Source: Janthinobacterium agaricidamnosum
GTDB lineage: Bacteria > Pseudomonadota > Gammaproteobacteria > Burkholderiales > Burkholderiaceae_D
Direction of reading: 5' to 3'
DNA length: 64,000 nucleotides
Assembly: GCF_003667705.1 (NCBI RefSeq)
Contig: NZ_CP033019.1
Span: 124,001-188,000 of the forward strand
Position numbers and translations under genes: made by a program. Every line of letters starts with the position of its first letter. The first letter of the stretch is position 1. This document shows, piece after piece, positions 1 through 64,000 of the stretch. The notes below the pieces were generated by a model, which saw only the letters and a list, made by a program, of their open reading frames with translations, did no database searches and was not told where the DNA came from.

Positions 1-64
1 ATTCTGCAATTGCCGGCCATGACGGGCCTGGCGCGCCATCGTTGATCTCATTCGAAAGCCTTGC

Positions 65-358
65 ATGTTGAACTGGTTTAATCTCTCCTTGCAACAAAAA
101 CTGGCCGGCACATTCTGCCTGGCGCTGTGCCTGGTCGTGATTGTGGCGGCCAGCCTGTACACGCCGCCCGAACGCACGCCGCCCGTCGGCTTGCCGCTGA
201 TGGTGGTGGGACTGCTGTTGCATCCCGGTATGTTTAGCAAGGGCAAGCGCACGGTGGCCTGGCGCGGCGCACCGTTGCTGGTCAAGGTGGTGTGGTCCGC
301 CGGCATCGCGGCGGCCGGCGTCAGTGTCGCCAGCGGCCTGGCGCGCATGTTTGCCTGA
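65..358 (+). CDS. small inner-membrane protein, function unknown
   Basis: A 97-residue protein I cannot assign to a family. Hydrophobic segments lie at about residues 13-31, 42-54 and 73-92, with a basic stretch (GKGKR) between the second and third, so it is probably a two- or three-pass inner-membrane protein. There is no clear Shine-Dalgarno sequence before the ATG. It lies about 100 bp upstream of the phosphodiesterase/cardiolipin synthase pair and on the same strand. Codon use matches the neighbours, which supports a real gene. Confidence 0.6.
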   Translation: MLNWFNLSLQQKLAGTFCLALCLVVIVAASLYTPPERTPPVGLPLMVVGLLLHPGMFSKGKRTVAWRGAPLLVKVVWSAGIAAAGVSVASGLARMFA

Positions 359-455
359 GCCAGGCGAGGCCGAAGGCGAGCCAATCGAGGCATTAGGTGC
401 GCACGCGCACCTACGCTGGCGCCGCGCGGGGCCCGTCTGGGAGTAGAATCCATGC

Positions 456-1277
456 ATGAAAATCCGCGTAGCAACTTATAATATCCACAAGGGCGTCTCT
501 TCCGTGCGGGGCTTGCCCAGAGTCCACGCATTGAAGCAGGCGATCGCCCTGTTCCATGCCGATGTCGTGTTCCTGCAAGAGGTGCAAGGCAAGCACGACC
601 GCAATGCGGCCCGCTTTGGCGCCGAGAAAAATGGCCACAAGCATTGGCCGGAAGCGTCGCAGCATGAATTCTTTGCCGGCGCCGAGCACCATTCCGCCTA
701 CGGCATGAATGCCGTGTACGACCATGGCCACCATGGCAACGCCTTGCTCAGCAAATTTCCCATCGCCTCGCAAACCAACCATGACGTGTCCGACCATGCC
801 TACGAGCAGCGCGGCATCCTGCATTGCGTGCTCAAGACGCCGCAGGCCGACGTGCACTGCTACGTGGTCCACCTGGGCCTGTTCGAATCGGGGCGGGGAC
901 GGCAGACGCAGGCGCTGATCGATGCCGTGATGGAATCGGCGCCCAACGGCGAACCCGTCATCATCGCGGGCGACTTCAACGACTGGCGCAACACGCTCAG
1001 CGACAAGCTGCGCAATGCGCTGGGCGTGGTGGAAGTGTTTGACCAGCGTGCATCGAACTCGGCCCTGGGTGACCTCGTGCGCACCCTGGCGCGGCGCCAG
1101 ACGAAAACACCCGTCCCCGTACCGGCACGCACCTTTCCCGCCGCCTTGCCGTGGTTCCGCCTGGACCGCATCTATGTGCGCGGTTTCCACGTGGAAGGTG
1201 CACAAGTGATGCATGGCACTCTGTGGGCCAAACTGTCGGACCACGCGCCGATAGTTGCTGCTTTGAAACTCGCGTAG
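456..1277 (+). CDS. endonuclease/exonuclease/phosphatase (EEP) family protein, YbhP-like
   Basis: A 273-residue EEP-fold metal-dependent phosphodiesterase. Visible motifs are the YNIHKG opening (N9), the catalytic Glu in FLQEV (E42), GDFNDW in the middle, and SDHAPI near the C-terminus, which together make the usual metal site. It ends 9 bp before a cardiolipin synthase gene; the same pairing occurs in Escherichia coli (ybhP next to clsB). That context suggests a lipid-related or periplasm-facing phosphodiesterase role rather than DNA repair. No signal peptide is evident. The substrate is unknown. Confidence 0.88.
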   Translation: MKIRVATYNIHKGVSSVRGLPRVHALKQAIALFHADVVFLQEVQGKHDRNAARFGAEKNGHKHWPEASQHEFFAGAEHHSAYGMNAVYDHGHHGNALLSKFPIASQTNHDVSDHAYEQRGILHCVLKTPQADVHCYVVHLGLFESGRGRQTQALIDAVMESAPNGEPVIIAGDFNDWRNTLSDKLRNALGVVEVFDQRASNSALGDLVRTLARRQTKTPVPVPARTFPAALPWFRLDRIYVRGFHVEGAQVMHGTLWAKLSDHAPIVAALKLA

Positions 1278-1286
1278 ACTGCCGGC

Positions 1287-2450
1287 ATGCGCACAGTCAA
1301 TTTCATCGCCCACAACGACATCAAGCTGCTGTATTGCGGCACCGATTACTTTCCCGCGCTCATAGCGGCCATTGACGGCGCACGCTCGGAAGTCTATTTC
1401 GAAACCTATATCTTTGCCGATGACGCCACGGGCACCCTGGTGCTCGACGCCCTGAAACGGGCGGCCGCGCGCGGCGTGCTGGTGTGCATGATCACGGACT
1501 GGTTCGGCACGGGCAACCGCCGCGTCAAGGCCATGCATGCGCAGCTGGAAGCGGCCGGCGTGCACCACCGCATCTTCAATCCCTGGTTCCGGCGCGGCAT
1601 CACGCGCACGCACCGCAAGATCTGCGTCGCCGATGGCGAGATCGCCCTGGTGGGCGGCATCAATATCAACGACGACATGTTTTGCGACTACGATCACAGC
1701 ATCAGCCTGGAAGCGCCGCGCTGGGATTTCGCCGTGCAGGTGAAGGGTCCGCTGGTGGACGCTATCCATGAAGAGGTGCAGGCGCAGTGGGCGCGTCTGG
1801 GCAAGATGAACCTGGTGCGGCGTATCAAGCTGTACCGCAAGATGCGCGTCGTCAGCAAGGAGCTGGCGAAAAACCCCGTCGTGGCCGGCTTTGTCGTGCG
1901 CGACAACCTGCGCAACCGCCGCACCATCCAGCGCGCCTACCTGCAGGCGCTGGGCCAGGCGAGGAAAAGCGTGATGCTGGCCAACCCGTATTTCGCGCCC
2001 GGTCACAAGCTGCGCCACGCCCTGGCCCAGGCGGCCCAGCGGGGCGTCGACGTGGTACTGCTGATCGGCGTGGGCGAATTCCGCATGCAAGATGCTGTGG
2101 CGCACTCGTTTTACCCGAAACTGCTGGCTGCCGGCGTGAAAATCGTCGAATACCGCAAGACGCAGCTGCACGCCAAGGTGGCCGTCGTCGACGACGACTG
2201 GGCGACGGTGGGTTCGAGCAATATTGATGCGCTGAGCCTGTTTTTGAACCAGGAAGCGAACGTGGTCATCAAGGACGTGGCCTTCGCGCAAAGCCTGCGC
2301 CAGCACATCGAGCAGGGCGTGGCCGACGGTATCGTGATCCACCAGGATGATTTCAAGCACATCGGCCGTTTCCGGCGCATCGGTTACGAAGCCGCCTTCC
2401 TCGTGTACCGGCTGGTGATGCGCATTTTTTCAGTAGGCAAGTACGCATGA
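1287..2450 (+). CDS. clsB: cardiolipin synthase B (phospholipase D family)
   Basis: A 387-residue phospholipase D superfamily protein with two HKD motifs: H109/K111/D116 and H295/K297/D302, each followed by a GG/GSSN element. It lacks the N-terminal transmembrane pair of ClsA, so the length and layout fit ClsB. ClsB makes cardiolipin at the inner membrane and in E. coli can also make phosphatidylglycerol. It is 9 bp downstream of the EEP-family gene, and its last codon overlaps the hslR start by 4 bp, so the three genes look co-transcribed. Confidence 0.92.
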   Translation: MRTVNFIAHNDIKLLYCGTDYFPALIAAIDGARSEVYFETYIFADDATGTLVLDALKRAAARGVLVCMITDWFGTGNRRVKAMHAQLEAAGVHHRIFNPWFRRGITRTHRKICVADGEIALVGGININDDMFCDYDHSISLEAPRWDFAVQVKGPLVDAIHEEVQAQWARLGKMNLVRRIKLYRKMRVVSKELAKNPVVAGFVVRDNLRNRRTIQRAYLQALGQARKSVMLANPYFAPGHKLRHALAQAAQRGVDVVLLIGVGEFRMQDAVAHSFYPKLLAAGVKIVEYRKTQLHAKVAVVDDDWATVGSSNIDALSLFLNQEANVVIKDVAFAQSLRQHIEQGVADGIVIHQDDFKHIGRFRRIGYEAAFLVYRLVMRIFSVGKYA

Positions 2451-2836
2451 ACGAGATGACAACGGTCAGGCTGGACAAATGGCTGTGGGCGGCGCGCTTC
2501 TTCAAGACGCGCTCGCTGGCCAGCGAAGCCGTCGACACGGGCAAGGTCAAAGTGGGCGGCGAGCGCGTGAAGCCGGCGCGCAGCCTGCGCGTGGGCGACG
2601 AGCTGGCCATCGACAATGGCGCGGAGACGTGGGAAGTGGCCGTGCTGGGCCTGTCCGACAAGCGCGGCGCGGCACCCGTGGCGCGCCTGCTGTATGAAGA
2701 AACGCCGGCCAGCATCGCCCGCCGCGAGCAGCTGGCCGAGGAGCGCAAGCTGTTCCGCGAGCCGGGCACCACCATCAAGGGGCGGCCGACCAAGCGCGAC
2801 CGCCGGCAATTGAGCAAGGCTGGCGGCCTCGACTGA
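2447..2836 (+). CDS. hslR: S4-domain RNA-binding protein, heat-shock protein 15 (HslR)
   Basis: A 129-residue protein with an S4 RNA-binding domain covering about residues 6-70 (RLDKWLWAARF, then KVGG and the AR.LRVGDEL turn). The basic C-terminal tail (KGRPTKRDRR) is typical of HslR/Hsp15, which binds 50S subunits carrying stalled nascent peptidyl-tRNA after heat stress. The start overlaps the clsB stop (ATGA type), implying translational coupling. Length is normal for the family (~130). Confidence 0.92.
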   Translation: MNEMTTVRLDKWLWAARFFKTRSLASEAVDTGKVKVGGERVKPARSLRVGDELAIDNGAETWEVAVLGLSDKRGAAPVARLLYEETPASIARREQLAEERKLFREPGTTIKGRPTKRDRRQLSKAGGLD

Positions 2837-2955
2837 GGCGCGATTGTTACTACAAGGCAAGGGCGCACGGCGCTTTTGCCGCCTGAAACCGATATAAACA
2901 CGCAGTCAGAAAATGCTGCGCTGCACCAATAGAACGCCGGCTCTAAAGTTCCCGT

Positions 2956-2995
2956 TTGACTTTTACGTGGTAGTGGATAATAGTACGAGCGTTCG
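2956..2995 (+). promoter_or_regulatory. candidate promoter and operator of the TetR/fad region
   Basis: TTGACT at 2956-2961 and TAATAG at 2978-2983 are 16 bp apart and could be -35/-10 elements. Immediately downstream, CGAGCGTTCG at 2986-2995 is an 8-of-10 palindrome that could be an autoregulatory TetR site. The downstream leader is T-rich (positions 2998-3024). This is read from the sequence only. Confidence 0.35.
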
Positions 2996-3073
2996 GATTT
3001 TTTCGAAGCGTGCTTTTTTTTTACCCTCGCTTCAGTCCGCCAAATCGGCAACATCACTTTTAGAACGGACATC

Positions 3074-3697
3074 TTGAATACTTCAGTCAAATTCATGCGC
3101 AAGGGCGAGCTGACCCGTGCAGCCATCCTCGACGTGGCGCTGGACCTGTCCAGCCGCGACGGCCTGGAAGGCCTGACGATTGGGCTGCTTGCGGACAAAA
3201 TGAACATGAGCAAGTCGGGCGTGTTTGCCCACTTCGGCTCGCGCGAGGACTTGCAGATGGAAGTGCTGAAGCTTTATCACTATCGTTTCGAGCAAGAAGT
3301 CTTTTTCCCCAGCATGAAAGAACCACGCGGCATCCAGCGCCTGCAATCGATGTTTGCGCGCTGGGTCAAGCGGGTCAGCGTGGAAATCGCTTCCGGCTGC
3401 ATCTATATCAGTGGCGCCGTCGAGTATGACGACCGTCCCGGTCCCATCCGCGAGGCCCTGGTGGCCATGGTGCGGGCCTGGCAGGGCGCGCTGCTGCGCT
3501 GTGTCGAGCAATCGATCGCCACGGGCGACCTGAAAGCGGACACGGACGCCCAGCAGCTGGTGTACGAGATGTATGGCCTGATCCTGGCCCTGCATCACGA
3601 CGCGCGCTTCCTGCGCGTGCCGGGCAGCATCGAACGGGCGCAAGCGGGCTTTATCCGCCTGCTGGCGTCGTACCAGAATTGCGCCACAAGTAAATAA
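3074..3697 (+). CDS. TetR/AcrR family regulator, probable repressor of the fatty-acid cluster
   Basis: A 207-residue TetR protein with an N-terminal helix-turn-helix at about residues 12-58 (KSGVFAHFGSRE is the recognition helix) and a helical ligand-binding C-terminal domain. The longest reading starts with TTG at 3074; an in-frame ATG at 3095 (MRKGELT) is equally plausible and nearer the usual TetR start. It lies 77 bp upstream of fadE on the same strand. TetR regulators often repress beta-oxidation genes in response to acyl-CoA, so that is the inferred job; the ligand is unknown. Confidence 0.85.
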   Translation: MNTSVKFMRKGELTRAAILDVALDLSSRDGLEGLTIGLLADKMNMSKSGVFAHFGSREDLQMEVLKLYHYRFEQEVFFPSMKEPRGIQRLQSMFARWVKRVSVEIASGCIYISGAVEYDDRPGPIREALVAMVRAWQGALLRCVEQSIATGDLKADTDAQQLVYEMYGLILALHHDARFLRVPGSIERAQAGFIRLLASYQNCATSK

Positions 3698-3774
3698 GCC
3701 GTCAGGCAGTATCCGCAACAACGCACACGCACTACAAGTACAACACTTTAGCTAATCGCCTTCAGGAGAAAATT

Positions 3775-5565
3775 ATGGGTCAATACGTCGCGCCAATCCG
3801 GGATATGCAATTCGTCCTGCATGAGTTCCTGCAAGTGGAAGAAGAACTGAAGCAAATGCCGTCGTACGCCGACGTCGACGCCGACATCATCAACCAGGTG
3901 CTGGAAGAGGGCGGCAAATTCACCTCCGAAGTATTGTTCCCGCTGAACCACTCCGGCGACCGCGAAGGCTGCCACCACGACCCCGTCACGAAAAGCGTGA
4001 CCACGCCTAAAGGCTTTAAAGAAGCGTATAAACAGTACGTCGAAGGCGGCTGGGCGGCGCTGGCTTGCGATCCGGAATACGGCGGCCAGGGCTTGCCTGT
4101 CGTGCTGAACAATTCGTTCTATGAAATGCTGAACTCGTCGAACCAGGCCTGGTCCATGTACCCCGGCCTGTCGCACGGCGCCTACGAGTGCCTGAAGGAA
4201 CACGGCACCGACCACCAGAAGGAAGTCTACCTGCCGAAGCTGGTGTCGGGCGAATGGACGGGCACCATGTGCCTGACCGAACCGCACTGCGGCACCGACC
4301 TGGGCCTGCTGCGCTCGAAGGCGCTGCCTGAGGCGGACGGTTCCTGGACCATCACCGGCAACAAGATCTTCATCTCCGCCGGCGAGCACGACATGGCGGA
4401 AAACATCCTGCACCTGGTGCTGGCCCGCGTGCCGGACGCGCCGGAAGGCTCGAAAGGCATCTCGCTGTTCCTGGTGCCGAAATTCCTGCCGAACGCGGAC
4501 GGTACGGTCGGCGAGCGCAACCCGATCACCTGCGGCGCCATCGAAGAAAAAATGGGCATCCACGGCAACTCGACCTGCCAGATGAACCTGGACGGCGCGA
4601 AAGGCTGGATCATCGGCCAGCCGAACAAGGGCCTGAACGCCATGTTCGTCTTCATGAACGCGGCCCGCCTGGGCGTGGGCATGCAGTCGCTGGGCCTGAC
4701 GGAAATCGCCTACCAGAACGCGCTGATCTACGCCAAGGACCGCACGCAAATGCGTTCGCTGTCCGGCATCAAGAACCCGGAACTGCCGGCCGACCGCATC
4801 ATCGTGCACCCTGACGTGCGCCGCATGCTGTTGACGGGCAAAGCCTACGCCGAAGGCGCGCGCGCCTTCACTTCGTACGTGGCGCTGCAGATCGACCGCG
4901 AACTGCACCACCCGGACGCCGACGTGCGCAAGGAAGCGGCCGACGAAGTGGCGCTGCTGACGCCTGTCATCAAAGCCTTCATCACCGACAACGCCTGGAT
5001 CGCCACTTCGGACGCGATGCAAGTGTTCGGCGGCCATGGCTACATCTCGGAATGGGGCATGGAGCAGTATGTGCGCGACGCGCGCATCAACATGATCTAT
5101 GAAGGCACGAACACGATCCAGTCGCTGGACCTGCTGGGCCGCAAGATCCTGGGCGACAACGGCGCCAAGCTGCGCAAGTTCGGCGAAAAGATCAAGGCCT
5201 TCGTCGAAGACAACGGCACCGATGAAGCGATGAGCGAATTCGTCACCCCACTGGGCGACCTGGGCGACAAAGTCACCAAGCTGACCATGGAAATCGGCAT
5301 GAAGGCCTTCCAGAATCCTGACGAAGTGGGCGCGGCCTGCGTGCCTTACCTGCGCGTCGTCGGCCACATGATCTACAGCTACCTGTTCGCGCAGATGGCC
5401 AAGATCGCCCTCGAAAAAGAGTCCAGCGGCGACAAGTTCTACACCGCCAAACTGGCTACCGCACGTTTCTACTTCGCCCGCTTGCAGCCTGAAACGGCAA
5501 CCCTGATCCGTCAGGCGCGTTCCGGTTCGGCCAACCTGATGGCACTCGACGCAGACCTGTTCTAA
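3775..5565 (+). CDS. fadE: acyl-CoA dehydrogenase, FadE/FadE5-like with C-terminal extension
   Basis: A 596-residue FAD-dependent acyl-CoA dehydrogenase of the long class that carries an extra C-terminal domain. It catalyses the first, alpha-beta dehydrogenation step of fatty-acid oxidation. The FAD/substrate region includes MCLTEPHCGTDLG and the catalytic base is E443 in IYEGTN. Length and order match Bacillus subtilis FadE (594 aa), whose partners FadN and FadA have homologues just downstream here. A strong ribosome-binding site (AGGAGAAAATT) precedes the ATG; fadN begins 15 bp after the stop. Confidence 0.92.
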   Translation: MGQYVAPIRDMQFVLHEFLQVEEELKQMPSYADVDADIINQVLEEGGKFTSEVLFPLNHSGDREGCHHDPVTKSVTTPKGFKEAYKQYVEGGWAALACDPEYGGQGLPVVLNNSFYEMLNSSNQAWSMYPGLSHGAYECLKEHGTDHQKEVYLPKLVSGEWTGTMCLTEPHCGTDLGLLRSKALPEADGSWTITGNKIFISAGEHDMAENILHLVLARVPDAPEGSKGISLFLVPKFLPNADGTVGERNPITCGAIEEKMGIHGNSTCQMNLDGAKGWIIGQPNKGLNAMFVFMNAARLGVGMQSLGLTEIAYQNALIYAKDRTQMRSLSGIKNPELPADRIIVHPDVRRMLLTGKAYAEGARAFTSYVALQIDRELHHPDADVRKEAADEVALLTPVIKAFITDNAWIATSDAMQVFGGHGYISEWGMEQYVRDARINMIYEGTNTIQSLDLLGRKILGDNGAKLRKFGEKIKAFVEDNGTDEAMSEFVTPLGDLGDKVTKLTMEIGMKAFQNPDEVGAACVPYLRVVGHMIYSYLFAQMAKIALEKESSGDKFYTAKLATARFYFARLQPETATLIRQARSGSANLMALDADLF

Positions 5566-5579
5566 GACTTGAGGAAAAT

Positions 5580-7979
5580 ATGACCAATTTCATCGTTAAA
5601 AAAGTAGCCGTCCTCGGCGCCGGCGTGATGGGCGCGCAGATCGCCGCCCACTGCATCAACGCGAAAGTGCCGGTCGTGCTGTTCGACCTGCCGGCCAAGG
5701 AAGGCCCGAAGAATGGCATCGTGCTGCGCGCCATCGAGAACCTGAAAAAGCTGTCGCCTGCGCCGCTGGGCAACAAGGATGACGCCGCGCTGATCCAGGT
5801 CGCCAACTACGAAGACAACCTGGACCTGCTGGCCGGTTGCGACCTGATCATCGAAGCCATCGCCGAGCGCATGGACTGGAAACACGACCTGTACCAGAAG
5901 GTGGCCCCGCACATCGGCCCGAACGCGATCTTCGCTTCGAACACCTCGGGCCTGTCGATCACCAAGCTGGCCGAAGGTTTCGACGCCGACCTGAAGTCGC
6001 GCTACTGCGGCGTGCACTTCTTCAATCCGCCGCGCTATATGCACCTGGTCGAAATCATCCCGACCGCGTTCACCAAGCCTGAAATCGCCGACCAGCTGGA
6101 AGGCTTTTTGACCACCACCCTGGGCAAGGGCGTGGTCCGCGCCAAGGACACGCCGAACTTCATCGCCAACCGCGTGGGCGTGTTCGGCATCCTGGCCATC
6201 GTGCACGAAGCCGAGAAATTCGGCCTGTCCGTGGACGTTGTCGATGACCTGACCGGCTCCAAGCTGGGCCGCGCCAAGTCGGGTACTTTCCGCACGGCGG
6301 ACGTGGTCGGCCTGGACACCATGGGCCATGTGATCAAGACCATGCAGGACTACCTGCCGAACGACCCGTTCGCCGCCGTCTACAAGACGCCGGCCGTGCT
6401 GGCGCAGCTGGTGGAAAAAGGCGCGCTGGGCCAGAAGAGCGGCGCGGGCTTCTACAAGAAGGTCGGCAAGGATATCTTGCGCCTCGACTTCGCCACCGGT
6501 GAATACGTGGCCGGCGGCGCCAAGGCCGCCGACATCATCGCCCGCATCCTGAAGGAAAAGGATCCGGTCAAGAAGATGAAGGCGCTGCGCGAATCGACGA
6601 ATCCGCAAGGCCAGTTCCTGTGGGCGATCTTCCGCGACGCCTTCCACTACATCGCCATCCATCTGGACACCGTGGCCGACAACGCGCGCGACATCGACTT
6701 CGCCATGCGCTGGGGCTTCGGCTGGAACGTGGGCCCGTTTGAAACGTGGCAGGCATCGAACTGGCTGCAAGTGGCCAACTGGGTCAAGGAAGACATCGAC
6801 GCCGGCCACGCGCTGTGCAACGCGCCTTTGCCTGCCTGGGTCTTCGAAGGCCCGGTCGCTGAAAAAGGCGGCGTGCACACGCCGGAAGGTTCGTATTCCG
6901 CCGTGTCGAACAGCTTCGTGCCACGCTCTAACCTGTCCGTCTACGACCGCCAGCAGTTCCGCGCGCCGGTCCTGGGCAGCGGCGCCATCGACGGCAAGAC
7001 CGCCGGCACCACCGTCTTCGAAGACGAATCCGTGCGCGTCTGGCATACGGGCGACGACGTCCTGATCATCTCGTTCAAGACGAAGATGCACGTGATCGGC
7101 GAAGGCGTCATCAATGGCTTGAAACTGGCCCTGGCCGAAGCGGAAAAGAACTTCAAGGGCCTGGTGATCTGGCACGCGGACGCAGCCGAAGGCGGCGCCT
7201 TCTCGGCCGGCGCCGACCTGCAATCGGCCCTGCCGGCCTTCATGCAAGGCGGCGTGAAAGCCGTCGATCCGATCATCGCCGAACTGCAGAACACCTTCAT
7301 GTCGCTGAAATACGCGAACGTGCCGGTGATCGCCGCGGTCGCTGGCCTGGCACTGGGCGGCGGTTGCGAACTGGCGCTGCATGCATCGAAGCGCGTGGCC
7401 TCGATCGAGTCGTATATCGGCCTGGTGGAAGTGGGCGTGGGCCTGATTCCTGCCGGCGGCGGCTTGAAGGAAGCGGCGCAGCGCGCCTACAAGGAAGCCA
7501 AGGGTAACGACATCCTGCAATTCCTGAAAACGGGCTTTACCAATGCGGCCACCGCCAACGTGTCGAAATCGGCGCTGGAAGCGAAGAAGATGGGCTACCT
7601 GAAGGAAGACGACGTAATCGTGTTCAACGCCTACGAGCTGCTGCACGTGGCCAAGGTCGAAGCGCGCGCCATGTTCGACGCGGGCTTCCGTCCGGCGCTT
7701 CCTTCGCTGATCCAGGTGACGGGCCGCTACGGCTGGGGCACCATCAAGGCGCAGCTGGTCAACATGCGCGACGGCGGCTTCATTTCGGCGCACGATTTCA
7801 AGCTGGGCGAGATGATCGCCGAGATCGTATCGGGCGGCGACGTGGACCAGGGCAGTTTCGTCAGCGAACAGTGGCTGCTGGATATGGAACGCAAGGCATT
7901 CCTGGAGCTGTTGAACCATCCGAAAACCCAGGAACGGATCATGGGCATGATGCAGACCGGTAAGCCGGTACGCAACTAA
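5580..7979 (+). CDS. fadN: 3-hydroxyacyl-CoA dehydrogenase / enoyl-CoA hydratase fusion, FadN-type
   Basis: A 799-residue bifunctional beta-oxidation enzyme. The NAD-binding 3-hydroxyacyl-CoA dehydrogenase domain is N-terminal (VLGAGVMGAQ, residues 11-20; HFFNPPRYMHLVE around 145) and a crotonase domain is near residues 480-660 (FSAGADLQ, ALGGGCELALHA). This order is the reverse of E. coli FadB/FadJ and matches FadN-type proteins (789 aa in B. subtilis). It hydrates 2-enoyl-CoA and oxidises the 3-hydroxyacyl-CoA product. Start has a GAGGAAAAT site. It sits between fadE and the thioesterase/thiolase genes. Confidence 0.92.
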   Translation: MTNFIVKKVAVLGAGVMGAQIAAHCINAKVPVVLFDLPAKEGPKNGIVLRAIENLKKLSPAPLGNKDDAALIQVANYEDNLDLLAGCDLIIEAIAERMDWKHDLYQKVAPHIGPNAIFASNTSGLSITKLAEGFDADLKSRYCGVHFFNPPRYMHLVEIIPTAFTKPEIADQLEGFLTTTLGKGVVRAKDTPNFIANRVGVFGILAIVHEAEKFGLSVDVVDDLTGSKLGRAKSGTFRTADVVGLDTMGHVIKTMQDYLPNDPFAAVYKTPAVLAQLVEKGALGQKSGAGFYKKVGKDILRLDFATGEYVAGGAKAADIIARILKEKDPVKKMKALRESTNPQGQFLWAIFRDAFHYIAIHLDTVADNARDIDFAMRWGFGWNVGPFETWQASNWLQVANWVKEDIDAGHALCNAPLPAWVFEGPVAEKGGVHTPEGSYSAVSNSFVPRSNLSVYDRQQFRAPVLGSGAIDGKTAGTTVFEDESVRVWHTGDDVLIISFKTKMHVIGEGVINGLKLALAEAEKNFKGLVIWHADAAEGGAFSAGADLQSALPAFMQGGVKAVDPIIAELQNTFMSLKYANVPVIAAVAGLALGGGCELALHASKRVASIESYIGLVEVGVGLIPAGGGLKEAAQRAYKEAKGNDILQFLKTGFTNAATANVSKSALEAKKMGYLKEDDVIVFNAYELLHVAKVEARAMFDAGFRPALPSLIQVTGRYGWGTIKAQLVNMRDGGFISAHDFKLGEMIAEIVSGGDVDQGSFVSEQWLLDMERKAFLELLNHPKTQERIMGMMQTGKPVRN

Positions 7980-7990
7980 GCACAGCGTCG

Positions 7991-8488
7991 ATGACGATCC
8001 TGTCCCTCGTATTTAAAGTACTGCTGCGCGTGAGGCCAAGCATGGTGTATGACCGTATCAAACAACAGATGATGGACACCTTGCCCTTCGTGCGGCTGCT
8101 GGGGATCAGCATCGACGAGATCGGCGCCGGCACCTCGAAGGTGTCGCTGCCGGACGATCCCAAACTGCATAATCACCTGGGCACGCAGCATGCGGGCGCC
8201 TTGTTTACCCTGGCCGAAACGGCTTCCGGCGCGGCCATGGCTGGCGGCTTCGCCGAGCTGATACTGGGCTTGCGCCCGGTGGCCAAGGAGTCGCGCATCG
8301 CCTACCAGAAGGTGGCCCGGGGCGCGACGCGCGCCGAAGGCCGCGTGCCGGGCGACCTGGCTGCCTTGAAGGCGCAGCTGGCGCAGGACGGCAAGGTGGC
8401 GTTTCCCGTGGCAGTCGATATTTTCGATGCCGAAGGCACGCTGGCGGCACAGGTGACGGTGGACTGGTATTTGTCGCAGAAGCGCTAA
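7991..8488 (+). CDS. hotdog-fold acyl-CoA thioesterase (PaaI/DUF4442-like)
   Basis: A 165-residue hotdog-fold protein. The signature LHNHLGTQHAGALFTLAETASG is split across residues ~57-78, with His-Asn-His before the long helix, as in PaaI-type thioesterases. These hydrolyse acyl-CoAs, often to recover CoA from dead-end intermediates. It starts 11 bp after fadN and precedes the thiolase, so it is probably in the same operon. A second in-frame ATG (8042) would remove a short hydrophobic lead; the choice is uncertain because neither has a strong ribosome-binding site. Confidence 0.8.
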   Translation: MTILSLVFKVLLRVRPSMVYDRIKQQMMDTLPFVRLLGISIDEIGAGTSKVSLPDDPKLHNHLGTQHAGALFTLAETASGAAMAGGFAELILGLRPVAKESRIAYQKVARGATRAEGRVPGDLAALKAQLAQDGKVAFPVAVDIFDAEGTLAAQVTVDWYLSQKR

Positions 8489-8556
8489 GCGGCAACCTGA
8501 CTACCCCGGACATTCGACAGAACACGAACCTCGTTCAACATCTTTGAAAGAACAAA

Positions 8557-9753
8557 ATGAGCAAACAACTTCAAGACGCCTACATCGTCTCTGCAACCCG
8601 CACCCCGATCGGCAAAGCGCCGCGCGGCATGTTCAGAAACACCCGCCCGGACGACCTGCTGGTGCGCGTACTGCAATCGGCCCTGGCGCAGGCGCCTGGC
8701 CTCGACCCGGCGCTGATCACCGACGCGATCATCGGCTGCTCGTTCCCGGAAGCGGAGCAGGGCTTCAACATCGCGCGTAACTCGGTGCTGCTGGCCGGCT
8801 TGCCGAAAACCGTGGGCGGCGTCACCGTCAACCGCTACTGCGCCTCGGGCATCACGGCCATCGCCATGGCGGCTGACCGCATCCGCGTGGGCGAAGCCGA
8901 CGTCATGATCGCCGGCGGCATCGAATCGATGTCGATGGTGCCGATGATGGGCCACCACCCATCGATGAATCTGGACATGTTCAGCGACGAAAACATCGGC
9001 ATGGCCTACGGCATGGGCCTGACGGCCGAAAAAGTGGCGCAGCAATGGAAAGTGTCGCGTGAACAGCAGGACGCGTTCTCCGTTGAATCGCACCGCCGCG
9101 CCATCGCCGCGCAGCAAGCCGGTTTCTTCAAGGCCGAAACGACGCCAGTGGAAATCATCACGCGCACGCCGAACCTGGCCACCGGCCAGGTCGACGTAAC
9201 GCGCCGCACCGTCGACACGGACGAAGGCGCGCGCGCCGATTCGTCGATGGAGTCGCTGGCAAAACTGAAGCCTGTGTTCGCCGCCAAGGGTTCCGTCACG
9301 GCCGCCAACAGCTCGCAGATGTCCGATGGCGCCGGCGCGCTGTTGATCGTCAGCGAAAAAATCCTGCGCGAGCACAACCTGACCCCGCTGGCGAAATTCT
9401 CCTCGTTCGCCGTGCGCGGCGTGCCGCCGGAAATCATGGGCATCGGTCCGAAATTTGCCATTCCTGCAGCGTGCGCCGCCGCCGGTATCACGCAAGACCA
9501 GCTGGACTGGATCGAGCTGAACGAAGCGTTTGCCGCACAGGCATTGGCCGTGATCGGCGACCTGGGCCTGGATCCATCGAAGGTCAACCCGATGGGCGGC
9601 GCGATCGCCCTGGGCCACCCTCTGGGCGCCACCGGCGCCATCCGCGCCGCGACCGTGATTCACGCGCTGCAGCGCACCAAGCAGAAGTACGGCATGGTGA
9701 CGATGTGCGTGGGCGCAGGCATGGGCGCAGCAGGCATCTTCGAACGCGTCTGA
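8557..9753 (+). CDS. fadA: acetyl-CoA C-acyltransferase (3-ketoacyl-CoA thiolase), FadA-like
   Basis: A 398-residue thiolase. The acyl-accepting Cys is C95 in NRYCASG; the His in ALGHPLGATGA and the Cys in MCVGAG close to the C-terminus complete the thiolase active site. It performs the thiolytic cleavage of 3-ketoacyl-CoA that ends each oxidation round. It is the last gene of the fadE-fadN-thioesterase-fadA run, 68 bp after the thioesterase gene. Length is normal. Confidence 0.93.
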   Translation: MSKQLQDAYIVSATRTPIGKAPRGMFRNTRPDDLLVRVLQSALAQAPGLDPALITDAIIGCSFPEAEQGFNIARNSVLLAGLPKTVGGVTVNRYCASGITAIAMAADRIRVGEADVMIAGGIESMSMVPMMGHHPSMNLDMFSDENIGMAYGMGLTAEKVAQQWKVSREQQDAFSVESHRRAIAAQQAGFFKAETTPVEIITRTPNLATGQVDVTRRTVDTDEGARADSSMESLAKLKPVFAAKGSVTAANSSQMSDGAGALLIVSEKILREHNLTPLAKFSSFAVRGVPPEIMGIGPKFAIPAACAAAGITQDQLDWIELNEAFAAQALAVIGDLGLDPSKVNPMGGAIALGHPLGATGAIRAATVIHALQRTKQKYGMVTMCVGAGMGAAGIFERV

Positions 9754-9957
9754 TGACACTTGGCATAAGCTACTGCGCGTTGCGATTCGCGGCCTGCGAT
9801 GCTCACTGTGCCTTCGCACAGTTGCGCGTCTCGGCCACAACTCGCTGCCGCTCGCTACGCTTCTGCCAGGCGTCGTGACGTCAGTGGTCAGCTAAGATTA
9901 GTCAAAACTTGGGCGCTGCGGGATTACCCCGGCGCCCTTTATCTTTTTGGAGACGAC
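9754..9957 (+). other. intergenic region with hairpin-forming sequence
   Basis: No convincing gene. It contains a perfect 7-bp stem with a CTTC loop (arms at 9805-9811 and 9816-9822) in a stretch with no coding signature, reminiscent of a dispersed intergenic repeat. Only this copy is in the window, so repetitiveness cannot be shown here. Confidence 0.4.
9911..9947 (+). terminator. probable terminator after fadA
   Basis: Arms GGGCGC (9911-9916) and GCGCCC (9932-9937) enclose a second CGGG/CCCG pairing and are followed by a T-rich tract. It ends only ~10 nt before the next gene's start codon, so it could instead be a structured 5' leader of the enoyl-CoA hydratase mRNA. Confidence 0.5.
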
Positions 9958-10737
9958 ATGGATATTTTGTGCAGCAAGAGCGAGGGCATTCTGACCCTGG
10001 AATTCAACCGCCTGGAACGCAAGAATGCGATCACGGGTGCCATGTACCAGACCCTGGCCGACGCGCTGGTGGCGGCCGAGACGGACGATGCAGTACGCGC
10101 CATCCTGATCTGCGGCAAGCGCGAGATTTTCACGGCTGGCAACGACCTCGATGACTTCATGAAGACGGCGCGTCCGAAGGATGGCTCGCTCGACCATGAC
10201 CGTCCCGTGTTCCAGTTCATGCGCGCCCTGTACGGCAGCAGCAAGCCAGTGGTGGCGGCCGTCTCCGGCCCCGCCATCGGCATCGGCACGACCTTGTTGA
10301 TGCACTGCGACCTCGTCTACGCGGCCGACAACGCCAGCTTCTCGATGCCGTTCACGCAACTGGGCCTGTGCCCGGAATTTGGCTCCAGCCTGCTGCTCAC
10401 GCAACTGGCCGGCTACCCGCGCGCGGCGGAAAAGCTGATGCTGGGCGAGTCCTTCCCCGCCAGCGAAGCGCTGGAAATGGGCCTCGTGTCGAAAGTCGTG
10501 CCCCTGTACGACTTGATGACCTTCGCGCAAGGCCAGGCGGCCAAGCTGGTGGCATTGCCGGCGGCCTCGATCCGCGCCACCAAGCGCCTGATGAAGCAAA
10601 GCCGCATGGAACCGATGAAGGCGGCCATCGCCGAGGAAAACAAGTTGTTCAGCGCCATGCTGGGCGGTGCCGAGGCGAAGGAAGCGTTTACGGCCTTCTT
10701 TGAAAAGAGGAAGCCGGATTTCAAGAAGTTCGCCTAA
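9958..10737 (+). CDS. enoyl-CoA hydratase/isomerase family protein
   Basis: A 259-residue crotonase-fold enzyme that hydrates or isomerises enoyl-CoAs. The oxyanion-hole loops are visible as FTAGNDLDDF (residues ~59-68) and the GPAIGIGTTL region (~104-113). I chose the ATG at 9958, preceded by GGAG at spacing 6, over a longer in-frame extension that would run through the upstream hairpin. It follows the fad cluster but may have its own transcript, given the hairpin between them. The usual second catalytic Glu appears replaced by FGSSL-type residues (LCPEFGSS), so exact activity is uncertain. Confidence 0.88.
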   Translation: MDILCSKSEGILTLEFNRLERKNAITGAMYQTLADALVAAETDDAVRAILICGKREIFTAGNDLDDFMKTARPKDGSLDHDRPVFQFMRALYGSSKPVVAAVSGPAIGIGTTLLMHCDLVYAADNASFSMPFTQLGLCPEFGSSLLLTQLAGYPRAAEKLMLGESFPASEALEMGLVSKVVPLYDLMTFAQGQAAKLVALPAASIRATKRLMKQSRMEPMKAAIAEENKLFSAMLGGAEAKEAFTAFFEKRKPDFKKFA

Positions 10738-11172
10738 GGCAGGGTCTGACATCGCGTCGGACCTTCACCATCTGATGCGGAAATGACGATCGACGATGAG
10801 AATGCGGTGGCCGGTCAGCGCGAAAACGACCACGTTTACAGCCGCTACCGCAACTCATTGAATATAAAAGAAGTTTCTCAGCTGCGCCCCTGCAACGGGG
10901 GCTGGTCTTGACGTCGCGGCGAGCCTGATTGAAAACAGGGTCCAATAACGATTGCTTGGTGCGGCTACGGCTGCCGACAAGCAAACCTGACATTTTTATC
11001 TTTTATGATACTTTCCTGATGAATTTCATGTTTTATGCTAATGCATGGATTGCGACAGTTTCCATTCTCAAATGATGTGAAAGTTCATCGTCATGTATTT
11101 TCACGGCCATGACGACCAGTTGACGCGTATTGTCCGGGTATTGCTGCTGCAGGTAAAACAGGAGGAGCATTC
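10738..11172. other. 435-bp intergenic region, AT-rich in its second half
   Basis: I see no supported gene. The stretch from about 10990 to 11100 is clearly AT-richer than the surroundings and could carry the promoter of the membrane-hydrolase gene downstream. A short reading frame on the minus strand here has no ribosome-binding site or family resemblance. Confidence 0.5.
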
Positions 11173-12582
11173 ATGATTCGATTGGTGTTGCTGTTATTGG
11201 GCGTTGAATATCTACGCAAGCGCTGGCGCAGTATCCTGCTGATCGGATTGATATGGCTGCTCGCAGGCCTGGTCATCTTTATTGACGCGCTCGACAATGC
11301 GATGTACTTCCCGATCAATTTTTTTGCTTACCTGTTCCTGGTCGAAGGTCTGGCAACGCTGGCTGTGGCATGGACTGGCGTCGGCGGACAGCGCATCTTG
11401 CGCTACGTGAAAGGCTGCGCCGTGGTGCTGGCGGCGATGCTGATCTTCGCCGGTCACCACCATGGCAATTTCCTGTTATCGATGATTTTTGGAACGCTTT
11501 TTCTCGCCGACGGACTGATACAGTGCGTCTCTGCCTACATGGTCCGCTATCGGCGCTGGCGCGTGGCGTTTTCCTGGGGCCTGGCCGAGATTGCGCTGGC
11601 AATCTTCTTTTATCAGCCATATCCGACGCATTATGTTGGAACACTACCGTATTGCCTGGGCCTGTTTCTGATGTTTGGCGGCGCCAATTTGATGGGGCTG
11701 GCAACCCGTGTTCGTCGCATGAGCGGTAATCCGGCCCTGTCGGAATCGGCGCATTCCGCAGTCCAGCCGGATGAACACCTTGCTTCTGCATATACCCAAG
11801 TGGAGTGGGACGGTCCTCCAGCGGAGCATGAACAGGCGCTGACGGTGCATGTCTGGACGCCTGCCGGTTCAGCCAGGTCGCCGACCCAACATTATCCGAT
11901 TGTCGATCGCTATATCGCCGCAGTCGATGTCAACGGCGTGATCTCTACCGGGCATGCGGCATTGGAATCGCCTGAAGGTATTTATATCAGCCTGTATCCG
12001 CGCACAGAGATCGACCGTTCGCCGGACGATTTCGGGCGCCTGCTGCGCGCCACCCGGGAGAATGACGTGCCGGGCGTATTCCAGCCGGATTATGCGACAG
12101 AATCCAAGGCATGGTGCCCGTCCACCGTTCAGGTCCGTATCCGGAATTACGACCCGCGCCAGCTGCAGGCTTTCTGGCGACAGTATCGCTGCGACGAGAC
12201 TTACAATCTCACGCATCGTAATTGTTCCAGTACTGTTGCCCGGGCATTGGAGGCGGCGATCGACGGCGCCGTTGGCCGCCTGTATGGGGATCGCGCAGGC
12301 TGGAGAGTGTTTTTCCGCATCCTGGCGACGCCGGAGTTGTGGGTAGCCGCCCAGATCCGCAAGCGTGCCGTGACGATGGCGTGGACGCCCGGGTTGACGC
12401 TCGATTATTCCAGGGCGCTCAGCATGCTGGCCGATCCGCGTCCGTTCGCCTGGTGGAAATTGGCGAGGGCCGCCTTCAACAGGATGGCGCAATTGCGCCG
12501 CGAATGGCGTGCCCAGGACCATGGCGCCATCGATCTGCGCGAGAATCCTGGTGAAGACGCCATGCGTGACAAGCGCGCGTAG
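11173..12582 (+). CDS. HdeD-like membrane domain fused to a putative papain-like hydrolase domain
   Basis: A 469-residue protein of two parts. Residues 1-180 hold about six hydrophobic segments with HdeD/DUF308 character. Residues ~220-365 form a soluble domain in which H261 (STGHAAL) precedes C351 (HRNCSSTV). That His-then-Cys order is what a circularly permuted NlpC/P60- or papain-like fold shows. The remainder is basic and amphipathic. A good AGGAGGAGC site precedes the ATG. GC content is visibly lower than in the neighbours, suggesting acquisition. I do not recognise the full protein; enzyme activity is inference from His/Cys spacing only. Confidence 0.75.
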   Translation: MIRLVLLLLGVEYLRKRWRSILLIGLIWLLAGLVIFIDALDNAMYFPINFFAYLFLVEGLATLAVAWTGVGGQRILRYVKGCAVVLAAMLIFAGHHHGNFLLSMIFGTLFLADGLIQCVSAYMVRYRRWRVAFSWGLAEIALAIFFYQPYPTHYVGTLPYCLGLFLMFGGANLMGLATRVRRMSGNPALSESAHSAVQPDEHLASAYTQVEWDGPPAEHEQALTVHVWTPAGSARSPTQHYPIVDRYIAAVDVNGVISTGHAALESPEGIYISLYPRTEIDRSPDDFGRLLRATRENDVPGVFQPDYATESKAWCPSTVQVRIRNYDPRQLQAFWRQYRCDETYNLTHRNCSSTVARALEAAIDGAVGRLYGDRAGWRVFFRILATPELWVAAQIRKRAVTMAWTPGLTLDYSRALSMLADPRPFAWWKLARAAFNRMAQLRREWRAQDHGAIDLRENPGEDAMRDKRA

Positions 12583-12613
12583 TTCGCCGTCGCTGCATTG
12601 AAATAGATGGATC

Positions 12614-12628
12614 TAGACGACTGGTCTA
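12614..12628. promoter_or_regulatory. NemR-type operator upstream of the TetR gene
   Basis: Perfect inverted repeat TAGAC-N5-GTCTA. It abuts an extended -10 element (TGC TACAAT, 12633-12641), so a bound repressor would block the promoter. A near-identical copy lies at 13302-13316, before the alcohol dehydrogenase gene. The arms resemble the known NemR box. Confidence 0.8.
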
Positions 12629-12648
12629 ATTGTGCTACAATGCCCCGC

Positions 12649-13251
12649 ATGAAAGCTGAATACACCGACGTGCGCCAGCACATTATCGACCAGGGCAAGG
12701 CCATCATCACGCGCAAGGGTTTTGCCGGCGTGGGGCTGAACGAGATTTTATCGGCCGCCGACGTGCCCAAGGGCTCGTTCTACCATTACTTCAAGTCCAA
12801 GGAATTGTTTGGTGTAGCGATGCTGGAAGACTACGTAACGCGCTACCTGGACGAAATGGAGCGCGTGCTGGGCCAGCCCGGCCGGAACGCGGCGCAGTCG
12901 CTGATGGCGTATTGGGCCAGCTGGACCAGCGACAGCCTCGATGGCAGCGGCTGCGACTGCCGTTGCCTGGTGGTCAAGCTCAGCAGCGAAGTGGCGGACA
13001 TGTCGGAACCGATGCGCGTGGCGCTGCTTGGCGGCACCGACCGCATCATCGCCAGGCTGGCCTTGGCCATCGCGCGGGGCAGGGTGGACGATACGCTGCC
13101 ATCGGTGGCCGACCCGGCGCAGACGGCCGCCACCTTGTACCAGCTGTGGCTGGGCGCGGCCATGCTGACCAAGCTGCGGCGCGACGCCAGCGCCTTGCAA
13201 ACGGCCTGGCGGGCGACCCTGGCCATGCTGCAGCTGCCGCCGGATCAATAA
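12649..13251 (+). CDS. nemR: TetR-family redox/electrophile sensor, NemR-like
   Basis: A 200-residue TetR regulator starting at MKAEYTDVRQ. The helix-turn-helix spans about residues 8-55 (PKGSFYHYFKSKE). It keeps C106 (CRCLVVKLSSEVAD) and K175 (AMLTKLRR), the pair proposed in E. coli NemR to form a reversible bond on bleach sensing, plus C102 and C104. E. coli NemR represses nemA-gloA; here the matching operators flank nemR itself and an aldehyde reductase operon. The -10 ends only 7 bp before the start codon, so the transcript may be leaderless. A longer upstream start would run through the operator and is unlikely. Confidence 0.88.
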   Translation: MKAEYTDVRQHIIDQGKAIITRKGFAGVGLNEILSAADVPKGSFYHYFKSKELFGVAMLEDYVTRYLDEMERVLGQPGRNAAQSLMAYWASWTSDSLDGSGCDCRCLVVKLSSEVADMSEPMRVALLGGTDRIIARLALAIARGRVDDTLPSVADPAQTAATLYQLWLGAAMLTKLRRDASALQTAWRATLAMLQLPPDQ

Positions 13252-13262
13252 GGGCGCCAGGT

Positions 13263-13290
13263 ACGCGGATGACAGACGTCCGCGTTTTTT
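13263..13290 (+). terminator. Rho-independent terminator of nemR
   Basis: Stem arms ACGCGGA (13263-13269) and TCCGCGT (13279-13285) with a 9-nt loop, running into TTTTTT. It isolates nemR from the downstream operon, which then needs its own promoter at the second operator. Confidence 0.85.
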
Positions 13291-13301
13291 GAACCGCATT
13301 C

Positions 13302-13316
13302 TAGACGACCAGTCTA
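13302..13316. promoter_or_regulatory. NemR-type operator upstream of the yqhD-like operon
   Basis: TAGAC-N5-GTCTA again, also sharing the GAC at the start of the spacer and flanking TC/AA bases with the copy at 12614. TAATAA follows at 13315-13320 as a possible -10 and AAAGGAG at 13322-13328 is the ribosome-binding site. Confidence 0.8.
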
Positions 13317-13332
13317 ATAATAAAGGAGCAGC

Positions 13333-14496
13333 ATGAAGAATTTTGAATTCCACAACCCGACCCGTATCGTCTTCGGTCTTGATACCGTCGCCAAATTGTC
13401 CACCCTGGTGCCGCACGATGCGCGCGTGCTGATCTTGTACGGCGGCGCCAGCGCGGAAAAGACGGGCACCCTGGCCGAAGTGCGCACTGCTCTTGCGCTG
13501 GGCCAGCGCACGGTGCAGGAGTTTGGCGGCATCGAACCCAATCCCAGCTATGAAACCCTGATGCGCGCCGTGGCCCAGGTGCGCAGCGAGAAGCTGGACT
13601 TCCTGCTGGCCGTCGGCGGCGGCTCCGTGATCGACGGCACCAAGTTCGTCGCCGCGGCCGCCCTGTACGACGGCGAGCCGTGGGAAATCGCCGAGCGCGG
13701 CGGCGCCAACGTGCAGCGCGCCCTGCCGTTCGGCACGGTGCTGACCTTGCCGGCCACCGGGTCGGAAATGAACAGCGGCGGCGTGGTGACGAAAAAAGCC
13801 ACGCATGCCAAGCTGAGTTTTCGCAACCCGCTGCTGTACCCGCAGTTTTCCGTGCTCGACCCCGGCAAAACGTTTACCTTGCCGTCCACGCAGGTAGCCA
13901 ATGGCCTGGTCGACGCCTTTGTCCACACCACGGAACAGTATCTGACCTATCCGGTGCAGGCGAAGGTGCAGGACCGCTTTGCCGAAGGCTTGCTGCAGAC
14001 CCTGGTCGAGATCGCGCCGCAGGCGGTCGCCTCACCCGACGATTACGCCACGCGCGCCAACCTGATGTGGACGGCCACCCTGGCCCTGAATGGCCTGATC
14101 GGCGCCGGCGTGCCGCAGGACTGGGCCACCCACATGATCGGCCACGAATTGACGGCCCTGTACGACATCGACCATGCGCGCACCCTGGCCCTGGTGCTGC
14201 CCGCACTGCTGGACGTGCAGCGCGAGCAGAAACGCGGCAAATTGCTGCAATATGGCGAACGTGTCTGGAACATCACGCAGGGCAGCGACGACGAGCGCAT
14301 CGCCGCCGCCATCGCCCGCACCCGCGCCTTCTTTGAAGGGCTGGGCATTCCGACCCGTTTGTCGGCCTATCAGCTGGGCCAGGAAGCGGTGGAAGCGGTT
14401 TTGACGCAACTGGAAGCACATGGCATGACCTCCCTCGGCGAACACCGCGATATCGACCTCGCGCGCAGCCGCCGTATCCTCGAAGCAGCACTGTAA
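13333..14496 (+). CDS. yqhD: iron-containing alcohol dehydrogenase, YqhD-like aldehyde reductase
   Basis: A 387-residue group III (Fe/Zn) alcohol dehydrogenase. The NAD(P) site is GGGSVIDGTK (about residues 97-106), and metal ligands fit the D194 region (VDAFVHTTEQY), His in HMIGHELTALYDIDHARTLA (split across ~260-280). Length and N-terminus (MKNFEFHNPTRIVFG) match YqhD, an NADPH-dependent reductase of glyoxal, methylglyoxal, acrolein and other toxic aldehydes. It is directly behind a NemR-type operator and precedes a DJ-1/PfpI gene by 22 bp, so the pair looks like an inducible reactive-carbonyl defence operon. Confidence 0.92.
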   Translation: MKNFEFHNPTRIVFGLDTVAKLSTLVPHDARVLILYGGASAEKTGTLAEVRTALALGQRTVQEFGGIEPNPSYETLMRAVAQVRSEKLDFLLAVGGGSVIDGTKFVAAAALYDGEPWEIAERGGANVQRALPFGTVLTLPATGSEMNSGGVVTKKATHAKLSFRNPLLYPQFSVLDPGKTFTLPSTQVANGLVDAFVHTTEQYLTYPVQAKVQDRFAEGLLQTLVEIAPQAVASPDDYATRANLMWTATLALNGLIGAGVPQDWATHMIGHELTALYDIDHARTLALVLPALLDVQREQKRGKLLQYGERVWNITQGSDDERIAAAIARTRAFFEGLGIPTRLSAYQLGQEAVEAVLTQLEAHGMTSLGEHRDIDLARSRRILEAAL

Positions 14497-14518
14497 CCCT
14501 GACATAAAAGGAAACAAC

Positions 14519-15196
14519 ATGAACATCCTGATGGTACTGACCTCGCACGATCAACTGGGCGACACGGGCAAGAAAACCGGCTTCTGGCTGGAAGAATTCG
14601 CCGCGCCCTACTATGCCTTGCAGGAAGCGGGCGCGCAGCTGACGGTGGTTTCGCCCAACGGCGGCCAGCCGCCGCTGGACCCGAAAAGCGACGAGCCCGA
14701 TTCGCAAACGGACGCCACGCGCCGCTTCAAGCAGGACGCCGCTGCGCAAGCCGTGCTGGCCAACACGGGCAAGCTGGCCGACGTGAAGGCGGCCGACTTT
14801 GACGCCGTGTTCTACCCGGGCGGCCATGGCCCGCTGTGGGACCTGGCTGAAGACCCGCACTCGATCGCGCTGATCGAGCAGATGATCGCCGCCGGCAAGC
14901 CCGTCGCCGCCGTCTGCCACGCGCCTGGCGTGCTGCGCCACGTGAAGGCGGCCGACGGCTCGCCGCTGGTGCGCGGCAAGCAGGTGACGGGCTTTACGAA
15001 TACCGAGGAAGACGCCGTCGGCTTGACGGCCATCGTGCCTTTCCTCGTCGAGGACATGCTCAAGCAAAACGGCGGCGTTTACTCGAAGCTGGGCGACTGG
15101 CAGCCGTACGCCGTCACCGATGGCTTGCTGGTCACGGGCCAGAACCCGGCCTCGTCGGAAGCGGCCGCCCAGGCGCTGCTCAAGCTGCTGGCTTGA
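14519..15196 (+). CDS. DJ-1/PfpI family protein (type 1 glutamine amidotransferase-like), Hsp31/glyoxalase III-like
   Basis: A 225-residue class I glutamine amidotransferase-fold protein. The nucleophile elbow is AAVCHAPGVL (Cys at about residue 138, followed by His), preceded by the PGGHGPLWDL loop, as in Hsp31-like glyoxalase III and chaperone proteins. It probably removes methylglyoxal/glyoxal or repairs glycated molecules. An AAAGGAAAC ribosome-binding site lies before the ATG. Co-transcription with the YqhD-like reductase and NemR-type control support a carbonyl-stress role. Confidence 0.87.
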   Translation: MNILMVLTSHDQLGDTGKKTGFWLEEFAAPYYALQEAGAQLTVVSPNGGQPPLDPKSDEPDSQTDATRRFKQDAAAQAVLANTGKLADVKAADFDAVFYPGGHGPLWDLAEDPHSIALIEQMIAAGKPVAAVCHAPGVLRHVKAADGSPLVRGKQVTGFTNTEEDAVGLTAIVPFLVEDMLKQNGGVYSKLGDWQPYAVTDGLLVTGQNPASSEAAAQALLKLLA

Positions 15197-15226
15197 TGCG
15201 CCGGTAGGACGGCCGGCCGCCGGGCG

Positions 15227-15829
15227 TCATCCACCGGTGCGTCCGGCGGCCATGCCCGCCAGGATCAGGCCGACGGACGCATGCCAGGCCGTCTCGCTGG
15301 CGGGCCTGCCCGCCAGCGCATAGCCGTGCAGGAAATCGACGAGTGCATCGCGCCCGCGCAAGCGGGTTTTTTTATCCAGATCGAGGGCCTCCACGGCCAG
15401 TTCGAACAGCGCCGTAAAGCGCTCTGCCACATCGGCTTGCGTCACGAGTCCGCGCGCCATCAGGCGCACGAAATACGGTGTGGTGCTGACCAGTTCCAGG
15501 TACAGCGCGCACAGCGCGAGCAGGCGGCGCTGCGGCCCCTGGCGTTGCGTAAACGGCGGCTGGCGCGGATCGAGCGCGGCAAAACGCTGCGCCATCAGGG
15601 CCAGCAATAATTCCTCTTTTCCCGTGTAATAGTGATACAGGGCCATTGCATCGACGCCCAGCCGCTGCGCCAGCGCGCGCATGGAAAACGCTTCGCCTTG
15701 CTCTTCCAGCAGGGCCAAGGCCGCCTGCAGGATGGCGGCGCTGTCCAGCGCGGGCGACACGCGGCGCGGCCGTCCGGCGCGGCGCACAGGAGATTCCAGG
15801 TCTTGAAGTTTTGGGGTTTTCATGGGCAT
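15227..15829 (-). CDS. TetR/AcrR family regulator divergent from a RibD-like reductase
   Basis: A 200-residue TetR protein with helix-turn-helix at about residues 30-75 (GVDAMALYHYYTGKEELL) and a TetR_C-type ligand domain. I start it at MPMKTP (15829); the second Met (15823) is possible, and a longer reading would run through the palindrome. No ribosome-binding site is seen, so it may be leaderless. The divergent gene begins 35 bp away, and a 21-bp palindrome between them is the obvious shared operator. The inducer is unknown. Confidence 0.85.
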   Translation of the reverse strand: MPMKTPKLQDLESPVRRAGRPRRVSPALDSAAILQAALALLEEQGEAFSMRALAQRLGVDAMALYHYYTGKEELLLALMAQRFAALDPRQPPFTQRQGPQRRLLALCALYLELVSTTPYFVRLMARGLVTQADVAERFTALFELAVEALDLDKKTRLRGRDALVDFLHGYALAGRPASETAWHASVGLILAGMAAGRTGG

Positions 15830-15849
15830 AATTCTACACCGTAGAATTA
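15829..15849. promoter_or_regulatory. palindromic operator between the TetR and RibD-like genes
   Basis: Perfect 9-bp arms (TAATTCTAC at 15829-15837 and its complement at 15841-15849) around a 3-nt ACC centre. It touches the TetR start codon on one side and the GAAGGA ribosome-binding site of the divergent gene on the other, so binding would shut both. Confidence 0.75.
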
Positions 15850-15864
15850 ATTGAAGGAACATCC

Positions 15865-16392
15865 ATGAAAAAGCCTGTTGTCAGCGTATTTCTCGGCATC
15901 AGCATCGACGGCTGCATCGCCGGAGAAAACGGCGACCTGTCCTGGCTGGCCGAGCTGGCGCCCGACTCGCCCGACGCCACCGGCTACACGGCCTTGATGG
16001 AGCAGGTCGATACCTTGCTGATCGGCCGCACCACGTATGACGCCGTGCTGGGATTCGAGCCGTGGCCGTATGCGGGCAAGCGCGTGGTGGTATTGAGCCA
16101 CCGCGACTTCGCGCCGCGCCATGGCGAGCAGCGCCGCGAGGGCAGCGTGCGTGAAGTACTGGAGGGGCTGGCCGAAGACGGCTGCCGCCATGTGTATCTC
16201 GATGGCGGCGCCGTCATCCGCGCCGGCTTGCGCGAGGGCGTCGTCGACAGCCTGACCTTGTCCGTGCTGCCCGTGGTGCTGGGCAAGGGCGTGCGCCTGT
16301 TCGAGGATTGCTTGCCGCGCAGCGACTGGCGCCTGGACCACACGCGCCAGCTGCCCAGCGGCGTGGTGCAGCTGCGCTATCGGAAAAATTAA
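15865..16392 (+). CDS. RibD C-terminal-like dihydrofolate reductase family protein
   Basis: A 175-residue protein of the RibD_C/DHFR superfamily (opening VSVFLGISIDGCIAG; NADPH-binding VYLDGGAVIRAGL region around residues 111-123; LPVVLGKGVRLF after it). Members reduce pterin-like or riboflavin-pathway substrates with NADPH, but many stand-alone copies have no assigned substrate. GAAGGA lies 7 bp before the start. Its stop overlaps the convergent metallophosphoesterase stop by 4 bp. Confidence 0.85.
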   Translation: MKKPVVSVFLGISIDGCIAGENGDLSWLAELAPDSPDATGYTALMEQVDTLLIGRTTYDAVLGFEPWPYAGKRVVVLSHRDFAPRHGEQRREGSVREVLEGLAEDGCRHVYLDGGAVIRAGLREGVVDSLTLSVLPVVLGKGVRLFEDCLPRSDWRLDHTRQLPSGVVQLRYRKN

Positions 16393-17192
16393 ACCGTGCC
16401 GGCGAGATCGACGATAAAGCCGGAATCGTAGCGATCGTTTTCCGGCGTGCCATCGGGCCGCTTGTAGCCGCAGGGGTTGCAGACGACGCGGCAGCCTTGC
16501 ACGCGGTAGTCGAGCGAGGCGTGCATGTGGCCATGCACCCACAGGTCGGCCTGGGCTACCAGCTCGTCCAGCTGCGAGGCGAAGGCGGGCGAGCCCAGGT
16601 TCGTCGCGTATTGCTCTTCCACCGACAGCATCGACGGCGCCATGTGCGTGATGACGACCGTCTTGCCCTCGAACGGTTGCGCCAGCTGCTGCTCGAGCCA
16701 CGAGCGGTGCTGCGCGTGCAGCTGCGCCGTGTCGCTGGCGCACAGCAGGCGCGGCGTGTCGCCGCCCGTGCTGATGCGCTTGTAGTCGGGCATGTAGCTT
16801 TGCGCCGCGCTCAAGGCTTCATCCCGGCGCTCGGCGCCGAACAGCAGAAAATCCGTCCACAGCGTGACGCCGAGGAAGCGCACGCCATCGAGCGTCACGG
16901 CATTGCCGTCGAGCAGGCGGATGTTGGCGCCCTGCGCATTGGCGCTGGCGCAGGCGTCGCGCACGGCGTCCTGCATGCGTTCGAGCTGGTGGCCATACCC
17001 CTCGTGATTGCCATGCACGTACAGCACGGGCAGGGCGCCGAAGGTGCGCGCGGCCCAGGCGATGGCGTTGCTGCCCGTGTCGATGTCCCCGGCCAGGATC
17101 ACCACGTCGGGGCGGCTGGCGGCAAGGTCGATGGCGGGCGTGTCTTCACCCCAGACTTCCAGATGCAGGTCGGACAGAATCAGCAAACGCAT
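16389..17192 (-). CDS. calcineurin-like metallophosphoesterase (copy 1 of 2)
   Basis: A 267-residue metallophosphoesterase with all family motifs: SDLHLE (D8, H10), GDID, GNHEG, THMAPS and GHMHAS. It binds two metals and hydrolyses phosphomonoesters or diesters; the substrate is unknown. No signal peptide, so cytosolic. A paralogue of the same length with the same block order is at 19967-20770 in the same orientation, and the B3 beta-lactamase and rtcB lie between them. Confidence 0.9.
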   Translation of the reverse strand: MRLLILSDLHLEVWGEDTPAIDLAASRPDVVILAGDIDTGSNAIAWAARTFGALPVLYVHGNHEGYGHQLERMQDAVRDACASANAQGANIRLLDGNAVTLDGVRFLGVTLWTDFLLFGAERRDEALSAAQSYMPDYKRISTGGDTPRLLCASDTAQLHAQHRSWLEQQLAQPFEGKTVVITHMAPSMLSVEEQYATNLGSPAFASQLDELVAQADLWVHGHMHASLDYRVQGCRVVCNPCGYKRPDGTPENDRYDSGFIVDLAGTV

Positions 17193-17330
17193 GGCAATAG
17201 GGCGGCAAGGCGCACGAAAGTGTATGGACCTCTATCGTAGCGCAAGTGCGGACGATGGCTTGCTTGACCGCGCGAGGGTAGCGACGTTACTCTGTGGCAT
17301 CGATTACCGCACACTCATTACTGGAGCCGC

Positions 17331-18275
17331 ATGCCGCCTTTCTTCCTTTCCAAGTCCCTGCTCGGCATCGCGCTGGCCGCCCTGGCGCTGCCGCTGACGG
17401 CGCCTGCCGCCACGCCCGCCGTCGATCCCTTGACGCAGCCGATCGCCTCGCCGTATGCGGCGCAGTGGAACCGCCCGCAGCAGCCGGCGCGCATCCACGG
17501 CGACACGTATTACGTGGGCGTGGGCGGCTTGAGCGTGGTGCTGATCGATACGCGCGACGGCTTGATCCTGATCGATGGCGCGTTGCCGCAGTCGGTGGCC
17601 GCCATCAAGGAACATATCCTCGAGCTGGGTTTTCGCCTGGAAGACATCAAGTTCATCCTGAATACGGAAGCGCATTTCGACCATTCGGGCGGGATCGCCG
17701 CCCTGGCCCGCGACAGCGGCGCGCAAGTGGTCGCCAGCCCGCTCGGTGCGCAGGCGCTGCGCGCGGGTTCGGTACTCGCCACGGATCCGCAAGCGGGCGA
17801 AATCGACCCCATGCCGGCCGTGGAAAACGTGCGCGAAATCGCCGATGGCGAAACCCTGCAACTGGGCGACGTGACCATCACGGCGCGCTACACGCCCGGC
17901 CATACGCCGGGCAGCACCAGCTGGACATGGGTGTCGTGCGAGGATGCCGAGCGTCAGGAATGCCTGAGCGTGGTGTTCGGCGCCAGTCTCACGCCAGTGG
18001 CGGCCGATGATTTTCACTACCTGGGCGATGAACGCCATGGGGACCTGACGCCGGCCTTCCGCCGCGTCATGCAGGACTTTGCCAAACTGCCGTGCGACAT
18101 TTTGATCTCGGCCCACCCGGACCACTCGGGCGGCGACCTGAAACTGACGCAATTGCTCGAAGGCGTCACGCCGAATCCTTTCATCGATGCGCAGGCGTGC
18201 CGCAATTACGCGGCCAAAAATGAAGTCAAGCTCGATGCCCGCATCGCGAAGGAAAAAGCGGCTGCGACAAAATAA
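17331..18275 (+). CDS. subclass B3 metallo-beta-lactamase with Glu at the first metal ligand (B3-E type)
   Basis: A 314-residue secreted MBL-fold enzyme with a signal peptide (residues 1 to ~26, cleavage after PAA). Metal ligands by motif are E113, H115, D117 and H118 in NTEAHFDHSGG, H191 in PGHTPGS and H262 in AHPDHSGG. In classical B3 enzymes (L1, THIN-B) the first position is His and in GOB it is Gln; here it is Glu (codon 17667-17669), which marks the recently defined B3-E variants. It probably acts in the periplasm on beta-lactams, but some B3-like proteins have little such activity. Confidence 0.85.
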   Translation: MPPFFLSKSLLGIALAALALPLTAPAATPAVDPLTQPIASPYAAQWNRPQQPARIHGDTYYVGVGGLSVVLIDTRDGLILIDGALPQSVAAIKEHILELGFRLEDIKFILNTEAHFDHSGGIAALARDSGAQVVASPLGAQALRAGSVLATDPQAGEIDPMPAVENVREIADGETLQLGDVTITARYTPGHTPGSTSWTWVSCEDAERQECLSVVFGASLTPVAADDFHYLGDERHGDLTPAFRRVMQDFAKLPCDILISAHPDHSGGDLKLTQLLEGVTPNPFIDAQACRNYAAKNEVKLDARIAKEKAAATK

Positions 18276-18305
18276 CAACGTTGGCGTCTTCGCCATGAAA
18301 AGCGG

Positions 18306-18334
18306 TTGACGCACTGCAGCATAAGGTGCAGAAT
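18306..18334 (+). promoter_or_regulatory. candidate sigma-70 promoter of the rtcB leader
   Basis: TTGACG (18306-18311), 17-bp spacer, CAGAAT (18329-18334). Transcription would begin near 18341, giving a ~180-nt leader that contains a 12-codon ORF, three stems and a strong terminator before rtcB. Confidence 0.5.
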
Positions 18335-18388
18335 CATCGTCCGCAGTTCAGCGCAGTTCAGATTAACCAGACAAAAGAAAGGAAACCC

Positions 18389-18427
18389 ATGTTCGAGCAG
18401 GCTGGCAGCAAGTTGTACTACCACTAG
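18389..18427 (+). CDS. possible 12-residue leader peptide (MFEQAGSKLYYH)
   Basis: ATG with AAAGGAAA 6 nt upstream, 12 codons, then TAG directly at the base of the first downstream stem. The C-terminal Leu-Tyr-Tyr-His cluster at the point where the ribosome would sit against the hairpin is what a regulatory leader peptide looks like. Coding is unproven, as a frame this short can arise by chance. Confidence 0.4.
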   Translation: MFEQAGSKLYYH

Positions 18428-18489
18428 CCCCGTGCATGACGCTCGGGGCCATCGGCACATTGCCGATCCCGAGCCGGTGTCCTGCAAAA

Positions 18490-18520
18490 CCCCGGTGAGG
18501 AAACTCGCCGGGGTTTTTTT
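18490..18520 (+). terminator. strong Rho-independent terminator upstream of rtcB
   Basis: Ten-pair stem (CCCCGGTGAG with its partner at 18504-18513, one G-T pair) closed by a GAAA tetraloop and followed by seven T. It ends 45 bp before the rtcB start codon. The lactamase stop is 214 bp upstream, so this probably belongs to the leader transcript. Confidence 0.9.
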
Positions 18521-18564
18521 CTTTTAGACGACCCCGGCATAACGACAATACCAAGGAAGACGTT

Positions 18565-19772
18565 ATGCCCATTCATCAGACACTGCACGGCGCCCATGTG
18601 CCCGTGCATATCTTTACCGACGATATCGACGCGCAGGCGCTGCGCCAGCTGCACAATATTGCCTGCCTGCCCATCGTCCATCCGCATGTGGCGGCCATGC
18701 CAGACGTGCATGCCGGCATCGGCGCCACCGTCGGCAGCGTGATTCCCACGCGCGCTGCCATCATCCCGGCCGCCGTTGGCGTCGATATCGGCTGCGGCAT
18801 GAACGCCGTGCGCACGACCCTGACGGCCAGCGACCTGCCCGATAACCTGGCGCGCCTGCGCAGCGCCATCGAAGCCGAAGTGCCCGTCGGCTTCGAACAA
18901 CATGCATGGAGCCGCGTGCAAGGCTCGCGCCAGGCGCGCGCCTTGCGGCCGCTCGGCGACCGCCTGGCGCACATCGTCGAGCGCCACCGGGGCATCGCCA
19001 AGATGCTGCGCCAGTTCGAGCGCACGTGGATTTGCCAGGCCGGCACCCTGGGGGCGGCAATCACTTCATTGAAATCTGCCTCGACGAGGAGCAGCGGGTG
19101 TGGATCATGCTGCATTCGGGTTCGCGCGGCATCGGCAACGTGATCGGCCGTTACTTTATCTCCGCCGCGCAGAAGGACATGCGGCGCCACCAGCTGCAGC
19201 TGCCGGACGCGGACCTGGCTTACCTGAGCGAGGGCTCCACGGTATTTGACGACTATGTGGAAGCGGTGGATTGGGCGCAGGATTACGCGCTGCTCAACCG
19301 CAGCGAAATGATGCGCCGCGTGCTCGACGTGCTGGCGAAGTTTGCTCCGCCGTTCCGGCTCGACGGGGAAGCCATCAACTGCCACCACAACTACATCGCG
19401 CGCGAAACGCATGGCAATGAGGATTTATATGTGACGCGCAAGGGCGCCATTTCGGCGCGGCAGGGCGAGCTGGGCATCATCCCCGGCAGCATGGGCGCGC
19501 GCAGCTTCATTGTGCGCGGCAAGGGCAAGCCGGAATCGTTCTGTTCCTGCTCGCACGGGGCGGGGCGCAGCATGAGCCGCAGCGAGGCGAAGCGCCGCTT
19601 CAACCGCTTCGACCTGGCCGAGCAGACGGCCGGCATCGAGTGCCGCAAGGATGGCGGCGTGATCGACGAGATCCCCGCCGCCTATAAAAATATCGACGCC
19701 GTCATGGCGCATCAGAGCGACCTGGTGGAAGTGGTGCATACCTTGCGCCAGGTCGTCTGCATCAAGGGTTGA
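18565..19772 (+). pseudogene. rtcB: RtcB-type RNA ligase, interrupted by a single-base frameshift
   Basis: Two overlapping frames together encode a full ~402-residue RtcB, the GTP- and Mn-dependent ligase joining 2',3'-cyclic phosphate to 5'-OH RNA ends in tRNA repair. The first frame has DVHAG, GVDIGCGMN; the second has GGGNHFIEI, HSGSRGIG, NCHHNYI, GIIPGSMG and SCSHGAGRSMSR, so every active-site block is present. The join is at the G5 run 19050-19054: CTGGGGGCGGC where the conserved GTLGGGNH motif needs one more base. It may be a sequencing error, a true recent mutation, or recoding; both halves still look under selection. Confidence 0.88.
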
Positions 19773-19783
19773 AAGGAGTGGCC

Positions 19784-19957
19784 ATGAAGATCAAAGTGAA
19801 AATCCCGCCCAAGCCGCGCAACCCGCTGGTGGCGGCCGCCAAACTGCGCGGCGGCGCCGGCGCGCATCAGTCGGAAGCGTCGCCGCGCGCGGCGCGCCGG
19901 GCCGGCAAGCACCGGCTGCAGCAACTGCTGGCGGGACGCCTGAAGCCCGAGGATTAG
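19784..19957 (+). CDS. small basic protein downstream of rtcB
   Basis: A 57-residue, Lys/Arg-rich protein (begins MKIKVKIPPKPRNP, then an Ala/Arg-rich helix) that I cannot name. AAAGGAG lies 6 nt before the ATG at 19784, so I prefer this over an in-frame start 15 bp earlier. It begins 11 bp after rtcB and is likely co-transcribed. High basic content suggests nucleic-acid or ribosome contact, which is inference. It ends 9 bp before the convergent metallophosphoesterase stop. Confidence 0.65.
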   Translation: MKIKVKIPPKPRNPLVAAAKLRGGAGAHQSEASPRAARRAGKHRLQQLLAGRLKPED

Positions 19958-19966
19958 CGCGCTGGA

Positions 19967-20770
19967 TTAACGCAACGGCAGTTCGACGATGAAGTTTGGG
20001 TTGAACTGGGGATTTTGCGGCGTGCCGCCGCGCGTCTTGTAGCCGCAGGGGTTGGCCACGACGCGGCACGGGCCGATGCGGTAATCGCGCGAGACGTGAA
20101 TGTGGCCATGCACCCACAGGTCCGCCTGCGCTGCCAGGTCGTCCAGGCGCGAGGCGTAGGCGGGCGAGCAGCCCTCGCTGCCATACGCATCGTCGACCGA
20201 GCGCAGCGACGGCGCCATGTGGCTGACGACCACCGTGCGGCCGTCGAAGGGCTGCGCCAGTTCGCACGCCAGCCAGGCTTTTTGCTGCGCGTGGAACATG
20301 GCCGTATCGGCCGCGCGCAGCTTGCGAAAGCCCATGCTGGCCAGGCGGATGCGCTTGTAGTCGTTCATGACGGCTTCCGCGTCGCGCATGGCCGCTTGCC
20401 GCGTGTCGTCGCCCAGCAGGCGGAAATCCGTCCACAGGGTGGCGCCCAGGAAGCGCACCTTGCTGCCTGCCGGGTCGGTGAAGACGTGGGTATCGGCGTC
20501 GAGAAAATGCACGTTCGGCGTGGCGGTGCAGGCCGCGCGCAGCTCCTGGCGCACCTTGTCGAGGTGGTGGCCATAGCCTTCGTGGTTGCCATGCACGTAC
20601 AGCACGGGCAGGCCCGCAAACGCGGTGGCGGCCCAGGCGACGGCGCGCGCGCCCGTGTCGATGTCGCCGGCCAGGATCACGGCGTCGGGACGGCTGAGCG
20701 CGAGGTTGCCCTGCGGCGCTTCGTCGCGCCATAGCTCATGGTGCAGGTCCGACAGAATCAATAAACGCAT
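19967..20770 (-). CDS. calcineurin-like metallophosphoesterase (copy 2 of 2)
   Basis: A 267-residue metallophosphoesterase with SDLHHE (D8, H10), GDIDTG, HGNHEGYGH, SHMAPS and GHIHVS. It is the same length as the copy at 16389-17192 and shares long identical blocks such as VLYVHGNHEGYGH and QADLWVHGH. Cytosolic, substrate unknown. Convergent with the rtcB operon. Confidence 0.9.
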   Translation of the reverse strand: MRLLILSDLHHELWRDEAPQGNLALSRPDAVILAGDIDTGARAVAWAATAFAGLPVLYVHGNHEGYGHHLDKVRQELRAACTATPNVHFLDADTHVFTDPAGSKVRFLGATLWTDFRLLGDDTRQAAMRDAEAVMNDYKRIRLASMGFRKLRAADTAMFHAQQKAWLACELAQPFDGRTVVVSHMAPSLRSVDDAYGSEGCSPAYASRLDDLAAQADLWVHGHIHVSRDYRIGPCRVVANPCGYKTRGGTPQNPQFNPNFIVELPLR

Positions 20771-20816
20771 GCGGTATCCAGGCGATTCGGGAGTACGCCA
20801 TCGTACCTGAAAACCG

Positions 20817-21722
20817 TCACTCCTCCTCCAGCGCGGCGAAGCTGTGCGCCAGGTAGTCGATCAGCGCGCGCACGGCCGGCAGCAGGCCGCGCCGCGACGG
20901 GAAGACGGCGTGGATGATTTCGCGCTGCGGCCGCCATTGTCCCATCAGCGGCAGCAGGCTGCCGTTGGCCACCTGTTCGGTGATCATCATGGTCGGCAGC
21001 TGCACCACGCCCACGCCGGCCACGGCCGCGTCGCGCAGGGTCAGCATGTCGCCCGTGACGAAGCGCGGCACGTGGCGCAGCTGGGCGCGCGCGCCATCGG
21101 GGCCATATAAATCCCACTGGTAGTGCTGCTGCGGCATGCCCAGGGCCAGGCTGGGCCAGTCCGGCAGGTCGGCCGGGGCTGTCGGCAGCGGCGCGTCGCC
21201 GAACAGCAGCGGGCTGCCCACCATGCACTGGCTGCGCTCGGCCAGCACGCGCAGCACCAGGTCGCTGTCGGGCAGCGGCGGCGGGCGCACGCGGATGGCC
21301 ACGTCGATGCCCTCGGCCACCAGGTCGACGCGGCGGTTGCTCGCTTCGAGCAGCAGGGTCACTTGCGGATGCTCGCGCATGAAGCCGGCCAGCATGGGGC
21401 CCACCAGTGCATGCAGCAGGGCGATGGGGCAGGACAGGCGCACCGTGCCGCGCGGCGCGGCCCGCGTCAGTTCGATCGCTTCCTGCGCCGCCTCCGCTTC
21501 CACCAGCATCGCCTTGCAATGCTCGTAAAACGTCTGTCCCACATCGGTGACGGAAAAATGCCGCGTCGTGCGCTGCAGCAGGCGCGCGCCCAGGCGTTCT
21601 TCGAGCAGTGCGATGCGCCGGCTCAGTTTGGATTTCGGCAGGCCCAGCGCGCGCCCGGCCGGGGCGAAGCCGCCATGGTCGACCACCTGCACAAAGTAAT
21701 ACAAATCGTTCAGATCCTGCAT
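20817..21722 (-). CDS. LysR family transcriptional regulator
   Basis: A 301-residue LysR regulator with an N-terminal winged helix (DLYYFVQVVDHGGFAPAG, then LGLPKSKLSRRIALLEERLG, residues ~5-45) and a periplasmic-binding-like effector domain. Its start is 119 bp from the divergent pirin gene, the classic arrangement for a LysR controlling the adjacent divergent operon. The inducer is not evident. Confidence 0.9.
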   Translation of the reverse strand: MQDLNDLYYFVQVVDHGGFAPAGRALGLPKSKLSRRIALLEERLGARLLQRTTRHFSVTDVGQTFYEHCKAMLVEAEAAQEAIELTRAAPRGTVRLSCPIALLHALVGPMLAGFMREHPQVTLLLEASNRRVDLVAEGIDVAIRVRPPPLPDSDLVLRVLAERSQCMVGSPLLFGDAPLPTAPADLPDWPSLALGMPQQHYQWDLYGPDGARAQLRHVPRFVTGDMLTLRDAAVAGVGVVQLPTMMITEQVANGSLLPLMGQWRPQREIIHAVFPSRRGLLPAVRALIDYLAHSFAALEEE

Positions 21723-21736
21723 GCCGCCTCCTTGAT

Positions 21737-21754
21737 CGTTCTATTTTTGGAACG
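21737..21754. promoter_or_regulatory. possible LysR operator between LysR and pirin genes
   Basis: Inverted repeat CGTTC-N8-GAACG with an AT-rich centre, 15 bp from the LysR start codon. Position and form suit an autoregulatory site, but the short arms make chance possible. Confidence 0.4.
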
Positions 21755-21841
21755 CTGATGGCCTATTTTACCGTCTACCGCCCTTATCGTTGCAAGCGTA
21801 TTCTGTTTCCATCGTAATGCAAACCCCAACAGGAGGTCGAG

Positions 21842-22708
21842 ATGAACACAGTCACAGGTATCTACAGCGCACCGCGCCAGCACTGGGTCGGCGACGGTTT
21901 TCCCGTGCGCTCGATGTTTTCGTATAACGGCCATGGCAAGCAGCTGAGCCCCTTCCTGCTGCTCGACTATGCCGGTCCCGCCGAGTTTGCGCCCGGCACG
22001 CGTCCGCCCGGCGTCGGCTCGCACCCGCACCGCGGTTTCGAGACGGTGACCATCGTCTACAAGGGCGAAGTGGCGCACCGCGATTCGACGGGCCAGGGCG
22101 GCGTGATCGGCCCCGGCGACGTGCAGTGGATGACGGCCGGCGCCGGCATCCTGCATGAAGAGTTTCACTCGCCTGCCTTCACGCGGTCGGGCGGCACGCT
22201 GGAAATGGTGCAGCTGTGGGTGAACCTGCCGGCCAAGAACAAGATGACGGCGCCCGGCTACCAGGCCATCACCAGCGACACGATTCCCACGGTGGCGCTG
22301 CCCGACGGTGCCGGTGCGGTGCGCGTGATCGCCGGCGACTTCGACGGCCGGCATGGCCCGGCCCGCACGTTCTCGCCGATGCGGGTGTGGGATGTGCGCC
22401 TGGCCCAGGGCAAGCTGACGGCGCTGCCGGTACACGCCGGCTGGAGCACGGCGCTGATCGTTTTGCACGGCACGCTGCTGGTCAATGGCGAGAGCGTGGT
22501 GCGCGAAGCGCAGATGGCGCTGTTCGGGCGCGACGGCGACAGCATCACCGTCGAGGCGGACAGCGATGCCGTGGTGCTGCTGCTGAGCGGCGAGCCGATC
22601 GACGAGCCCATCGTCGGCCATGGCCCCTTCGTCATGAACACCGAGGCGGAAATCGCGCAGGCGTTCGAGGATTTCAACAGCGGCCGCTTTGCCCGCATCG
22701 CGCCGTAG
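21842..22708 (+). CDS. pirin family protein
   Basis: A 288-residue bicupin. The N-terminal cupin carries the metal-binding pirin pattern: [11 protein letters not shown] (two His), then [19 protein letters not shown] (Gln/His/Glu). Bacterial pirins bind Fe and some act as quercetin dioxygenases or as redox regulators. AGGAGGTCG precedes the ATG. The isochorismatase-family gene follows 56 bp later on the same strand, and both are probably under the divergent LysR. Confidence 0.9.
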
Positions 22709-22764
22709 TCATTTTATGCAGTACCCATGCCGCATTCCGCGGCATGGTTTTTCAGGAGACCACG

Positions 22765-23466
22765 ATGAGTACCCCCGCCAACTTCCAAGGTTTGCCACCG
22801 ATGATCGATCCCGACGACGCCGTCATGCTGCTGATCGACCACCAGAGCGGCTTGTTCCAGCTGGTGCGCGACATCGAGCAGCACGTGCTGCGCGGCCACG
22901 TCACGGCGCTGGCCAAGCTGTCGCGCCTGGCCAATATGCCGACTTTTACCACCGCTTCCGTGCCCGACGGCCCGAACGGCCCCTTGATCCCGGAGATCCA
23001 CCATTTCAACCCGGAAGCCGTCTACATCCCGCGCACGGGCCAGATCAATGCCTGGGACAACCCGGCCTGGGTCGAGGCCATCGAAAAGACGGGCCGCAAG
23101 ACCCTGCTGATCGCCGGCACGCTCACCAGCGTATGCATGGCCTTCCCCACCATCAGCGCGCTGGCGGCCGGCTACAAGGTGTTTGCCATCATCGATGCCT
23201 CGGGCAACTGGTCGAAGATGGCCACCGACATCACCATGGCGCGCGTCACGCAGGCGGGCGCCGTGCTGATCGACACGTATGCCGTGCTGGCTGAAGTGAT
23301 GAGTACCTGGAACCGCGCCGATGCGATGGATTTCGCCGCCATCATGACGGACCACATCGTGCCGCCGTACCGCGCGCTGATCGAGAGCTACGACAAGGCG
23401 CAGGGCGTGCAAAAGAATGGCCGCGAGACCAAGCTGGAAATCCTCGAGGCGGCCAGCAAGGGCTGA
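22765..23466 (+). CDS. isochorismatase-family cysteine hydrolase, YcaC-like
   Basis: A 233-residue cysteine hydrolase starting at MSTPANFQG, with CAGGAG before the ATG. The catalytic Asp is in LLIDHQSG (~residue 29) and the nucleophile Cys in [11 protein letters not shown]. The [11 protein letters not shown] segment and length resemble YcaC-type hydrolases, whose physiological substrate is unsettled. A much longer in-frame reading upstream overlaps the pirin gene and is not real. Confidence 0.87.
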
Positions 23467-23471
23467 TCGCC

Positions 23472-24233
23472 TTACGGCGCGTCGTAGCGGGCGCGTATCG
23501 CCGCCAGCACGCCGCGCTGCTCCAGGCGCGTGATGGCGGCGTTCAGGCGCGCCAGATCGGCCGTGCTGGTGCTGCGCGCATTGAGCATCAGGTGCACGGG
23601 CGCGCGCAGGGCGAGGAAGGGCAGGGTGGTCAAGGCGACGCCCTGCAGGCGCGCTTCGTGGCGCACGGCCAGCACGTCGCCCAGCAACAGGTCGGCGCGG
23701 CCCGCGTCGAGCATGAGGATGCCTTGCCGGAAGCTGCCGAAGGTATTCAGGCGGCCGTCTTTTTCCAGCGCCGGACGGGCCGCAGCGTACTGCGCGCCAT
23801 ACCAGCCCACCTTGGGCGCGAGCAGGGTGGCCTTGCCGCGCGCCAGCTGGCCGAAGCTGCCGACATGGCGCTGCGCGGCGGGCGTGCCGGCCTTGCCGAA
23901 GACGCCGACGGCTTCATCGCGGTACGAGATGGAGAAGCGGGCGTAGGACTGGCGTTCCGGCGTTTCGGACGCGGCCAGCATCAGGTCCAGTCCGCCTGTC
24001 TGGAACAGCAGCTGGCGCCGCGCCGTGGGCAGTTCCGGCAAGGTGACCAAGGTGCAGTGCGCTTCCTTGAAGATGGCCTGCAGCAATTCCAGGTCCAGAC
24101 CCGTATAGCTGCCTTGGGCGTCGCGATACAGGTACGGCGGCCATTGCTCGAGCGCCATTGTCATGCGGCAGGCCTGGGCGGGCAGGACGCTGCCGAGCAG
24201 CGTTGCCGCAAGCAGCACGTGGCGCAAGCGCAT
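23472..24233 (-). CDS. periplasmic amino-acid-type solute-binding protein
   Basis: A 253-residue type II periplasmic-binding fold protein with a clear signal peptide (MRLRHVLLAATLLGSVLPAQA, cut before CRMTMA). The core shows EQWPPYLYRDAQGSYTGLDLELLQAI, split over residues ~28-53, as in polar amino-acid or sensor-type binding proteins. The start at 24233 has GGAG 8 nt upstream. No ABC permease or ATPase genes adjoin, so it may serve a distant transporter or a sensor. It is divergent from pnuC. Confidence 0.82.
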   Translation of the reverse strand: MRLRHVLLAATLLGSVLPAQACRMTMALEQWPPYLYRDAQGSYTGLDLELLQAIFKEAHCTLVTLPELPTARRQLLFQTGGLDLMLAASETPERQSYARFSISYRDEAVGVFGKAGTPAAQRHVGSFGQLARGKATLLAPKVGWYGAQYAAARPALEKDGRLNTFGSFRQGILMLDAGRADLLLGDVLAVRHEARLQGVALTTLPFLALRAPVHLMLNARSTSTADLARLNAAITRLEQRGVLAAIRARYDAP

Positions 24234-24370
24234 GGAACATCTCCGCAGTGGTTCAAGGGGTAGTGCTTGCCAATTTGCCAGAATGGCCACGAAAGTCAAG
24301 CAGTGCATGGCTGATTGCGGATATCAAATGGGCTATAGTGGCGGCCTGCCTTCATTCTAAGGAAATCCGC

Positions 24371-24961
24371 TTGACTCCCCCGCTCGAGATCGCCGCCAAT
24401 GTTTTGATGACTGCCTCCATCATCCTGGCCGGACGCAATAATATCCATTCCTGGTGGATCGGCATGGTCGGCTGCGTGCTGTTCGCCGTGCTGTTTTTCC
24501 AGGTCAACCTGTACGCCGACGTGATGCTGCAGCTGTTTTTCATCGTCACCTGCGTCATCGGCTGGCTGCAATGGCGGCGCGGCGCCGGCGGCAAGTCCTT
24601 GCCGATCACGCGCACGGGCCGGCGCAGCCTGGCCTGGGTCGTGCCGGCCGGTATCGCCTCCGTGGCGATCTACGGCATGCTGCTGCACCGCTTCACGAAT
24701 GCCTACGCGCCCTTCATCGATTCGGCCGTGCTGGTGTTCAGCATCATCGCGCAATTTTTGCTGATGAGCCGGCGCATCGAAACGTGGGCCTTCTGGCTGC
24801 TGGTCAACACCGTGGCCGTGCCGCTCTACTACAGCCGCGGCCTGCACCTGACGGCCGTGCTGTACGCGGCCTACTGGGTCAATGCCGTCATTTCCTGGTA
24901 CTGGTGGAGCGTGCAGGCGCGCCGCGCGGCGGCCGCGCCGCAGGCGATGGCCGACGCCTGA
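24371..24961 (+). CDS. pnuC: nicotinamide riboside/mononucleotide-type transporter PnuC
   Basis: A 196-residue PnuC-family vitamin transporter with about seven membrane spans and the family core NNIHSWWIGMVGCVLFAV (residues ~23-40). I start at TTG 24371 because AGGAAA lies 5-10 nt upstream and the protein then begins at the expected position; the next in-frame ATG would remove part of helix 1. PnuC proteins move nicotinamide riboside, thiamine or riboflavin by facilitated diffusion. The following gene is a TonB receptor, so substrate uptake across both membranes may be encoded together. No TPP or FMN riboswitch is visible. Confidence 0.88.
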   Translation: MTPPLEIAANVLMTASIILAGRNNIHSWWIGMVGCVLFAVLFFQVNLYADVMLQLFFIVTCVIGWLQWRRGAGGKSLPITRTGRRSLAWVVPAGIASVAIYGMLLHRFTNAYAPFIDSAVLVFSIIAQFLLMSRRIETWAFWLLVNTVAVPLYYSRGLHLTAVLYAAYWVNAVISWYWWSVQARRAAAAPQAMADA

Positions 24962-25292
24962 TATTGCCAAAGACCAAGTCCTTAGATTCAAATCGTATAT
25001 ACAATCAATTTTTAATTCGTTCACGCCATAAAGACGCCGGGATATAGTGGCCTTTCCCCGCTTACCGGTGTCTTTTATGTTGCGCATTAGTCCTTCTCCC
25101 TGTTTTTATGCCGTCCGGCACCAGCTGGCCATGCAATGCATGGCGCAGTGGATGCCGGTGCGTGCCCGGCCACGCATCCCCTAAGTCATTCCCATCCGTT
25201 TCGTTGTCGTTTGCCCGCTGGCCCATCCGGTCCGCGTGCCCCTGCTCGGCCTTTTTATCGGAAAAAGGCTGCAATCCCAATAAGAGGAAACC
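24962..25292 (+). other. 331-bp intergenic leader of the TonB receptor gene
   Basis: No gene is supported. It holds a possible promoter (TTCACG 25020-25025, 17 bp, TATAGT 25043-25048) and a 10-bp stem (AAGACGCCGG 25031-25040 with 25065-25074, one G-T pair) ending in TTTT that could terminate pnuC or structure the leader. The rest is a long, pyrimidine-rich untranslated leader ending in AGAGGAAA before the receptor start. Confidence 0.4.
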
Positions 25293-27860
25293 ATGTTCAA
25301 ACCACTCGCCATCAGTCTTGCCATCGCCGCCGCCTTTCCCGCCGTCTCCACCATCGCCCATGCCGAGGACGACATGTTGCGCGTCAACGTGACCGGATCG
25401 AATATCCGCGTCAGCGAAAAAGAGGGTGCCAGCGCCGTGCAGGTCATCACGGCCAAGGAATTGAAAGCCAGCGGCAAGACCAGCGTGTCGGATGTGCTGC
25501 GGGCCATCTCCGCCAACAGCGGCAACAGCTACAACGAACAATATACGGGCAGTTTCTCGGCCGGCACCTCGGGCCTGTCGCTGCGCGGCATCGGCCAGAA
25601 AAATACCTTGATCCTGGTCAATGGCAAGCGCGTGGCCAGTTATGCGACGGCGCAAAACCTGCAGGAAACCTTTGTCGACCTGAACAGCCTGCCGATGGCG
25701 GCCGTGCAGCGCATCGAGGTGCTCAAGGATGGCGCCTCGTCCGTCTACGGTTCCGATGCCGTGGCCGGCGTGGTCAATATCATCCTGTACAAGGAATTCA
25801 CAGGCACGGACATCACGGCGCAGTGGGGCGGCTCGACCGAAGGCACGGGCCAGCATGAAAAGAGCGCGGCGCTGCAGACGGGTTTCGGCAAGCTCGAGGA
25901 AGATGGCTACAGCCTGGTCTTCTCGGTCGATGCGCAGCAGCGCGACAAGCTGCAGCAAAGCGATGTGGCGTGGATGCGCGATGCGGACTTCCGCAACCAG
26001 CAGCGGGGCAGCCTGGGCTGGGCCATCACCAACTATGCGGGCACGGACCCGACGAAGACCCTGGGCGGCGTGCGCGGACCATTGCAGCTGGTTAATTATG
26101 GCGACATCACACCCGGCAAGACGGGACAAGTGCTGGCGTATAACCCGTCGCCATATAAAACCCTGATTCCCGGCATCCAGCGCGTGCACACGGCCGCGCG
26201 CGGCACCCTGAAGCTGAATGCGGATACGGAAGCGTATGTCGACCTGCTGCACAGTTACTCGCGCGCCGACCAGACCTTCAGCGCGCCATTGACGGTGAAC
26301 AACGCCACGCGCGTGTGGAACAACGCTACCCAGGCGCTCGACACGATTCCCGTCGTGCTGCCCGTGGGCCATCCGAACAATCCGGGCGCCACGCCCCTGC
26401 CGTTCACGGCCACCCTGTTCGACCTGGGGCCGCGCCTGAAACAGGACAAGGTCACGTTCTACCGCGCACTGGCGGGCGTCAAGGGCACTTTGGCGGGCTG
26501 GGACTGGGATGCGGCCGTAGGCCACTCCAGCAGCAAGCTGGAGGAAACCGTGCAGAACTTCGTCAACCGCTACGCATTCCAGCAGGTGCTGGCCGACGGC
26601 AGCTATAACTTCTTTGATCAGGCACAAAACAGCGAAGCGGTGCGCAACCGCCTGCGCCTGTCGACCCTGCGTCCGGCCGAATCGACCCTCGACACCGTCG
26701 ATTTCTCGGCCGCGAAAGACCTGTGGCAGTTGCCGGCCGGCCCGCTGGGCTTTGCCGCCGGCGCGCAGTGGCGCCGCGAAAAGATGGATTCGCAAACCTC
26801 GACGGCCGTCTTGTCCGGCACCGAGCTGCGCCCGGCGATCAACATCATCAACGGTTCGCGCAGTGTGTCGGCCCTGTTTGCCGAATTGAACGTCCCGGTG
26901 GTGAAAGACCTGTCCGTCAACCTGGCGGGCCGCGCCGACCATTACAGCGATTTCGGCAATGCGTTTTCGCCGAAAGCCAGCGCGCGCTACCAGGCGGCGC
27001 CGTGGCTGCTGGTGCGCGGCACCGTGTCGCGCGGCTTCCGCGCGCCGTCGCTGCCGGAAATCACGCAAAGCACGGCCGTCAGCTATGTCAGCGTGCTCGA
27101 TCCGAAGGACCCCGTCACGCCCACGCAGACGCGCGGCGTGACGGCCATCACCATCGCCAATACGGCGCTGCGCCCTGAGCGGTCGAATAACCTGAACCTG
27201 GGCGTGGTGGTCTCGCCCACCAGCAGTTCGAGCATCGGCCTCGATTACTACCGCATCAGGCAGGATGGCGTGATCGGCACGGAAAGCGCCACCACCACGC
27301 TCGCCAACGAAGCAGCGGCGCCGCAGAAGATCACGCGCGACGCCGATGGCCGCATCACGACCCTGTACCGCCAGTACCGCAACCAGGGACAGCGCGAAGT
27401 GTCCGGCATCGACCTGGACCTGCGCCAGCGCTTCGTCGACAAGGACTGGGGCAAGCTGACCCTGGCCGGCCAGCTGAGCCGCGTGCTGCGCTTTGCCGAA
27501 CCGCTGTCGGACGGCGCGCCGCTCACCGATGGCGCCGGCACCAATTATTTCGGCTCCATCCCGAAATGGCGCGGCGTCACCTCGGCCACCTGGGAGCAGG
27601 GCAAATGGTCGTCCACGCTGACCTGGAATTACGTGGGCAGCTATGCGCAAAATACGCATCTCGATGAATCGGTGGCCGCCTTCAGCACGTTCGACGTGAC
27701 CACCAGCTGGCAAGTCACGCCGGCGGCGAACGTCACCTTCATCGTGCAAAACCTGGCCAACAAGCGCGCGCCGTGGGATTACTCGGCCTCGGGCTTCGAC
27801 TATACGCAAGCCGATCCGCGCGGGCGTTTCGCGTCGCTCAAGCTGAACTATAAGTTCTAG
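25293..27860 (+). CDS. TonB-dependent outer-membrane receptor
   Basis: An 855-residue TonB-dependent receptor: signal peptide (residues 1-24, ending AHA), a plug domain (~30-165; GLSLRGIGQKNTLILVNGKR, then IEVLKDGASSVYGSDAVAGVVNII in pieces), and a 22-strand barrel ending in an aromatic terminal residue (KLNYKF). It imports a scarce ligand across the outer membrane using TonB energy. Adjacency to pnuC suggests a vitamin-type ligand such as nicotinamide riboside, which is inference. It follows pnuC on the same strand after a 331-bp gap. Confidence 0.92.
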   Translation: MFKPLAISLAIAAAFPAVSTIAHAEDDMLRVNVTGSNIRVSEKEGASAVQVITAKELKASGKTSVSDVLRAISANSGNSYNEQYTGSFSAGTSGLSLRGIGQKNTLILVNGKRVASYATAQNLQETFVDLNSLPMAAVQRIEVLKDGASSVYGSDAVAGVVNIILYKEFTGTDITAQWGGSTEGTGQHEKSAALQTGFGKLEEDGYSLVFSVDAQQRDKLQQSDVAWMRDADFRNQQRGSLGWAITNYAGTDPTKTLGGVRGPLQLVNYGDITPGKTGQVLAYNPSPYKTLIPGIQRVHTAARGTLKLNADTEAYVDLLHSYSRADQTFSAPLTVNNATRVWNNATQALDTIPVVLPVGHPNNPGATPLPFTATLFDLGPRLKQDKVTFYRALAGVKGTLAGWDWDAAVGHSSSKLEETVQNFVNRYAFQQVLADGSYNFFDQAQNSEAVRNRLRLSTLRPAESTLDTVDFSAAKDLWQLPAGPLGFAAGAQWRREKMDSQTSTAVLSGTELRPAINIINGSRSVSALFAELNVPVVKDLSVNLAGRADHYSDFGNAFSPKASARYQAAPWLLVRGTVSRGFRAPSLPEITQSTAVSYVSVLDPKDPVTPTQTRGVTAITIANTALRPERSNNLNLGVVVSPTSSSSIGLDYYRIRQDGVIGTESATTTLANEAAAPQKITRDADGRITTLYRQYRNQGQREVSGIDLDLRQRFVDKDWGKLTLAGQLSRVLRFAEPLSDGAPLTDGAGTNYFGSIPKWRGVTSATWEQGKWSSTLTWNYVGSYAQNTHLDESVAAFSTFDVTTSWQVTPAANVTFIVQNLANKRAPWDYSASGFDYTQADPRGRFASLKLNYKF

Positions 27861-27883
27861 GGTGCGGGGGGCATGCGTGCCCC

Positions 27884-28690
27884 TCAGTGCCCGTTCGACA
27901 CCTGCCGCTGCCCCGCCTGTTCATGCAGGCGCTGGCGGTAGGCGCTGGGCGTGACGCCCATGCGTTCGCGGAAGGCCGTGGCGAAGTTGCCCGCGTTGTG
28001 AAAGCCGATCAGGAGGGCGACATCCTGCACGTCGATTTCCGTCTGCTGCAGCAGTTCCACGCCGCGCGCGATGCGCGCTTCGCGGATGAAGGCGAAGACC
28101 GTCATGCCCGTCTGCTCGCGGAACATCAGGGTCAGCTTTTCGCGGTAGGTGCCCACGCTGCGGGCGATTTCGGACAGGTTGGGCAGGCTGCCCAGGTTGT
28201 CGAGGATCAACTGTTTGACGGCATTGACGAACACGAGGTCCGGATGTTGCTGCCGGTCGCCGACCGGGGTCGCCGCGGGTAATGTGCTGTTGCTTTTACG
28301 CATCAATCCCAGGTGGATATGGATGCGCGCGGCCAGTTCTTCCGGCAGGAACGGCTTTGCAATGTAGTCGACGCCGCCCACCTGCAAGCCCATGACGCGC
28401 TCCTTGGCGGCGTCGGCTCCGCTGAGAAAGATCACGGGAATCTGTTCCGTGTCGGGATTGGCCTTGAGCAAACGGCACGCCGTGTAGCCATCCATCTCGG
28501 GCATGCGCACGTCGAGCAGGATCAGGTCGGGATGCGTGGCCAATGCCAGCTGGTAGCCCTGATAGCCATTGAAGGCAATGCTGAAGCGGTAGGGCTGCTC
28601 GCTGAGCAGCTCCATCAGCATGCGCTGCTCGAACGCGGAATCGTCCACGATCAAGATGTTTTTTCTGATGGTTTCGCTGGTCAATGGCAT
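27884..28690 (-). CDS. response regulator with AraC-type DNA-binding domain
   Basis: A 268-residue regulator: REC domain at residues ~10-130 (acidic DD at 16-17, phospho-acceptor D60 in LILLDVRMPE, K112 in AKPF) and an AraC helix-turn-helix pair at ~160-255 ending in MGVTPSAYRQRL. This REC-AraC order is less common than REC-winged helix. No partner kinase gene is adjacent. It is convergent with the TonB receptor, and 348 bp separate its start from the divergent pilus operon. Confidence 0.9.
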   Translation of the reverse strand: MPLTSETIRKNILIVDDSAFEQRMLMELLSEQPYRFSIAFNGYQGYQLALATHPDLILLDVRMPEMDGYTACRLLKANPDTEQIPVIFLSGADAAKERVMGLQVGGVDYIAKPFLPEELAARIHIHLGLMRKSNSTLPAATPVGDRQQHPDLVFVNAVKQLILDNLGSLPNLSEIARSVGTYREKLTLMFREQTGMTVFAFIREARIARGVELLQQTEIDVQDVALLIGFHNAGNFATAFRERMGVTPSAYRQRLHEQAGQRQVSNGH

Positions 28691-29038
28691 GGCATGGATG
28701 ACTTAACCAAATAGCAAGTTGTGGCTTATTATGCCTCGCTTTTCCTTTTTTTTCTGCTTTTCTCGTATTTCAAAAGATGTTTCTCCGCGAGAAGAAGCGC
28801 GGATTTCCTATATCGCCAATAATTCACTCATGCATTGATTTTAAGCAATGTCGATTGCCAAAAAATCTGTTTTGCCAATGCTGCAAACAATGCCGGAGTC
28901 CCTCGCTTTCTGACTCTCGGCGCAAGTATGTTGTCGTCCTGGTTTGCGTGCCCCAGAAAACGCCGGCAATACCGTGACTATCCTCGAGCCCTTCATGCCG
29001 ATGGGCGCATTAATGATGTTCCGTCATCAGGAGGTATC
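28691..29038. other. 348-bp AT-rich regulatory region before the pilus operon
   Basis: No gene is supported. Its first two thirds are much AT-richer than the window average, with T-runs (28743-28754) and a TCCGCG/CGCGGA inverted repeat (28784-28789 and 28798-28803). This is the probable control region shared by the divergent REC-AraC regulator and the Csu-type operon, and AT-rich DNA would suit H-NS-like silencing. Confidence 0.45.
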
Positions 29039-29569
29039 ATGTTGCGAGTTATTTCACCCCGCTTCACCGCTGCCGCCAGTGTCGTCCTTGCCGCGACGGC
29101 CCTCCTGCCTGGCTACGCCGATGCCGCCGTGTATCTGAACGGCAGCAATACCACGACCTTTGACGTGACCCTGAAAATCATCGCCAACTGCACCATTGCG
29201 GCTGCCAATCTCGACTTTGGCCAAAGTCAGGGCGTACTGGCTACTGCCGTGAACGTCAATACGACCGTGAATGTCACCTGCACCAATACCACGCCGTACA
29301 ACGTGGGCTTGACGGCGGGTACGGGCACGGGCTCAAGCGGCACCACGCGCTATCTGAGCGGCACGGGCGGCAACCTGGGGACGGTGCAATTCAACCTGTT
29401 CCAGACGGCCGGCAGCACCTTGTGGGGCGATACGCAGGGCACGAATACCGTCGGCGGCACCGGCAACGGCGCGTCGCAGCCGCTCACGGTGTACGGCAAC
29501 ATTCCGCCGCAGGCGACGCCGGCGCCTGATACCTACAAGTCGACCATCACGGCCACCGTGTACTTTTAA
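29039..29569 (+). CDS. spore coat U (SCPU) domain pilus subunit, CsuA/B-like
   Basis: A 176-residue secreted pilin of the Csu-type chaperone-usher class. A signal peptide covers residues 1-29 (ending GYADA); the SCPU domain follows, with paired Cys (ANCTI and NVTCTN), the LDFG turn, and the C-terminal beta strand ATVYF used in donor-strand exchange. Ribosome-binding site AGGAGGTATC is near ideal, fitting a major subunit. It is the first of four co-directional genes: subunit, chaperone, usher, two-domain tip. Confidence 0.9.
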   Translation: MLRVISPRFTAAASVVLAATALLPGYADAAVYLNGSNTTTFDVTLKIIANCTIAAANLDFGQSQGVLATAVNVNTTVNVTCTNTTPYNVGLTAGTGTGSSGTTRYLSGTGGNLGTVQFNLFQTAGSTLWGDTQGTNTVGGTGNGASQPLTVYGNIPPQATPAPDTYKSTITATVYF

Positions 29570-29581
29570 GCCAGGCGCTGC

Positions 29582-30310
29582 GTGAACGCCGGTTCGATGT
29601 CGCTGCTGAAAAGCGTACTGGCGCTGCTGGCCTGCTGCGCCGCCGGCGCGAACGGCGCCAATTTGCAGATTTCGCCGGTGACGCTCAATTTGCGCGCCGC
29701 TCAGAATGCCGCGGGTATCAACTTGCAAAATCTCGGCGACCAAGCCATCTACGGGCAGGTGCGGGTGTTCGCCTGGGACCAGCGCGATGGCGAAGAAGTG
29801 CTGGCGCCGACGCAGGAGCTGGTGGCCAGTCCGCCGATCGTCGAAATCGCCGCCAACAGCCGGCAGACCATCCGCCTCGTGCGTGCCCAGGCTGGCCCTG
29901 TCGCGCAGGAAAAGACGTATCGCGTGCTCATCGATGAAATCAGCCGCGAGGATGATGCGGGTCGCAGCGGCGTCGATATCCGCCTGCGCTATTCTGTGCC
30001 CGTTTTCGTGCTGCCGGCCGCTGCGCCGGGCAAGGAAGTGCTCGACTGGCAAGTCTTCCGCGAGCGGGGCGAGTGGATGTTGCGTATCAAGAACAGCGGC
30101 AATGTCCATGCGCAGATCGGGGCGATGACGTTGACGAACCAGGCGGGCAAGGAGTTTGCCGTCAGCAAGGGGCTGTTTGGTTATGTCCTGGCCGAACGCA
30201 TGCGCGTATGGCGCCTGCCCGTCGCCAGGGAGGCCGAACTGGATGGGCCGTTGAGTATTGCGGTCAATGTGAATGCGAAGGCGCTCATTGCCAAGAATTC
30301 GACACCTTGA
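29582..30310 (+). CDS. periplasmic pilus chaperone, CsuC-like
   Basis: A 242-residue PapD-type chaperone with a signal peptide and the G1-strand pattern (ANLQISPVTLNL). The FGS-like core has the conserved Arg in RQTIRLVRAQ (~residue 100) that anchors the subunit C-terminus. The start could be GTG 29582 or ATG 29597; both leave an intact signal peptide. It delivers subunits to the usher encoded 36 bp downstream. Confidence 0.9.
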   Translation: MNAGSMSLLKSVLALLACCAAGANGANLQISPVTLNLRAAQNAAGINLQNLGDQAIYGQVRVFAWDQRDGEEVLAPTQELVASPPIVEIAANSRQTIRLVRAQAGPVAQEKTYRVLIDEISREDDAGRSGVDIRLRYSVPVFVLPAAAPGKEVLDWQVFRERGEWMLRIKNSGNVHAQIGAMTLTNQAGKEFAVSKGLFGYVLAERMRVWRLPVAREAELDGPLSIAVNVNAKALIAKNSTP

Positions 30311-30346
30311 ACATGGCCGCCATGGCGGGCGCGACCGGCGTGAACC

Positions 30347-32695
30347 ATGAAACGCGCGCTGGCAGCGTTGCTGTTGCTGGTCATGGCGCCGCTGGCCAGG
30401 GCCGATGGCGCGGCAGCCGTGACGGGCGCCGATCCGGGGCCGGCCAGCTTGCCCACCGATCCGGCGGCGCCGAATGAACTGTATCTGGAGGTAAGTGTGA
30501 ATGCTGTTTCAACCGGGCTGATCTTGCGTTTTACCCAGGTGGGCAAAACCTTGCGCAGCAGTGTGGCGAACTTGCAGCAGCTGGGGCTGGACCCGGCGCG
30601 CCTGGTCGCGCCCGGTCAGACCGAGGTGGCGCTCGATGCGGTTCCGGGACTCAGCTATGAATATGATGCGGCGCGCCAGAGCGTGTCGCTGCAGGTGACG
30701 GACGACTTGCGCGCGCCGTACCGCATCGATGCGCGCCTGGCGGCGCAGACGCCGCCGTCGCGCGTCACGCCCGGCGCCGTGCTCGATTACGAAGCCTATG
30801 CGGAACTGGGCCGGACACGGCGCGCGGCCATCTTCAACGACTTGCGCTATTTCAATGACAGCGGCGTGTTCAGCCATACCGGTACCGTGAACCTGGGGGG
30901 AGACCAGCGCAAGTACATGCGCTTTGACACCTTCTGGAGCCATGCCGATCCCGAGACCCTGCAAACGTGGCAAGTGGGCGACCTGATCTCCTCATCGCTC
31001 AGCTGGAGCCGCGCCGTGCGCGTGGGCGGCGTGCAGTGGCGCAAGAACTTCCAGCTGCGCCCGGACCTGCTGACCTTTCCCGTCGCCTCCGTCGATGGCA
31101 CGGCGCTCGTACCTTCGTCGCTGAGCCTGTATGTGAATGGCGTGCAGCAATATGCTGCCAGCGTGCCCAGCGGTCCGTTTGTGCTGAACCAGGTGGCCGG
31201 CATCAATGGCGCGGGACAAGCCACCCTCATCACGCGCGATGCCCTGGGGCGCAGCGTGACGACCGTGCTGCCCCTGTATGTCGACACGCGCATGCTGGCC
31301 AGCGGCTTGAGCGATTACTCGGTCGAGGCGGGCGCCGTGCGGCGCGACTATGGCCGCCGCCTGTTCGGCTACGAGCGGCAACTGCTTGCCAGCGCTTCCG
31401 GCCGCCATGGCGTCAGCGACAGCTTCACCATCGAAGGCCATGCGGAACTGGCTGCCGGCCTGTACCAGGCGGGGGCGGGCGCGCTGGTGCGGCTGGGCCA
31501 GGCGGGCGTGCTCAGCGGCTCGCTGTCGGCCAGCGCCGGCCGCAGCCGTGGTGCGCAGCTGGGCGCCGGGTACCAATATGTGGGGCCAAGCTTCAGCGTC
31601 GATGCGTACAGCGTGCGCGCCAGCGCCGGGTTTGGCGACCTCGCTTCGCGTGATGGCAGCCCCGTGGTGCGCGCGGCGGACCGCGTCACCGTGAGCCTGC
31701 CTTTGCCGGCGGGAAGCAGTATCAGCAGCAGTTATATCGGCTACCGCACGCCCGGCGCACCGTCATCGAAGCTGGCCACCTTGGGCTATTCGGCGACCCT
31801 GTTTCACGGCCTGTTCCTGAACGCCAGCCTGTTCCAGGATTTGCGGCAACGCGAGAAGCGGGGCTTTTATGTCGGCTTGAGCATGGCCTTCGACAACAAT
31901 CTGGCCATCAGCACGAGCGGCAGCCGGCAAAACGGCGAGAGCGGCCGCAGCGTCAGCGCGCAGCGCGCGGCGGACTTTGGCGGCGGTGTCGGCTGGAACT
32001 TGCAGGCTGGCACGGTGGGCCGCAATGCCTATCGGCAAGCGCAAGTGGAATACCTGGGCAATAACGGCCGCGTGAATGCGCGCACGCAAAGCGGCGGCAT
32101 GGGCAATGCCTCCTCGCTGGGCGCGGCCGGCGCGCTGGTGCTGATGGATGGGCATGTCGAGGCGGCGCGCCAGGTGGGCAGCGGTTTTGCGCTGGTGTCC
32201 ACTGGCGGTGTGGGCAATATTCCCGTGTTGCATGAAAACCGCCAGATCGGCGTGACGGACAGGGGCGGCTATCTGCTGGTACCGAATTTGAATCCTTATG
32301 GCAATAACCAGATCAGCATCGCCACGGATGAGCTCGACGTTGACGCGCGCGTGCCCGTGACCAATATGAATGTCGTGCCGCAACAGCTGGCGGGCGTGCT
32401 GGCCGCCTTTCCCGTCGAACGCTACAGCGCCGCCACCGTCATCGTGCAAGGCGCCGACGGCAAGCCGCTGGCCACGGGCTTGCCCGTGCTGCATGTGCAA
32501 AGCGGCAAGCAGACGGTCATGGGATTTGACGGCATGGTGTTCGTCGACGATCTGCTCGAGCAGAATCAGCTGCAAGTCGGCGAGGGCGACAGCGCATGCA
32601 CGGTAGGTTTTGCCTATGTGCGTCCTGCCGCGGGCGGCTTGCCCGTGATCGGGCCGCTGCGCTGCGCTGCCGCCGGCGCCGGGGGAGGCCGCTGA
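30347..32695 (+). CDS. outer-membrane pilus usher, CsuD-like
   Basis: A 782-residue fimbrial usher: signal peptide (residues 1-20), N-terminal chaperone-binding domain (NELYLEVSVN onward), the large barrel with plug, and C-terminal domains ending in conserved Cys (ACTVGF, and a final RCAA). It assembles and secretes the pilus. Length is normal for the Csu/FimD family. The stop overlaps the next ATG by one base, so translation is coupled. Confidence 0.92.
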   Translation: MKRALAALLLLVMAPLARADGAAAVTGADPGPASLPTDPAAPNELYLEVSVNAVSTGLILRFTQVGKTLRSSVANLQQLGLDPARLVAPGQTEVALDAVPGLSYEYDAARQSVSLQVTDDLRAPYRIDARLAAQTPPSRVTPGAVLDYEAYAELGRTRRAAIFNDLRYFNDSGVFSHTGTVNLGGDQRKYMRFDTFWSHADPETLQTWQVGDLISSSLSWSRAVRVGGVQWRKNFQLRPDLLTFPVASVDGTALVPSSLSLYVNGVQQYAASVPSGPFVLNQVAGINGAGQATLITRDALGRSVTTVLPLYVDTRMLASGLSDYSVEAGAVRRDYGRRLFGYERQLLASASGRHGVSDSFTIEGHAELAAGLYQAGAGALVRLGQAGVLSGSLSASAGRSRGAQLGAGYQYVGPSFSVDAYSVRASAGFGDLASRDGSPVVRAADRVTVSLPLPAGSSISSSYIGYRTPGAPSSKLATLGYSATLFHGLFLNASLFQDLRQREKRGFYVGLSMAFDNNLAISTSGSRQNGESGRSVSAQRAADFGGGVGWNLQAGTVGRNAYRQAQVEYLGNNGRVNARTQSGGMGNASSLGAAGALVLMDGHVEAARQVGSGFALVSTGGVGNIPVLHENRQIGVTDRGGYLLVPNLNPYGNNQISIATDELDVDARVPVTNMNVVPQQLAGVLAAFPVERYSAATVIVQGADGKPLATGLPVLHVQSGKQTVMGFDGMVFVDDLLEQNQLQVGEGDSACTVGFAYVRPAAGGLPVIGPLRCAAAGAGGGR

Positions 32696-33702
32696 TGCGC
32701 CGCCTGCTGCCATGTCTGACCCTGCTGCTGGGATGCGCCTGGGGCGGCGCGGCGCAGGCGGCCGATACCTGCACGGTGAGCATGACGAATATCGATTTCG
32801 GCGCCGTCAGCCCGATTTCCGGCAGCGATTACGTGGCGCAGGCAACGGGCACCTTCAGCTGCCTGTTTTCGTCGCTGAACCTGGGGCAGTTGCTCACGCC
32901 CAACGCACAAGTGTGCATCTCGCTGGGGCTGGGCACGAATTCCACCTCGGCCCTGCCGCGCAAGCTGGGCAATGGCAGCAACCGCATGGAGTACAACGTG
33001 TACGTGGACAATTCGTATGCCACGGCGAAGATCTGGGGCGGCGCCGGCGTGGCGGGCGCGCCGTCGACCTTCGGCATCATTTTGTCGGCCGGCTTGCTGG
33101 CCCCGCCCGGCACGTATTCCACCACCTTTACCGTGTATGCCAGGATACCCGCTGGCACGGCCCTGGCCGCCGTGCCCACGGCCGCCAATGCCAATACGGT
33201 GTACACGTCGAGCTTTGCCGGCCAGGGCACCTACACCTACACCACGTATGGCCTCGTCAACCTGTTTGGCTGCACGGCCAGCAGCGGCAGCTTCGGTTTC
33301 GCGGTCAATGCCACGGCCGTCAACGACTGCACCATCGCGGCCAGTCCGATGGCATTCGCGAACGCTTCCATCCTGACGGGCAACTTGCGCAGCACCAGTA
33401 CCTTGTCCGTGCGCTGCGTGAACAACAATGCCTACCAGATTGCCCTGAACGGCGGCAGCGTGGCGGCCAACGTGGCGAACCGGCAAATGAAAAACATTGT
33501 AACGACGGACAAGGTCAGCTACCTGCTGTCGTCGACGCTCGATGGCCCGCTCTGGGGCGATGGCACGTCAGGCACCAGCATGGTGACAGGCACGGGCACG
33601 GGCGCCAGCGTGCCGCTGACGATTTACGGCCGCGTGCCGGCGCAGGTGTCGCCGCGCCCCGGCGACTACAAGGACACGGTGACGGCAACGATATATTTTT
33701 AG
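32695..33702 (+). CDS. two-domain SCPU protein, CsuE-like pilus tip subunit
   Basis: A 335-residue secreted protein with a signal peptide (cut near AQA, residue ~22) and two SCPU domains: the first opening DTCTVSMTNIDFG, the second NDCTIAASPMAF and ending ATIYF. In Acinetobacter the two-domain CsuE is the hydrophobic tip adhesin, and position as last gene after the usher matches. No ribosome-binding site is needed if coupled to the usher by the TGATG overlap. Confidence 0.88.
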   Translation: MRRLLPCLTLLLGCAWGGAAQAADTCTVSMTNIDFGAVSPISGSDYVAQATGTFSCLFSSLNLGQLLTPNAQVCISLGLGTNSTSALPRKLGNGSNRMEYNVYVDNSYATAKIWGGAGVAGAPSTFGIILSAGLLAPPGTYSTTFTVYARIPAGTALAAVPTAANANTVYTSSFAGQGTYTYTTYGLVNLFGCTASSGSFGFAVNATAVNDCTIAASPMAFANASILTGNLRSTSTLSVRCVNNNAYQIALNGGSVAANVANRQMKNIVTTDKVSYLLSSTLDGPLWGDGTSGTSMVTGTGTGASVPLTIYGRVPAQVSPRPGDYKDTVTATIYF

Positions 33703-33935
33703 AACGTGACGGTGATGAGACCGGTGTCCGATGGCGTCGCCTGCTGTTGCAGCAGATAGGGCGTGTTGTGCTGGCAGCGCACCTGGGTGCTACCGCGCTG
33801 CGAGACGACGGTGCACGCTTCGTGGACGACGAAGGTGGCCTGGAACGATGCGGAGGAAACGGTGGCGGCGGCGGTGGTCTGGCAGAGGGAGAGGGCGAGC
33901 AACATTGGCAGGGAGGCAAATTTCAAAGAAGTCAT
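33699..33935 (-). CDS. miniature SCPU-like secreted protein
   Basis: A 78-residue protein read toward the pilus operon, with its stop overlapping the CsuE-like stop by 4 bp. From MTSLKF at 33935 it has a good signal peptide (to about residue 24, TAAA), two Cys at 41 and 54 with an NTPYLL segment, and a C-terminus of ITVTF much like SCPU subunits. It is far shorter than a normal subunit (~150 mature). It may be a minor subunit, a terminator or decoy subunit, or a decayed remnant. An in-frame start 13 codons upstream is possible. Confidence 0.55.
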   Translation of the reverse strand: MTSLKFASLPMLLALSLCQTTAAATVSSASFQATFVVHEACTVVSQRGSTQVRCQHNTPYLLQQQATPSDTGLITVTF

Positions 33936-34179
33936 CGTAAGCGTATCAGGTGAAAAACGGACGGGAAACAACATTCTCTGACGCCGTTTCGCACACCGGG
34001 ACGGGAGAAGCTGGACTAAGCATGATTGTACTGGAGCAAGAAAAGTGTGATTTTTCGCGTATTTTCAAGCTCTCTCCGGGGCGGGAGACGGCTTGCAAAG
34101 CGATAGTAACGAAGTTTCCGTGTGGCAACCGTAGGATTTTTTTTTAATTGTTGTGTTGGATCAACGTGAGGAGACGGTC

Positions 34180-34737
34180 ATGAAACATACCAACTTTAAT
34201 AATTTGCCTTGCCCGATTGCGCGCAGCCTGGGCAAGGTCGGCGAATGGTGGAGCATCCTCATCCTGCGCGAAGCGTTTTATGGCAAGACGCGCTTCGACG
34301 AATTTGAAAAAAGCCTCAAGATCGCGCCCACTATCCTGACGCGCCGCCTGGCCGACCTGGTGGAAGGGGGCTTGATGACGCGCCGCCTGTATTGCGCCAA
34401 GCCGCCCCGCTACGACTATGTGCTGACCAAGTCCGGGCGCGCCTTCAAGCCCGTCCTGCTGGCGTTTATCGCCTGGGGCAATGAAAACTTCGCGCCCGAA
34501 GGCGCCAGCCTCGTCATCGCCAGCCGCGACACGGGCTTGGCCGCCGATCCGGTGCTGGTCGACGCCACGACGGGCTTGCCCATCAATGATGAGTATTACG
34601 CGTTCGCGCCAGGGCCTGCCGCCAGCGACAGCATGCGCAGCATCATCCTCGATGCGGAAAAAAGCAGCGGCATCGCGCCCAAGCCGAAGGCGCCAGCAGC
34701 CAATCGCGGCTGGGTGGCGGAGGGGCATCTGGTCTGA
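34180..34737 (+). CDS. HxlR-family transcriptional regulator
   Basis: A 185-residue regulator with the HxlR winged helix at residues ~10-100 (CPIARSLGKVGEWWSILILREAFYG in pieces; RFDEFEKSLKIAPTILTRRL). C10 lies before the first helix, the position used for redox or aldehyde sensing in several HxlR proteins. GAGGAGACGG precedes the ATG. The extra C-terminal ~70 residues are longer than the minimal family. Targets are unknown; no divergent target gene is present. Confidence 0.88.
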   Translation: MKHTNFNNLPCPIARSLGKVGEWWSILILREAFYGKTRFDEFEKSLKIAPTILTRRLADLVEGGLMTRRLYCAKPPRYDYVLTKSGRAFKPVLLAFIAWGNENFAPEGASLVIASRDTGLAADPVLVDATTGLPINDEYYAFAPGPAASDSMRSIILDAEKSSGIAPKPKAPAANRGWVAEGHLV

Positions 34738-34892
34738 GGCCGGGTGGCGGGTGCGCGCCAAGTTTGTCGCAAAGCAAGACGGACTGCACGGCATGGCGTT
34801 ACTGTCGCACCATGCAACTCAAGTGCGGCGCAGACCCGGCTGTGCGGGCATGGCGCCATCCGTGATCCGATGTCCGTTGAAGGAGTACCGCG

Positions 34893-35330
34893 ATGACCAC
34901 ATTGCCGCAACACCTACGCCGCGCCGCCACTGTGCTGGCGCTGGCCGCCCTGCTGGGCGCCTGTTCCCATGGCCCGCATCACCCGGGCGGCCATGACGTC
35001 ACCCTGACGGGCGCGCAGGAAGTGCCGGCCAATACCAGCACGGCCACCGGCAGCAGCAATATCCGCGTCGCGCACGACCGCAGCGTCAGCGGGGGCGTGC
35101 GCTACACGGGCATGGTGGCCACCGTCGCGCATATCCATGAAGCGCCGGCGGGCGTCAACGGCCCCGTCATCGTGCCGCTGGTGAAAACCGCCGAAGGCAT
35201 GTTTGCCGTGCCGCCGAACACCATGCTGACGCCGCCCCAGTATGCGAGCTACCAGGCCGGCAACCTGTATGTGAACGTGCACAGCGCGGCCTACCCGGCC
35301 GGCGAAATCCGCGCCCAGCTCAAGCCATAG
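34893..35330 (+). CDS. CHRD-domain lipoprotein
   Basis: A 145-residue protein with a lipoprotein signal (lipobox LLGAC, Cys at residue ~24) followed by a CHRD domain (VTLTGAQEVPANTS, VAHIHEAPAGVNGPV, VHSAAYPAGEIRAQL). Bacterial CHRD proteins are mostly uncharacterised; the fold comes from chordin. AAGGAG lies 8 nt before the ATG. A strong terminator follows 33 bp downstream, so this is a single-gene unit. Confidence 0.87.
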   Translation: MTTLPQHLRRAATVLALAALLGACSHGPHHPGGHDVTLTGAQEVPANTSTATGSSNIRVAHDRSVSGGVRYTGMVATVAHIHEAPAGVNGPVIVPLVKTAEGMFAVPPNTMLTPPQYASYQAGNLYVNVHSAAYPAGEIRAQLKP

Positions 35331-35363
35331 CCTGCCACCGGCGTTTTCTCCGAAACCTCCTTG

Positions 35364-35386
35364 GGCCGCGCGAGCGGCCTTTTTTT
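35364..35386 (+). terminator. Rho-independent terminator after the CHRD gene
   Basis: GGCCGC (35364-35369), GCGA loop, GCGGCC (35374-35379), then seven T. Confidence 0.9.
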
Positions 35387-35429
35387 GCGCCAGCCGACCG
35401 GCCAGTGCGGGGCGCTACAATGGCGTTTC

Positions 35430-36383
35430 ATGCTGACCATCCTTGCCATCACCTTTCCCTTCTTCGCCCTGGTGCTGTGCGGCTATCTGGCCGTGCGGCG
35501 CATGCTGCTGCCGCTGGCCGCCATCGGCGGCTTGAACAGTTTTGTCCTGTACTTCGCGCTGCCGTGCATGCTGTACCGCTTCGGCGCCGCCACGCCCGTC
35601 GCGCAACTGCTCGACGCCAGCGTGTTCGGCGTCTATCTGCTGTGCGCCCTGATCATGGTGGGCGTCACCACGGCCATGACCCTGAGCCACCGCATCGACT
35701 GGAACAATGCTGCCTTCGGCGCGCTGGTGGCGGCCTTCCCGAACACGGGCTTCATGGGCGTGCCCCTGCTATTGACCTTGCTCGGACCCCGTTCCTCGGG
35801 CCCCGTCATCGTCACCATCGTCGTCGACATGCTCATGACCAGCTCGCTGTGCATCGCCCTGTCGCGCATCGGCAGCGGCGGCGCGCACGGCTGCCGCGCC
35901 GCCGTCGTCAACGCCATGAAGGGCATGGCGGGCAACCCGATGCCGTGGGCGATCGTGCTCGGTGCCCTGTCGTCGTGGCTGGAACTGGCCTTGCCCAAGC
36001 CTTTGACGCAGACGGTGGGCCTGCTGGCCGATGCCGCCTCTCCCGTTGCCCTGTTTACCATCGGCGCCGTGCTGGCCCGTTCGCAGATGAGCACGAGCGA
36101 CCCGGCGCCGCTGGGAGAATATGTGCCCGTGGCGCTGAAAAAACTGCTGCTGCATCCGCTGCTGGTGTGGGGCATCGGCCACGCGGCCATCGCGCTCGGT
36201 GCGCCGCTCGATCCGTTCGCGCTGACCTGCATGGTGCTGGTGGCGTGCCTGCCCAGCGCCAGCAACGTCGCGTTGCTGTCGGAACGCTTCGGTGCGAACA
36301 CGGCGCGCATCGCCCGCATCATTTTAGTGTCGACGGCGCTGTCGTTTTTGACGTTTTCGGCGGCCGTCAGCTGGCTGGCGTGA
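35430..36383 (+). CDS. AEC-family transporter (auxin efflux carrier-like)
   Basis: A 317-residue integral membrane permease with about ten hydrophobic spans and the AEC split-repeat pattern (ILAITFPFFALVLCGYLA at the start; VLVACLPSASNVALLSERFG near the end). Bacterial members export or import small carboxylates such as malate or malonate. I chose ATG 35430 because an earlier in-frame start would read through the preceding terminator. The last 80 bp are duplicated 143 bp downstream. Confidence 0.87.
   Translation: MLTILAITFPFFALVLCGYLAVRRMLLPLAAIGGLNSFVLYFALPCMLYRFGAATPVAQLLDASVFGVYLLCALIMVGVTTAMTLSHRIDWNNAAFGALVAAFPNTGFMGVPLLLTLLGPRSSGPVIVTIVVDMLMTSSLCIALSRIGSGGAHGCRAAVVNAMKGMAGNPMPWAIVLGALSSWLELALPKPLTQTVGLLADAASPVALFTIGAVLARSQMSTSDPAPLGEYVPVALKKLLLHPLLVWGIGHAAIALGAPLDPFALTCMVLVACLPSASNVALLSERFGANTARIARIILVSTALSFLTFSAAVSWLA
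36304..36383 (+). repeat. direct repeat copy 1: 3' end of the AEC transporter gene
   Basis: These 80 bp recur at 36447-36526 with only about three substitutions. Copy 1 encodes the last 26 residues of the transporter including the stop. Confidence 0.9.
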
Positions 36384-36446
36384 GGGGGCACTCAATGTCA
36401 CGGGGCGCGCCACGCGCCTTGCGCATCATCGGGAGCACAGCGACGA

Positions 36447-36526
36447 CGCGCATCGCCCGCATCATTTTAGTGTCGACGACGCTGTCGTTCCTGACGTTTT
36501 CGGCGGCCGTCAGCTGGCTGGCGTGA
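36447..36526 (+). repeat. direct repeat copy 2: duplicated transporter 3' end
   Basis: This copy retains an open frame ending in SAAVSWLA and a TGA but lacks the rest of the gene, so it is an orphan tail. Differences from copy 1 include GCG to ACG and a TTTTTG to TTCCTG change that is silent. It overlaps the 3' end of the convergent PaiB-like gene by 17 bp. Confidence 0.9.
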
Positions 36527-37163
36527 CGTTGGCGGCGATCAGCGCGCCCAGCGCCTGCGCCGGGCCGGGGTGATGATCAAGCGCCAGGCCGTGCGCCATG
36601 CTGGCCTGGTCCTGCATGCTGCGGTTCTGTCCCAGCTTCCATTTTCCTTCCAGGCGCGTGAGGGGAATCTCGATGCCGACGATGGCTTTCAATAGCTTGT
36701 CGATATAGCCGGCCGGCGCGTCGCCCACCTTCCACGGCGCGGCTTGATCCGCCTCATGGCGCGCCGTCAGCCGCTCCACCAATCCCAGCAGCCATGCCGC
36801 ATCGTCGATGGCGCGCAGGGGGCCGTGCGCATGCACCACCGCATAGTTAAAGGTGGGGACTTCCTTGCCGCTGCGCTGCTTTTCCGCATACCAGGCGGGC
36901 GTGATGTAGGCGTGCGGCCCCTGGAAGATCACCAGTGCGTCGTCGCTCCCGCCGGCAGCGCGCCACAGCGGGTTGGCGCGCGCCACGTGGGCGCGCAGGA
37001 TGCCGAATGGCGCATCAAGCGTGGGCGCGGCGATCTCGAACGGCAGATGGTCGGCGCACAAGCCATCGGCACCGTGGCGCACCAGCGCGCCCAGCGGGTG
37101 ACTATCGATCAGGCCATGCAGCACGTCGAGGCGCTCTTCGCGGAAGGTGGAGGGCGTGTACAT
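36510..37163 (-). CDS. FMN-binding negative transcriptional regulator, PaiB family
   Basis: A 217-residue PaiB-family flavin-binding split-barrel protein (MYTPSTFRE start; GADGLCADHLPFEI; WYAEKQRSGKEVPTFNYAVVHAHG region around residues 90-115). PaiB of Bacillus represses sporulation and protease genes, but most proteobacterial members are of unknown role. It begins directly after the OsmC-family stop, so the two form an operon. Its 3' end runs into the duplicated transporter tail. Confidence 0.88.
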   Translation of the reverse strand: MYTPSTFREERLDVLHGLIDSHPLGALVRHGADGLCADHLPFEIAAPTLDAPFGILRAHVARANPLWRAAGGSDDALVIFQGPHAYITPAWYAEKQRSGKEVPTFNYAVVHAHGPLRAIDDAAWLLGLVERLTARHEADQAAPWKVGDAPAGYIDKLLKAIVGIEIPLTRLEGKWKLGQNRSMQDQASMAHGLALDHHPGPAQALGALIAANVTPAS

Positions 37164-37625
37164 CTAGGCGGCTCCTTGCACGACGACGTCGGCTGCCAGC
37201 GAATTGGCGATGTAGCAGCGCTCGTGCGCATCGTGGTGCAGGGCGGCCAAGGCATCTGGCGAGGGCGGCGTTCCCGCGAAGGCGATGCGCGGACGCAGCA
37301 CGATGCGCGTCATGGCCAGGCGGCCTTGTGCATTCTTGCCCAGTTCGCCGACGGCATCGTCGCGGTAGTCGTCGATGACGACGCCGCGCTGGGCCGCCAG
37401 CGACAGGAAGAACAGCATGTGGCAGCTCGACGTGGCGGCCACCAGCGCCTCTTCCGGGTCGATGTTTTCCGCCACCGACATCGGCAGCGGCACGGACAGG
37501 GGCGACGACGAGGCGGGGACCGTCAGGCCGCCGTCGAACTGCCATTCATGGCCGCGGCTGTAGCGCTGGCCGGCGAAATCCTGGCCGTCGCGCTGCCAGG
37601 CCACGGTGGCGAAAAACTGATGCAT
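37164..37625 (-). CDS. OsmC/Ohr family peroxide-related protein
   Basis: A 153-residue OsmC-like protein with the two redox Cys in the family positions (ATSSCHMLFF and ERCYIANS), which reduce organic hydroperoxides. GGAGCAACC lies before the ATG. Downstream PaiB-family gene abuts it, and the MocR gene is divergent with a 105-bp shared control region. Confidence 0.88.
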   Translation of the reverse strand: MHQFFATVAWQRDGQDFAGQRYSRGHEWQFDGGLTVPASSSPLSVPLPMSVAENIDPEEALVAATSSCHMLFFLSLAAQRGVVIDDYRDDAVGELGKNAQGRLAMTRIVLRPRIAFAGTPPSPDALAALHHDAHERCYIANSLAADVVVQGAA

Positions 37626-37670
37626 GGTTGCTCCGCAAAAGTAGAGGGATGCGCCATCTTAGCGTCAGTC

Positions 37671-37711
37671 TTGGCTATTTAAAACAGCCAATAAGTGCTA
37701 TCTTGAAGATA
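37671..37711. promoter_or_regulatory. two palindromes between OsmC and MocR genes
   Basis: TTGGCT-N9-AGCCAA (37671-37691) and a perfect 6-1-6 palindrome TATCTT-G-AAGATA (37699-37711), both in the divergent control region and 20-60 bp before the MocR start. MocR proteins bind such paired sites, so these are candidates. Confidence 0.5.
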
Positions 37712-37730
37712 CCAATTCGAGAGCCACACT

Positions 37731-39209
37731 ATGCCAGCTTCCCACCTGAACCAGCTTATCGCCGCCTTGCCGCTGCAGCGCGGCGCCAGCGAACCGCTGT
37801 TCCGCCAGCTGTATGCGGCCATCAAGGCGGCCGTCCTCGACGGGCGCATGAGCCCCGGCATGCAGCTGCCGCCCACGCGCGATTTTTGCCGCCTGCTGGC
37901 CGTGTCGCGCCAGACGGTGCTCAATGCGTATGCGCTGCTGACGGCCGAAGGCTACCTCGATGGTGCCGTCGGGCGCGGCACCTTTGTCAGCCGCGAGGTG
38001 CCGCTGCCTGTGCCGCCGGCAGCTGCGCCCGGCCTGCTGCGGCCCCTGTCGGCGCGCGGGCAGGGCGTGGTGACGGCCATGCGCCAGGTGGCCTTCCACC
38101 GGGGGCCGCTGCGCGCCTTCCGCGTCGGCATGCCGCGTATCGACCATTTTCCATTTGATGTGTGGAACCGCCTGGAAGCGCGGCGCAGGCGCCGGCCCGA
38201 CCACCAGTTCGGCTACGGCGACCCGGCCGGCTACCTGCCGCTGCGCGAACTGCTGTGCGTGTACCTGAAGGCGTCGCGCGGCGTCCAGTGCACGCCGCAG
38301 CAAATCGTCATCACGTCCGGTTCGCAGCAGGCGCTGTTCCTGCTGTCGACCATCCTGCTGGCGCCCGGCGACGCCGCCTGGATGGAGTCGCCCGGCTACC
38401 GGGGCGCCAGCGGCCCGCTGCGCGCGGCCGGCGCGTGCGTGTTTCCCGTCCCCGTCGATGCGCAGGGGCTGGACGTGGCCTACGGCGTGGCGCACTGCCC
38501 GCAGGCGAAGCTGGCCTACGTGACGCCGTCGCATCAGATGCCGCTGGGCGTGAGCATGAGTTTGCCCCGCCGCCTGGCCCTGCTGGCCTGGGCCGCGCAC
38601 AATAAAGCCTGGCTGGTGGAAGACGATTACGACAGCGAATACCGCTACTCGGGCGCGCCGCTGGCGTCGCTGCAAAGCCTGGACCGGGCCGGCTGCGTGG
38701 TCTACGTGGGCACCCTGTCGAAAGTGTTGTTTCCCGGCCTGCGCCTCGGTTACATGGTGGCGCCGCCCGCGCTGGCCGAGGCGCTGGTGCAGGCCAAGGC
38801 CGTGATGGACCGGCACACGGCCATCGTGCCGCAGATGGCGCTGGCCGACTTCATTGCCGAAGGCCACTTTGGCCGGCATATCCGCCGCACGCGCGACAGC
38901 AATGCCGAGCGGCGCGATCTGCTGGTGCGCGGCCTGGCGCACGAACTGGGCGACCAGCTCGCGTGCGGCCCGGCCGACAGCGGCCTGGAACTGTGCGCGT
39001 ATTTTCGCGGCGATCACGATGAGGAAGCGGTGTCGCGCGCGGGCCTGGCGCGGGGCATCGAACTGCGCCCGCTGGGACACTATGCCGACCCGGCGGCGGG
39101 GCCCGAATGCGCCACGCCGCCCGGGCTGCTGCTGGGCTTTGCGGCGATTCCCCCGGCCGAGATGGCGCACGGCTTGCAGGAGCTGGGGCGCATCCTGCGC
39201 GGCCGATAA
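37731..39209 (+). CDS. MocR-family regulator (GntR helix-turn-helix plus PLP aminotransferase domain), PdxR-like
   Basis: A 492-residue protein. A GntR winged helix lies at residues ~15-85 (LFRQLYAAIKAAVLDGR, LAVSRQTVLNAYALL) and a fold-type I aminotransferase domain follows, with the PLP Lys in GTLSKVLFPGLRLG (~residue 328) and VEDDYDSEYRY. Such regulators sense PLP or amino compounds; PdxR types control vitamin B6 synthesis. No pdx gene is near, so the target is more likely the divergent OsmC-PaiB pair or itself. Confidence 0.9.
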   Translation: MPASHLNQLIAALPLQRGASEPLFRQLYAAIKAAVLDGRMSPGMQLPPTRDFCRLLAVSRQTVLNAYALLTAEGYLDGAVGRGTFVSREVPLPVPPAAAPGLLRPLSARGQGVVTAMRQVAFHRGPLRAFRVGMPRIDHFPFDVWNRLEARRRRRPDHQFGYGDPAGYLPLRELLCVYLKASRGVQCTPQQIVITSGSQQALFLLSTILLAPGDAAWMESPGYRGASGPLRAAGACVFPVPVDAQGLDVAYGVAHCPQAKLAYVTPSHQMPLGVSMSLPRRLALLAWAAHNKAWLVEDDYDSEYRYSGAPLASLQSLDRAGCVVYVGTLSKVLFPGLRLGYMVAPPALAEALVQAKAVMDRHTAIVPQMALADFIAEGHFGRHIRRTRDSNAERRDLLVRGLAHELGDQLACGPADSGLELCAYFRGDHDEEAVSRAGLARGIELRPLGHYADPAAGPECATPPGLLLGFAAIPPAEMAHGLQELGRILRGR

Positions 39210-39232
39210 ACTATACTGGCGGTTGCCCGCAC

Positions 39233-39811
39233 ATGAAGAACCCGACCATGACCACCATCCGCTGCTCCTGGGCCAATCCGGCCAATCCCCGCTACCTTGC
39301 GTATCACGACACGGAATGGGGCGTGCCTTGCCACGACGAGCGCCGGCTGTTCGAGATGCTGAACCTGGAAGGCGCGCAGGCTGGCCTGAGCTGGGAAACC
39401 ATTCTCAACAAGCGCGACACCTACCGCGCCGCTTTTGACGACTGGGATGCGGAAAAGATCGCCGCATATGGCCCGGACAAGGTGGCGCAGCTGCTGGCGG
39501 ACCCCGGCATCGTGCGCAACCGCCTGAAGGTGGCGGCCGCCATCACGAATGCCCAAGCCTATTTGCGCCTGCGCGCGGAAGGGCAGACCCTGGACAGCTT
39601 TTTGTGGGCGTATGTCGACGGCCAGCCCATCGTCAACAACTGGCAGCCGGGCGAGTTTCCCGCCAAGACGGCCCTGTCCGACAAACTGTCGAAAGACTTG
39701 CTCAAGCGTGGCTTCAAGTTCGTCGGCTCGACCATCATCTACGCCTACATGCAGGGCATCGGCATGGTCAACGACCACGCGCCCGCCTGCTTTTGCCGCG
39801 CGGGGCGCTGA
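39233..39811 (+). CDS. tag: DNA-3-methyladenine glycosylase I
   Basis: A 192-residue Tag protein excising 3-methyladenine from DNA. Zn ligands are visible as the Cys in IRCSWAN and His in AYHDTEWG at the N-terminus and HAPACFC at the C-terminus; the catalytic Glu is in LNLEGAQAGLSWETIL. ATG 39233 is used; a second ATG at 39248 (MTTIRC) matches the family start better and may be the true one. Its TGA overlaps the next ATG. Confidence 0.92.
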   Translation: MKNPTMTTIRCSWANPANPRYLAYHDTEWGVPCHDERRLFEMLNLEGAQAGLSWETILNKRDTYRAAFDDWDAEKIAAYGPDKVAQLLADPGIVRNRLKVAAAITNAQAYLRLRAEGQTLDSFLWAYVDGQPIVNNWQPGEFPAKTALSDKLSKDLLKRGFKFVGSTIIYAYMQGIGMVNDHAPACFCRAGR

Positions 39812-41442
39812 TGCGCCGCGCCCTGGTCCTGCTCGACACGGATTTTGACGCTGCCCGCCTGCGCGCCGCCTGCGCCGCGCATGGCGGTCGCCGCCTGCAT
39901 TACATCGCGCTGGCGCCGCGTCCCGTCGATGCGCATCACTTGCCCGACGAGTGGCGCGCACAGTGGCCGCCCTGCGTGCCGGGCCTGCACCGCATGGTGT
40001 CGCACGATGGTCTCGTCACGCTCGATGTGCTGATCGGCGAGCCCGATGCCTGTCTGGCGCAATTGTCGGCGCGTGTCGATGAAGTGCATCTGGCCTGGGT
40101 GCCGGCGGCCACGCCGGTGCTGGCGCGCCTGATGGCCGATGGCGCGCACCTGCAAGCCGTGCACCTGGACGAGGCGCAGCGCGCGGCGCTGCAAAAGCAT
40201 GGCTTTGTTTTTGACGAGAGCCGTTTGCGCGCCGTGTTTTATGCGCGGCGCGATGAGTACGCGGCCGTTGCCGCGCCCGAGCGGTGCGCCGTCGTCATCG
40301 GCGCGGGCGTGGCCGGCGCGGCCGCCTGCGAACGGCTGGCCGCGCGCGGCTGGAAGGTGACCTTGATCGAACGCCACGCGCAGCCTGCGAGCGAAGCGTC
40401 GGGCAACCTGGCCGGCATCTTCATGCCGCTGATGTCAAAGGACGACAATATCGCCACGCGCCTGGTGCGCGCCGCCTTTCTGTACTCGCTGAAGCGCTGG
40501 AAAGACCTGGGTGGTATCGGCGCCGCCATCGAGGGTGCGCAAAGCGGCGTGCTGCACCTGGCGCGCGACGGGGCGCATGCGCAGGTGCAGCGGCAGATCG
40601 CCGCCAGCGGCCTGTATCCGCGTGAATTCGCCCGCTGGCTGGAAGCGCCTGAGGCAACCGCCATGCTGGGCGCGCCGGCGCCCGATGGCGCCTGGTGGTT
40701 CGAGCAGGGCGGCTGGGCGCGCCCGTCTTCCGTCTGCGCGGCCATGCTGGACGCCTGCGGCGCCTTGCTCACGCGGCGCTTTTCCAGCAGCGCCCTGCGC
40801 CTGGAACGTGGCGACGGCGAATGGCTGGTGCGCGATGCGGACGGTGCCCTGATCGCGGCGGCACCCACCGTCATCCTGGCGGCGGGCACGGGCGCCGTGG
40901 ATTTCGAACAGGCGGCCGGCTTGCCGCTGGACGCCGTGCGCGGCCAGGTCACGCACCTGGCCGAAGGCAGCTTGCCGTCGCTGCCGTTCGTCGTCTGCCG
41001 CGAAGCCTACGTGACGCCGGCGTACCAGGGCGTCGTGTGCGTGGGCGCCAGCTACGATGCGGACGCGGACCCCGGCTTGCGCCCATCGAACCAGGAAGAC
41101 AATATCGCGAAGATCGCCGACATCCTGGACGTGGCCCCGTTCGAGGCGCCGCTGGCCGGGCGCACGGGCTTTCGCTGCATGGCAGCGGACCGCCTGCCGC
41201 TGGCGGGCGCCTTGCCCGACCCCGGCATACCGGGCCGCTGCGAGCGCCTGCGCGACGTGCCGCGCTGGCCCGGCCTGTTCGGCTTGCTCGGTTATGCCTC
41301 GCGCGGCCTGATCTGGGCACCGCTGGCGGCCGAGCTGCTGGCTTGCCAGCTGGAGGGGGAGCCGTTGCCGCTGGAGAGTCAATTGGCCGCCGCCCTGGAT
41401 CCTGCCCGTTTCTTGCTGCGCGAGCGCCGCCGCGCTGGTTGA
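39811..41442 (+). CDS. mnmC: MnmC-like FAD oxidoreductase with a degenerate methyltransferase domain
   Basis: A 543-residue protein. Residues ~155-530 are a DAO-type FAD oxidoreductase (VVIGAGVAGAAACERL, residues 161-176) with MnmC hallmarks EASGNLAGIFMPLMSKDDN and GYASRGLIWAPLAAELLA; it oxidises cmnm5-s2-U34 to nm5-s2-U in tRNA. Residues 1-150 align in style with the MnmC methyltransferase half (RRLHYIALA, HRMVSHDGLVTLDVLIG) but lack the SAM-binding glycine loop and the DGFAPxxNP catalytic motif. Length is ~100 short of full MnmC. It overlaps tag by one base. Confidence 0.82.
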   Translation: MRRALVLLDTDFDAARLRAACAAHGGRRLHYIALAPRPVDAHHLPDEWRAQWPPCVPGLHRMVSHDGLVTLDVLIGEPDACLAQLSARVDEVHLAWVPAATPVLARLMADGAHLQAVHLDEAQRAALQKHGFVFDESRLRAVFYARRDEYAAVAAPERCAVVIGAGVAGAAACERLAARGWKVTLIERHAQPASEASGNLAGIFMPLMSKDDNIATRLVRAAFLYSLKRWKDLGGIGAAIEGAQSGVLHLARDGAHAQVQRQIAASGLYPREFARWLEAPEATAMLGAPAPDGAWWFEQGGWARPSSVCAAMLDACGALLTRRFSSSALRLERGDGEWLVRDADGALIAAAPTVILAAGTGAVDFEQAAGLPLDAVRGQVTHLAEGSLPSLPFVVCREAYVTPAYQGVVCVGASYDADADPGLRPSNQEDNIAKIADILDVAPFEAPLAGRTGFRCMAADRLPLAGALPDPGIPGRCERLRDVPRWPGLFGLLGYASRGLIWAPLAAELLACQLEGEPLPLESQLAAALDPARFLLRERRRAG

Positions 41443-41468
41443 GCGTTGGCGCAGAGCAGGCAAGGGCT

Positions 41469-41532
41469 GGGGTCAGACCCCCAACACAGCTGACGCAAAG
41501 CCTGGCGCCAACGCGCGTGAGGGTCTGACCCC
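41469..41532. repeat. dispersed palindromic repeat, copy A (split arms)
   Basis: GGGGTCAGACCCC at 41469-41481 and GGGTCTGACCCC at 41521-41532, separated by 39 nt. The same arms form tight 27-bp palindromes at 51943 and 63258. Confidence 0.8.
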
Positions 41533-41603
41533 ATATGCGGACGCTCCGCGCGTAGTCCCCATATCTGTTTTTCAGCTTTCCAAACTCTTTTTAATTTGTT
41601 TTC

Positions 41604-41627
41604 CGAACAACATAAGTTCGCTACAGT
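41604..41627 (+). promoter_or_regulatory. candidate operator/-10 of the rhodanese-encapsulin cluster
   Basis: CGAAC-N7-GTTCG (41604-41620) is directly followed by TACAGT (41622-41627), which could be the -10 with start about 35 bp before the rhodanese ATG. The inverted repeat sits in the spacer, a good place for repression by the XRE-type regulator encoded in the cluster. Confidence 0.45.
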
Positions 41628-41670
41628 GGACTCGTGCTGGTTTTTGACGACGGAATAAAGAGGTGGACAG

Positions 41671-42168
41671 ATGGCTGCTGCAGAACTGATTTTCGATCCC
41701 CGCGCCGCGCACGGCGAGGCGGCGTTTGATGAAGTACTCCATCTCGCGCGCAGCCAGGCGCAGGCGCAGGGTTTGCCGTATGCGGGCATCGTCAGCGCGC
41801 AGGATGCGTGGCAACTGGTGCAGGCCGGCAAAGCCGTGCTGGTCGACGTGCGCACCAACGAAGAACGCACTTTTGTCGGCTACGTGCCCGCCTCGCTGCA
41901 CGTGGCGTGGGCCACCGGCACGGCTATGAACCGCAATCCCCGTTTTACCCGCGAGCTCGAAGCGAAGGTGGGCGGCAAGGATGCCGTCGTGGTGCTGCTG
42001 TGCCGCAGCGGCAAGCGCTCGGCCGCGGCTGCCGAAGCGGCCGCCAAGGCGGGTTTTACGCACGTCTTCAATATCGCGCAAGGCTTCGAGGGCGACCTCG
42101 ACGCACAGCAGCAGCGTGGCCACAGCGGCGGCTGGCGCTGGCATGCGCTGCCCTGGCTGCAAGATTAA
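41671..42168 (+). CDS. rhodanese-domain sulfurtransferase of the encapsulin cluster
   Basis: A 165-residue single-domain rhodanese. The active-site loop is LLCRSGKRSAAA with persulfide-forming C111, and VLVDVRTNEER is the conserved entry motif. It could carry sulfane sulfur to or from the encapsulated cysteine desulfurase. It is the first gene of a co-directional run: rhodanese, EpsC, XRE, shell, desulfurase. Rhodaneses and serine acetyltransferases are recurring neighbours of family 2A encapsulins. Confidence 0.88.
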   Translation: MAAAELIFDPRAAHGEAAFDEVLHLARSQAQAQGLPYAGIVSAQDAWQLVQAGKAVLVDVRTNEERTFVGYVPASLHVAWATGTAMNRNPRFTRELEAKVGGKDAVVVLLCRSGKRSAAAAEAAAKAGFTHVFNIAQGFEGDLDAQQQRGHSGGWRWHALPWLQD

Positions 42169-42187
42169 CCCGCTTCCCGGGACCACC

Positions 42188-43174
42188 ATGAACCAGCGAG
42201 CCCTTCCCCCCGTCTCCCTTGCCGCGCAGCCGCAATGGGAGCTGCACCAGATCGTCGACGAGTTGCGCGCCGTGCGCGCGCAGTGGCGCGAAGGATTGGC
42301 CGGCAGCCAGGAATGCGGTGCGCGCGAATTCCCGTCGCGCCAGCATTTGCACGACATCATCAAAGCCCTGTGCGCGGCCCTGTTCCCCATGCGTCTGGGG
42401 CCCCTCGACCTGCAGCAGGAGAGCGAGGATTTCTTTGTCGGCCACACGCTCGACACGACGCTCACGGGCTTGCACGAACAGGTGCGGCGCGAACTCAGTT
42501 ACCACGCGCGCCAGCACGGCTTGCAGCAGACGGTATCCATCGAACAGCAGGCGCTGGCCATCGTGCAGCGCTTCGCCCGCGCGCTGCCGCGCATCCGCGC
42601 CCGGCTCGACACGGACGTGGCGGCCGCCTTCCATGGCGACCCGGCCGCGCACAGCGTCGACGAAGTGCTGCTGTGCTATCCGGGCATCCTGGCCATTATC
42701 CACTACCGCCTGGCGCACACCTTGTATGCGCTCGGCGCGCCGCTGGTGGCGCGCATCATCGCCGAAGTGGCCCATTCGCAGACGGGCATCGACATCCACC
42801 CGGGCGCCATCATCGGCAGCAGCTTTTTCATCGACCATGGTACGGGCGTGGTGATCGGCGAGACGGCCATCATCGGCGAGCGCGTGCGCATTTATCAAGC
42901 CGTCACCCTGGGCGCCAAGCGCTTTCCAGCCGGCTTTGATGGCGTGTTGAAAAAGGGGCTGGCGCGCCATCCCATCGTGCAGGACGACGTGGTCATCTAC
43001 GCGGGCGCCACCATACTCGGGCGGGTGACCATCGGCCAGGGCTCCGTCATCGGCGGCAATGTCTGGCTGACCCGCAGCGTGGCGCCCGGCAGCCATGTCA
43101 CGCAAGCGCACAACCAGCAGGAGGCGCCGGAATCGCCGGCGCCATCCCACCCCGCCTTTGCCCACCACCCATGA
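42188..43174 (+). CDS. epsC: serine O-acetyltransferase, EpsC/CysE type
   Basis: A 328-residue serine acetyltransferase with an N-terminal helical domain and a left-handed beta-helix (IHPGAIIGSSFFIDHGTGVVIGE region around residues 203-225, with catalytic His in DHGTG, then AVTLGAKRF). It makes O-acetylserine, the precursor of cysteine, hence substrate for the desulfurase. EpsC homologues commonly accompany encapsulin 2A genes. ATG 42188 is 19 bp after the rhodanese stop. Confidence 0.92.
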   Translation: MNQRALPPVSLAAQPQWELHQIVDELRAVRAQWREGLAGSQECGAREFPSRQHLHDIIKALCAALFPMRLGPLDLQQESEDFFVGHTLDTTLTGLHEQVRRELSYHARQHGLQQTVSIEQQALAIVQRFARALPRIRARLDTDVAAAFHGDPAAHSVDEVLLCYPGILAIIHYRLAHTLYALGAPLVARIIAEVAHSQTGIDIHPGAIIGSSFFIDHGTGVVIGETAIIGERVRIYQAVTLGAKRFPAGFDGVLKKGLARHPIVQDDVVIYAGATILGRVTIGQGSVIGGNVWLTRSVAPGSHVTQAHNQQEAPESPAPSHPAFAHHP

Positions 43175-43181
43175 GGACAGC

Positions 43182-43406
43182 ATGTTGATCAAACAGTTTG
43201 GACTGGCCGTGCGCCAGTTGCGCGAAGGGCATGGCTGGTCGCAGGAGCGCCTGGCCGAAGCGGCCGACTTGAACCGCTCGTTCATCGGCGAAATCGAACG
43301 GGGCGCCGCCACGCCATCGCTGCTGACGGTGGAAAAACTGGCCATCGCGCTGGGCATCGGCCTGGCGGGATTGATGGCGCGCTGCGAACCGGAACTGGTG
43401 GATTAA
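43182..43406 (+). CDS. XRE-family helix-turn-helix regulator
   Basis: A 74-residue, single-domain Cro/CI-type protein: LREGHGWSQERLAEAADLN and SFIGEIERGAATPSL are the two helices of the motif. GAGGACAGC precedes the ATG. It starts 7 bp after epsC and ends 116 bp before the encapsulin gene, so it is well placed to control the cluster; small XRE proteins of this sort are also seen near cysteine and sulfur genes. Confidence 0.87.
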   Translation: MLIKQFGLAVRQLREGHGWSQERLAEAADLNRSFIGEIERGAATPSLLTVEKLAIALGIGLAGLMARCEPELVD

Positions 43407-43444
43407 TCGGGTGGATCAAGCGTCACGATGATGGCGATAGCATG

Positions 43445-43473
43445 TTGAGAGAAGAGGGGAGACGTCCGATACT
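43445..43473 (+). promoter_or_regulatory. promoter of the encapsulin-desulfurase operon
   Basis: TTGAGA (43445-43450), 17-bp spacer, GATACT (43468-43473). The predicted start is near 43480, about 43 bp before the shell gene. This gives the shell and cargo genes a transcript of their own, allowing high expression of the shell. Confidence 0.6.
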
Positions 43474-43522
43474 TTATTTGTTTTTCAGATAAGCATATTC
43501 ACTTTTCTCATCAGGAGTAGTC

Positions 43523-44452
43523 ATGACAGTAGCAACAGAGAGCCAGTTTGCGCTGGGCGACAACGCCGCGCGCCAGCTGGCCAATGCAAGCAAGAGCGTC
43601 CCCCAGCTGTCCACGATCACGCCGCGCTGGCTCGTGCACCTGCTGCAATGGCTGCCCGTGGAAGCGGGTATCTACCGCCTCAACCGCGTGAAAAATCCGA
43701 AGGACGTGCGCGTGGCCTGCTCGCAGCGCGACGAGTCGGAACTGCCGCAAACCTTCGTCGACTACGACGACCAGCCGCGCGAGTATTTTCTCAATGCCGT
43801 CAGCACGGTGCTCGACGTGCACACACGCGTGTCGGACCTGTACAGCAGCCCGCACGATCAGATCAAGGAGCAGCTGCGCCTGACCATCGAGACGATCAAG
43901 GAGCGCCAGGAAAGCGAATTGATCAACAATCCCGACTACGGCCTGCTGGCCAGCGTGCATGACGACCAGCGCATCTTTACGCTGACGGGCGCGCCCACGC
44001 CGGACGACCTCGACGAACTGCTGACGAAAGTGTGGAAGGAGCCGGGCTTTTTCCTGGCGCACCCGCTGGCCATTGCCGCCTTTGGCCGCGAATGTACGCG
44101 CCGTGGCGTGCCGCCGCCCACCGTCAGCCTGTTCGGCTCCCAGTTTTTGACGTGGCGCGGCGTGCCGCTGGTGCCGTCCGATAAGCTGCCCATCGAAGAC
44201 GGCAAGACGAAGATCATTTTGCTGCGCGCGGGCGAGCAGCGGCAAGGCGTGATCGGCCTGTTCCAGCCTGGCCTGGCGGGCGAGCAAAGCCCGGGCCTGT
44301 CCGTGCGCTTCATGGGCATCAACCGCCACGCGATTTCGTCCTATTTGATTTCGCTGTATTGCTCGCTGGCTGTGCTGACCGACGATGCGCTGGCCGTACT
44401 GGAAGACGTGGAGATCGGTAAATACCATGACTACCCAGACACCTACAAGTGA
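43523..44452 (+). CDS. family 2A encapsulin nanocompartment shell protein (SrpI-like)
   Basis: A 309-residue HK97-fold encapsulin shell protein of family 2A. The N-terminal arm and core (ALGDNAARQLANASKSVPQL, TPRWLVHLLQWLPVEAGIYRLN in pieces) and the C-terminal segment ending DVEIGKYHDYPDTYK are characteristic of SrpI-type shells, which form ~25-nm T=1 capsids. AGGAGTAGTC is a good ribosome-binding site. The cargo gene overlaps its 3' end by 26 bp, so shell and cargo are translated together. Known relatives package a cysteine desulfurase and can store elemental sulfur. Confidence 0.95.
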   Translation: MTVATESQFALGDNAARQLANASKSVPQLSTITPRWLVHLLQWLPVEAGIYRLNRVKNPKDVRVACSQRDESELPQTFVDYDDQPREYFLNAVSTVLDVHTRVSDLYSSPHDQIKEQLRLTIETIKERQESELINNPDYGLLASVHDDQRIFTLTGAPTPDDLDELLTKVWKEPGFFLAHPLAIAAFGRECTRRGVPPPTVSLFGSQFLTWRGVPLVPSDKLPIEDGKTKIILLRAGEQRQGVIGLFQPGLAGEQSPGLSVRFMGINRHAISSYLISLYCSLAVLTDDALAVLEDVEIGKYHDYPDTYK

Positions 44453-46217
44453 TGGCGCGGCAGGCTTGCCTGCCGTCCCGTTTTTGCCTGACGAAGCGAC
44501 CCTGAACCGCCTGGCCGGCGAGTTTTTCGCGCGCTTGCCTGGCCTCGCGCCTGCGCTTGACAAGTCGCCCAGCCTTGGCGGCTCGGGCAGCGTGCTCGAT
44601 GCGGCACCCCGTTATGCGAACCGTCCGCCGCCCCAGCCCGGCCCGTCGTTCGCCGCCATCGCGCCTGGCGTGGCGACGGCGCAGGTGCCGCCCGTGACGG
44701 CGCCGCTGGAAGCACCGATCGCGCCGGCGCCGGCATCGGTACCCACGCCGCGCGCGTCCAGCCTCGGTGCGCCGTCGCCCTACTATTTTGTCGGCGGCGC
44801 GCATGGCTATCCGGCGTCGAACGGCAAGCTCGATGGTCTGGCGCAGCAGGGACTGGGACAGGCCGCGCCCGACGCGTTTGCCACGCCGCAGCGGACGCCC
44901 GCGCGCCAGCTGCCCATATCGCCATCTGACAGCCAGCCCGCGTTCTATTTCCAGACCGAGCTGCCTGCGCGGCCGCAAGGGCATGGCCAAACCCCCGCGC
45001 CATTCGACGTGCACGCCGTGCGGCGCGACTTTCCCGTACTGGCCGAACGGGTCAACGGCAAGCCGCTGGCCTGGTTCGACAATGCGGCCACTACGCACAA
45101 GCCGCAGTCGGTGATCGACCGCGTGTCGTATTTCTATGCGCACGAGAATTCGAACATCCACCGCGCGGCGCACGCGCTGGCGGCGCGCGCCAGTGATGCC
45201 TATGAAGCGGCGCGCGCCAAGGTGGCGAGTTTTCTGGGCGCCGCCTCGGCCAATGAAATCATCTTCGTGCGCGGCGCCACGGAAGGCATCAATCTGATCG
45301 CCAACACGTTCGGGCGCAAGTACATCGGCAGCGGCGACGAGATCATCGTCTCGCAGCTCGAGCACCACGCCAACATCGTGCCGTGGCAGCAGCTGGCGGC
45401 GGAAAAGGGCGCTACTCTGCGCGTGATTCCCGTCGACGACAGCGGCCAGATCCTCCTCGATGAATTCCGCAAGCTGCTCAACGGGCGCACCAAGCTGGTG
45501 TCTGTGACGCAGGTGTCGAATGCGCTGGGCACCGTCACGCCGGTAGCGCAGATCATCGCGCTCGCGCATGCGGCCGGCGTGCGCGTGCTGGTCGACGGGG
45601 CGCAAGCCGTGTCGCATTTGCGCGTGGACGTGCAGGCGCTGGGCGCCGATTTCTATGTATTTTCGGGGCATAAAGTGTTCGGCCCGACGGGCATCGGCGC
45701 CGTGTATGGCAAGGCGGACTTGCTCGAGCAGTTGCCGCCATGGCAGGGCGGCGGCAACATGATCGCCGACGTCACGTTCGAGCGCACCGTCTACCAGGGC
45801 GTGCCGAACCGTTTCGAGGCGGGCACGGGCAATATCGCCGATGCCGTCGGTCTGGGCGCGGCCATCGATTACGTGCAGCGCATCGGCCTGGAAAACATCG
45901 CTGCCTACGAGCACGCGCTGCTGGAATACGCGACGCACCAGCTGCAAGCGATTCCCGGCGTGCGCCTGATCGGCACGGCGCTGGACAAGGCCAGCGTGGC
46001 GTCGTTCGTGCTGGCCGGCTACGAGCCGGCGGAAGTGGGGCGCGCCCTGAACGACGAGGGCATCGCCGTGCGCTCGGGCCACCACTGCGCCCAGCCGATT
46101 TTGCGCCGCTTCGGCGTGGAAGCGACCGTGCGGCCCTCGTTCGCCTTCTACAACACGTATGAGGAAATCGACCGCATGATCGTCGTGGTCAAACGCCTGG
46201 CGGGCGCGCGCCGCTGA
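44427..46217 (+). CDS. family 2A encapsulin cargo: cysteine desulfurase with disordered N-terminal extension
   Basis: A 596-residue SufS-like cysteine desulfurase. Residues 1-190 are Pro/Ala/Gly-rich and probably disordered, the segment that targets such enzymes into the capsid. The catalytic domain (192-596) has PLP Lys K416 in FSGHKVFGPTG, His in EHHANIVPW, and the persulfide Cys C554 in SGHHCAQP. It converts cysteine to alanine and leaves persulfide sulfur. The extension carries two similar aromatic patches, YYFVGG (119-124) and FYFQTE (173-178). Start at 44427 is inside the shell gene; an earlier in-frame start would lengthen the overlap. Confidence 0.94.
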   Translation: MTTQTPTSDGAAGLPAVPFLPDEATLNRLAGEFFARLPGLAPALDKSPSLGGSGSVLDAAPRYANRPPPQPGPSFAAIAPGVATAQVPPVTAPLEAPIAPAPASVPTPRASSLGAPSPYYFVGGAHGYPASNGKLDGLAQQGLGQAAPDAFATPQRTPARQLPISPSDSQPAFYFQTELPARPQGHGQTPAPFDVHAVRRDFPVLAERVNGKPLAWFDNAATTHKPQSVIDRVSYFYAHENSNIHRAAHALAARASDAYEAARAKVASFLGAASANEIIFVRGATEGINLIANTFGRKYIGSGDEIIVSQLEHHANIVPWQQLAAEKGATLRVIPVDDSGQILLDEFRKLLNGRTKLVSVTQVSNALGTVTPVAQIIALAHAAGVRVLVDGAQAVSHLRVDVQALGADFYVFSGHKVFGPTGIGAVYGKADLLEQLPPWQGGGNMIADVTFERTVYQGVPNRFEAGTGNIADAVGLGAAIDYVQRIGLENIAAYEHALLEYATHQLQAIPGVRLIGTALDKASVASFVLAGYEPAEVGRALNDEGIAVRSGHHCAQPILRRFGVEATVRPSFAFYNTYEEIDRMIVVVKRLAGARR

Positions 46218-46323
46218 TCTTGCCCGCTTGTCAAGCTGATGCCGCCCCTGCGCAAGCGGGGCGGCATTGTTGCGTCAAATCACGGACTTTGCGCGCGGCT
46301 GGCTGGCGCCCGCAGGCTGGCGG

Positions 46324-46329
46324 TATAAT
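46324..46329 (+). promoter_or_regulatory. -10 element before the histidine kinase gene
   Basis: Consensus TATAAT, 44 bp upstream of the GTG start. No good -35 is seen 16-18 bp upstream, so strength is uncertain; it suggests the kinase/regulator pair is transcribed apart from the encapsulin operon. Confidence 0.45.
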
Positions 46330-46372
46330 TTATCCTTGGCAATATTCAAGCTGCGGCCCAAGGAGATATCCG

Positions 46373-47092
46373 GTGGAAGATCAACACAGCTCGCCCGAGC
46401 TATTCCTGTTCCTGGCGTCGACCGTGCACGACATGAAAAATTCGATCAGCGTCGTCAGCGGCACTTTGGAGTCGCTGCTGGCGGCCGAGCAGGCCAAGCC
46501 GACGCCCCAGGCCGACCCCGCCTATCTGCAGATGGCGCAGATGCTGTACCAGACCAAGCGCCTCAACGATAACCTGATCCAGCTGCTGGCCCTGTACAAG
46601 GAAGTGGGCAAGCCCGGCTACCCCTTCGACGTACAGCCGCAACTGGTGAGCCAGGTCATCGACCAGGTGGTGGACCAGGAAAAGATCCTGCTGGCCTCGA
46701 AAGGCATCCATCTGCAGACGGCTTGCCCGCCCGAGCTGATCTGGACCCTCGATGAAGACCTGGTCATCGGCGTGCTCGCGCATGCCATCAACAACGCCAT
46801 CCGCTACACGAAGGATACGATACGCCTGTCGGTGCGGGAGCACGACGATATGCTCGAGCTGCGCGTGGAAGACAATGGCGACGGCTATACCCAGGCGCTG
46901 CTCGACGCGGGCAGCGCGGCCATGGATGGCATGACCGCCGGCGTGAATTTTTCCACCAACAGCACGGGCCTGGGCCTGTATTTTTCCAGCGAAGTGGCAA
47001 AGATGCACAAGCACCGGGGCAGCAGCGGCAGCATCGCCCTGGAAAATGGCGGCGCCCTGGGCGGCGGCTGTTTCATCCTGCGCCTGCCCTGA
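46373..47092 (+). CDS. soluble histidine kinase
   Basis: A 239-residue sensor kinase without membrane spans or a separate sensor domain. The phosphoacceptor His is H19 in STVHDMKNSISVVSG, followed by N-box HAINNAIRYT, G1 box EDNGDGY and G2 box GLGLYFSS. The GTG at 46373 has AAGGAG at the right distance; a longer in-frame reading has none. The gene for its probable partner, a REC-TPR protein, begins 11 bp downstream. Input must come from a partner protein. Confidence 0.88.
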   Translation: MEDQHSSPELFLFLASTVHDMKNSISVVSGTLESLLAAEQAKPTPQADPAYLQMAQMLYQTKRLNDNLIQLLALYKEVGKPGYPFDVQPQLVSQVIDQVVDQEKILLASKGIHLQTACPPELIWTLDEDLVIGVLAHAINNAIRYTKDTIRLSVREHDDMLELRVEDNGDGYTQALLDAGSAAMDGMTAGVNFSTNSTGLGLYFSSEVAKMHKHRGSSGSIALENGGALGGGCFILRLP

Positions 47093-47103
47093 ACGAGGAT
47101 GCC

Positions 47104-48834
47104 ATGACGACAGACAGCCACGCCACCGCCGCCGAAGCGGGCAGCACCGACTGGGCCGACAAACATTATCTGCTGGTCGACGACTTCATCGGCATCCGCA
47201 TCCTGCTGCGAGAATCGCTGCGCAACCTGGGCGCGCGCCATATCGACCAGGCGGCCAGCGGCGGCGAAGCCATGAAGCTGCTGGCCAAGACGCGCTACGA
47301 CGTGGTGCTGTGCGATTACAACCTGGGCGAAGGCAAGAATGGCCAGCAAGTGCTGGAAGAGACGCGCGTGCGCAACCTGACGGCGCCGTCGAGCGTCTGG
47401 CTGATGGTGTCGGCCGAGAAAAGCGTGGAATCCGTGATGGGCGCGGCCGAGCACCAGCCCGACGCCTACCTGATCAAACCGATCACGGAAGGCGTGCTGC
47501 TGACGCGCTTGAACCGCGTGTGGCACAAGAAGCAGGTGTTCCGTGAAATCGACCAGGCCTGCATGGAAAAGGATTATCTGCGCGCGGCCAAATTGTGCGA
47601 TGCGCAGATCGAAGTCAACAAGCTGCACGAGCTGGAATTGCTGCGCATGAAGGCGTCGTTGCTGCTGAAAAGCGGCGAGCCGGAAAAGGCCCGCGCCGTG
47701 TACGAAAAAGTGCTGGCCGAGCGCGATTACAGCTGGGCCAAGGCAGGCCTGGGCAAGATCCGCATGAATAACGGCGAGCACGAGGCGGCGCGCCAGATCT
47801 TCCAGGGCGTGATCGTCGAGAACAAGTACTACATCGACGCCTACGACCAGATGGCCGTCGCCTACCAGCTGATGGGCCAGCACGAGGAAGCGTGCGGCGT
47901 GCTGGAAAAGGCGGCGCGCCTGTCGCCCAATTCCGTGCCGCGCCAGCGCAACCTGGGCCTCGCCGCGCTAAAGATCGGCAATGTCAGCATGGCGGAAAAG
48001 GCTTTTCGCAAGTGTATTTCCATCGGCGAGTTTTCCGTCATGAAGACGCCGGACGCCTATCTGGGACTGGCGCGCGTGTGCGGCCTGAAGAAGGATGCCA
48101 AGGAGGCGCTGCAGTGGCTGCTGCTGGCGCAGCGCGAATTCTCGCCCGAGCAGATCGGCTTGCGCGCGAAGATCACGGAAGGCATGGTGCACCACGAAAC
48201 GGGCGATTACCGGCGCGCGCGCAAGTGCGGCGACGAACTCGAAGCCATGCTGCTGGAAGACCCGGCGCGGCCCGAGAAAAGCATCTGCATGGAACTGGCG
48301 ACCCTGCTGTTCGCCGTCGGCGTCAAGGATGCGCCGGCCGGCCTGCTGTGCTACGTGGTGAAGAACAACCACGACAACCAGGTGGTGCAGGACGAGGTGC
48401 AAAAGATCTTCGACAAGGCGAAGATGGGCGACGAAGGCACGAGCCTGATCATCGCCTCGCGCAAGGAAGCGTCGGACTTGATGAACAAGGGCGTGCTGCT
48501 GTGGAAGACGGACAAGCTCAACGAAGCGGTGGCCTGGATGCGCGCGGCGCGCGAAAAACTGCCGAACAACCTGCGCATCCTGTTCAATTCCGCGCAAATC
48601 ATCGTATCGTTCCTGGAGCAGCGCGGCTACCAGGCGGACTTGGCGGCCGAGGCGATGGAAGTGTTGTTGTATGTAGACAAAATTGCACCGGGCCAGCAGC
48701 GCTTTGCGCAATTGATGGAGCAACTGGTGCAGCTGACGCCCCCGCCCGGGCCGGAAGAGGCTGTCGAGGTGGCGGAAAAAGCGCCGCCGGCGCCGGAAAA
48801 AGGGGGAAAAGCCGTGCGGGAGCGTGCCGGATGA
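47104..48834 (+). CDS. response regulator with TPR repeat output domain
   Basis: A 576-residue protein: REC domain at residues ~20-140 (DD at 26-27, phospho-acceptor D71 in VVLCDYNLGEGKNG, K125 in LIKPI), then tandem TPR-like helices through ~540 (e.g. AKLCDAQIEVNKL, ARAVYEKVLAERDYSWAKAGLGK in pieces) and a Pro/Glu/Ala tail. It has no DNA-binding domain, so output is by protein interaction. It pairs with the kinase just upstream. REC-TPR proteins of this layout exist in several betaproteobacteria but I know of no defined role. Confidence 0.9.
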   Translation: MTTDSHATAAEAGSTDWADKHYLLVDDFIGIRILLRESLRNLGARHIDQAASGGEAMKLLAKTRYDVVLCDYNLGEGKNGQQVLEETRVRNLTAPSSVWLMVSAEKSVESVMGAAEHQPDAYLIKPITEGVLLTRLNRVWHKKQVFREIDQACMEKDYLRAAKLCDAQIEVNKLHELELLRMKASLLLKSGEPEKARAVYEKVLAERDYSWAKAGLGKIRMNNGEHEAARQIFQGVIVENKYYIDAYDQMAVAYQLMGQHEEACGVLEKAARLSPNSVPRQRNLGLAALKIGNVSMAEKAFRKCISIGEFSVMKTPDAYLGLARVCGLKKDAKEALQWLLLAQREFSPEQIGLRAKITEGMVHHETGDYRRARKCGDELEAMLLEDPARPEKSICMELATLLFAVGVKDAPAGLLCYVVKNNHDNQVVQDEVQKIFDKAKMGDEGTSLIIASRKEASDLMNKGVLLWKTDKLNEAVAWMRAAREKLPNNLRILFNSAQIIVSFLEQRGYQADLAAEAMEVLLYVDKIAPGQQRFAQLMEQLVQLTPPPGPEEAVEVAEKAPPAPEKGGKAVRERAG

Positions 48835-48898
48835 TAAACTAGGGGCCAGCGTGGGTTCGCCCGTGCTTGAGTTGCTCTACAACAATAAGGAAGAAACT

Positions 48899-49114
48899 AT
48901 GCGTGATGTGGTCAATGAAGTATACAAAAAAATGAAAGTCGGCGCCGTTGCCTGGGTACGCCCGGTGGCCGCCAAGGGAGACACGCTGGAAACATTCCAG
49001 TCTTCGTACGAGCACGCCAAGGCGCTGGCCGACGAAGGCCTGATCACGATCGGTGACGTAAAACGCCAGGCCGACAATCAGATCGAGGCGATCCGCATTC
49101 ATCGTATCGCCTGA
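48899..49114 (+). CDS. small conserved-looking protein, function unknown
   Basis: A 71-residue protein (MRDVVNEVYKKMKVGAVAWVRP...) with mixed charge and predicted helix-strand content; no membrane span or signal. AAGGAAGAAAC precedes the ATG at 48899; an in-frame upstream start lacks such a site and overlaps the REC-TPR gene. I do not recognise a family. Its end is 21 bp from the convergent PhaM stop. Confidence 0.7.
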   Translation: MRDVVNEVYKKMKVGAVAWVRPVAAKGDTLETFQSSYEHAKALADEGLITIGDVKRQADNQIEAIRIHRIA

Positions 49115-49135
49115 TCACATCGCCTCTCCGCGACG

Positions 49136-49846
49136 TCAGGATTTGCCTGGCGCCTTGGACTTGGGTGCCGCGCGTTTTGCCGGCGCCTTGCGCAGCGGGG
49201 CTTTGGCCTTGGCTGCCATGCCTGCTTCTGCCGGCTTGGCGGACTTGCCGGCCGTGGCTCCACCGCCAAAACTGGCCGCTGCCGCGCTGGCTGCATCGGG
49301 CGACATCGCTGTCGACACGGCCTGCTTGAACTGATCTTGTAACAAATTCCACCAGGCACTTGGATTGGCCAGCTGGGCTGCCGCCTGGCTGCCGGCATCG
49401 TTGGGCGCCGCCGCAGCCGGTTCGGGCGCGGGCGCGGGTGCAGGCGCCGGTTTCGGTTCAGGCGCTGGCGCTGCGGGTGCCGCTTGCTGGAAAAACGCGG
49501 AAGCGTAGGGCACCGATTCAAACACGGTTTTCTCGCTGGCACCGGGCTGGGTGATGGCCGCGGCCAGGGACGCGCCCATCGATTTCAGGGTGGCGATGGT
49601 GCCGCGCTGTACTTCCAATGCCTGGATACTGCCGCGCAGCATGCTGGTATTGAGGTTCAACCAGGCTTCGACGGCTTTCAAGTCATTGATTTTCTTGTCC
49701 AGCTCTTCCACCGACATGGTGGGCGCAGTGATGCCGGGCACGCCCATGCCGGGCACGCTCATGCTGCCCCACAGGTTTTTGACGAAGTCGAGGGTGTCGG
49801 TCACAACTGCTGCGCCCGGCATTTGGGGCATTTGCGGGTTTGCCAT
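49136..49846 (-). CDS. phaM: polyhydroxyalkanoate granule protein PhaM
   Basis: A 236-residue PhaM-like protein. The N-terminus (DTLDFVKNLWGSMSVPGMGVPG, then VEELDKKINDLKAVEAWLNLN in pieces) is the PhaM domain that contacts PHA synthase and granules; the C-terminal tail is rich in Ala, Lys and Pro (KAPAKRAAPKSK), the part that binds DNA in Ralstonia PhaM and ties granules to the nucleoid. The middle is a Pro/Ala linker (PAPEPKPAPAP). GGAG lies 6-9 nt before the ATG. No pha synthesis genes are in the window. Confidence 0.88.
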   Translation of the reverse strand: MANPQMPQMPGAAVVTDTLDFVKNLWGSMSVPGMGVPGITAPTMSVEELDKKINDLKAVEAWLNLNTSMLRGSIQALEVQRGTIATLKSMGASLAAAITQPGASEKTVFESVPYASAFFQQAAPAAPAPEPKPAPAPAPAPEPAAAAPNDAGSQAAAQLANPSAWWNLLQDQFKQAVSTAMSPDAASAAAASFGGGATAGKSAKPAEAGMAAKAKAPLRKAPAKRAAPKSKAPGKS

Positions 49847-49995
49847 GCGAAATCTCCTGGTAGGTGGATGTGCCTAGCGTAGCAGATATCAGCTTGCAAC
49901 TGACGCAAAGCCGCCAACATTTTCTTACATAAAACAGCAGGAGTTGAGCACAGGCAAGAAGCAGGAAGTGGGGGGAAGGCGTTACACTACGGCCT

Positions 49996-51114
49996 ATGAT
50001 GCCTGACTCCTTCTTTTCGCCACCACGCCGCCGCACCGTCATTTTTGTCGCGGTCATCGGCGCACTGCATTACGTGGCGCTGGAATGGCTCACCTCGCAT
50101 GCCAGCATGGTGCCGCTGGGGCAGGATCATGCGCAGGTGGTGAGCATGGCATTGATCGCCGAGGCGCCCAAACCCGTGCCGGTGGCGCCGCCGCCGCCGC
50201 CCAAGCTGCGGCCCTTGCCCGAGCCTCGCTTGCCGCCGCCACCGCCGCCGACGGAGCTGCCGTCGAGCGAGTCGGCCCAGTTGACGGCGCCTGCCAGCGA
50301 CGCGCCGGAAGGGCCGGTGACGCCCGCGGCACCGGCGGCCAGCGCGCCAGCCATCACGGCGCCCGCGCCCGCCGTGGCGGAAGCTGCCGCGCCGGCTCCC
50401 GCGCCGCCGCCACCGCCCGTCGAGCAGGCGCGGCGCTACAAGACGAATGCGCCCGCTTCGGCCCAGTTCGACCTGCACGTGGACCGGCGCGATGCGGACG
50501 GCACCAAGTGGCAAGGCGTGGCCGGCATGGCGTGGGAAAACCGGGGCGACACGTACCAGCTGAAACTGGAAGTGGGCCTGAGCATGCTGATCACACGCAT
50601 CAACCTGCTGGTGCTGACCAGCGAGGGCCTGATCGACGGCAGCGGCATCGTGCCTGTCACGGCCACGGAAAAACGCAAGGGCCGCGCGCAAACGGCCACG
50701 CATTTCAACCGCGACGCCAAGACCATCACGTTTTCAGCCACGACGGCGACGGTGCCATGGCAGGAGGGGGCGCAGGACAAGGCGACCGTGCCGTTCCAGC
50801 TGGCCGCCATCGGCCGTGCCGACGTCAACCAGCTGGCGGGCAATATCGACATCCTTGTCGGCGAGGAAAAGGAAGCGACCGTGTTCCGCTTCCAGCTGGT
50901 GGGCGAGGAAGAGCTGGACACCAAGATGGGCCGCCTGGTGACCTGGCATTTGCGCCGGCCGCCGAAGCCGGGCACGTATTCGTCGCAGCTTGATATCTGG
51001 CTGGCGCCGTCCATGCAATGGTATCCGGTACAAATACGCAATACCGAAGCGAACGGGGCGCTCACCACGCAAACCGTGACCCAAATTCGCGTCAATGACG
51101 CTACAGGAAAATAA
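49996..51114 (+). CDS. DUF3108-domain protein with proline-rich periplasmic linker
   Basis: A 372-residue protein: one N-terminal membrane anchor (residues ~14-33), a TonB-like Pro/Ala linker (~50-145), then a DUF3108 domain (residues ~150-365; ARRYKTNAPASAQFDLHV, LDIWLAPSMQWYPVQIR). DUF3108 proteins are periplasmic or outer-membrane-linked with unknown function. The linker could span the periplasm. It is immediately followed by a second DUF3108 gene and is divergent from phaM. Confidence 0.85.
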   Translation: MMPDSFFSPPRRRTVIFVAVIGALHYVALEWLTSHASMVPLGQDHAQVVSMALIAEAPKPVPVAPPPPPKLRPLPEPRLPPPPPPTELPSSESAQLTAPASDAPEGPVTPAAPAASAPAITAPAPAVAEAAAPAPAPPPPPVEQARRYKTNAPASAQFDLHVDRRDADGTKWQGVAGMAWENRGDTYQLKLEVGLSMLITRINLLVLTSEGLIDGSGIVPVTATEKRKGRAQTATHFNRDAKTITFSATTATVPWQEGAQDKATVPFQLAAIGRADVNQLAGNIDILVGEEKEATVFRFQLVGEEELDTKMGRLVTWHLRRPPKPGTYSSQLDIWLAPSMQWYPVQIRNTEANGALTTQTVTQIRVNDATGK

Positions 51115-51882
51115 ATGACTACTTTAATAACTTTGAAACGCGTTCTGATCGCCAGCCTGCTGGCCGCCACCCTGAGTCCCGCCATGGCGGCGAACGAGCC
51201 CGTGGACCATCCTGTCGTCAAGCGCCCGTACAAGCTGGCGCCGTCGGCTGACCTCGTCTATTCGATCAAGGCCAGGCAGCGCGGCATTGCGCTGTCCGGC
51301 GAATCGATCAGCAACTGGCGCGTGGGCGATGGCAAGTACTCGCTGCTGGCCGAAACCAAGGCGGCCCTGTTCGGCAAGATCCTCGAACAGCGCAGCGAAG
51401 GCGCGGTCGACGATTACGGCCTGGCGCCCGTTCAATTCGTGGAAAAGCGCTTCCGCAAGGATGCCGTCACGACCACCTTCAAGCGCGACAGCAAGACCAT
51501 CGTCTTTGGCGAAGGCGATGAAACCTATCCGCTGAAAGGCGGCGAACAGGACCGCAATAGCGCCGTCTGGCAACTGGCCAGCGTGGCGCGCGCCGCGCCC
51601 GAGAAATTCGTCCCCGGCTCGGAATGGGCCTTCTTCGTCGCCGGCGCGCATGATGCCGAGCCGTGGACCTTCAAGGTGGTCAAGGAAGAGACGGTCGCCA
51701 CGGGCATGGGGGAGGTCGCCGCCATCCACCTGGTCAAGGCGCCGCCGCCGGACAAGAAGGGCCAGCAAGTGGACCTGTGGCTGGCGCCGTCGCTGGAATG
51801 GTATCCCGTGAAGGTGACATTCGCCGACGCGGACGGTGGCGATTACGTCGAGCAAACCTTGCAGAAGATCGTCAAGAAGTAA
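51115..51882 (+). CDS. DUF3108-domain periplasmic protein
   Basis: A 255-residue secreted protein with a signal peptide (residues 1-24, ending AMAA) and a complete DUF3108 domain (PYKLAPSADLVYSIKARQRG; VDLWLAPSLEWYPVKVTF). The ATG directly follows the upstream TAA, and the last ten residues of its domain echo the upstream protein, indicating tandem duplication. Function unknown. Confidence 0.87.
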   Translation: MTTLITLKRVLIASLLAATLSPAMAANEPVDHPVVKRPYKLAPSADLVYSIKARQRGIALSGESISNWRVGDGKYSLLAETKAALFGKILEQRSEGAVDDYGLAPVQFVEKRFRKDAVTTTFKRDSKTIVFGEGDETYPLKGGEQDRNSAVWQLASVARAAPEKFVPGSEWAFFVAGAHDAEPWTFKVVKEETVATGMGEVAAIHLVKAPPPDKKGQQVDLWLAPSLEWYPVKVTFADADGGDYVEQTLQKIVKK

Positions 51883-51942
51883 GCGCTTGCTATCATAGCA
51901 AATATTGATTTTCTCTATTTTTCACCCCTAACGGCAAATGCT

Positions 51943-51969
51943 GGGGTCAGACCCGCCGGGTCTGACCCC
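51943..51969. repeat. dispersed palindromic repeat, copy B
   Basis: GGGGTCAGACCC and GGTCTGACCCC arms around GCCG, giving a compact 27-bp stem-loop in the gap between DUF3108 and the SMC operon. The core is identical to copy C at 63258-63284. Confidence 0.88.
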
Positions 51970-52138
51970 GGATTTTCGCTGTTGGTTTTTTTGCTGATGC
52001 AACACTCGGCTTGTCGACAGCGCCATCGCCCCTCTTCCACAAGTCGAATTGCATGTCAGAACTGATATACTGACGCCCCCGCCCCGCAGCGCTGCGTTAG
52101 CCCGCCGCGCCGCCCGCTGAACACTCATCCGGAAAAGA

Positions 52139-53521
52139 ATGATTGATATAATGGCAAGTGCAGCCGTGGCTACGGATGCAAATCAGACAGAGCAAGAGCA
52201 TCACGATTCCTTGCAGGCGCATTTCCAGCCCAATATTTCGGCCGATGAAATCGAGCAGGTATTTCACTTGAAGCGGGCGCAGCCCTTGCTGCAAGTGTTT
52301 ACGGCCCTGTTTCACGGCGGTTTCGATGGCGTGCTGGTGCGTCTGCTGGTGTTGCGCGAGCTGGCGTCCGATGCCGCCACGTCCGCCTATACGCGCGCCG
52401 ATATCAACACCAAGCTTGCTTATCTGTTGCCGGAAAGCCTGGAAACGGTCTTGCTGCGCCTGCGTTCGAACCAGCTGCTGGCCTGGGATGCGCAGCAGGG
52501 CGTGTACCGCGTCACACCGATGGCGCGCAATGTGCTGTCGGCCATCGACAGCTTGCTGGGCCTGGGCCAGACGGAAGACGAAGCGGAAATGGGCTTCCTG
52601 CTGTCGCAGGTGGCGGGCGCGCAAGCCGTGGGCGGCGTATCGGTCGAACAACTCCAGCATTTGCTGGGCCGCCTGGTGGACTTGACGGAAGAGTTTTCCG
52701 ACGCCATCGCTTCCGGCTCCGAATTCCGGCTGCGCACGGCGCAGGCGAAGTGGAACATGGCTTGCGACTGGGTGGAAAAGGGTTCCGAGATTCTCGTGGC
52801 CATCACCTCCGATGAAAACGCGGACAGCGCCACGCACAAGGCGGCGCAGGCGATCGGCCGGGCGCAAAGCAAGTTGCTCAACATGCAAGGCATGTTTTCG
52901 CGCGCCCTGAACCAGATCGAGCGCCAGCGCGTGCACCTGGGCCAGTCGGGCCTGTCGACCACCGACATCAAGCGCTGGCTCTTGCTGCACGACGACCTGG
53001 CCAGCCTGGCCGAAGGCGCCATCGACCAGCCCGTCGTCCCCCTGTTCTCCACGCCGGCCGAAATGATCGACGTGGCGGAAACGGAACTGCTGTCCGAACG
53101 GGCGGCAGGCGTCATCAACACGGGCCTGCCCAGCGGAGAGGACGCGCCCACCACCATCAGCGACGGTCCCGCCATGCAGCTTGAACTCGATGATTTGCTC
53201 GAACGCCTGTCGAACTTTGCCAGCCTGGGCAATTTCCCCAGTATCGGCGAAGAAGGACCGAAATCGGTTCCCGTGCAGGATTCGCTGCTGCCGGCCAGCT
53301 TTGCCGTGGCGTCCTACCGCGCCTCGATGCTGCCGCTGCTGGGCGACGTGTCCGAAGCGAGCTTGCAAGGCTCGACGGCCGAACTGGCCCGTTTGCCGAT
53401 CACCTTTACACCGACCGACGAGATGGTCCAACTGACCGACCCCCATGTGGCGGCCATGTCGATCGCCTCGCTTTCACTGAATGTTTCACTTGATTTAGAT
53501 AGCGGCACCGCCGATGAATGA
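52139..53521 (+). CDS. kleisin-like subunit of a condensin-like complex (MksF/JetA-like)
   Basis: A 460-residue protein whose position and size match the kleisin subunit of MksBEF/Wadjet-type SMC complexes. An N-terminal winged-helix-like region (residues ~30-140; YTRADINTKLAYLLPESLETVLLRLRSNQLL in pieces, then GVYRVTPMARNVLS) is followed by long helices (~145-290) and an acidic tail. It begins a three-gene operon with KITE and SMC proteins, overlapping the next gene by 8 bp. Assignment rests on context as much as on sequence. Confidence 0.75.
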   Translation: MIDIMASAAVATDANQTEQEHHDSLQAHFQPNISADEIEQVFHLKRAQPLLQVFTALFHGGFDGVLVRLLVLRELASDAATSAYTRADINTKLAYLLPESLETVLLRLRSNQLLAWDAQQGVYRVTPMARNVLSAIDSLLGLGQTEDEAEMGFLLSQVAGAQAVGGVSVEQLQHLLGRLVDLTEEFSDAIASGSEFRLRTAQAKWNMACDWVEKGSEILVAITSDENADSATHKAAQAIGRAQSKLLNMQGMFSRALNQIERQRVHLGQSGLSTTDIKRWLLLHDDLASLAEGAIDQPVVPLFSTPAEMIDVAETELLSERAAGVINTGLPSGEDAPTTISDGPAMQLELDDLLERLSNFASLGNFPSIGEEGPKSVPVQDSLLPASFAVASYRASMLPLLGDVSEASLQGSTAELARLPITFTPTDEMVQLTDPHVAAMSIASLSLNVSLDLDSGTADE

Positions 53522-54248
53522 CGATTCCCAAATCCTGATTGCGCGCCTGCTCACGCATCAAACCCTGCGCCGCGACGACAAGCTCGTCAAGCGCGTGCTG
53601 TCCGACGAGCTGTTCCGCGCCGAGATCGATGCGCGCCTGCTGGCCTGCGGCTTGAAGCTGCTCGACAACGTGTATGCCGACCATGTGACCCTGGCCCTGA
53701 CGCGCACCATCGAGCCGAAGATCTTCGGCGCGCGCGACGTGTGGCAAAACAATAATTTCGGTCTGGCGCGCGATGGCGTGGCCTTGCTGGTGGTGCTGTG
53801 GGCGCAGATCATCCTGCCCAAGCGCGAACGCCAGGAAACGCACCAGCACGCGGACGACGACCAAAATGACATGTTCGGCACGGAAAAACCGCTGCCGCGC
53901 GCGGAAGACGCGTCGATCGGCATTTCCTACAAGGCGCTGCTGTCCGACTTCGGCGACAAGCTGGGCAAGAAGACGCGCATGGACATGAACCTGGGCACCC
54001 TGGCCAAGCTGGGCTTCATCGAGCGGCGCGGGGATGTCATCCTGGAAGGCCCGCTGCTGGACCTGATGATGGATACGGACGTCTTGAAAGAACGCATCAT
54101 CAACGGCGCCCTGGCCGACGTGTTCAAGCGCGCGCCGGCGCGCCTGGTGGCCGTCGACCTGGACGCTGACTTGTCCGCCGACCTGTCCGCCGACATCGGC
54201 GACCTGCCTGACGCGGGCGACGAGCCCGCGTCCGACCTTCCTCACTGA
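53514..54248 (+). CDS. KITE-like subunit of the condensin-like complex (MksE/JetB-like)
   Basis: A 244-residue protein with two winged-helix regions, one around residues 20-100 and one around 140-205 (MNLGTLAKLGFIERRGDVILEGPLLDLMMD). This tandem-WH layout and size fit DUF4194/MksE-type KITE subunits that bind kleisin and SMC. The ATG lies inside the kleisin gene's last codons (overlap 8 bp) and the SMC gene starts 8 bp after its stop, so stoichiometric translation is likely. The acidic, Ala/Asp-rich tail is unusual. Confidence 0.77.
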   Translation: MNDDSQILIARLLTHQTLRRDDKLVKRVLSDELFRAEIDARLLACGLKLLDNVYADHVTLALTRTIEPKIFGARDVWQNNNFGLARDGVALLVVLWAQIILPKRERQETHQHADDDQNDMFGTEKPLPRAEDASIGISYKALLSDFGDKLGKKTRMDMNLGTLAKLGFIERRGDVILEGPLLDLMMDTDVLKERIINGALADVFKRAPARLVAVDLDADLSADLSADIGDLPDAGDEPASDLPH

Positions 54249-54256
54249 AAGCGCCC

Positions 54257-57088
54257 ATGTTTCATATCAAATCACTTGAACTGGTGCACTGGGATTACTG
54301 GCAGCGCATCAAGAATATTCCGCTCGACGCGAAGATCATCACCATCGCGGGGCAGAACGGCTCGGGCAAGACGACCTTGCTCGACGCCTTGCGCACCCTG
54401 TTTGGCCTCGATTGCTCGATGGGGCGCACGTATAAACACTATGCGCGCCATTCGGGCCAGCAGACGGCCTGGCTGCGCGCCGTGGTCGACAACAAGAACG
54501 TGGGCAAGCAGCTGTCGAACCGCCCGTTCCGCAGTTCCGGCTTCTTCAGCGATGATGAAGTAACGCTGTTTTGCCAGATCCAGAAGAATGGCGGCGACTG
54601 GAAGCGCCAGTATCTGATGCGTCCGGGCAATGTGCAGATCGAGGACATCACGGACGCCAACGACTGGCTCGGCGTGGAAAACTACCGCAAGCGCCTGGCC
54701 AATGCGGGCCTGTCGCCCGCCATGTCGAAAGTGCTGGCGCTGGAGCAGGGCGAGACGGACAAATTGTGCGAATACGCGCCGCGCCAGCTGCTCGACCTGG
54801 TGTTCCAGGTGTTCGGCGACAAGGAAGTGCTCGATGCCTACGACGAAGCCAAGCGCCACCAGCGCGACACGGAAGTGGAGCTGAAACGTTTCGAGACGGA
54901 ACTCGAGGCGTCGAAGACCAACCTGGAAGGCTTGCGCCTGCGCGTGGCCAATTACCACCAGTGGGAAGGTTTACATAAGGAACGCCGCAACCTGCTGGAA
55001 GAAGTGCTGCCCAGCCTGCAATACCACGAGGCGCGCGAAAAGGCGGCCATCGCCAGCCGGCAATTGCGCGATGCGCGCAAACCGATGGCGCAGGCGGACC
55101 AGCAACTGACGGATAAACGCAATGCGCTGGCCGCGCAGGCGAAAGCCCTGTCCGACGCGCAGATGAATGAAACCCTGCTGGAGCAGGAATCGATCGGCTT
55201 GCAGAGCCGTTTGTCCTTGATCAATGCCAAGCTGAAACCGCTGGACAGCCTGCTGGAACAGAAGGACCGCCTGCACAAGCTGGCGGCCGACTCGGGCAGC
55301 GACATCGCCGAAGTGGCGGCCCAGCTGGAACAGAAGGAAGCGCAATTGCTGCAGCAGCGCCAGCAGCGCGACGCCTTGTCGGCCCGCATCGCGGGCGAGC
55401 AGGCGACGATTGCCGCACTGCAAGGCAAGACGGCCATGCCGGAGCCGGACAATGTACGCGGCATGCGCCGCGCGCTGCGCGACGCGGGGATATCGCACGC
55501 GATGCTGTCGGACATCGTCGAAGTGACGGACAGCCGCTGGCAGGGCGCCGTCGAAGGCGTACTGGGCGGTTACGCCTCGGTGGTGCTGCTCGACAAGGCC
55601 AAGGATGCTGCCGCTGCCTACCGCCTGGCCGAGAAGGAGCGCTACCGCCACTTCATCGTGCCGGACCTGGTCACGGCGCCCGTCGCCAAAGACGAGAGCT
55701 TGCTGGCGGTGGTGAAATTTTCCGCACCTGTGCCCAGCTGGCTGATCGAGCAGCTGTCGCGCATTGCACGCGTCGACTCCGTCGAAGCCGGCTTCAAGCT
55801 GGGCAACCACGAAGAGTGGATCACGCCCGAGGCGTATCACCGTGAACGCCGCGGCGGACGCTCGCTGTTCGTGGAAGCGTCGCGCTACCGCTTCGGCCAG
55901 GCTGGCCGCAGCGGCCGCCTGGAAGCGCTGCTGCGCTCCTTGCCGGGCCTGGAAGGGCAGGAAGACACGCTCACCCTGGCGATCTCGAAACTGGCGGCCG
56001 AAGTGGGCGCCTTGAAAGCGCGCATCGCCGGCGTCGACGCGGCCAAGGAACTCAGTGCGCGCCAGGAAGAATTTGCCGAAGCGCTGCGCAATTCGAAGCC
56101 GCTCAAGGAAGAGCGCCTGGAAGTGGGCGGCCGCCTGGGCGAGTTGCAAAATCTCACCAAGAACGCCACTGTGGCGCGCACGCGTGCCGATACCGTGTGG
56201 CAAAACGCACGCCTGGCCCTGTCCGAAGCGGAAGCGGGTTCGCGCCTTGGCTACAAGAAACAAATTGAACAGCGCGCCGAGCATGCGCGCGCCTTGCTGG
56301 CGCTGCGCCATGCGTGGCGCCACCTGCCGAAAAGCTGGCGCCGTCCCGCACGCCGCGCGGCGCTTGTGGCCGAACACCAGAATGCGCACCAGGTCGACTT
56401 GCGCGTGGCCAGCCTGCAAAACAGCCTCGCGCGCGACGACTGGGAACTGGACGCCACCGTCATCGACCAGCACCACCGCCTGTCGGAGCAGCTGCATGGC
56501 CGCCAGTCGGAAACGGACGAGCGCCGCTACCAGAACAACCGCGCCATCGAAGCGACGGGCAATGCCCGCGGCGCCTACATGGAGCGCTTGCGCTACACCA
56601 TCAAGACTTACAGCAAGAACATCAAGGAGCTGGGCGAACTGGCCGGCATCGAAGTGCATGCCGACCCCGTGCGCCTGGAAAACGACGATGTGCAGCTGTC
56701 GCAGGCGGGCTTGCACGTGCGCTTCAAATTCGACGGCAAGGGCGTCATCGGCATGAATGATGGCGAAGCGTCGGGCGGGCAGCAGGTCATGAAGTCGCTG
56801 GTGCTCCTGATCGGCTTGCTGAAATCGGAAGACGGTTCCGGCGGCTTCGTCTTCATCGACGAACCGTTTGCCCACCTTGATATCCGCAATATTCAATTGG
56901 TCGGCGAATTCCTGAAAAATACGGAAGCGCAATACCTGATGACGACGCCGTTGACGCACAACACGGATGTCTATGATCCCTCGGAGCTGACCTTGATCAC
57001 CAGTAAGAAAAAGAAGGATACCCAATGGGCACAACCGATTTTCGTGCTGCAGCGCCGGATCGAACCCGCACCGGGCAAGGCGGCGTGA
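54257..57088 (+). CDS. SMC-family ATPase of the condensin-like complex (MksB/JetC-like)
   Basis: A 943-residue SMC protein. Walker A is GQNGSGKTT (residues 32-40); coiled coil runs ~190-390, an SMC hinge-like domain sits around 400-530 (VEGVLGGYASVVLLDKAKDA), a second coil ~560-770, then the ABC signature EASGGQQ (~837-843) and Walker B GFVFIDEP with D-loop AHLD (~864-876). It should form a ring-shaped DNA-loading motor with the kleisin and KITE. Length matches MksB more than cellular SMC (~1170). Its TGA overlaps the next ATG. No JetD/MksG nuclease gene follows. Confidence 0.88.
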   Translation: MFHIKSLELVHWDYWQRIKNIPLDAKIITIAGQNGSGKTTLLDALRTLFGLDCSMGRTYKHYARHSGQQTAWLRAVVDNKNVGKQLSNRPFRSSGFFSDDEVTLFCQIQKNGGDWKRQYLMRPGNVQIEDITDANDWLGVENYRKRLANAGLSPAMSKVLALEQGETDKLCEYAPRQLLDLVFQVFGDKEVLDAYDEAKRHQRDTEVELKRFETELEASKTNLEGLRLRVANYHQWEGLHKERRNLLEEVLPSLQYHEAREKAAIASRQLRDARKPMAQADQQLTDKRNALAAQAKALSDAQMNETLLEQESIGLQSRLSLINAKLKPLDSLLEQKDRLHKLAADSGSDIAEVAAQLEQKEAQLLQQRQQRDALSARIAGEQATIAALQGKTAMPEPDNVRGMRRALRDAGISHAMLSDIVEVTDSRWQGAVEGVLGGYASVVLLDKAKDAAAAYRLAEKERYRHFIVPDLVTAPVAKDESLLAVVKFSAPVPSWLIEQLSRIARVDSVEAGFKLGNHEEWITPEAYHRERRGGRSLFVEASRYRFGQAGRSGRLEALLRSLPGLEGQEDTLTLAISKLAAEVGALKARIAGVDAAKELSARQEEFAEALRNSKPLKEERLEVGGRLGELQNLTKNATVARTRADTVWQNARLALSEAEAGSRLGYKKQIEQRAEHARALLALRHAWRHLPKSWRRPARRAALVAEHQNAHQVDLRVASLQNSLARDDWELDATVIDQHHRLSEQLHGRQSETDERRYQNNRAIEATGNARGAYMERLRYTIKTYSKNIKELGELAGIEVHADPVRLENDDVQLSQAGLHVRFKFDGKGVIGMNDGEASGGQQVMKSLVLLIGLLKSEDGSGGFVFIDEPFAHLDIRNIQLVGEFLKNTEAQYLMTTPLTHNTDVYDPSELTLITSKKKKDTQWAQPIFVLQRRIEPAPGKAA

Positions 57089-58092
57089 TGACCGTGCGCA
57101 AGCTTGTTCTGGCCGCAGCCCTGGCGCTGGCGTGTTCGGCGCCAGCCATGGCCAACGACGGCATCGGCTCCGTCAGCGCGGGCGGCATCCTGTTCGGCAA
57201 GACGGATGCCGTGGCCATGAAAAAGGAAGTGCTCAGCGTGAGCACGGACTTGATCAAGGTCGAGTATGAATTCCTCAATGAATCGGCCAAGGATGTGGAA
57301 GAGACGATCTTCTTCCCCTTGCCCGAATACTCTTCCGGCTACCATGGCTCACCCACGTATTACGGCCAGCCGCAGCAGTTTACCGTCGACGTGGACGGCA
57401 AGCGCAAGGAGTATAAAACCACGTTTGTCGCCAAGCTCGGCAGCGCCGACGTGACGGCCCGCCTGCGCCAGCTGGGCTTGTCCGACGCGCAGATCGCGTA
57501 TTTCCCTTCGCACACGCCGTTCGACAAGAAAGTGGTGCCGCTGACGGCCGCGCAGAGCAAGATCATGATCAAGGAGGGTCTGCTGGCCCAGCTGTACGAC
57601 GAGGAGTGGGTACCGGCCTGGACCGTGAAAGTCATCTACTTGTGGCAGCAGAAATTCCCTGCCGGTAAAGTCGTGCGCGTGCGTCATCAATATGCGCCGT
57701 TCGTCGCAGCCGGCCCCGGCGCCTCCTACCTGGGCGATGGCAATACCTTTGAAAAGAAATACTGCGGCGACAAGGCCTTCTACAAGACGTGGAACCGGCT
57801 GGCGGCCCAGCAGGGCGAAAGCGGCTTCGTCAATGCCGTCTGGGTGTCGTACATTTTGACGACGGGTAACACCTGGAAGAATGGCATTGAAGACTTCACC
57901 ATGAATTTGATCAAGGGCAAGCCGGACGAGCTGGTCAGCCTGTGCTTCCCCGGCACATTCACCAAAATCAATCCCACCACCTTGCAAGTCAAGTTGCGCA
58001 ACTTCCGTCCGAAGCAGGATCTGGACGTGTACTTCGGCAATGTCGAAGGCACGGTGAGCAACGACGGCGTGGCGCCGCAGATCCGGCCATAG
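57088..58092 (+). CDS. DUF4424-like secreted protein
   Basis: A 334-residue protein with a signal peptide (residues 1-22, ending AMA) and a conserved body beginning NDGIGSVSAGGILFGKTDAVAMKKE, spread over residues 23-47, which resembles DUF4424 proteins. These are periplasmic and of unknown function. Cys residues at about 230 and 291 may pair. The ATG overlaps the SMC stop (TGATG), so it is co-transcribed with the SMC operon even though it lacks an obvious functional link. Confidence 0.8.
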   Translation: MTVRKLVLAAALALACSAPAMANDGIGSVSAGGILFGKTDAVAMKKEVLSVSTDLIKVEYEFLNESAKDVEETIFFPLPEYSSGYHGSPTYYGQPQQFTVDVDGKRKEYKTTFVAKLGSADVTARLRQLGLSDAQIAYFPSHTPFDKKVVPLTAAQSKIMIKEGLLAQLYDEEWVPAWTVKVIYLWQQKFPAGKVVRVRHQYAPFVAAGPGASYLGDGNTFEKKYCGDKAFYKTWNRLAAQQGESGFVNAVWVSYILTTGNTWKNGIEDFTMNLIKGKPDELVSLCFPGTFTKINPTTLQVKLRNFRPKQDLDVYFGNVEGTVSNDGVAPQIRP

Positions 58093-58094
58093 GA

Positions 58095-58676
58095 ATGAGC
58101 ACGCAGGAAGCGCTGGCCGCGCGCCTGCGCGCCATCGCCCGCGCCACGCCATGGTGCATGCAGGCCCTGGACGCCGTGGCGCAGCTGGGCTTGCCCCACT
58201 GCTGCATCGGCGCCGGCGCCGTGCGCAAGCTCGTGTGGGACGCCTTGCACGGTTTCACCCAACCGTCGGCATTGAACGACGTCGACGTGGCGTATTTCGA
58301 CGCGCACGATGTGCTTGCGGAAAGCGAGGTGCGGCTGCGCCAGCGCCTGGAAACGGCGCTGCCCGGCGTGCCGTGGGAAGTGTGCAACCAGGCCCGGGTG
58401 CACCTGTGGTTTGAAGACGAGTTTGGCTACGCCGTGCCGCCCTTGCTGTCGCTCGATGACGCCATCGCTTCCTGGCCCGAGTTCGCCACGGCTGTCGGCA
58501 TCTATCTGCAGCCTGACGGCGAGATCGGCATCGTCGCGCCGCATGGCCTCGATGACTTGTTCAATATGGTGATCCGGCGCAACCCGGCGCGCATCAGCGA
58601 AGACGGCTATGCGCAGCGCCTGGCCAGCAAGGATTATGCGGCGCGCTGGCCGCGCGTCACCATCATCGCCTGGTAA
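58095..58676 (+). CDS. nucleotidyltransferase-like protein (DUF925/YhfA-type)
   Basis: A 193-residue protein of the nucleotidyltransferase-like DUF925 family: IGAGAVRKLVWDALHG, then LNDVDVAYFD with the Asp pair (D-x-D) of the minimal NTase fold, and LDDLFNMVIRRNP near the end. Substrate is unknown. It starts 2 bp after the DUF4424 stop with AGGA overlapping the junction, so it is probably last in the SMC operon transcript. Confidence 0.83.
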   Translation: MSTQEALAARLRAIARATPWCMQALDAVAQLGLPHCCIGAGAVRKLVWDALHGFTQPSALNDVDVAYFDAHDVLAESEVRLRQRLETALPGVPWEVCNQARVHLWFEDEFGYAVPPLLSLDDAIASWPEFATAVGIYLQPDGEIGIVAPHGLDDLFNMVIRRNPARISEDGYAQRLASKDYAARWPRVTIIAW

Positions 58677-58722
58677 AATGTGGTGTAAAAAGCAATTAAA
58701 TGCACTGTGGATACAAATTGCC

Positions 58723-58728
58723 TATAAT
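58723..58728 (+). promoter_or_regulatory. -10 element before the 269-residue secreted protein gene
   Basis: TATAAT in an AT-rich 84-bp gap, 33 bp before the start codon. No good -35 at the standard spacing. Confidence 0.4.
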
Positions 58729-58760
58729 TGCCAATTTTCCAATAGTGCTTTCCTGATCCC

Positions 58761-59570
58761 ATGTCCTTCTTGATTTCCATGCCGCTGCGCCGCCTCGGCC
58801 GCCTGTTCTGCCTTTCCTCCGCCCTCGTGGCGCCCGCCGCCTGGGCCGACAGCTACACCGATTTCCAGCAGGCCAGCGGCCAGCTGGAAACGCTGATGGC
58901 CAAGGCGACGCCGCACAGCGGCTTGCCGCGCCTGGGCGACCCTGGCGTGGCGCAGCTGTTTGCGCAGATCGCCGACGGCCCGCGCCTGTTCCAGGCGCCC
59001 GTCGCGGCGCTGCAGGACGTGAACGAAAGCGTGGCCGTGTGCGAAAAGGCCATGCGGCTGGGCAAAACATACTATGCGTTTGGCCTGGAACGGCCGTTGC
59101 CGCTGTCCGGCGCCGAGCTGCAGCAGGCGCGCAAGGAGCAAGTGACGCAGAACCTGGCCAATTATGGCGATGAAATGAGCAGCTTGTTTGCTTTCAGCAT
59201 GCATTGCCATGGCCATTTGATCGGACTGATGGAGCAGGAATTCAGCGCCCAGCCGGCCGATGCGGTGAGCGGGCCCGAGCGTCTGCGCGCGCGGGCGTTC
59301 AGCAAGAACACGGCCATTGTTTTCACGAGCGTGGTGCAGTTCGTGCAAGTGCCGTTCTGGAACGTGGCGCAAAAGAAGCGGATGCTGGAAGCGGCGGCCC
59401 AGCACGCCACGGCGAATGCCAATCTGATGGCGCCTCCCTTGCGCGAGCGTTTGCTGGCCAGCCTGGCCGATGCGGACAAGGATCTCGATCCGGCCCTGGC
59501 GCCGGTGCTGGCGACGATACGCCAGGCGCTGTCGGTGACGACGTGTACTGGCCTGTGCCAGTACTACTGA
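58761..59570 (+). CDS. secreted protein of unknown function
   Basis: A 269-residue protein with an N-terminal signal peptide (cleavage near WADS, residue ~29) and an otherwise helical, soluble body. Two Cys lie in VAVCEKAM and AFSMHCHGHLIG, and the C-terminus ends in TCTGLCQYY, so disulfides are likely. I recognise no family. Start: ATG 58761 follows a weak purine stretch; a second ATG (58779, MPLRRLG) would give a cleaner signal peptide. It has its own promoter-like -10. Confidence 0.68.
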   Translation: MSFLISMPLRRLGRLFCLSSALVAPAAWADSYTDFQQASGQLETLMAKATPHSGLPRLGDPGVAQLFAQIADGPRLFQAPVAALQDVNESVAVCEKAMRLGKTYYAFGLERPLPLSGAELQQARKEQVTQNLANYGDEMSSLFAFSMHCHGHLIGLMEQEFSAQPADAVSGPERLRARAFSKNTAIVFTSVVQFVQVPFWNVAQKKRMLEAAAQHATANANLMAPPLRERLLASLADADKDLDPALAPVLATIRQALSVTTCTGLCQYY

Positions 59571-59571
59571 G

Positions 59572-60090
59572 TTACTCGGCGGCCTGCAGCGGCTTGTTGC
59601 GCTGGCGCCAGCGCACGAGGCCCCACGCATACACGGCGTAGTAGCCGATGACGAGGCCGTAGGCGGCCATGGTCAGCGGGCTCTGTCCGAACGGCGGCGG
59701 CGGCACGGGCACGTCCAGGCGCGTGTTCAGGTAGATTTCCATGCCGCGGTACAGCAAGCGGGCGATGAACAGCATCGTGATGGCCAGGCCCAGATAGCGG
59801 TGCTGGGTAAAAAAGAAATCCTTGCCGACTTGCTCGAAACGCGTCAGCTTCAGGCCCAGCACACCGAGCCAGCCGCCGGCCAGCGCGCCCGCGCCCAGGC
59901 TCGACAGGGGCAGCAGCTCGAATTTCGTCGTCGTCGCCAGGAACAGCAGCAGCGCGGGAAACGCGACCGCCACGCTCCAGTGCCGCCACAGCTGCGACTT
60001 CTGGCGCGCCACCAGTTTCTTCAGGCGCGAATAAATGCGCCAGACCAGCAGCGGGACCAGGAACAGCAGGGCGAGGGTAGTGGTTTCCAT
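59572..60090 (-). CDS. multi-pass membrane protein, function unknown
   Basis: A 172-residue protein with about four or five hydrophobic segments and a basic cytoplasmic stretch (RIYSRLKKLVARQKSQ) after the first. I start at METTTLALL (60090), where the first helix begins; the longer reading adds a non-membrane, Pro/Arg-rich lead without support. Resembles CcdC/DUF1453-type small membrane proteins in layout but not firmly. Divergent from the S9 peptidase gene. Confidence 0.7.
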   Translation of the reverse strand: METTTLALLFLVPLLVWRIYSRLKKLVARQKSQLWRHWSVAVAFPALLLFLATTTKFELLPLSSLGAGALAGGWLGVLGLKLTRFEQVGKDFFFTQHRYLGLAITMLFIARLLYRGMEIYLNTRLDVPVPPPPFGQSPLTMAAYGLVIGYYAVYAWGLVRWRQRNKPLQAAE

Positions 60091-60175
60091 GTAGGCAATC
60101 GGGTGCGGGTAAAACAGCGATTGTAAGCCAGATGGGGATGGGCGGCGATGCTTGTCAAACGGTAAAAGTTGCTGG

Positions 60176-60204
60176 TTGACATTTACTTGGCCTGAACGCA
60201 CTAT
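60176..60204 (+). promoter_or_regulatory. promoter of the S9 peptidase gene
   Basis: Consensus -35 TTGACA (60176-60181), 17 bp, CACTAT (60199-60204). The leader to the start codon is about 70 nt. Confidence 0.5.
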
Positions 60205-60279
60205 GCCCTGTCACAAAGCGCCGCCATGAGCGGTGCGGTGCGCTCGCTTGTTGTCACCACCTTCATACACTGGAGTTCC

Positions 60280-62775
60280 ATGTCTACACGTTTGCCTTTG
60301 CTGCCCATCACTGTTGGCTTGATGGCCTCGTCTTCCCTGGCCATGGCGCAAGATGGCGCTTATCAAGCCCCGCCCGCGCCCCTGCAAGCCATCGTCGATG
60401 CGCCGCGCGCGCCGACCCTGAGCCTGAGCCCGAAACGCAACCTGGCCGCCGTGCTGCCCACGCCATCCCTGCCCGGCATCGGCGAAGTGGCGCAGCCGGA
60501 ACTGAAGCTGGCGGGCTTGCGCATCAATCCGCGCACGTATTCGGCCAGCCGCTTCAGTTTCCACACGGGACTGGGCTTGCTCGACATCGATACGCAGAAG
60601 GAAATCAAGGTCAGCGGCCTGCCGGCGGCACCCCGCATCGCCGATCTGGCCTGGTCGCCTGACCAGCGCTACCTGGCCTTTACGCACATCGCCTTTGCCG
60701 ATCCCGCCAGGGGCGTGAAGGAGTCGGGCGTGGAACTGTGGCTGCTCGACGTGCAGACGAAGGCGGCGCGCAAGCTGTCCAGCACCCCCCTGTCGGCCGT
60801 GTATGGCCGCGGCTTTTCCTGGATGCCAGACAGCAAGACCTTGCTGGTGCAGCTGAAGCCGGCCAAGCTCGGCGCGGCGCCCGTGGCCAGCGGCATCCCG
60901 ACGGGCCCGTCCATCCAGGACAGCGTGCCGGGCGGCGGCGTCAAGCAATTGCGCACCTATCCGGACTTGCTGAAAAACGAACAGGATGCGCAGCTGTTCG
61001 AACACTACATCACGGTGCAGCTGGCCTTGCTGGACGTGGCGGGCAAGCAGCGCCTGGTCGGCCAGCCGGGCCAGTTCTCGCGCGTGTCGGCCTCACCCGA
61101 TGGCAAGCACCTGCTGACGACCAGCATCGTGCGTCCGTATTCCTACATCGTGCCGGCGCATGATTTCGGCCACAAGATCGACGTGCGCGACCTGAATGGC
61201 AAGGTGGAGCACGCGGTGGCGGCCCTGCCGCTGGAGGAAGGGCTGCCGCCAGGCAATGATGCCGTGTCTGCCGGCGTGCGTTCCGTCAGCTGGCGCGTCG
61301 ATGCGCCCGCCACCCTGGTATGGGCCGAAGCGCAGGACGGCGGCGACCCGGCCAGGGCGGCCGAAATCCGCGACATCGTCTACACGCAGGCGGCGCCGTT
61401 CACCGCCAAGCCGGCCGTGCTGGCCAGGCTCGGTTCGCGCTACGCGGGCGTGGCCTGGGGCCGCGGCGACCTGGCCCTGCTCGGCGAAGCGTGGTACAAG
61501 ACGCGCGCCGTCAAGCAGTGGCGCATTGCGCCAGATCAACCGTCCACGCCGGCCGACCTCGTGTACGCGGGATCGTTCGAAGACCGCTACAACGATCCGG
61601 GCCAGCCCGTCATGCGCGCGGACGCGGCCGGCTTGCCGCGCCTGCTCATCGCCGCTGACGGTTCCATCCTGCTCGACGGCCAGGGCGCATCGAAGGAGGG
61701 CGACCGGCCGTTCATCGACCGCCTGAACCTGGCGACGAAACAGAAGGAACGCCTGTTCCAGAGCGCCGCCCCCTACTATGAAAACGTGGTGGCCGTGCTG
61801 GACGAGGATGGCAGCCGTCTGCTGTCGACGCGCGAATCGCCGACCGAGCAGCCGAATTACTATGTGCGCAACCTGAAACAGCAGGGCGCCGCGCAGTTGA
61901 CGGCCCTCACGCATTTCCCCCATCCGCTGCCGCAGCTGAAGGACGTGCAGAAAGAGCTGATTCGCTACAAGCGCGCCGACGGCGTGGACCTGACGGCGAC
62001 ACTGATGTTGCCGCCGAACTACGACGTGAAACGCGACGGCCCGCTGCCGACCCTGATGTGGGCGTATCCGCAGGAATTCAAGACGGCCAGCGCCGCCAGC
62101 CAGACCAAGGGCTCGCCCTACAAATTCAATGCCGTCAGCTACTGGGGCCCGGCCGCCTTCCTGTCCATGGGCTACGCCGTGCTCGACAATCCATCGTTCC
62201 CCATCGTCGGCAATGGCGAGCAGGAGCCGAACGACACGTATCTGCCGCAGCTGGTGGCCGATGCCGAGGCGGCCGTCGACGAGGTGGTGCGCCGTGGCGT
62301 GTCCGACCGCAACCGCATCGCCATCGGCGGCCACTCGTATGGCGCCTTTATGACGGGCAACCTGCTGGCGCACACGCGGCTGTTCCGCGCCGGCATCGCC
62401 CGCAGCGGCGCCTACAACCGCACCCTGACGCCGTTCGGCTTCCAGGCCGAAGAGCGCTCGTTCTGGCAGGCGCCGGCCGTCTACCAGGCCATGTCGCCGT
62501 TTAATTATGCGGACAAGATCAAGGATGCGCTGCTGATGATCCATGGCGAGCAGGACAACAACTCGGGCACCTTCCCCATCCAGAGCGAGCGCATGTTCCA
62601 GGCCGTCAAGGGACTGGGCGGCACGGCGCGCCTGGTGATGCTGCCGAACGAGAGCCACGGCTACCGCGCGCGCGAATCGATCATGCAGATGCTGTATGAA
62701 AGCAACAACTGGCTGGAGAAATATGTGAAGAACGCGGCGCCGCCGGCCGCCGACGTCAAGCCGGCCGGCAAATAA
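60280..62775 (+). CDS. secreted prolyl-oligopeptidase family serine peptidase, S9D-like glutamyl endopeptidase
   Basis: An 831-residue exported S9 peptidase. Signal peptide residues 1-23 (ending AMA), N-terminal beta-propeller (~30-550) and C-terminal alpha/beta hydrolase domain with S686 in GGHSYGAF, D759 in HGEQDNNSG and H793 in NESHGYR. The SYWGPAAFLSMGYAVLDNPSFP segment is typical of the glutamyl endopeptidase (S9D) branch. It probably degrades peptides in the periplasm. I use ATG 60280 (TGGAG upstream) rather than an earlier in-frame start that would spoil the signal peptide. Confidence 0.9.
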   Translation: MSTRLPLLPITVGLMASSSLAMAQDGAYQAPPAPLQAIVDAPRAPTLSLSPKRNLAAVLPTPSLPGIGEVAQPELKLAGLRINPRTYSASRFSFHTGLGLLDIDTQKEIKVSGLPAAPRIADLAWSPDQRYLAFTHIAFADPARGVKESGVELWLLDVQTKAARKLSSTPLSAVYGRGFSWMPDSKTLLVQLKPAKLGAAPVASGIPTGPSIQDSVPGGGVKQLRTYPDLLKNEQDAQLFEHYITVQLALLDVAGKQRLVGQPGQFSRVSASPDGKHLLTTSIVRPYSYIVPAHDFGHKIDVRDLNGKVEHAVAALPLEEGLPPGNDAVSAGVRSVSWRVDAPATLVWAEAQDGGDPARAAEIRDIVYTQAAPFTAKPAVLARLGSRYAGVAWGRGDLALLGEAWYKTRAVKQWRIAPDQPSTPADLVYAGSFEDRYNDPGQPVMRADAAGLPRLLIAADGSILLDGQGASKEGDRPFIDRLNLATKQKERLFQSAAPYYENVVAVLDEDGSRLLSTRESPTEQPNYYVRNLKQQGAAQLTALTHFPHPLPQLKDVQKELIRYKRADGVDLTATLMLPPNYDVKRDGPLPTLMWAYPQEFKTASAASQTKGSPYKFNAVSYWGPAAFLSMGYAVLDNPSFPIVGNGEQEPNDTYLPQLVADAEAAVDEVVRRGVSDRNRIAIGGHSYGAFMTGNLLAHTRLFRAGIARSGAYNRTLTPFGFQAEERSFWQAPAVYQAMSPFNYADKIKDALLMIHGEQDNNSGTFPIQSERMFQAVKGLGGTARLVMLPNESHGYRARESIMQMLYESNNWLEKYVKNAAPPAADVKPAGK

Positions 62776-62831
62776 GGGCGGCGGCGCGCAACTCGTGGTA
62801 TGGTCTTCCTTTGTCTGCAGGGAGGCCAGCC

Positions 62832-62984
62832 ATGACCGTCATCCATGCCCACCGCGCGCCCGACCCGGCGCCCGTCGATGAACCCATGCCGGCGCCGGAG
62901 CCGCAAGAAGCGCCCGGGCGCCACCCGGGGCCCGTGCACCCGGTGCCGCAGGACGATCCCGTGCCGCACCCGCATCCCAGTTAA
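62832..62984 (+). CDS. 50-residue Pro/His-rich small protein
   Basis: ATG with GGGAGG 6 nt upstream, then 50 codons rich in Pro, His and Ala (MTVIHAHRAPDPAP..., ending VPHPHPS) and TAA. The strong ribosome-binding site and GC-skewed third positions support translation. His clusters could bind metal; this is speculation. It lies 24 bp before the next small gene. Confidence 0.5.
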   Translation: MTVIHAHRAPDPAPVDEPMPAPEPQEAPGRHPGPVHPVPQDDPVPHPHPS

Positions 62985-63008
62985 TCTCGTCAAGAAAGGC
63001 TGTTTTAG

Positions 63009-63248
63009 ATGGCAATTGTCAAGGAAGTCTACACACGCAAAGTCAGCGGAGAATCGTTCGACTATGAACTCGATTACACCCAGGGCGCGGACGTGGCCTG
63101 GATTGCGCGCGTGTACCACGACGGCGTGCTGAAAGGCTCGCCGCACGGCGCGCTGACGGCCAACGTGCTGTCCGGCCCCGCGCTGGAGCAATATCTGCGC
63201 GCGTATGTCGAAGGCATGATCGAGCGGGGGCTCGACGTGGCCGAGTAA
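63009..63248 (+). CDS. small hypothetical protein
   Basis: A 79-residue acidic protein (MAIVKEVYTRKVSGESFDYE...) with alternating strand and helix character and no membrane span. A purine-rich AAGAAAGG lies 13 nt upstream. I do not recognise a family, although the composition and codon use look like a real gene. The convergent repeats and terminator follow its stop. Confidence 0.68.
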   Translation: MAIVKEVYTRKVSGESFDYELDYTQGADVAWIARVYHDGVLKGSPHGALTANVLSGPALEQYLRAYVEGMIERGLDVAE

Positions 63249-63257
63249 GTGAGTGCC

Positions 63258-63284
63258 GGGGTCAGACCCGCCGGGTCTGACCCC
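63258..63284. repeat. dispersed palindromic repeat, copy C
   Basis: Same 27-bp core as copy B (arms GGGGTCAGACCC and GGTCTGACCCC around GCCG), ten bases after the stop of the small gene. Confidence 0.88.
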
Positions 63285-63314
63285 AGTATTTTCTTGGGTT
63301 GGCAGTAGAAACAG

Positions 63315-63344
63315 CAAAGGGCGCCGAGGCGCCCTTTGTTGTTT
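63315..63344. terminator. bidirectional Rho-independent terminator
   Basis: Ten-pair stem (CAAAGGGCGC with its complement at 63329-63338) and CGAG loop, with T-rich sequence on the plus side and its mirror (AAACAG) on the other. It serves the small gene on the plus strand and, from the other side, the TamB gene. Confidence 0.85.
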
Positions 63345-63351
63345 CGGTGGT

Positions 63352-63444
63352 GTCGGATTACGCGGCTGCGCCGCGAATCCGACCTACGTGGATGCACATG
63401 GGCCGTAGGTCGGATTAGCGGGGCCACGCCCCGCGTAATCCGAC
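63352..63444. repeat. compound inverted repeat with GTCGGATTA/TAATCCGAC ends
   Basis: Two back-to-back hairpins, each with TCGGATT arms (63353-63389 region and 63411-63443 region) and GC-rich inner stems, joined by CCTACG/CGTAGG arms that also pair with one another. Ends are GTCGGATTA and TAATCCGAC, so the whole ~93-bp unit is an inverted repeat. It looks like a REP/MITE-type intergenic element. Confidence 0.75.
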
Positions 63445-63463
63445 AACATTGTTGGCCGCCATT

Positions 63464-64000
63464 CTAGTCAAACGCCCACGTATACAACACGTCCAGCGCA
63501 TTGTTCGTACCCGTCTGGAACTGCAAAGTGATGCGGCGGTTCAGTTTGTAGCGCAGCTTGACCAGGCTCGTCGCCGTGCTCGTGCCTTGCTCGAACGTCA
63601 GGTAGGCGCGCGACGACAGCCGCTTGCCGACGGTGACGACCGTGCTTTCCAGTCCTTGCGCCTGCGACAGGCCCACTTCATCGAGGCCCAGCGAATTGGC
63701 CAGCTTGCCCTGCAAGCCGCCGCCGGAGCCGCCGAAGAGGGCGCCTGCGGCCGTCGTCAAGAGCGCCATTTCATCGCCGGCCGCCGTTTCCGCGCCGTGA
63801 CCGAGGATCAGCCAGGCCAGCTTGTCGCTGTCCGACACGCTCGGCGTGGACACCAGCTTGGCCGTCGGCGCCTGCGCCGTGCCGCGCACTTCCACGCCCG
63901 CTTCCACGTTCGTTTCCGACAGCGCCTCGCCTTCGGGACGCTTGCGCACGGCCAGGATATTCAGTGACGGGTTGTCGTAGGCGCCCGTGAAGGCGATCAG
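63464..64000 (-). CDS. tamB: TamB translocation/assembly module, C-terminal part (runs off the window)
   Basis: The visible 178 codons (open through 64000) are the C-terminus of TamB, the inner-membrane-anchored periplasm-spanning protein that works with TamA in outer-membrane homeostasis and phospholipid transport. Characteristic pieces are LAWLILGHGAETAAGDEM, SLGLDEVGLSQAQG and the terminal VKLRYKLNRRITLQFQTG, ending LYTWAFD. The stop is at 63464. The N-terminal part is not in the window, so integrity cannot be judged. Confidence 0.88.
   Translation of the reverse strand: MIAFTGAYDNPSLNILAVRKRPEGEALSETNVEAGVEVRGTAQAPTAKLVSTPSVSDSDKLAWLILGHGAETAAGDEMALLTTAAGALFGGSGGGLQGKLANSLGLDEVGLSQAQGLESTVVTVGKRLSSRAYLTFEQGTSTATSLVKLRYKLNRRITLQFQTGTNNALDVLYTWAFD

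What the first reader, a model, noticed from the sequence alone, without database searches (positions are those of the whole stretch)
41671..46217. Family 2A encapsulin sulfur nanocompartment with rhodanese, EpsC and XRE regulator in one cluster
Five adjacent co-directional genes encode cysteine precursor synthesis (EpsC), a sulfur carrier (rhodanese), a small regulator, the HK97-fold shell and the desulfurase cargo. Family 2A encapsulins with desulfurase cargo are described in cyanobacteria and other bacteria; a complete regulator-included cluster in this betaproteobacterial setting is a strong candidate for a self-contained sulfur storage or cysteine detoxification organelle. The shell/cargo overlap and own promoter point to tuned stoichiometry.
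Basis: partly seen in the sequence, partly recalled or inferred. Interest (0 to 1): 0.85.

Follow-up and report, generated by a model that had tools for sequence, protein, structure and literature searches.

The report
Encapsulin sulfur cluster with dedicated switch
A soil bacterium carries a known kind of protein nanocage for a sulfur-handling enzyme, and beside it a tiny regulator gene that in related bacteria nearly always comes with a matching DNA switch in front of the cage gene, which suggests how the cage is turned on.

Summary
In a Janthinobacterium genome, five co-directional genes (rhodanese, EpsC, a 74-aa XRE regulator, Family 2A encapsulin shell, desulfurase cargo) lie at 41671-46217; shell and cargo genes overlap by 26 nt. 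Shell, cargo and EpsC pass curated NCBIfam cut-offs, and the shell matches solved encapsulins.

What I did not find in print is the regulatory part. In loci with xre, a box TTGRYGKCTATAGCMKG abuts the -35 of a shell promoter (TTGA, 17 nt, GAYANT). It reaches the score threshold in 46 of 49 xre+ and 0 of 31 xre- loci, and in held-out loci in 20 of 23 and 0 of 9. It is the only site at two mismatches or fewer in the 6.36-Mb genome. Its centre lies near -42.5. XRE's best solved sequence relatives are restriction-modification controller proteins, which bind TATA-centred sites and recruit sigma.

Best reading: a known sulfur nanocompartment whose shell-cargo promoter is run by a dedicated, controller-protein-like XRE, probably an activator. 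Binding and the sign of regulation are untested; sulfur storage is not shown.

The parts
41671..42168 (+). rhodanese (single domain, active-site loop CRSGKR at residue 111)
   Evidence: PF00581 55.2 bits vs 22.2; motif position; meaning of the motif recalled
42188..43174 (+). EpsC-type serine O-acetyltransferase
   Evidence: NF041874 155.2 bits vs cut-off 150; translation
43182..43406 (+). XRE: 74-aa helix-turn-helix regulator, proposed controller of the shell promoter
43428..43448 (+). proposed XRE operator ATGATGGCGATAGCATGTTGA, dyad between 43437 and 43438, abutting and overlapping the -35
   Evidence: conserved in xre+ relatives; only site at <=2 mismatches in the own genome (at 3 mismatches 2 more, control 3)
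43445..43450 (+). -35 hexamer TTGAGA of the shell promoter
   Evidence: TTGA is fixed by the search pattern, so its conservation there is partly by construction
43468..43473 (+). -10 hexamer GATACT of the shell promoter, predicted start about 43480
   Evidence: consensus GAYANT at 17-nt spacing in 32 sequences, not fixed by the pattern
43523..44452 (+). Family 2A encapsulin shell (SrpI-like)
   Evidence: NF041162 542 bits vs 380; PF19307 355 bits; 8t6r 597 bits over residues 6-309
44427..46217 (+). cysteine desulfurase cargo: loading region about residues 1-180 (LNRLAGEFF at 26, SPYYFVGG at 117), SufS-like domain after it (SGHK from 412, RSGHHCAQP at 548)
   Evidence: NF041166 881 bits vs 800; motif positions; published motifs in PMC8049743 (passages)
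41586..41628 (+). conserved promoter region upstream of rhodanese (TTTTTAATTTGTTTTCCGAACAACATAAGTTCGCTACAGT), no XRE box
   Evidence: 13-sequence alignment; box absent; no wider regulon found

Best explanation
This is a Family 2A encapsulin nanocompartment with a SufS-type cysteine desulfurase as cargo (shown by family membership; assembly and loading are inferred from published relatives). The upstream genes make EpsC, which supplies the cysteine precursor, the rhodanese, which should accept or move the sulfane sulfur, and a 74-aa XRE protein; that these three are one transcript is inferred from their spacing. XRE most likely binds one operator that abuts the -35 element of the shell-cargo promoter (43428-43448, dyad near -42.5). 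By analogy with restriction-modification controller proteins, it would recruit RNA polymerase there. The shell and its overlapping cargo gene would then be switched on only after the upstream genes have been expressed. Shown: conserved box, conserved promoter, co-occurrence with xre, one site in the own genome. Inferred: binding, the sign (activator over repressor) and the delay.
For: Family calls and cargo loading motifs. Box in the shell promoter: 44 of 50 xre+ (49 loci plus window) and 0 of 31 xre- by regex; by weight matrix 46 of 49 and 0 of 31, and held-out 20 of 23 and 0 of 9. On a shell tree of 72 rows xre needs at least 11 changes; in independent pairs on supported branches the box goes the same way in 6.2 of 8, the opposite way in 0, median p 0.03. 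Conservation is in DNA, not protein: of 75 xre+ loci (duplicates included) the box lies after the xre stop in 43, overlaps the xre 3' end or stop in 21, and is not found by the regex in 11. In 39 genomes all 25 sites at <=1 mismatch, in 24 genomes, lie at the shell locus; 13 two-mismatch sites do not (held by eye against coordinates). In 369 class genomes the only site at <=1 mismatch is the own one. XRE relatives: C.BclI and C.AhdI best by sequence; C.BclI, C.AhdI and C.Esp1396I among the top six by structure. C.Esp1396I dimers centre on TATA and the distal site recruits sigma (PMC4041747, passages).
Against: The box sits next to xre, so a deletion that removes xre can remove the box too; part of the co-occurrence may be linkage. 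In L128 xre and box are both doubled side by side, which fits linkage as well as function. Two of the 31 xre- loci (L043, L059) start too close to the shell to judge xre. The best of the shuffled sequences scored 14.6, above the threshold of 12. XRE fold matches are tied within 1 Z with other XRE proteins (5woq, 3f52). The controller-protein operator pair (OL plus OR) is not seen. The window's core is GATA, not TATA. Boxes near the rhodanese promoter are only weakly enriched (9 of 49 xre+ and 1 of 28 xre-, p 0.08). Five xre+ loci lack a recognisable box (L025, L077, L080, L125, L126), and L134 falls just under the threshold (11.2) with a variant palindrome. No binding or expression data.
Confidence: 0.7

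Rival explanations
1. XRE binds the box but represses: it covers the -35 and keeps shell and cargo off until a signal removes it.
For: The box overlaps the -35 by TTGA. Many small XRE proteins are repressors (recalled), and SinR, DdrO and P22 c2 are among the structural matches.
Against: The dyad lies upstream of the -35 at about -42.5, the usual class II activator position (recalled); spacer and -10 are left free; the -10 is poor (GAYANT instead of TATAAT). XRE has no sensor domain (74 aa, one HTH domain).
Confidence: 0.27
2. The box is only an extended promoter element (or site of another factor) and XRE acts elsewhere; loss of both together is deletion linkage.
For: Box and xre are adjacent, often overlapping. 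L128 has both doubled together. One xre- locus (L069) has a box-like site at its rhodanese promoter.
Against: XREs with the changed stretch ISEIECG (L025, L125, L126) keep xre but lack the box, 3 of 3. L019 has no xre and retains a decayed box in place. Independent changes agree on the tree. The core is near-palindromic, as expected for a dimer site.
Confidence: 0.17
3. An ordinary Family 2A desulfurase operon with nothing further of note; the XRE is a passenger.
For: Core gene set described (PMC8346489, passages); no xre was found in 31 of 80 relatives with the same kind of shell and cargo (2 of the 31 start too near the shell to judge).
Against: Where present, XRE ends 61-323 nt upstream of the shell, 49 of 49, and L30-N31-R32 and E39-R40-G41 are invariant in 17 aligned XREs.
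Confidence: 0.12

Closest known systems
SrpI / CyD Family 2A encapsulin of Synechococcus elongatus PCC 7942 (PMC8049743, passages)
   Same: Same shell family (512 bits to 6x8m); desulfurase cargo with LARLANEFFS-like and SPYYF motifs
   Different: The words rhodanese, EpsC and regulator do not occur in the main text as searched, and its one use of acetyltransferase concerns cysteine synthesis in general; an XRE-box promoter is not described in the passages seen
Family 2A CD operons with serine acetyltransferase and rhodanese (PMC8346489, passages)
   Same: Same operon make-up; serine O-acetyltransferases and rhodaneses named there as the most enriched accessories
   Different: No dedicated regulator or operator in the passages seen; the supplementary figure on accessories could not be opened, so XRE may be listed there
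Restriction-modification controller proteins (C.BclI, C.AhdI, C.Esp1396I)
   Different: No restriction or methylase gene among the five genes here; one operator instead of the OL/OR pair; different flanking bases (GKC-TAT-AGCM against GACT-tat-AGTC, PMC4824078, passages)
PDB 8t6r shell, annotated Major membrane protein I
   Same: Closest solved shell, 597 bits over residues 6-309
   Different: Only the sequence match was seen; organism and operon not examined here (Acinetobacter baumannii is recalled)

Membership tests
Family 2A encapsulin | Shell passes the curated Family 2A model | tested here: met
   NF041162 542.3 bits vs 380; NF041163 (2B) 429.4 vs 400, also passed but lower
Family 2A encapsulin | No cNMP-binding domain (which marks 2B) | tested here: met
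   Only PF19307 found by Pfam in the 309-aa shell; definition from PMC8346489
Family 2A encapsulin | HK97 fold | tested here: met
   By sequence only: 597 and 512 bits to solved shells 8t6r and 6x8m over nearly full length; the window's shell itself was not modelled
Family 2A encapsulin | Adjacent desulfurase cargo with N-terminal loading region | tested here: met
   NF041166 881 vs 800; LNRLAGEFF at 26, SPYYFVGG at 117
Family 2A encapsulin | Assembles into icosahedral particles that hold the cargo | not testable with these tools
   needs purification and microscopy
EpsC serine O-acetyltransferase | Curated model cut-off | tested here: met
   155.2 vs 150
Restriction-modification controller (C) proteins | Small HTH_3 protein of the same fold | tested here: met
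   fold shared with other XRE proteins, so not specific
Restriction-modification controller (C) proteins | Linked to restriction and methylase genes | tested here: not met
   next to the encapsulin shell in 49 of 49 loci; the wider neighbourhoods were not annotated for restriction genes
Restriction-modification controller (C) proteins | Paired operators OL and OR at the regulated promoter | tested here: not met
   one box at the shell promoter in the 44 regex-positive sequences shown; L128 has two boxes, but each follows its own xre copy
Restriction-modification controller (C) proteins | Activates by recruiting sigma from the upstream site | not testable with these tools
   position near -42.5 fits; no experiment

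The most novel reading that the evidence does not exclude
Betaproteobacterial sulfur encapsulins are run by a co-opted controller-protein-type switch with a single target in the genome. The upstream operon first makes the cysteine precursor enzyme and the rhodanese together with XRE, and XRE then activates the shell-cargo promoter from a class II site, so cage building follows sulfur supply as a timed relay. In some lineages XRE also acts at the operon's own promoter as feedback.
Probability: 0.45. Interest if true: 0.6.

Novelty: new variant of a known kind. Interest (0 to 1): 0.42.

Why it matters
Encapsulin operons are catalogued by the thousand (PMC8346489), but I found no described transcription factor with its operator for a Family 2A system (searches; open-access library only, only 20 of 45 papers listed; supplements not opened). 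A dedicated regulator with one promoter site in the genome makes 'when does the cell build this compartment' directly testable with a reporter and a gel shift, and would give a compact, portable switch for heterologous nanocompartment expression. The shell and cargo themselves add another member to a known family.

Tried and rejected
The box as protein conservation (end of XRE): rejected, because of 75 loci it lies after the xre stop in 43 and overlaps the xre end in 21. A sulfur regulon behind the rhodanese upstream element (TTTWATTYGTTTTC): 4 sites in the own genome against 6 for the reversed control; beside the one other perfect site I saw no sulfur gene by eye, so a CysB-like input stays a recalled guess. 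XRE box near the rhodanese promoter as a general feature: weak, and not found in the window or the 12 Janthinobacterium loci. A class-wide shell search gave only 7 of 369 genomes. I fetched upstream DNA of 4 of the 6 non-own hits, found no xre by tblastn and saw no box by eye. First regex run was wrong and its zero counts are void (redone). The regex fixes ATAGC and TTGA, so those columns are conserved by construction; the unforced columns are the evidence. Fisher p-values treat related loci as independent; the tree-based test is fairer. In that tree I left out 7 Janthinobacterium loci and the 2 loci on short contigs. The held-out set is 40 of the 63 non-genus family hits, minus 8 duplicates, and includes kin of the first set. 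In one search the 49/31 set includes the 32 sequences that made the matrix, so only the held-out part is a clean test. Literature searches for a sulfur-storage paper and for Janthinobacterium with encapsulin (one phage paper) gave nothing of use.

Full report
WHAT IS THERE. The window lies in a 6.36-Mb single-contig genome whose closest named relatives are Janthinobacterium. Curated models name shell, cargo and EpsC above their cut-offs, and Pfam finds a SrpI-like shell with no cNMP domain. The shell is 597 bits from solved chain 8t6r and 512 from SrpI 6x8m. The cargo has the two loading motifs reported for SrpI cargo in recognisable form (PMC8049743, passages; positions).

HOW COMMON. Three loci on short contigs (L043, L044, L059) account for all three missing rhodaneses, and two of them for two of the nine missing EpsC. 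The 26-nt shell/cargo overlap recurs in 71 of 80. In the family, 86 of 294 genomes have the shell; of the genus members listed, 23 of 27. In two of the four genus genomes without it, G190 and G250, the mnmC-like gene (name recalled) runs straight into the histidine-kinase-like gene, an empty site. G212 shows none of the five genes at that site, with other DNA in the gap. G201 keeps EpsC and XRE there but not rhodanese, shell or desulfurase. So the cluster comes and goes largely as a unit. The gene set is published: 1281 Family 2A desulfurase operons were listed, with serine O-acetyltransferases and rhodaneses the most enriched accessories (PMC8346489, passages).

THE NEW PART. Upstream of the shell, Janthinobacterium loci share a block TAGCATGTTGAG. 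Across genera this becomes TTGRYGKCTATAGCMKG|TTGAnn, then 17 nt, then GAYANT, 77-98 nt before the start codon in 43 of the 44 sequences shown and 229 in L054. The regex fixes ATAGC and TTGA. Columns it does not fix are also conserved in 32 sequences: G, G, C and G at -3, 0, 2 and 11 in 32 of 32, and the -10 hexamer (its second, fourth and sixth bases A, A, T in 28-31 of 32, first base G in 27), against 0.03-0.53 bits in the spacer. The window's hexamers were also a hit of the consensus scan, though that scan found 2 with 1.1 expected. The near-palindrome GC-TATA-GC is centred about 42.5 nt before the predicted start; in the window the core reads GCGATAGC.

LINK TO XRE. By regex the box is in 44 of 50 xre+ sequences and 0 of 31 xre-. 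By weight matrix (score 12 or more; shuffled 99th percentile 2.9, best shuffle 14.6) it is in 46 of 49 and 0 of 31; in loci not used to make the matrix, 20 of 23 and 0 of 9. Two of the 31 (L043, L059) begin too near the shell to judge xre. Misses are informative. L134 has a variant palindrome CCGCCTATAGGCGG just under the threshold. L025, L125 and L126 carry an XRE with ISEIECG and have no box. L077 and L080 have XRE frames cut short at one end and no box. L019, without xre, holds a decayed box (score 1.4). On a shell tree xre needs at least 11 changes (8 forced by supported branches), and in independent pairs the box follows in 6.2 of 8 with none opposite. Because box and xre are neighbours, joint deletion could explain part of this. 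In L128 two xre copies are each followed by a box, so the two can also be copied together.

SPECIFICITY. In 39 genomes every one of 25 sites at up to one mismatch lies at the shell locus (24 genomes); 13 two-mismatch sites are elsewhere (held by eye against coordinates). Of these genomes 24 of 27 with xre and shell have the site (misses G132, G227, G035). The other 12 have none at that level: 4 lack the shell, 7 showed no xre at the locus, and 1 (G153) was not examined for xre. Among 369 class genomes the own site is the only one at up to one mismatch; 4 of the 6 other shell carriers in that draw were looked at and showed no xre. If XRE is the binder, its regulon in this genome is one promoter.

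PHYSIOLOGY. EpsC makes O-acetylserine, the desulfurase takes sulfur from cysteine and the rhodanese should accept it (established knowledge of these families). Encapsulation raised desulfurase activity about sevenfold in the Synechococcus system, which is induced by sulfate starvation (PMC8049743, abstract and passages). Storage of sulfur is not shown by anything here. In the own genome the next matches to the desulfurase are partial and 28-33 percent identical; there is a second EpsC-like gene (58 percent, intact, 312 aa) and a CysE-like one (45 percent).

VERDICT. A sound, already published kind of cluster; the dedicated XRE promoter box is a new, testable variant.

Noticed in passing
window 41495-41535: Inverted GGGTCAGACCC / GGGTCTGACCC element between the mnmC-like gene and the rhodanese, variable among Janthinobacterium loci; looks like an interspersed repeat.
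   Followed up: no
window 46373-48834: Histidine-kinase-like and response-regulator/TPR genes follow the cluster but are also present in the four genus genomes that lack the shell, so they are not part of it.
   Followed up: partly
L128 1978-3151 (reading strand): One genome (G019) has two xre copies in a row, each followed by a perfect box (boxes at 2717 and 3136).
   Followed up: partly
L025, L125, L126: XRE variants with ISEIECG instead of the usual stretch lack the box; they may read a different operator.
   Followed up: partly
L033, L040, L047, L049, L051, L052, L062, L066, L067, L068, L071: About 1 kb of extra sequence, room for one gene, sits between rhodanese and epsC in several loci such as Dechloromonas; not annotated.
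   Followed up: no
L018, L019, L021-L024, L027: Zoogloea-type loci show no epsC but keep rhodanese, shell and cargo, all but L019 with xre.
   Followed up: no
L117 (G201): epsC and xre remain but shell, cargo and rhodanese are gone from the site, and no box was seen after xre; a run of N follows.
   Followed up: partly
L069: Rhizobacter locus without xre carries a box-like site (score 19) 49 nt before the rhodanese start.
   Followed up: no
L035: Locus labelled Verrucomicrobiaceae (MAG) groups with betaproteobacterial shells; possibly misbinned.
   Followed up: no
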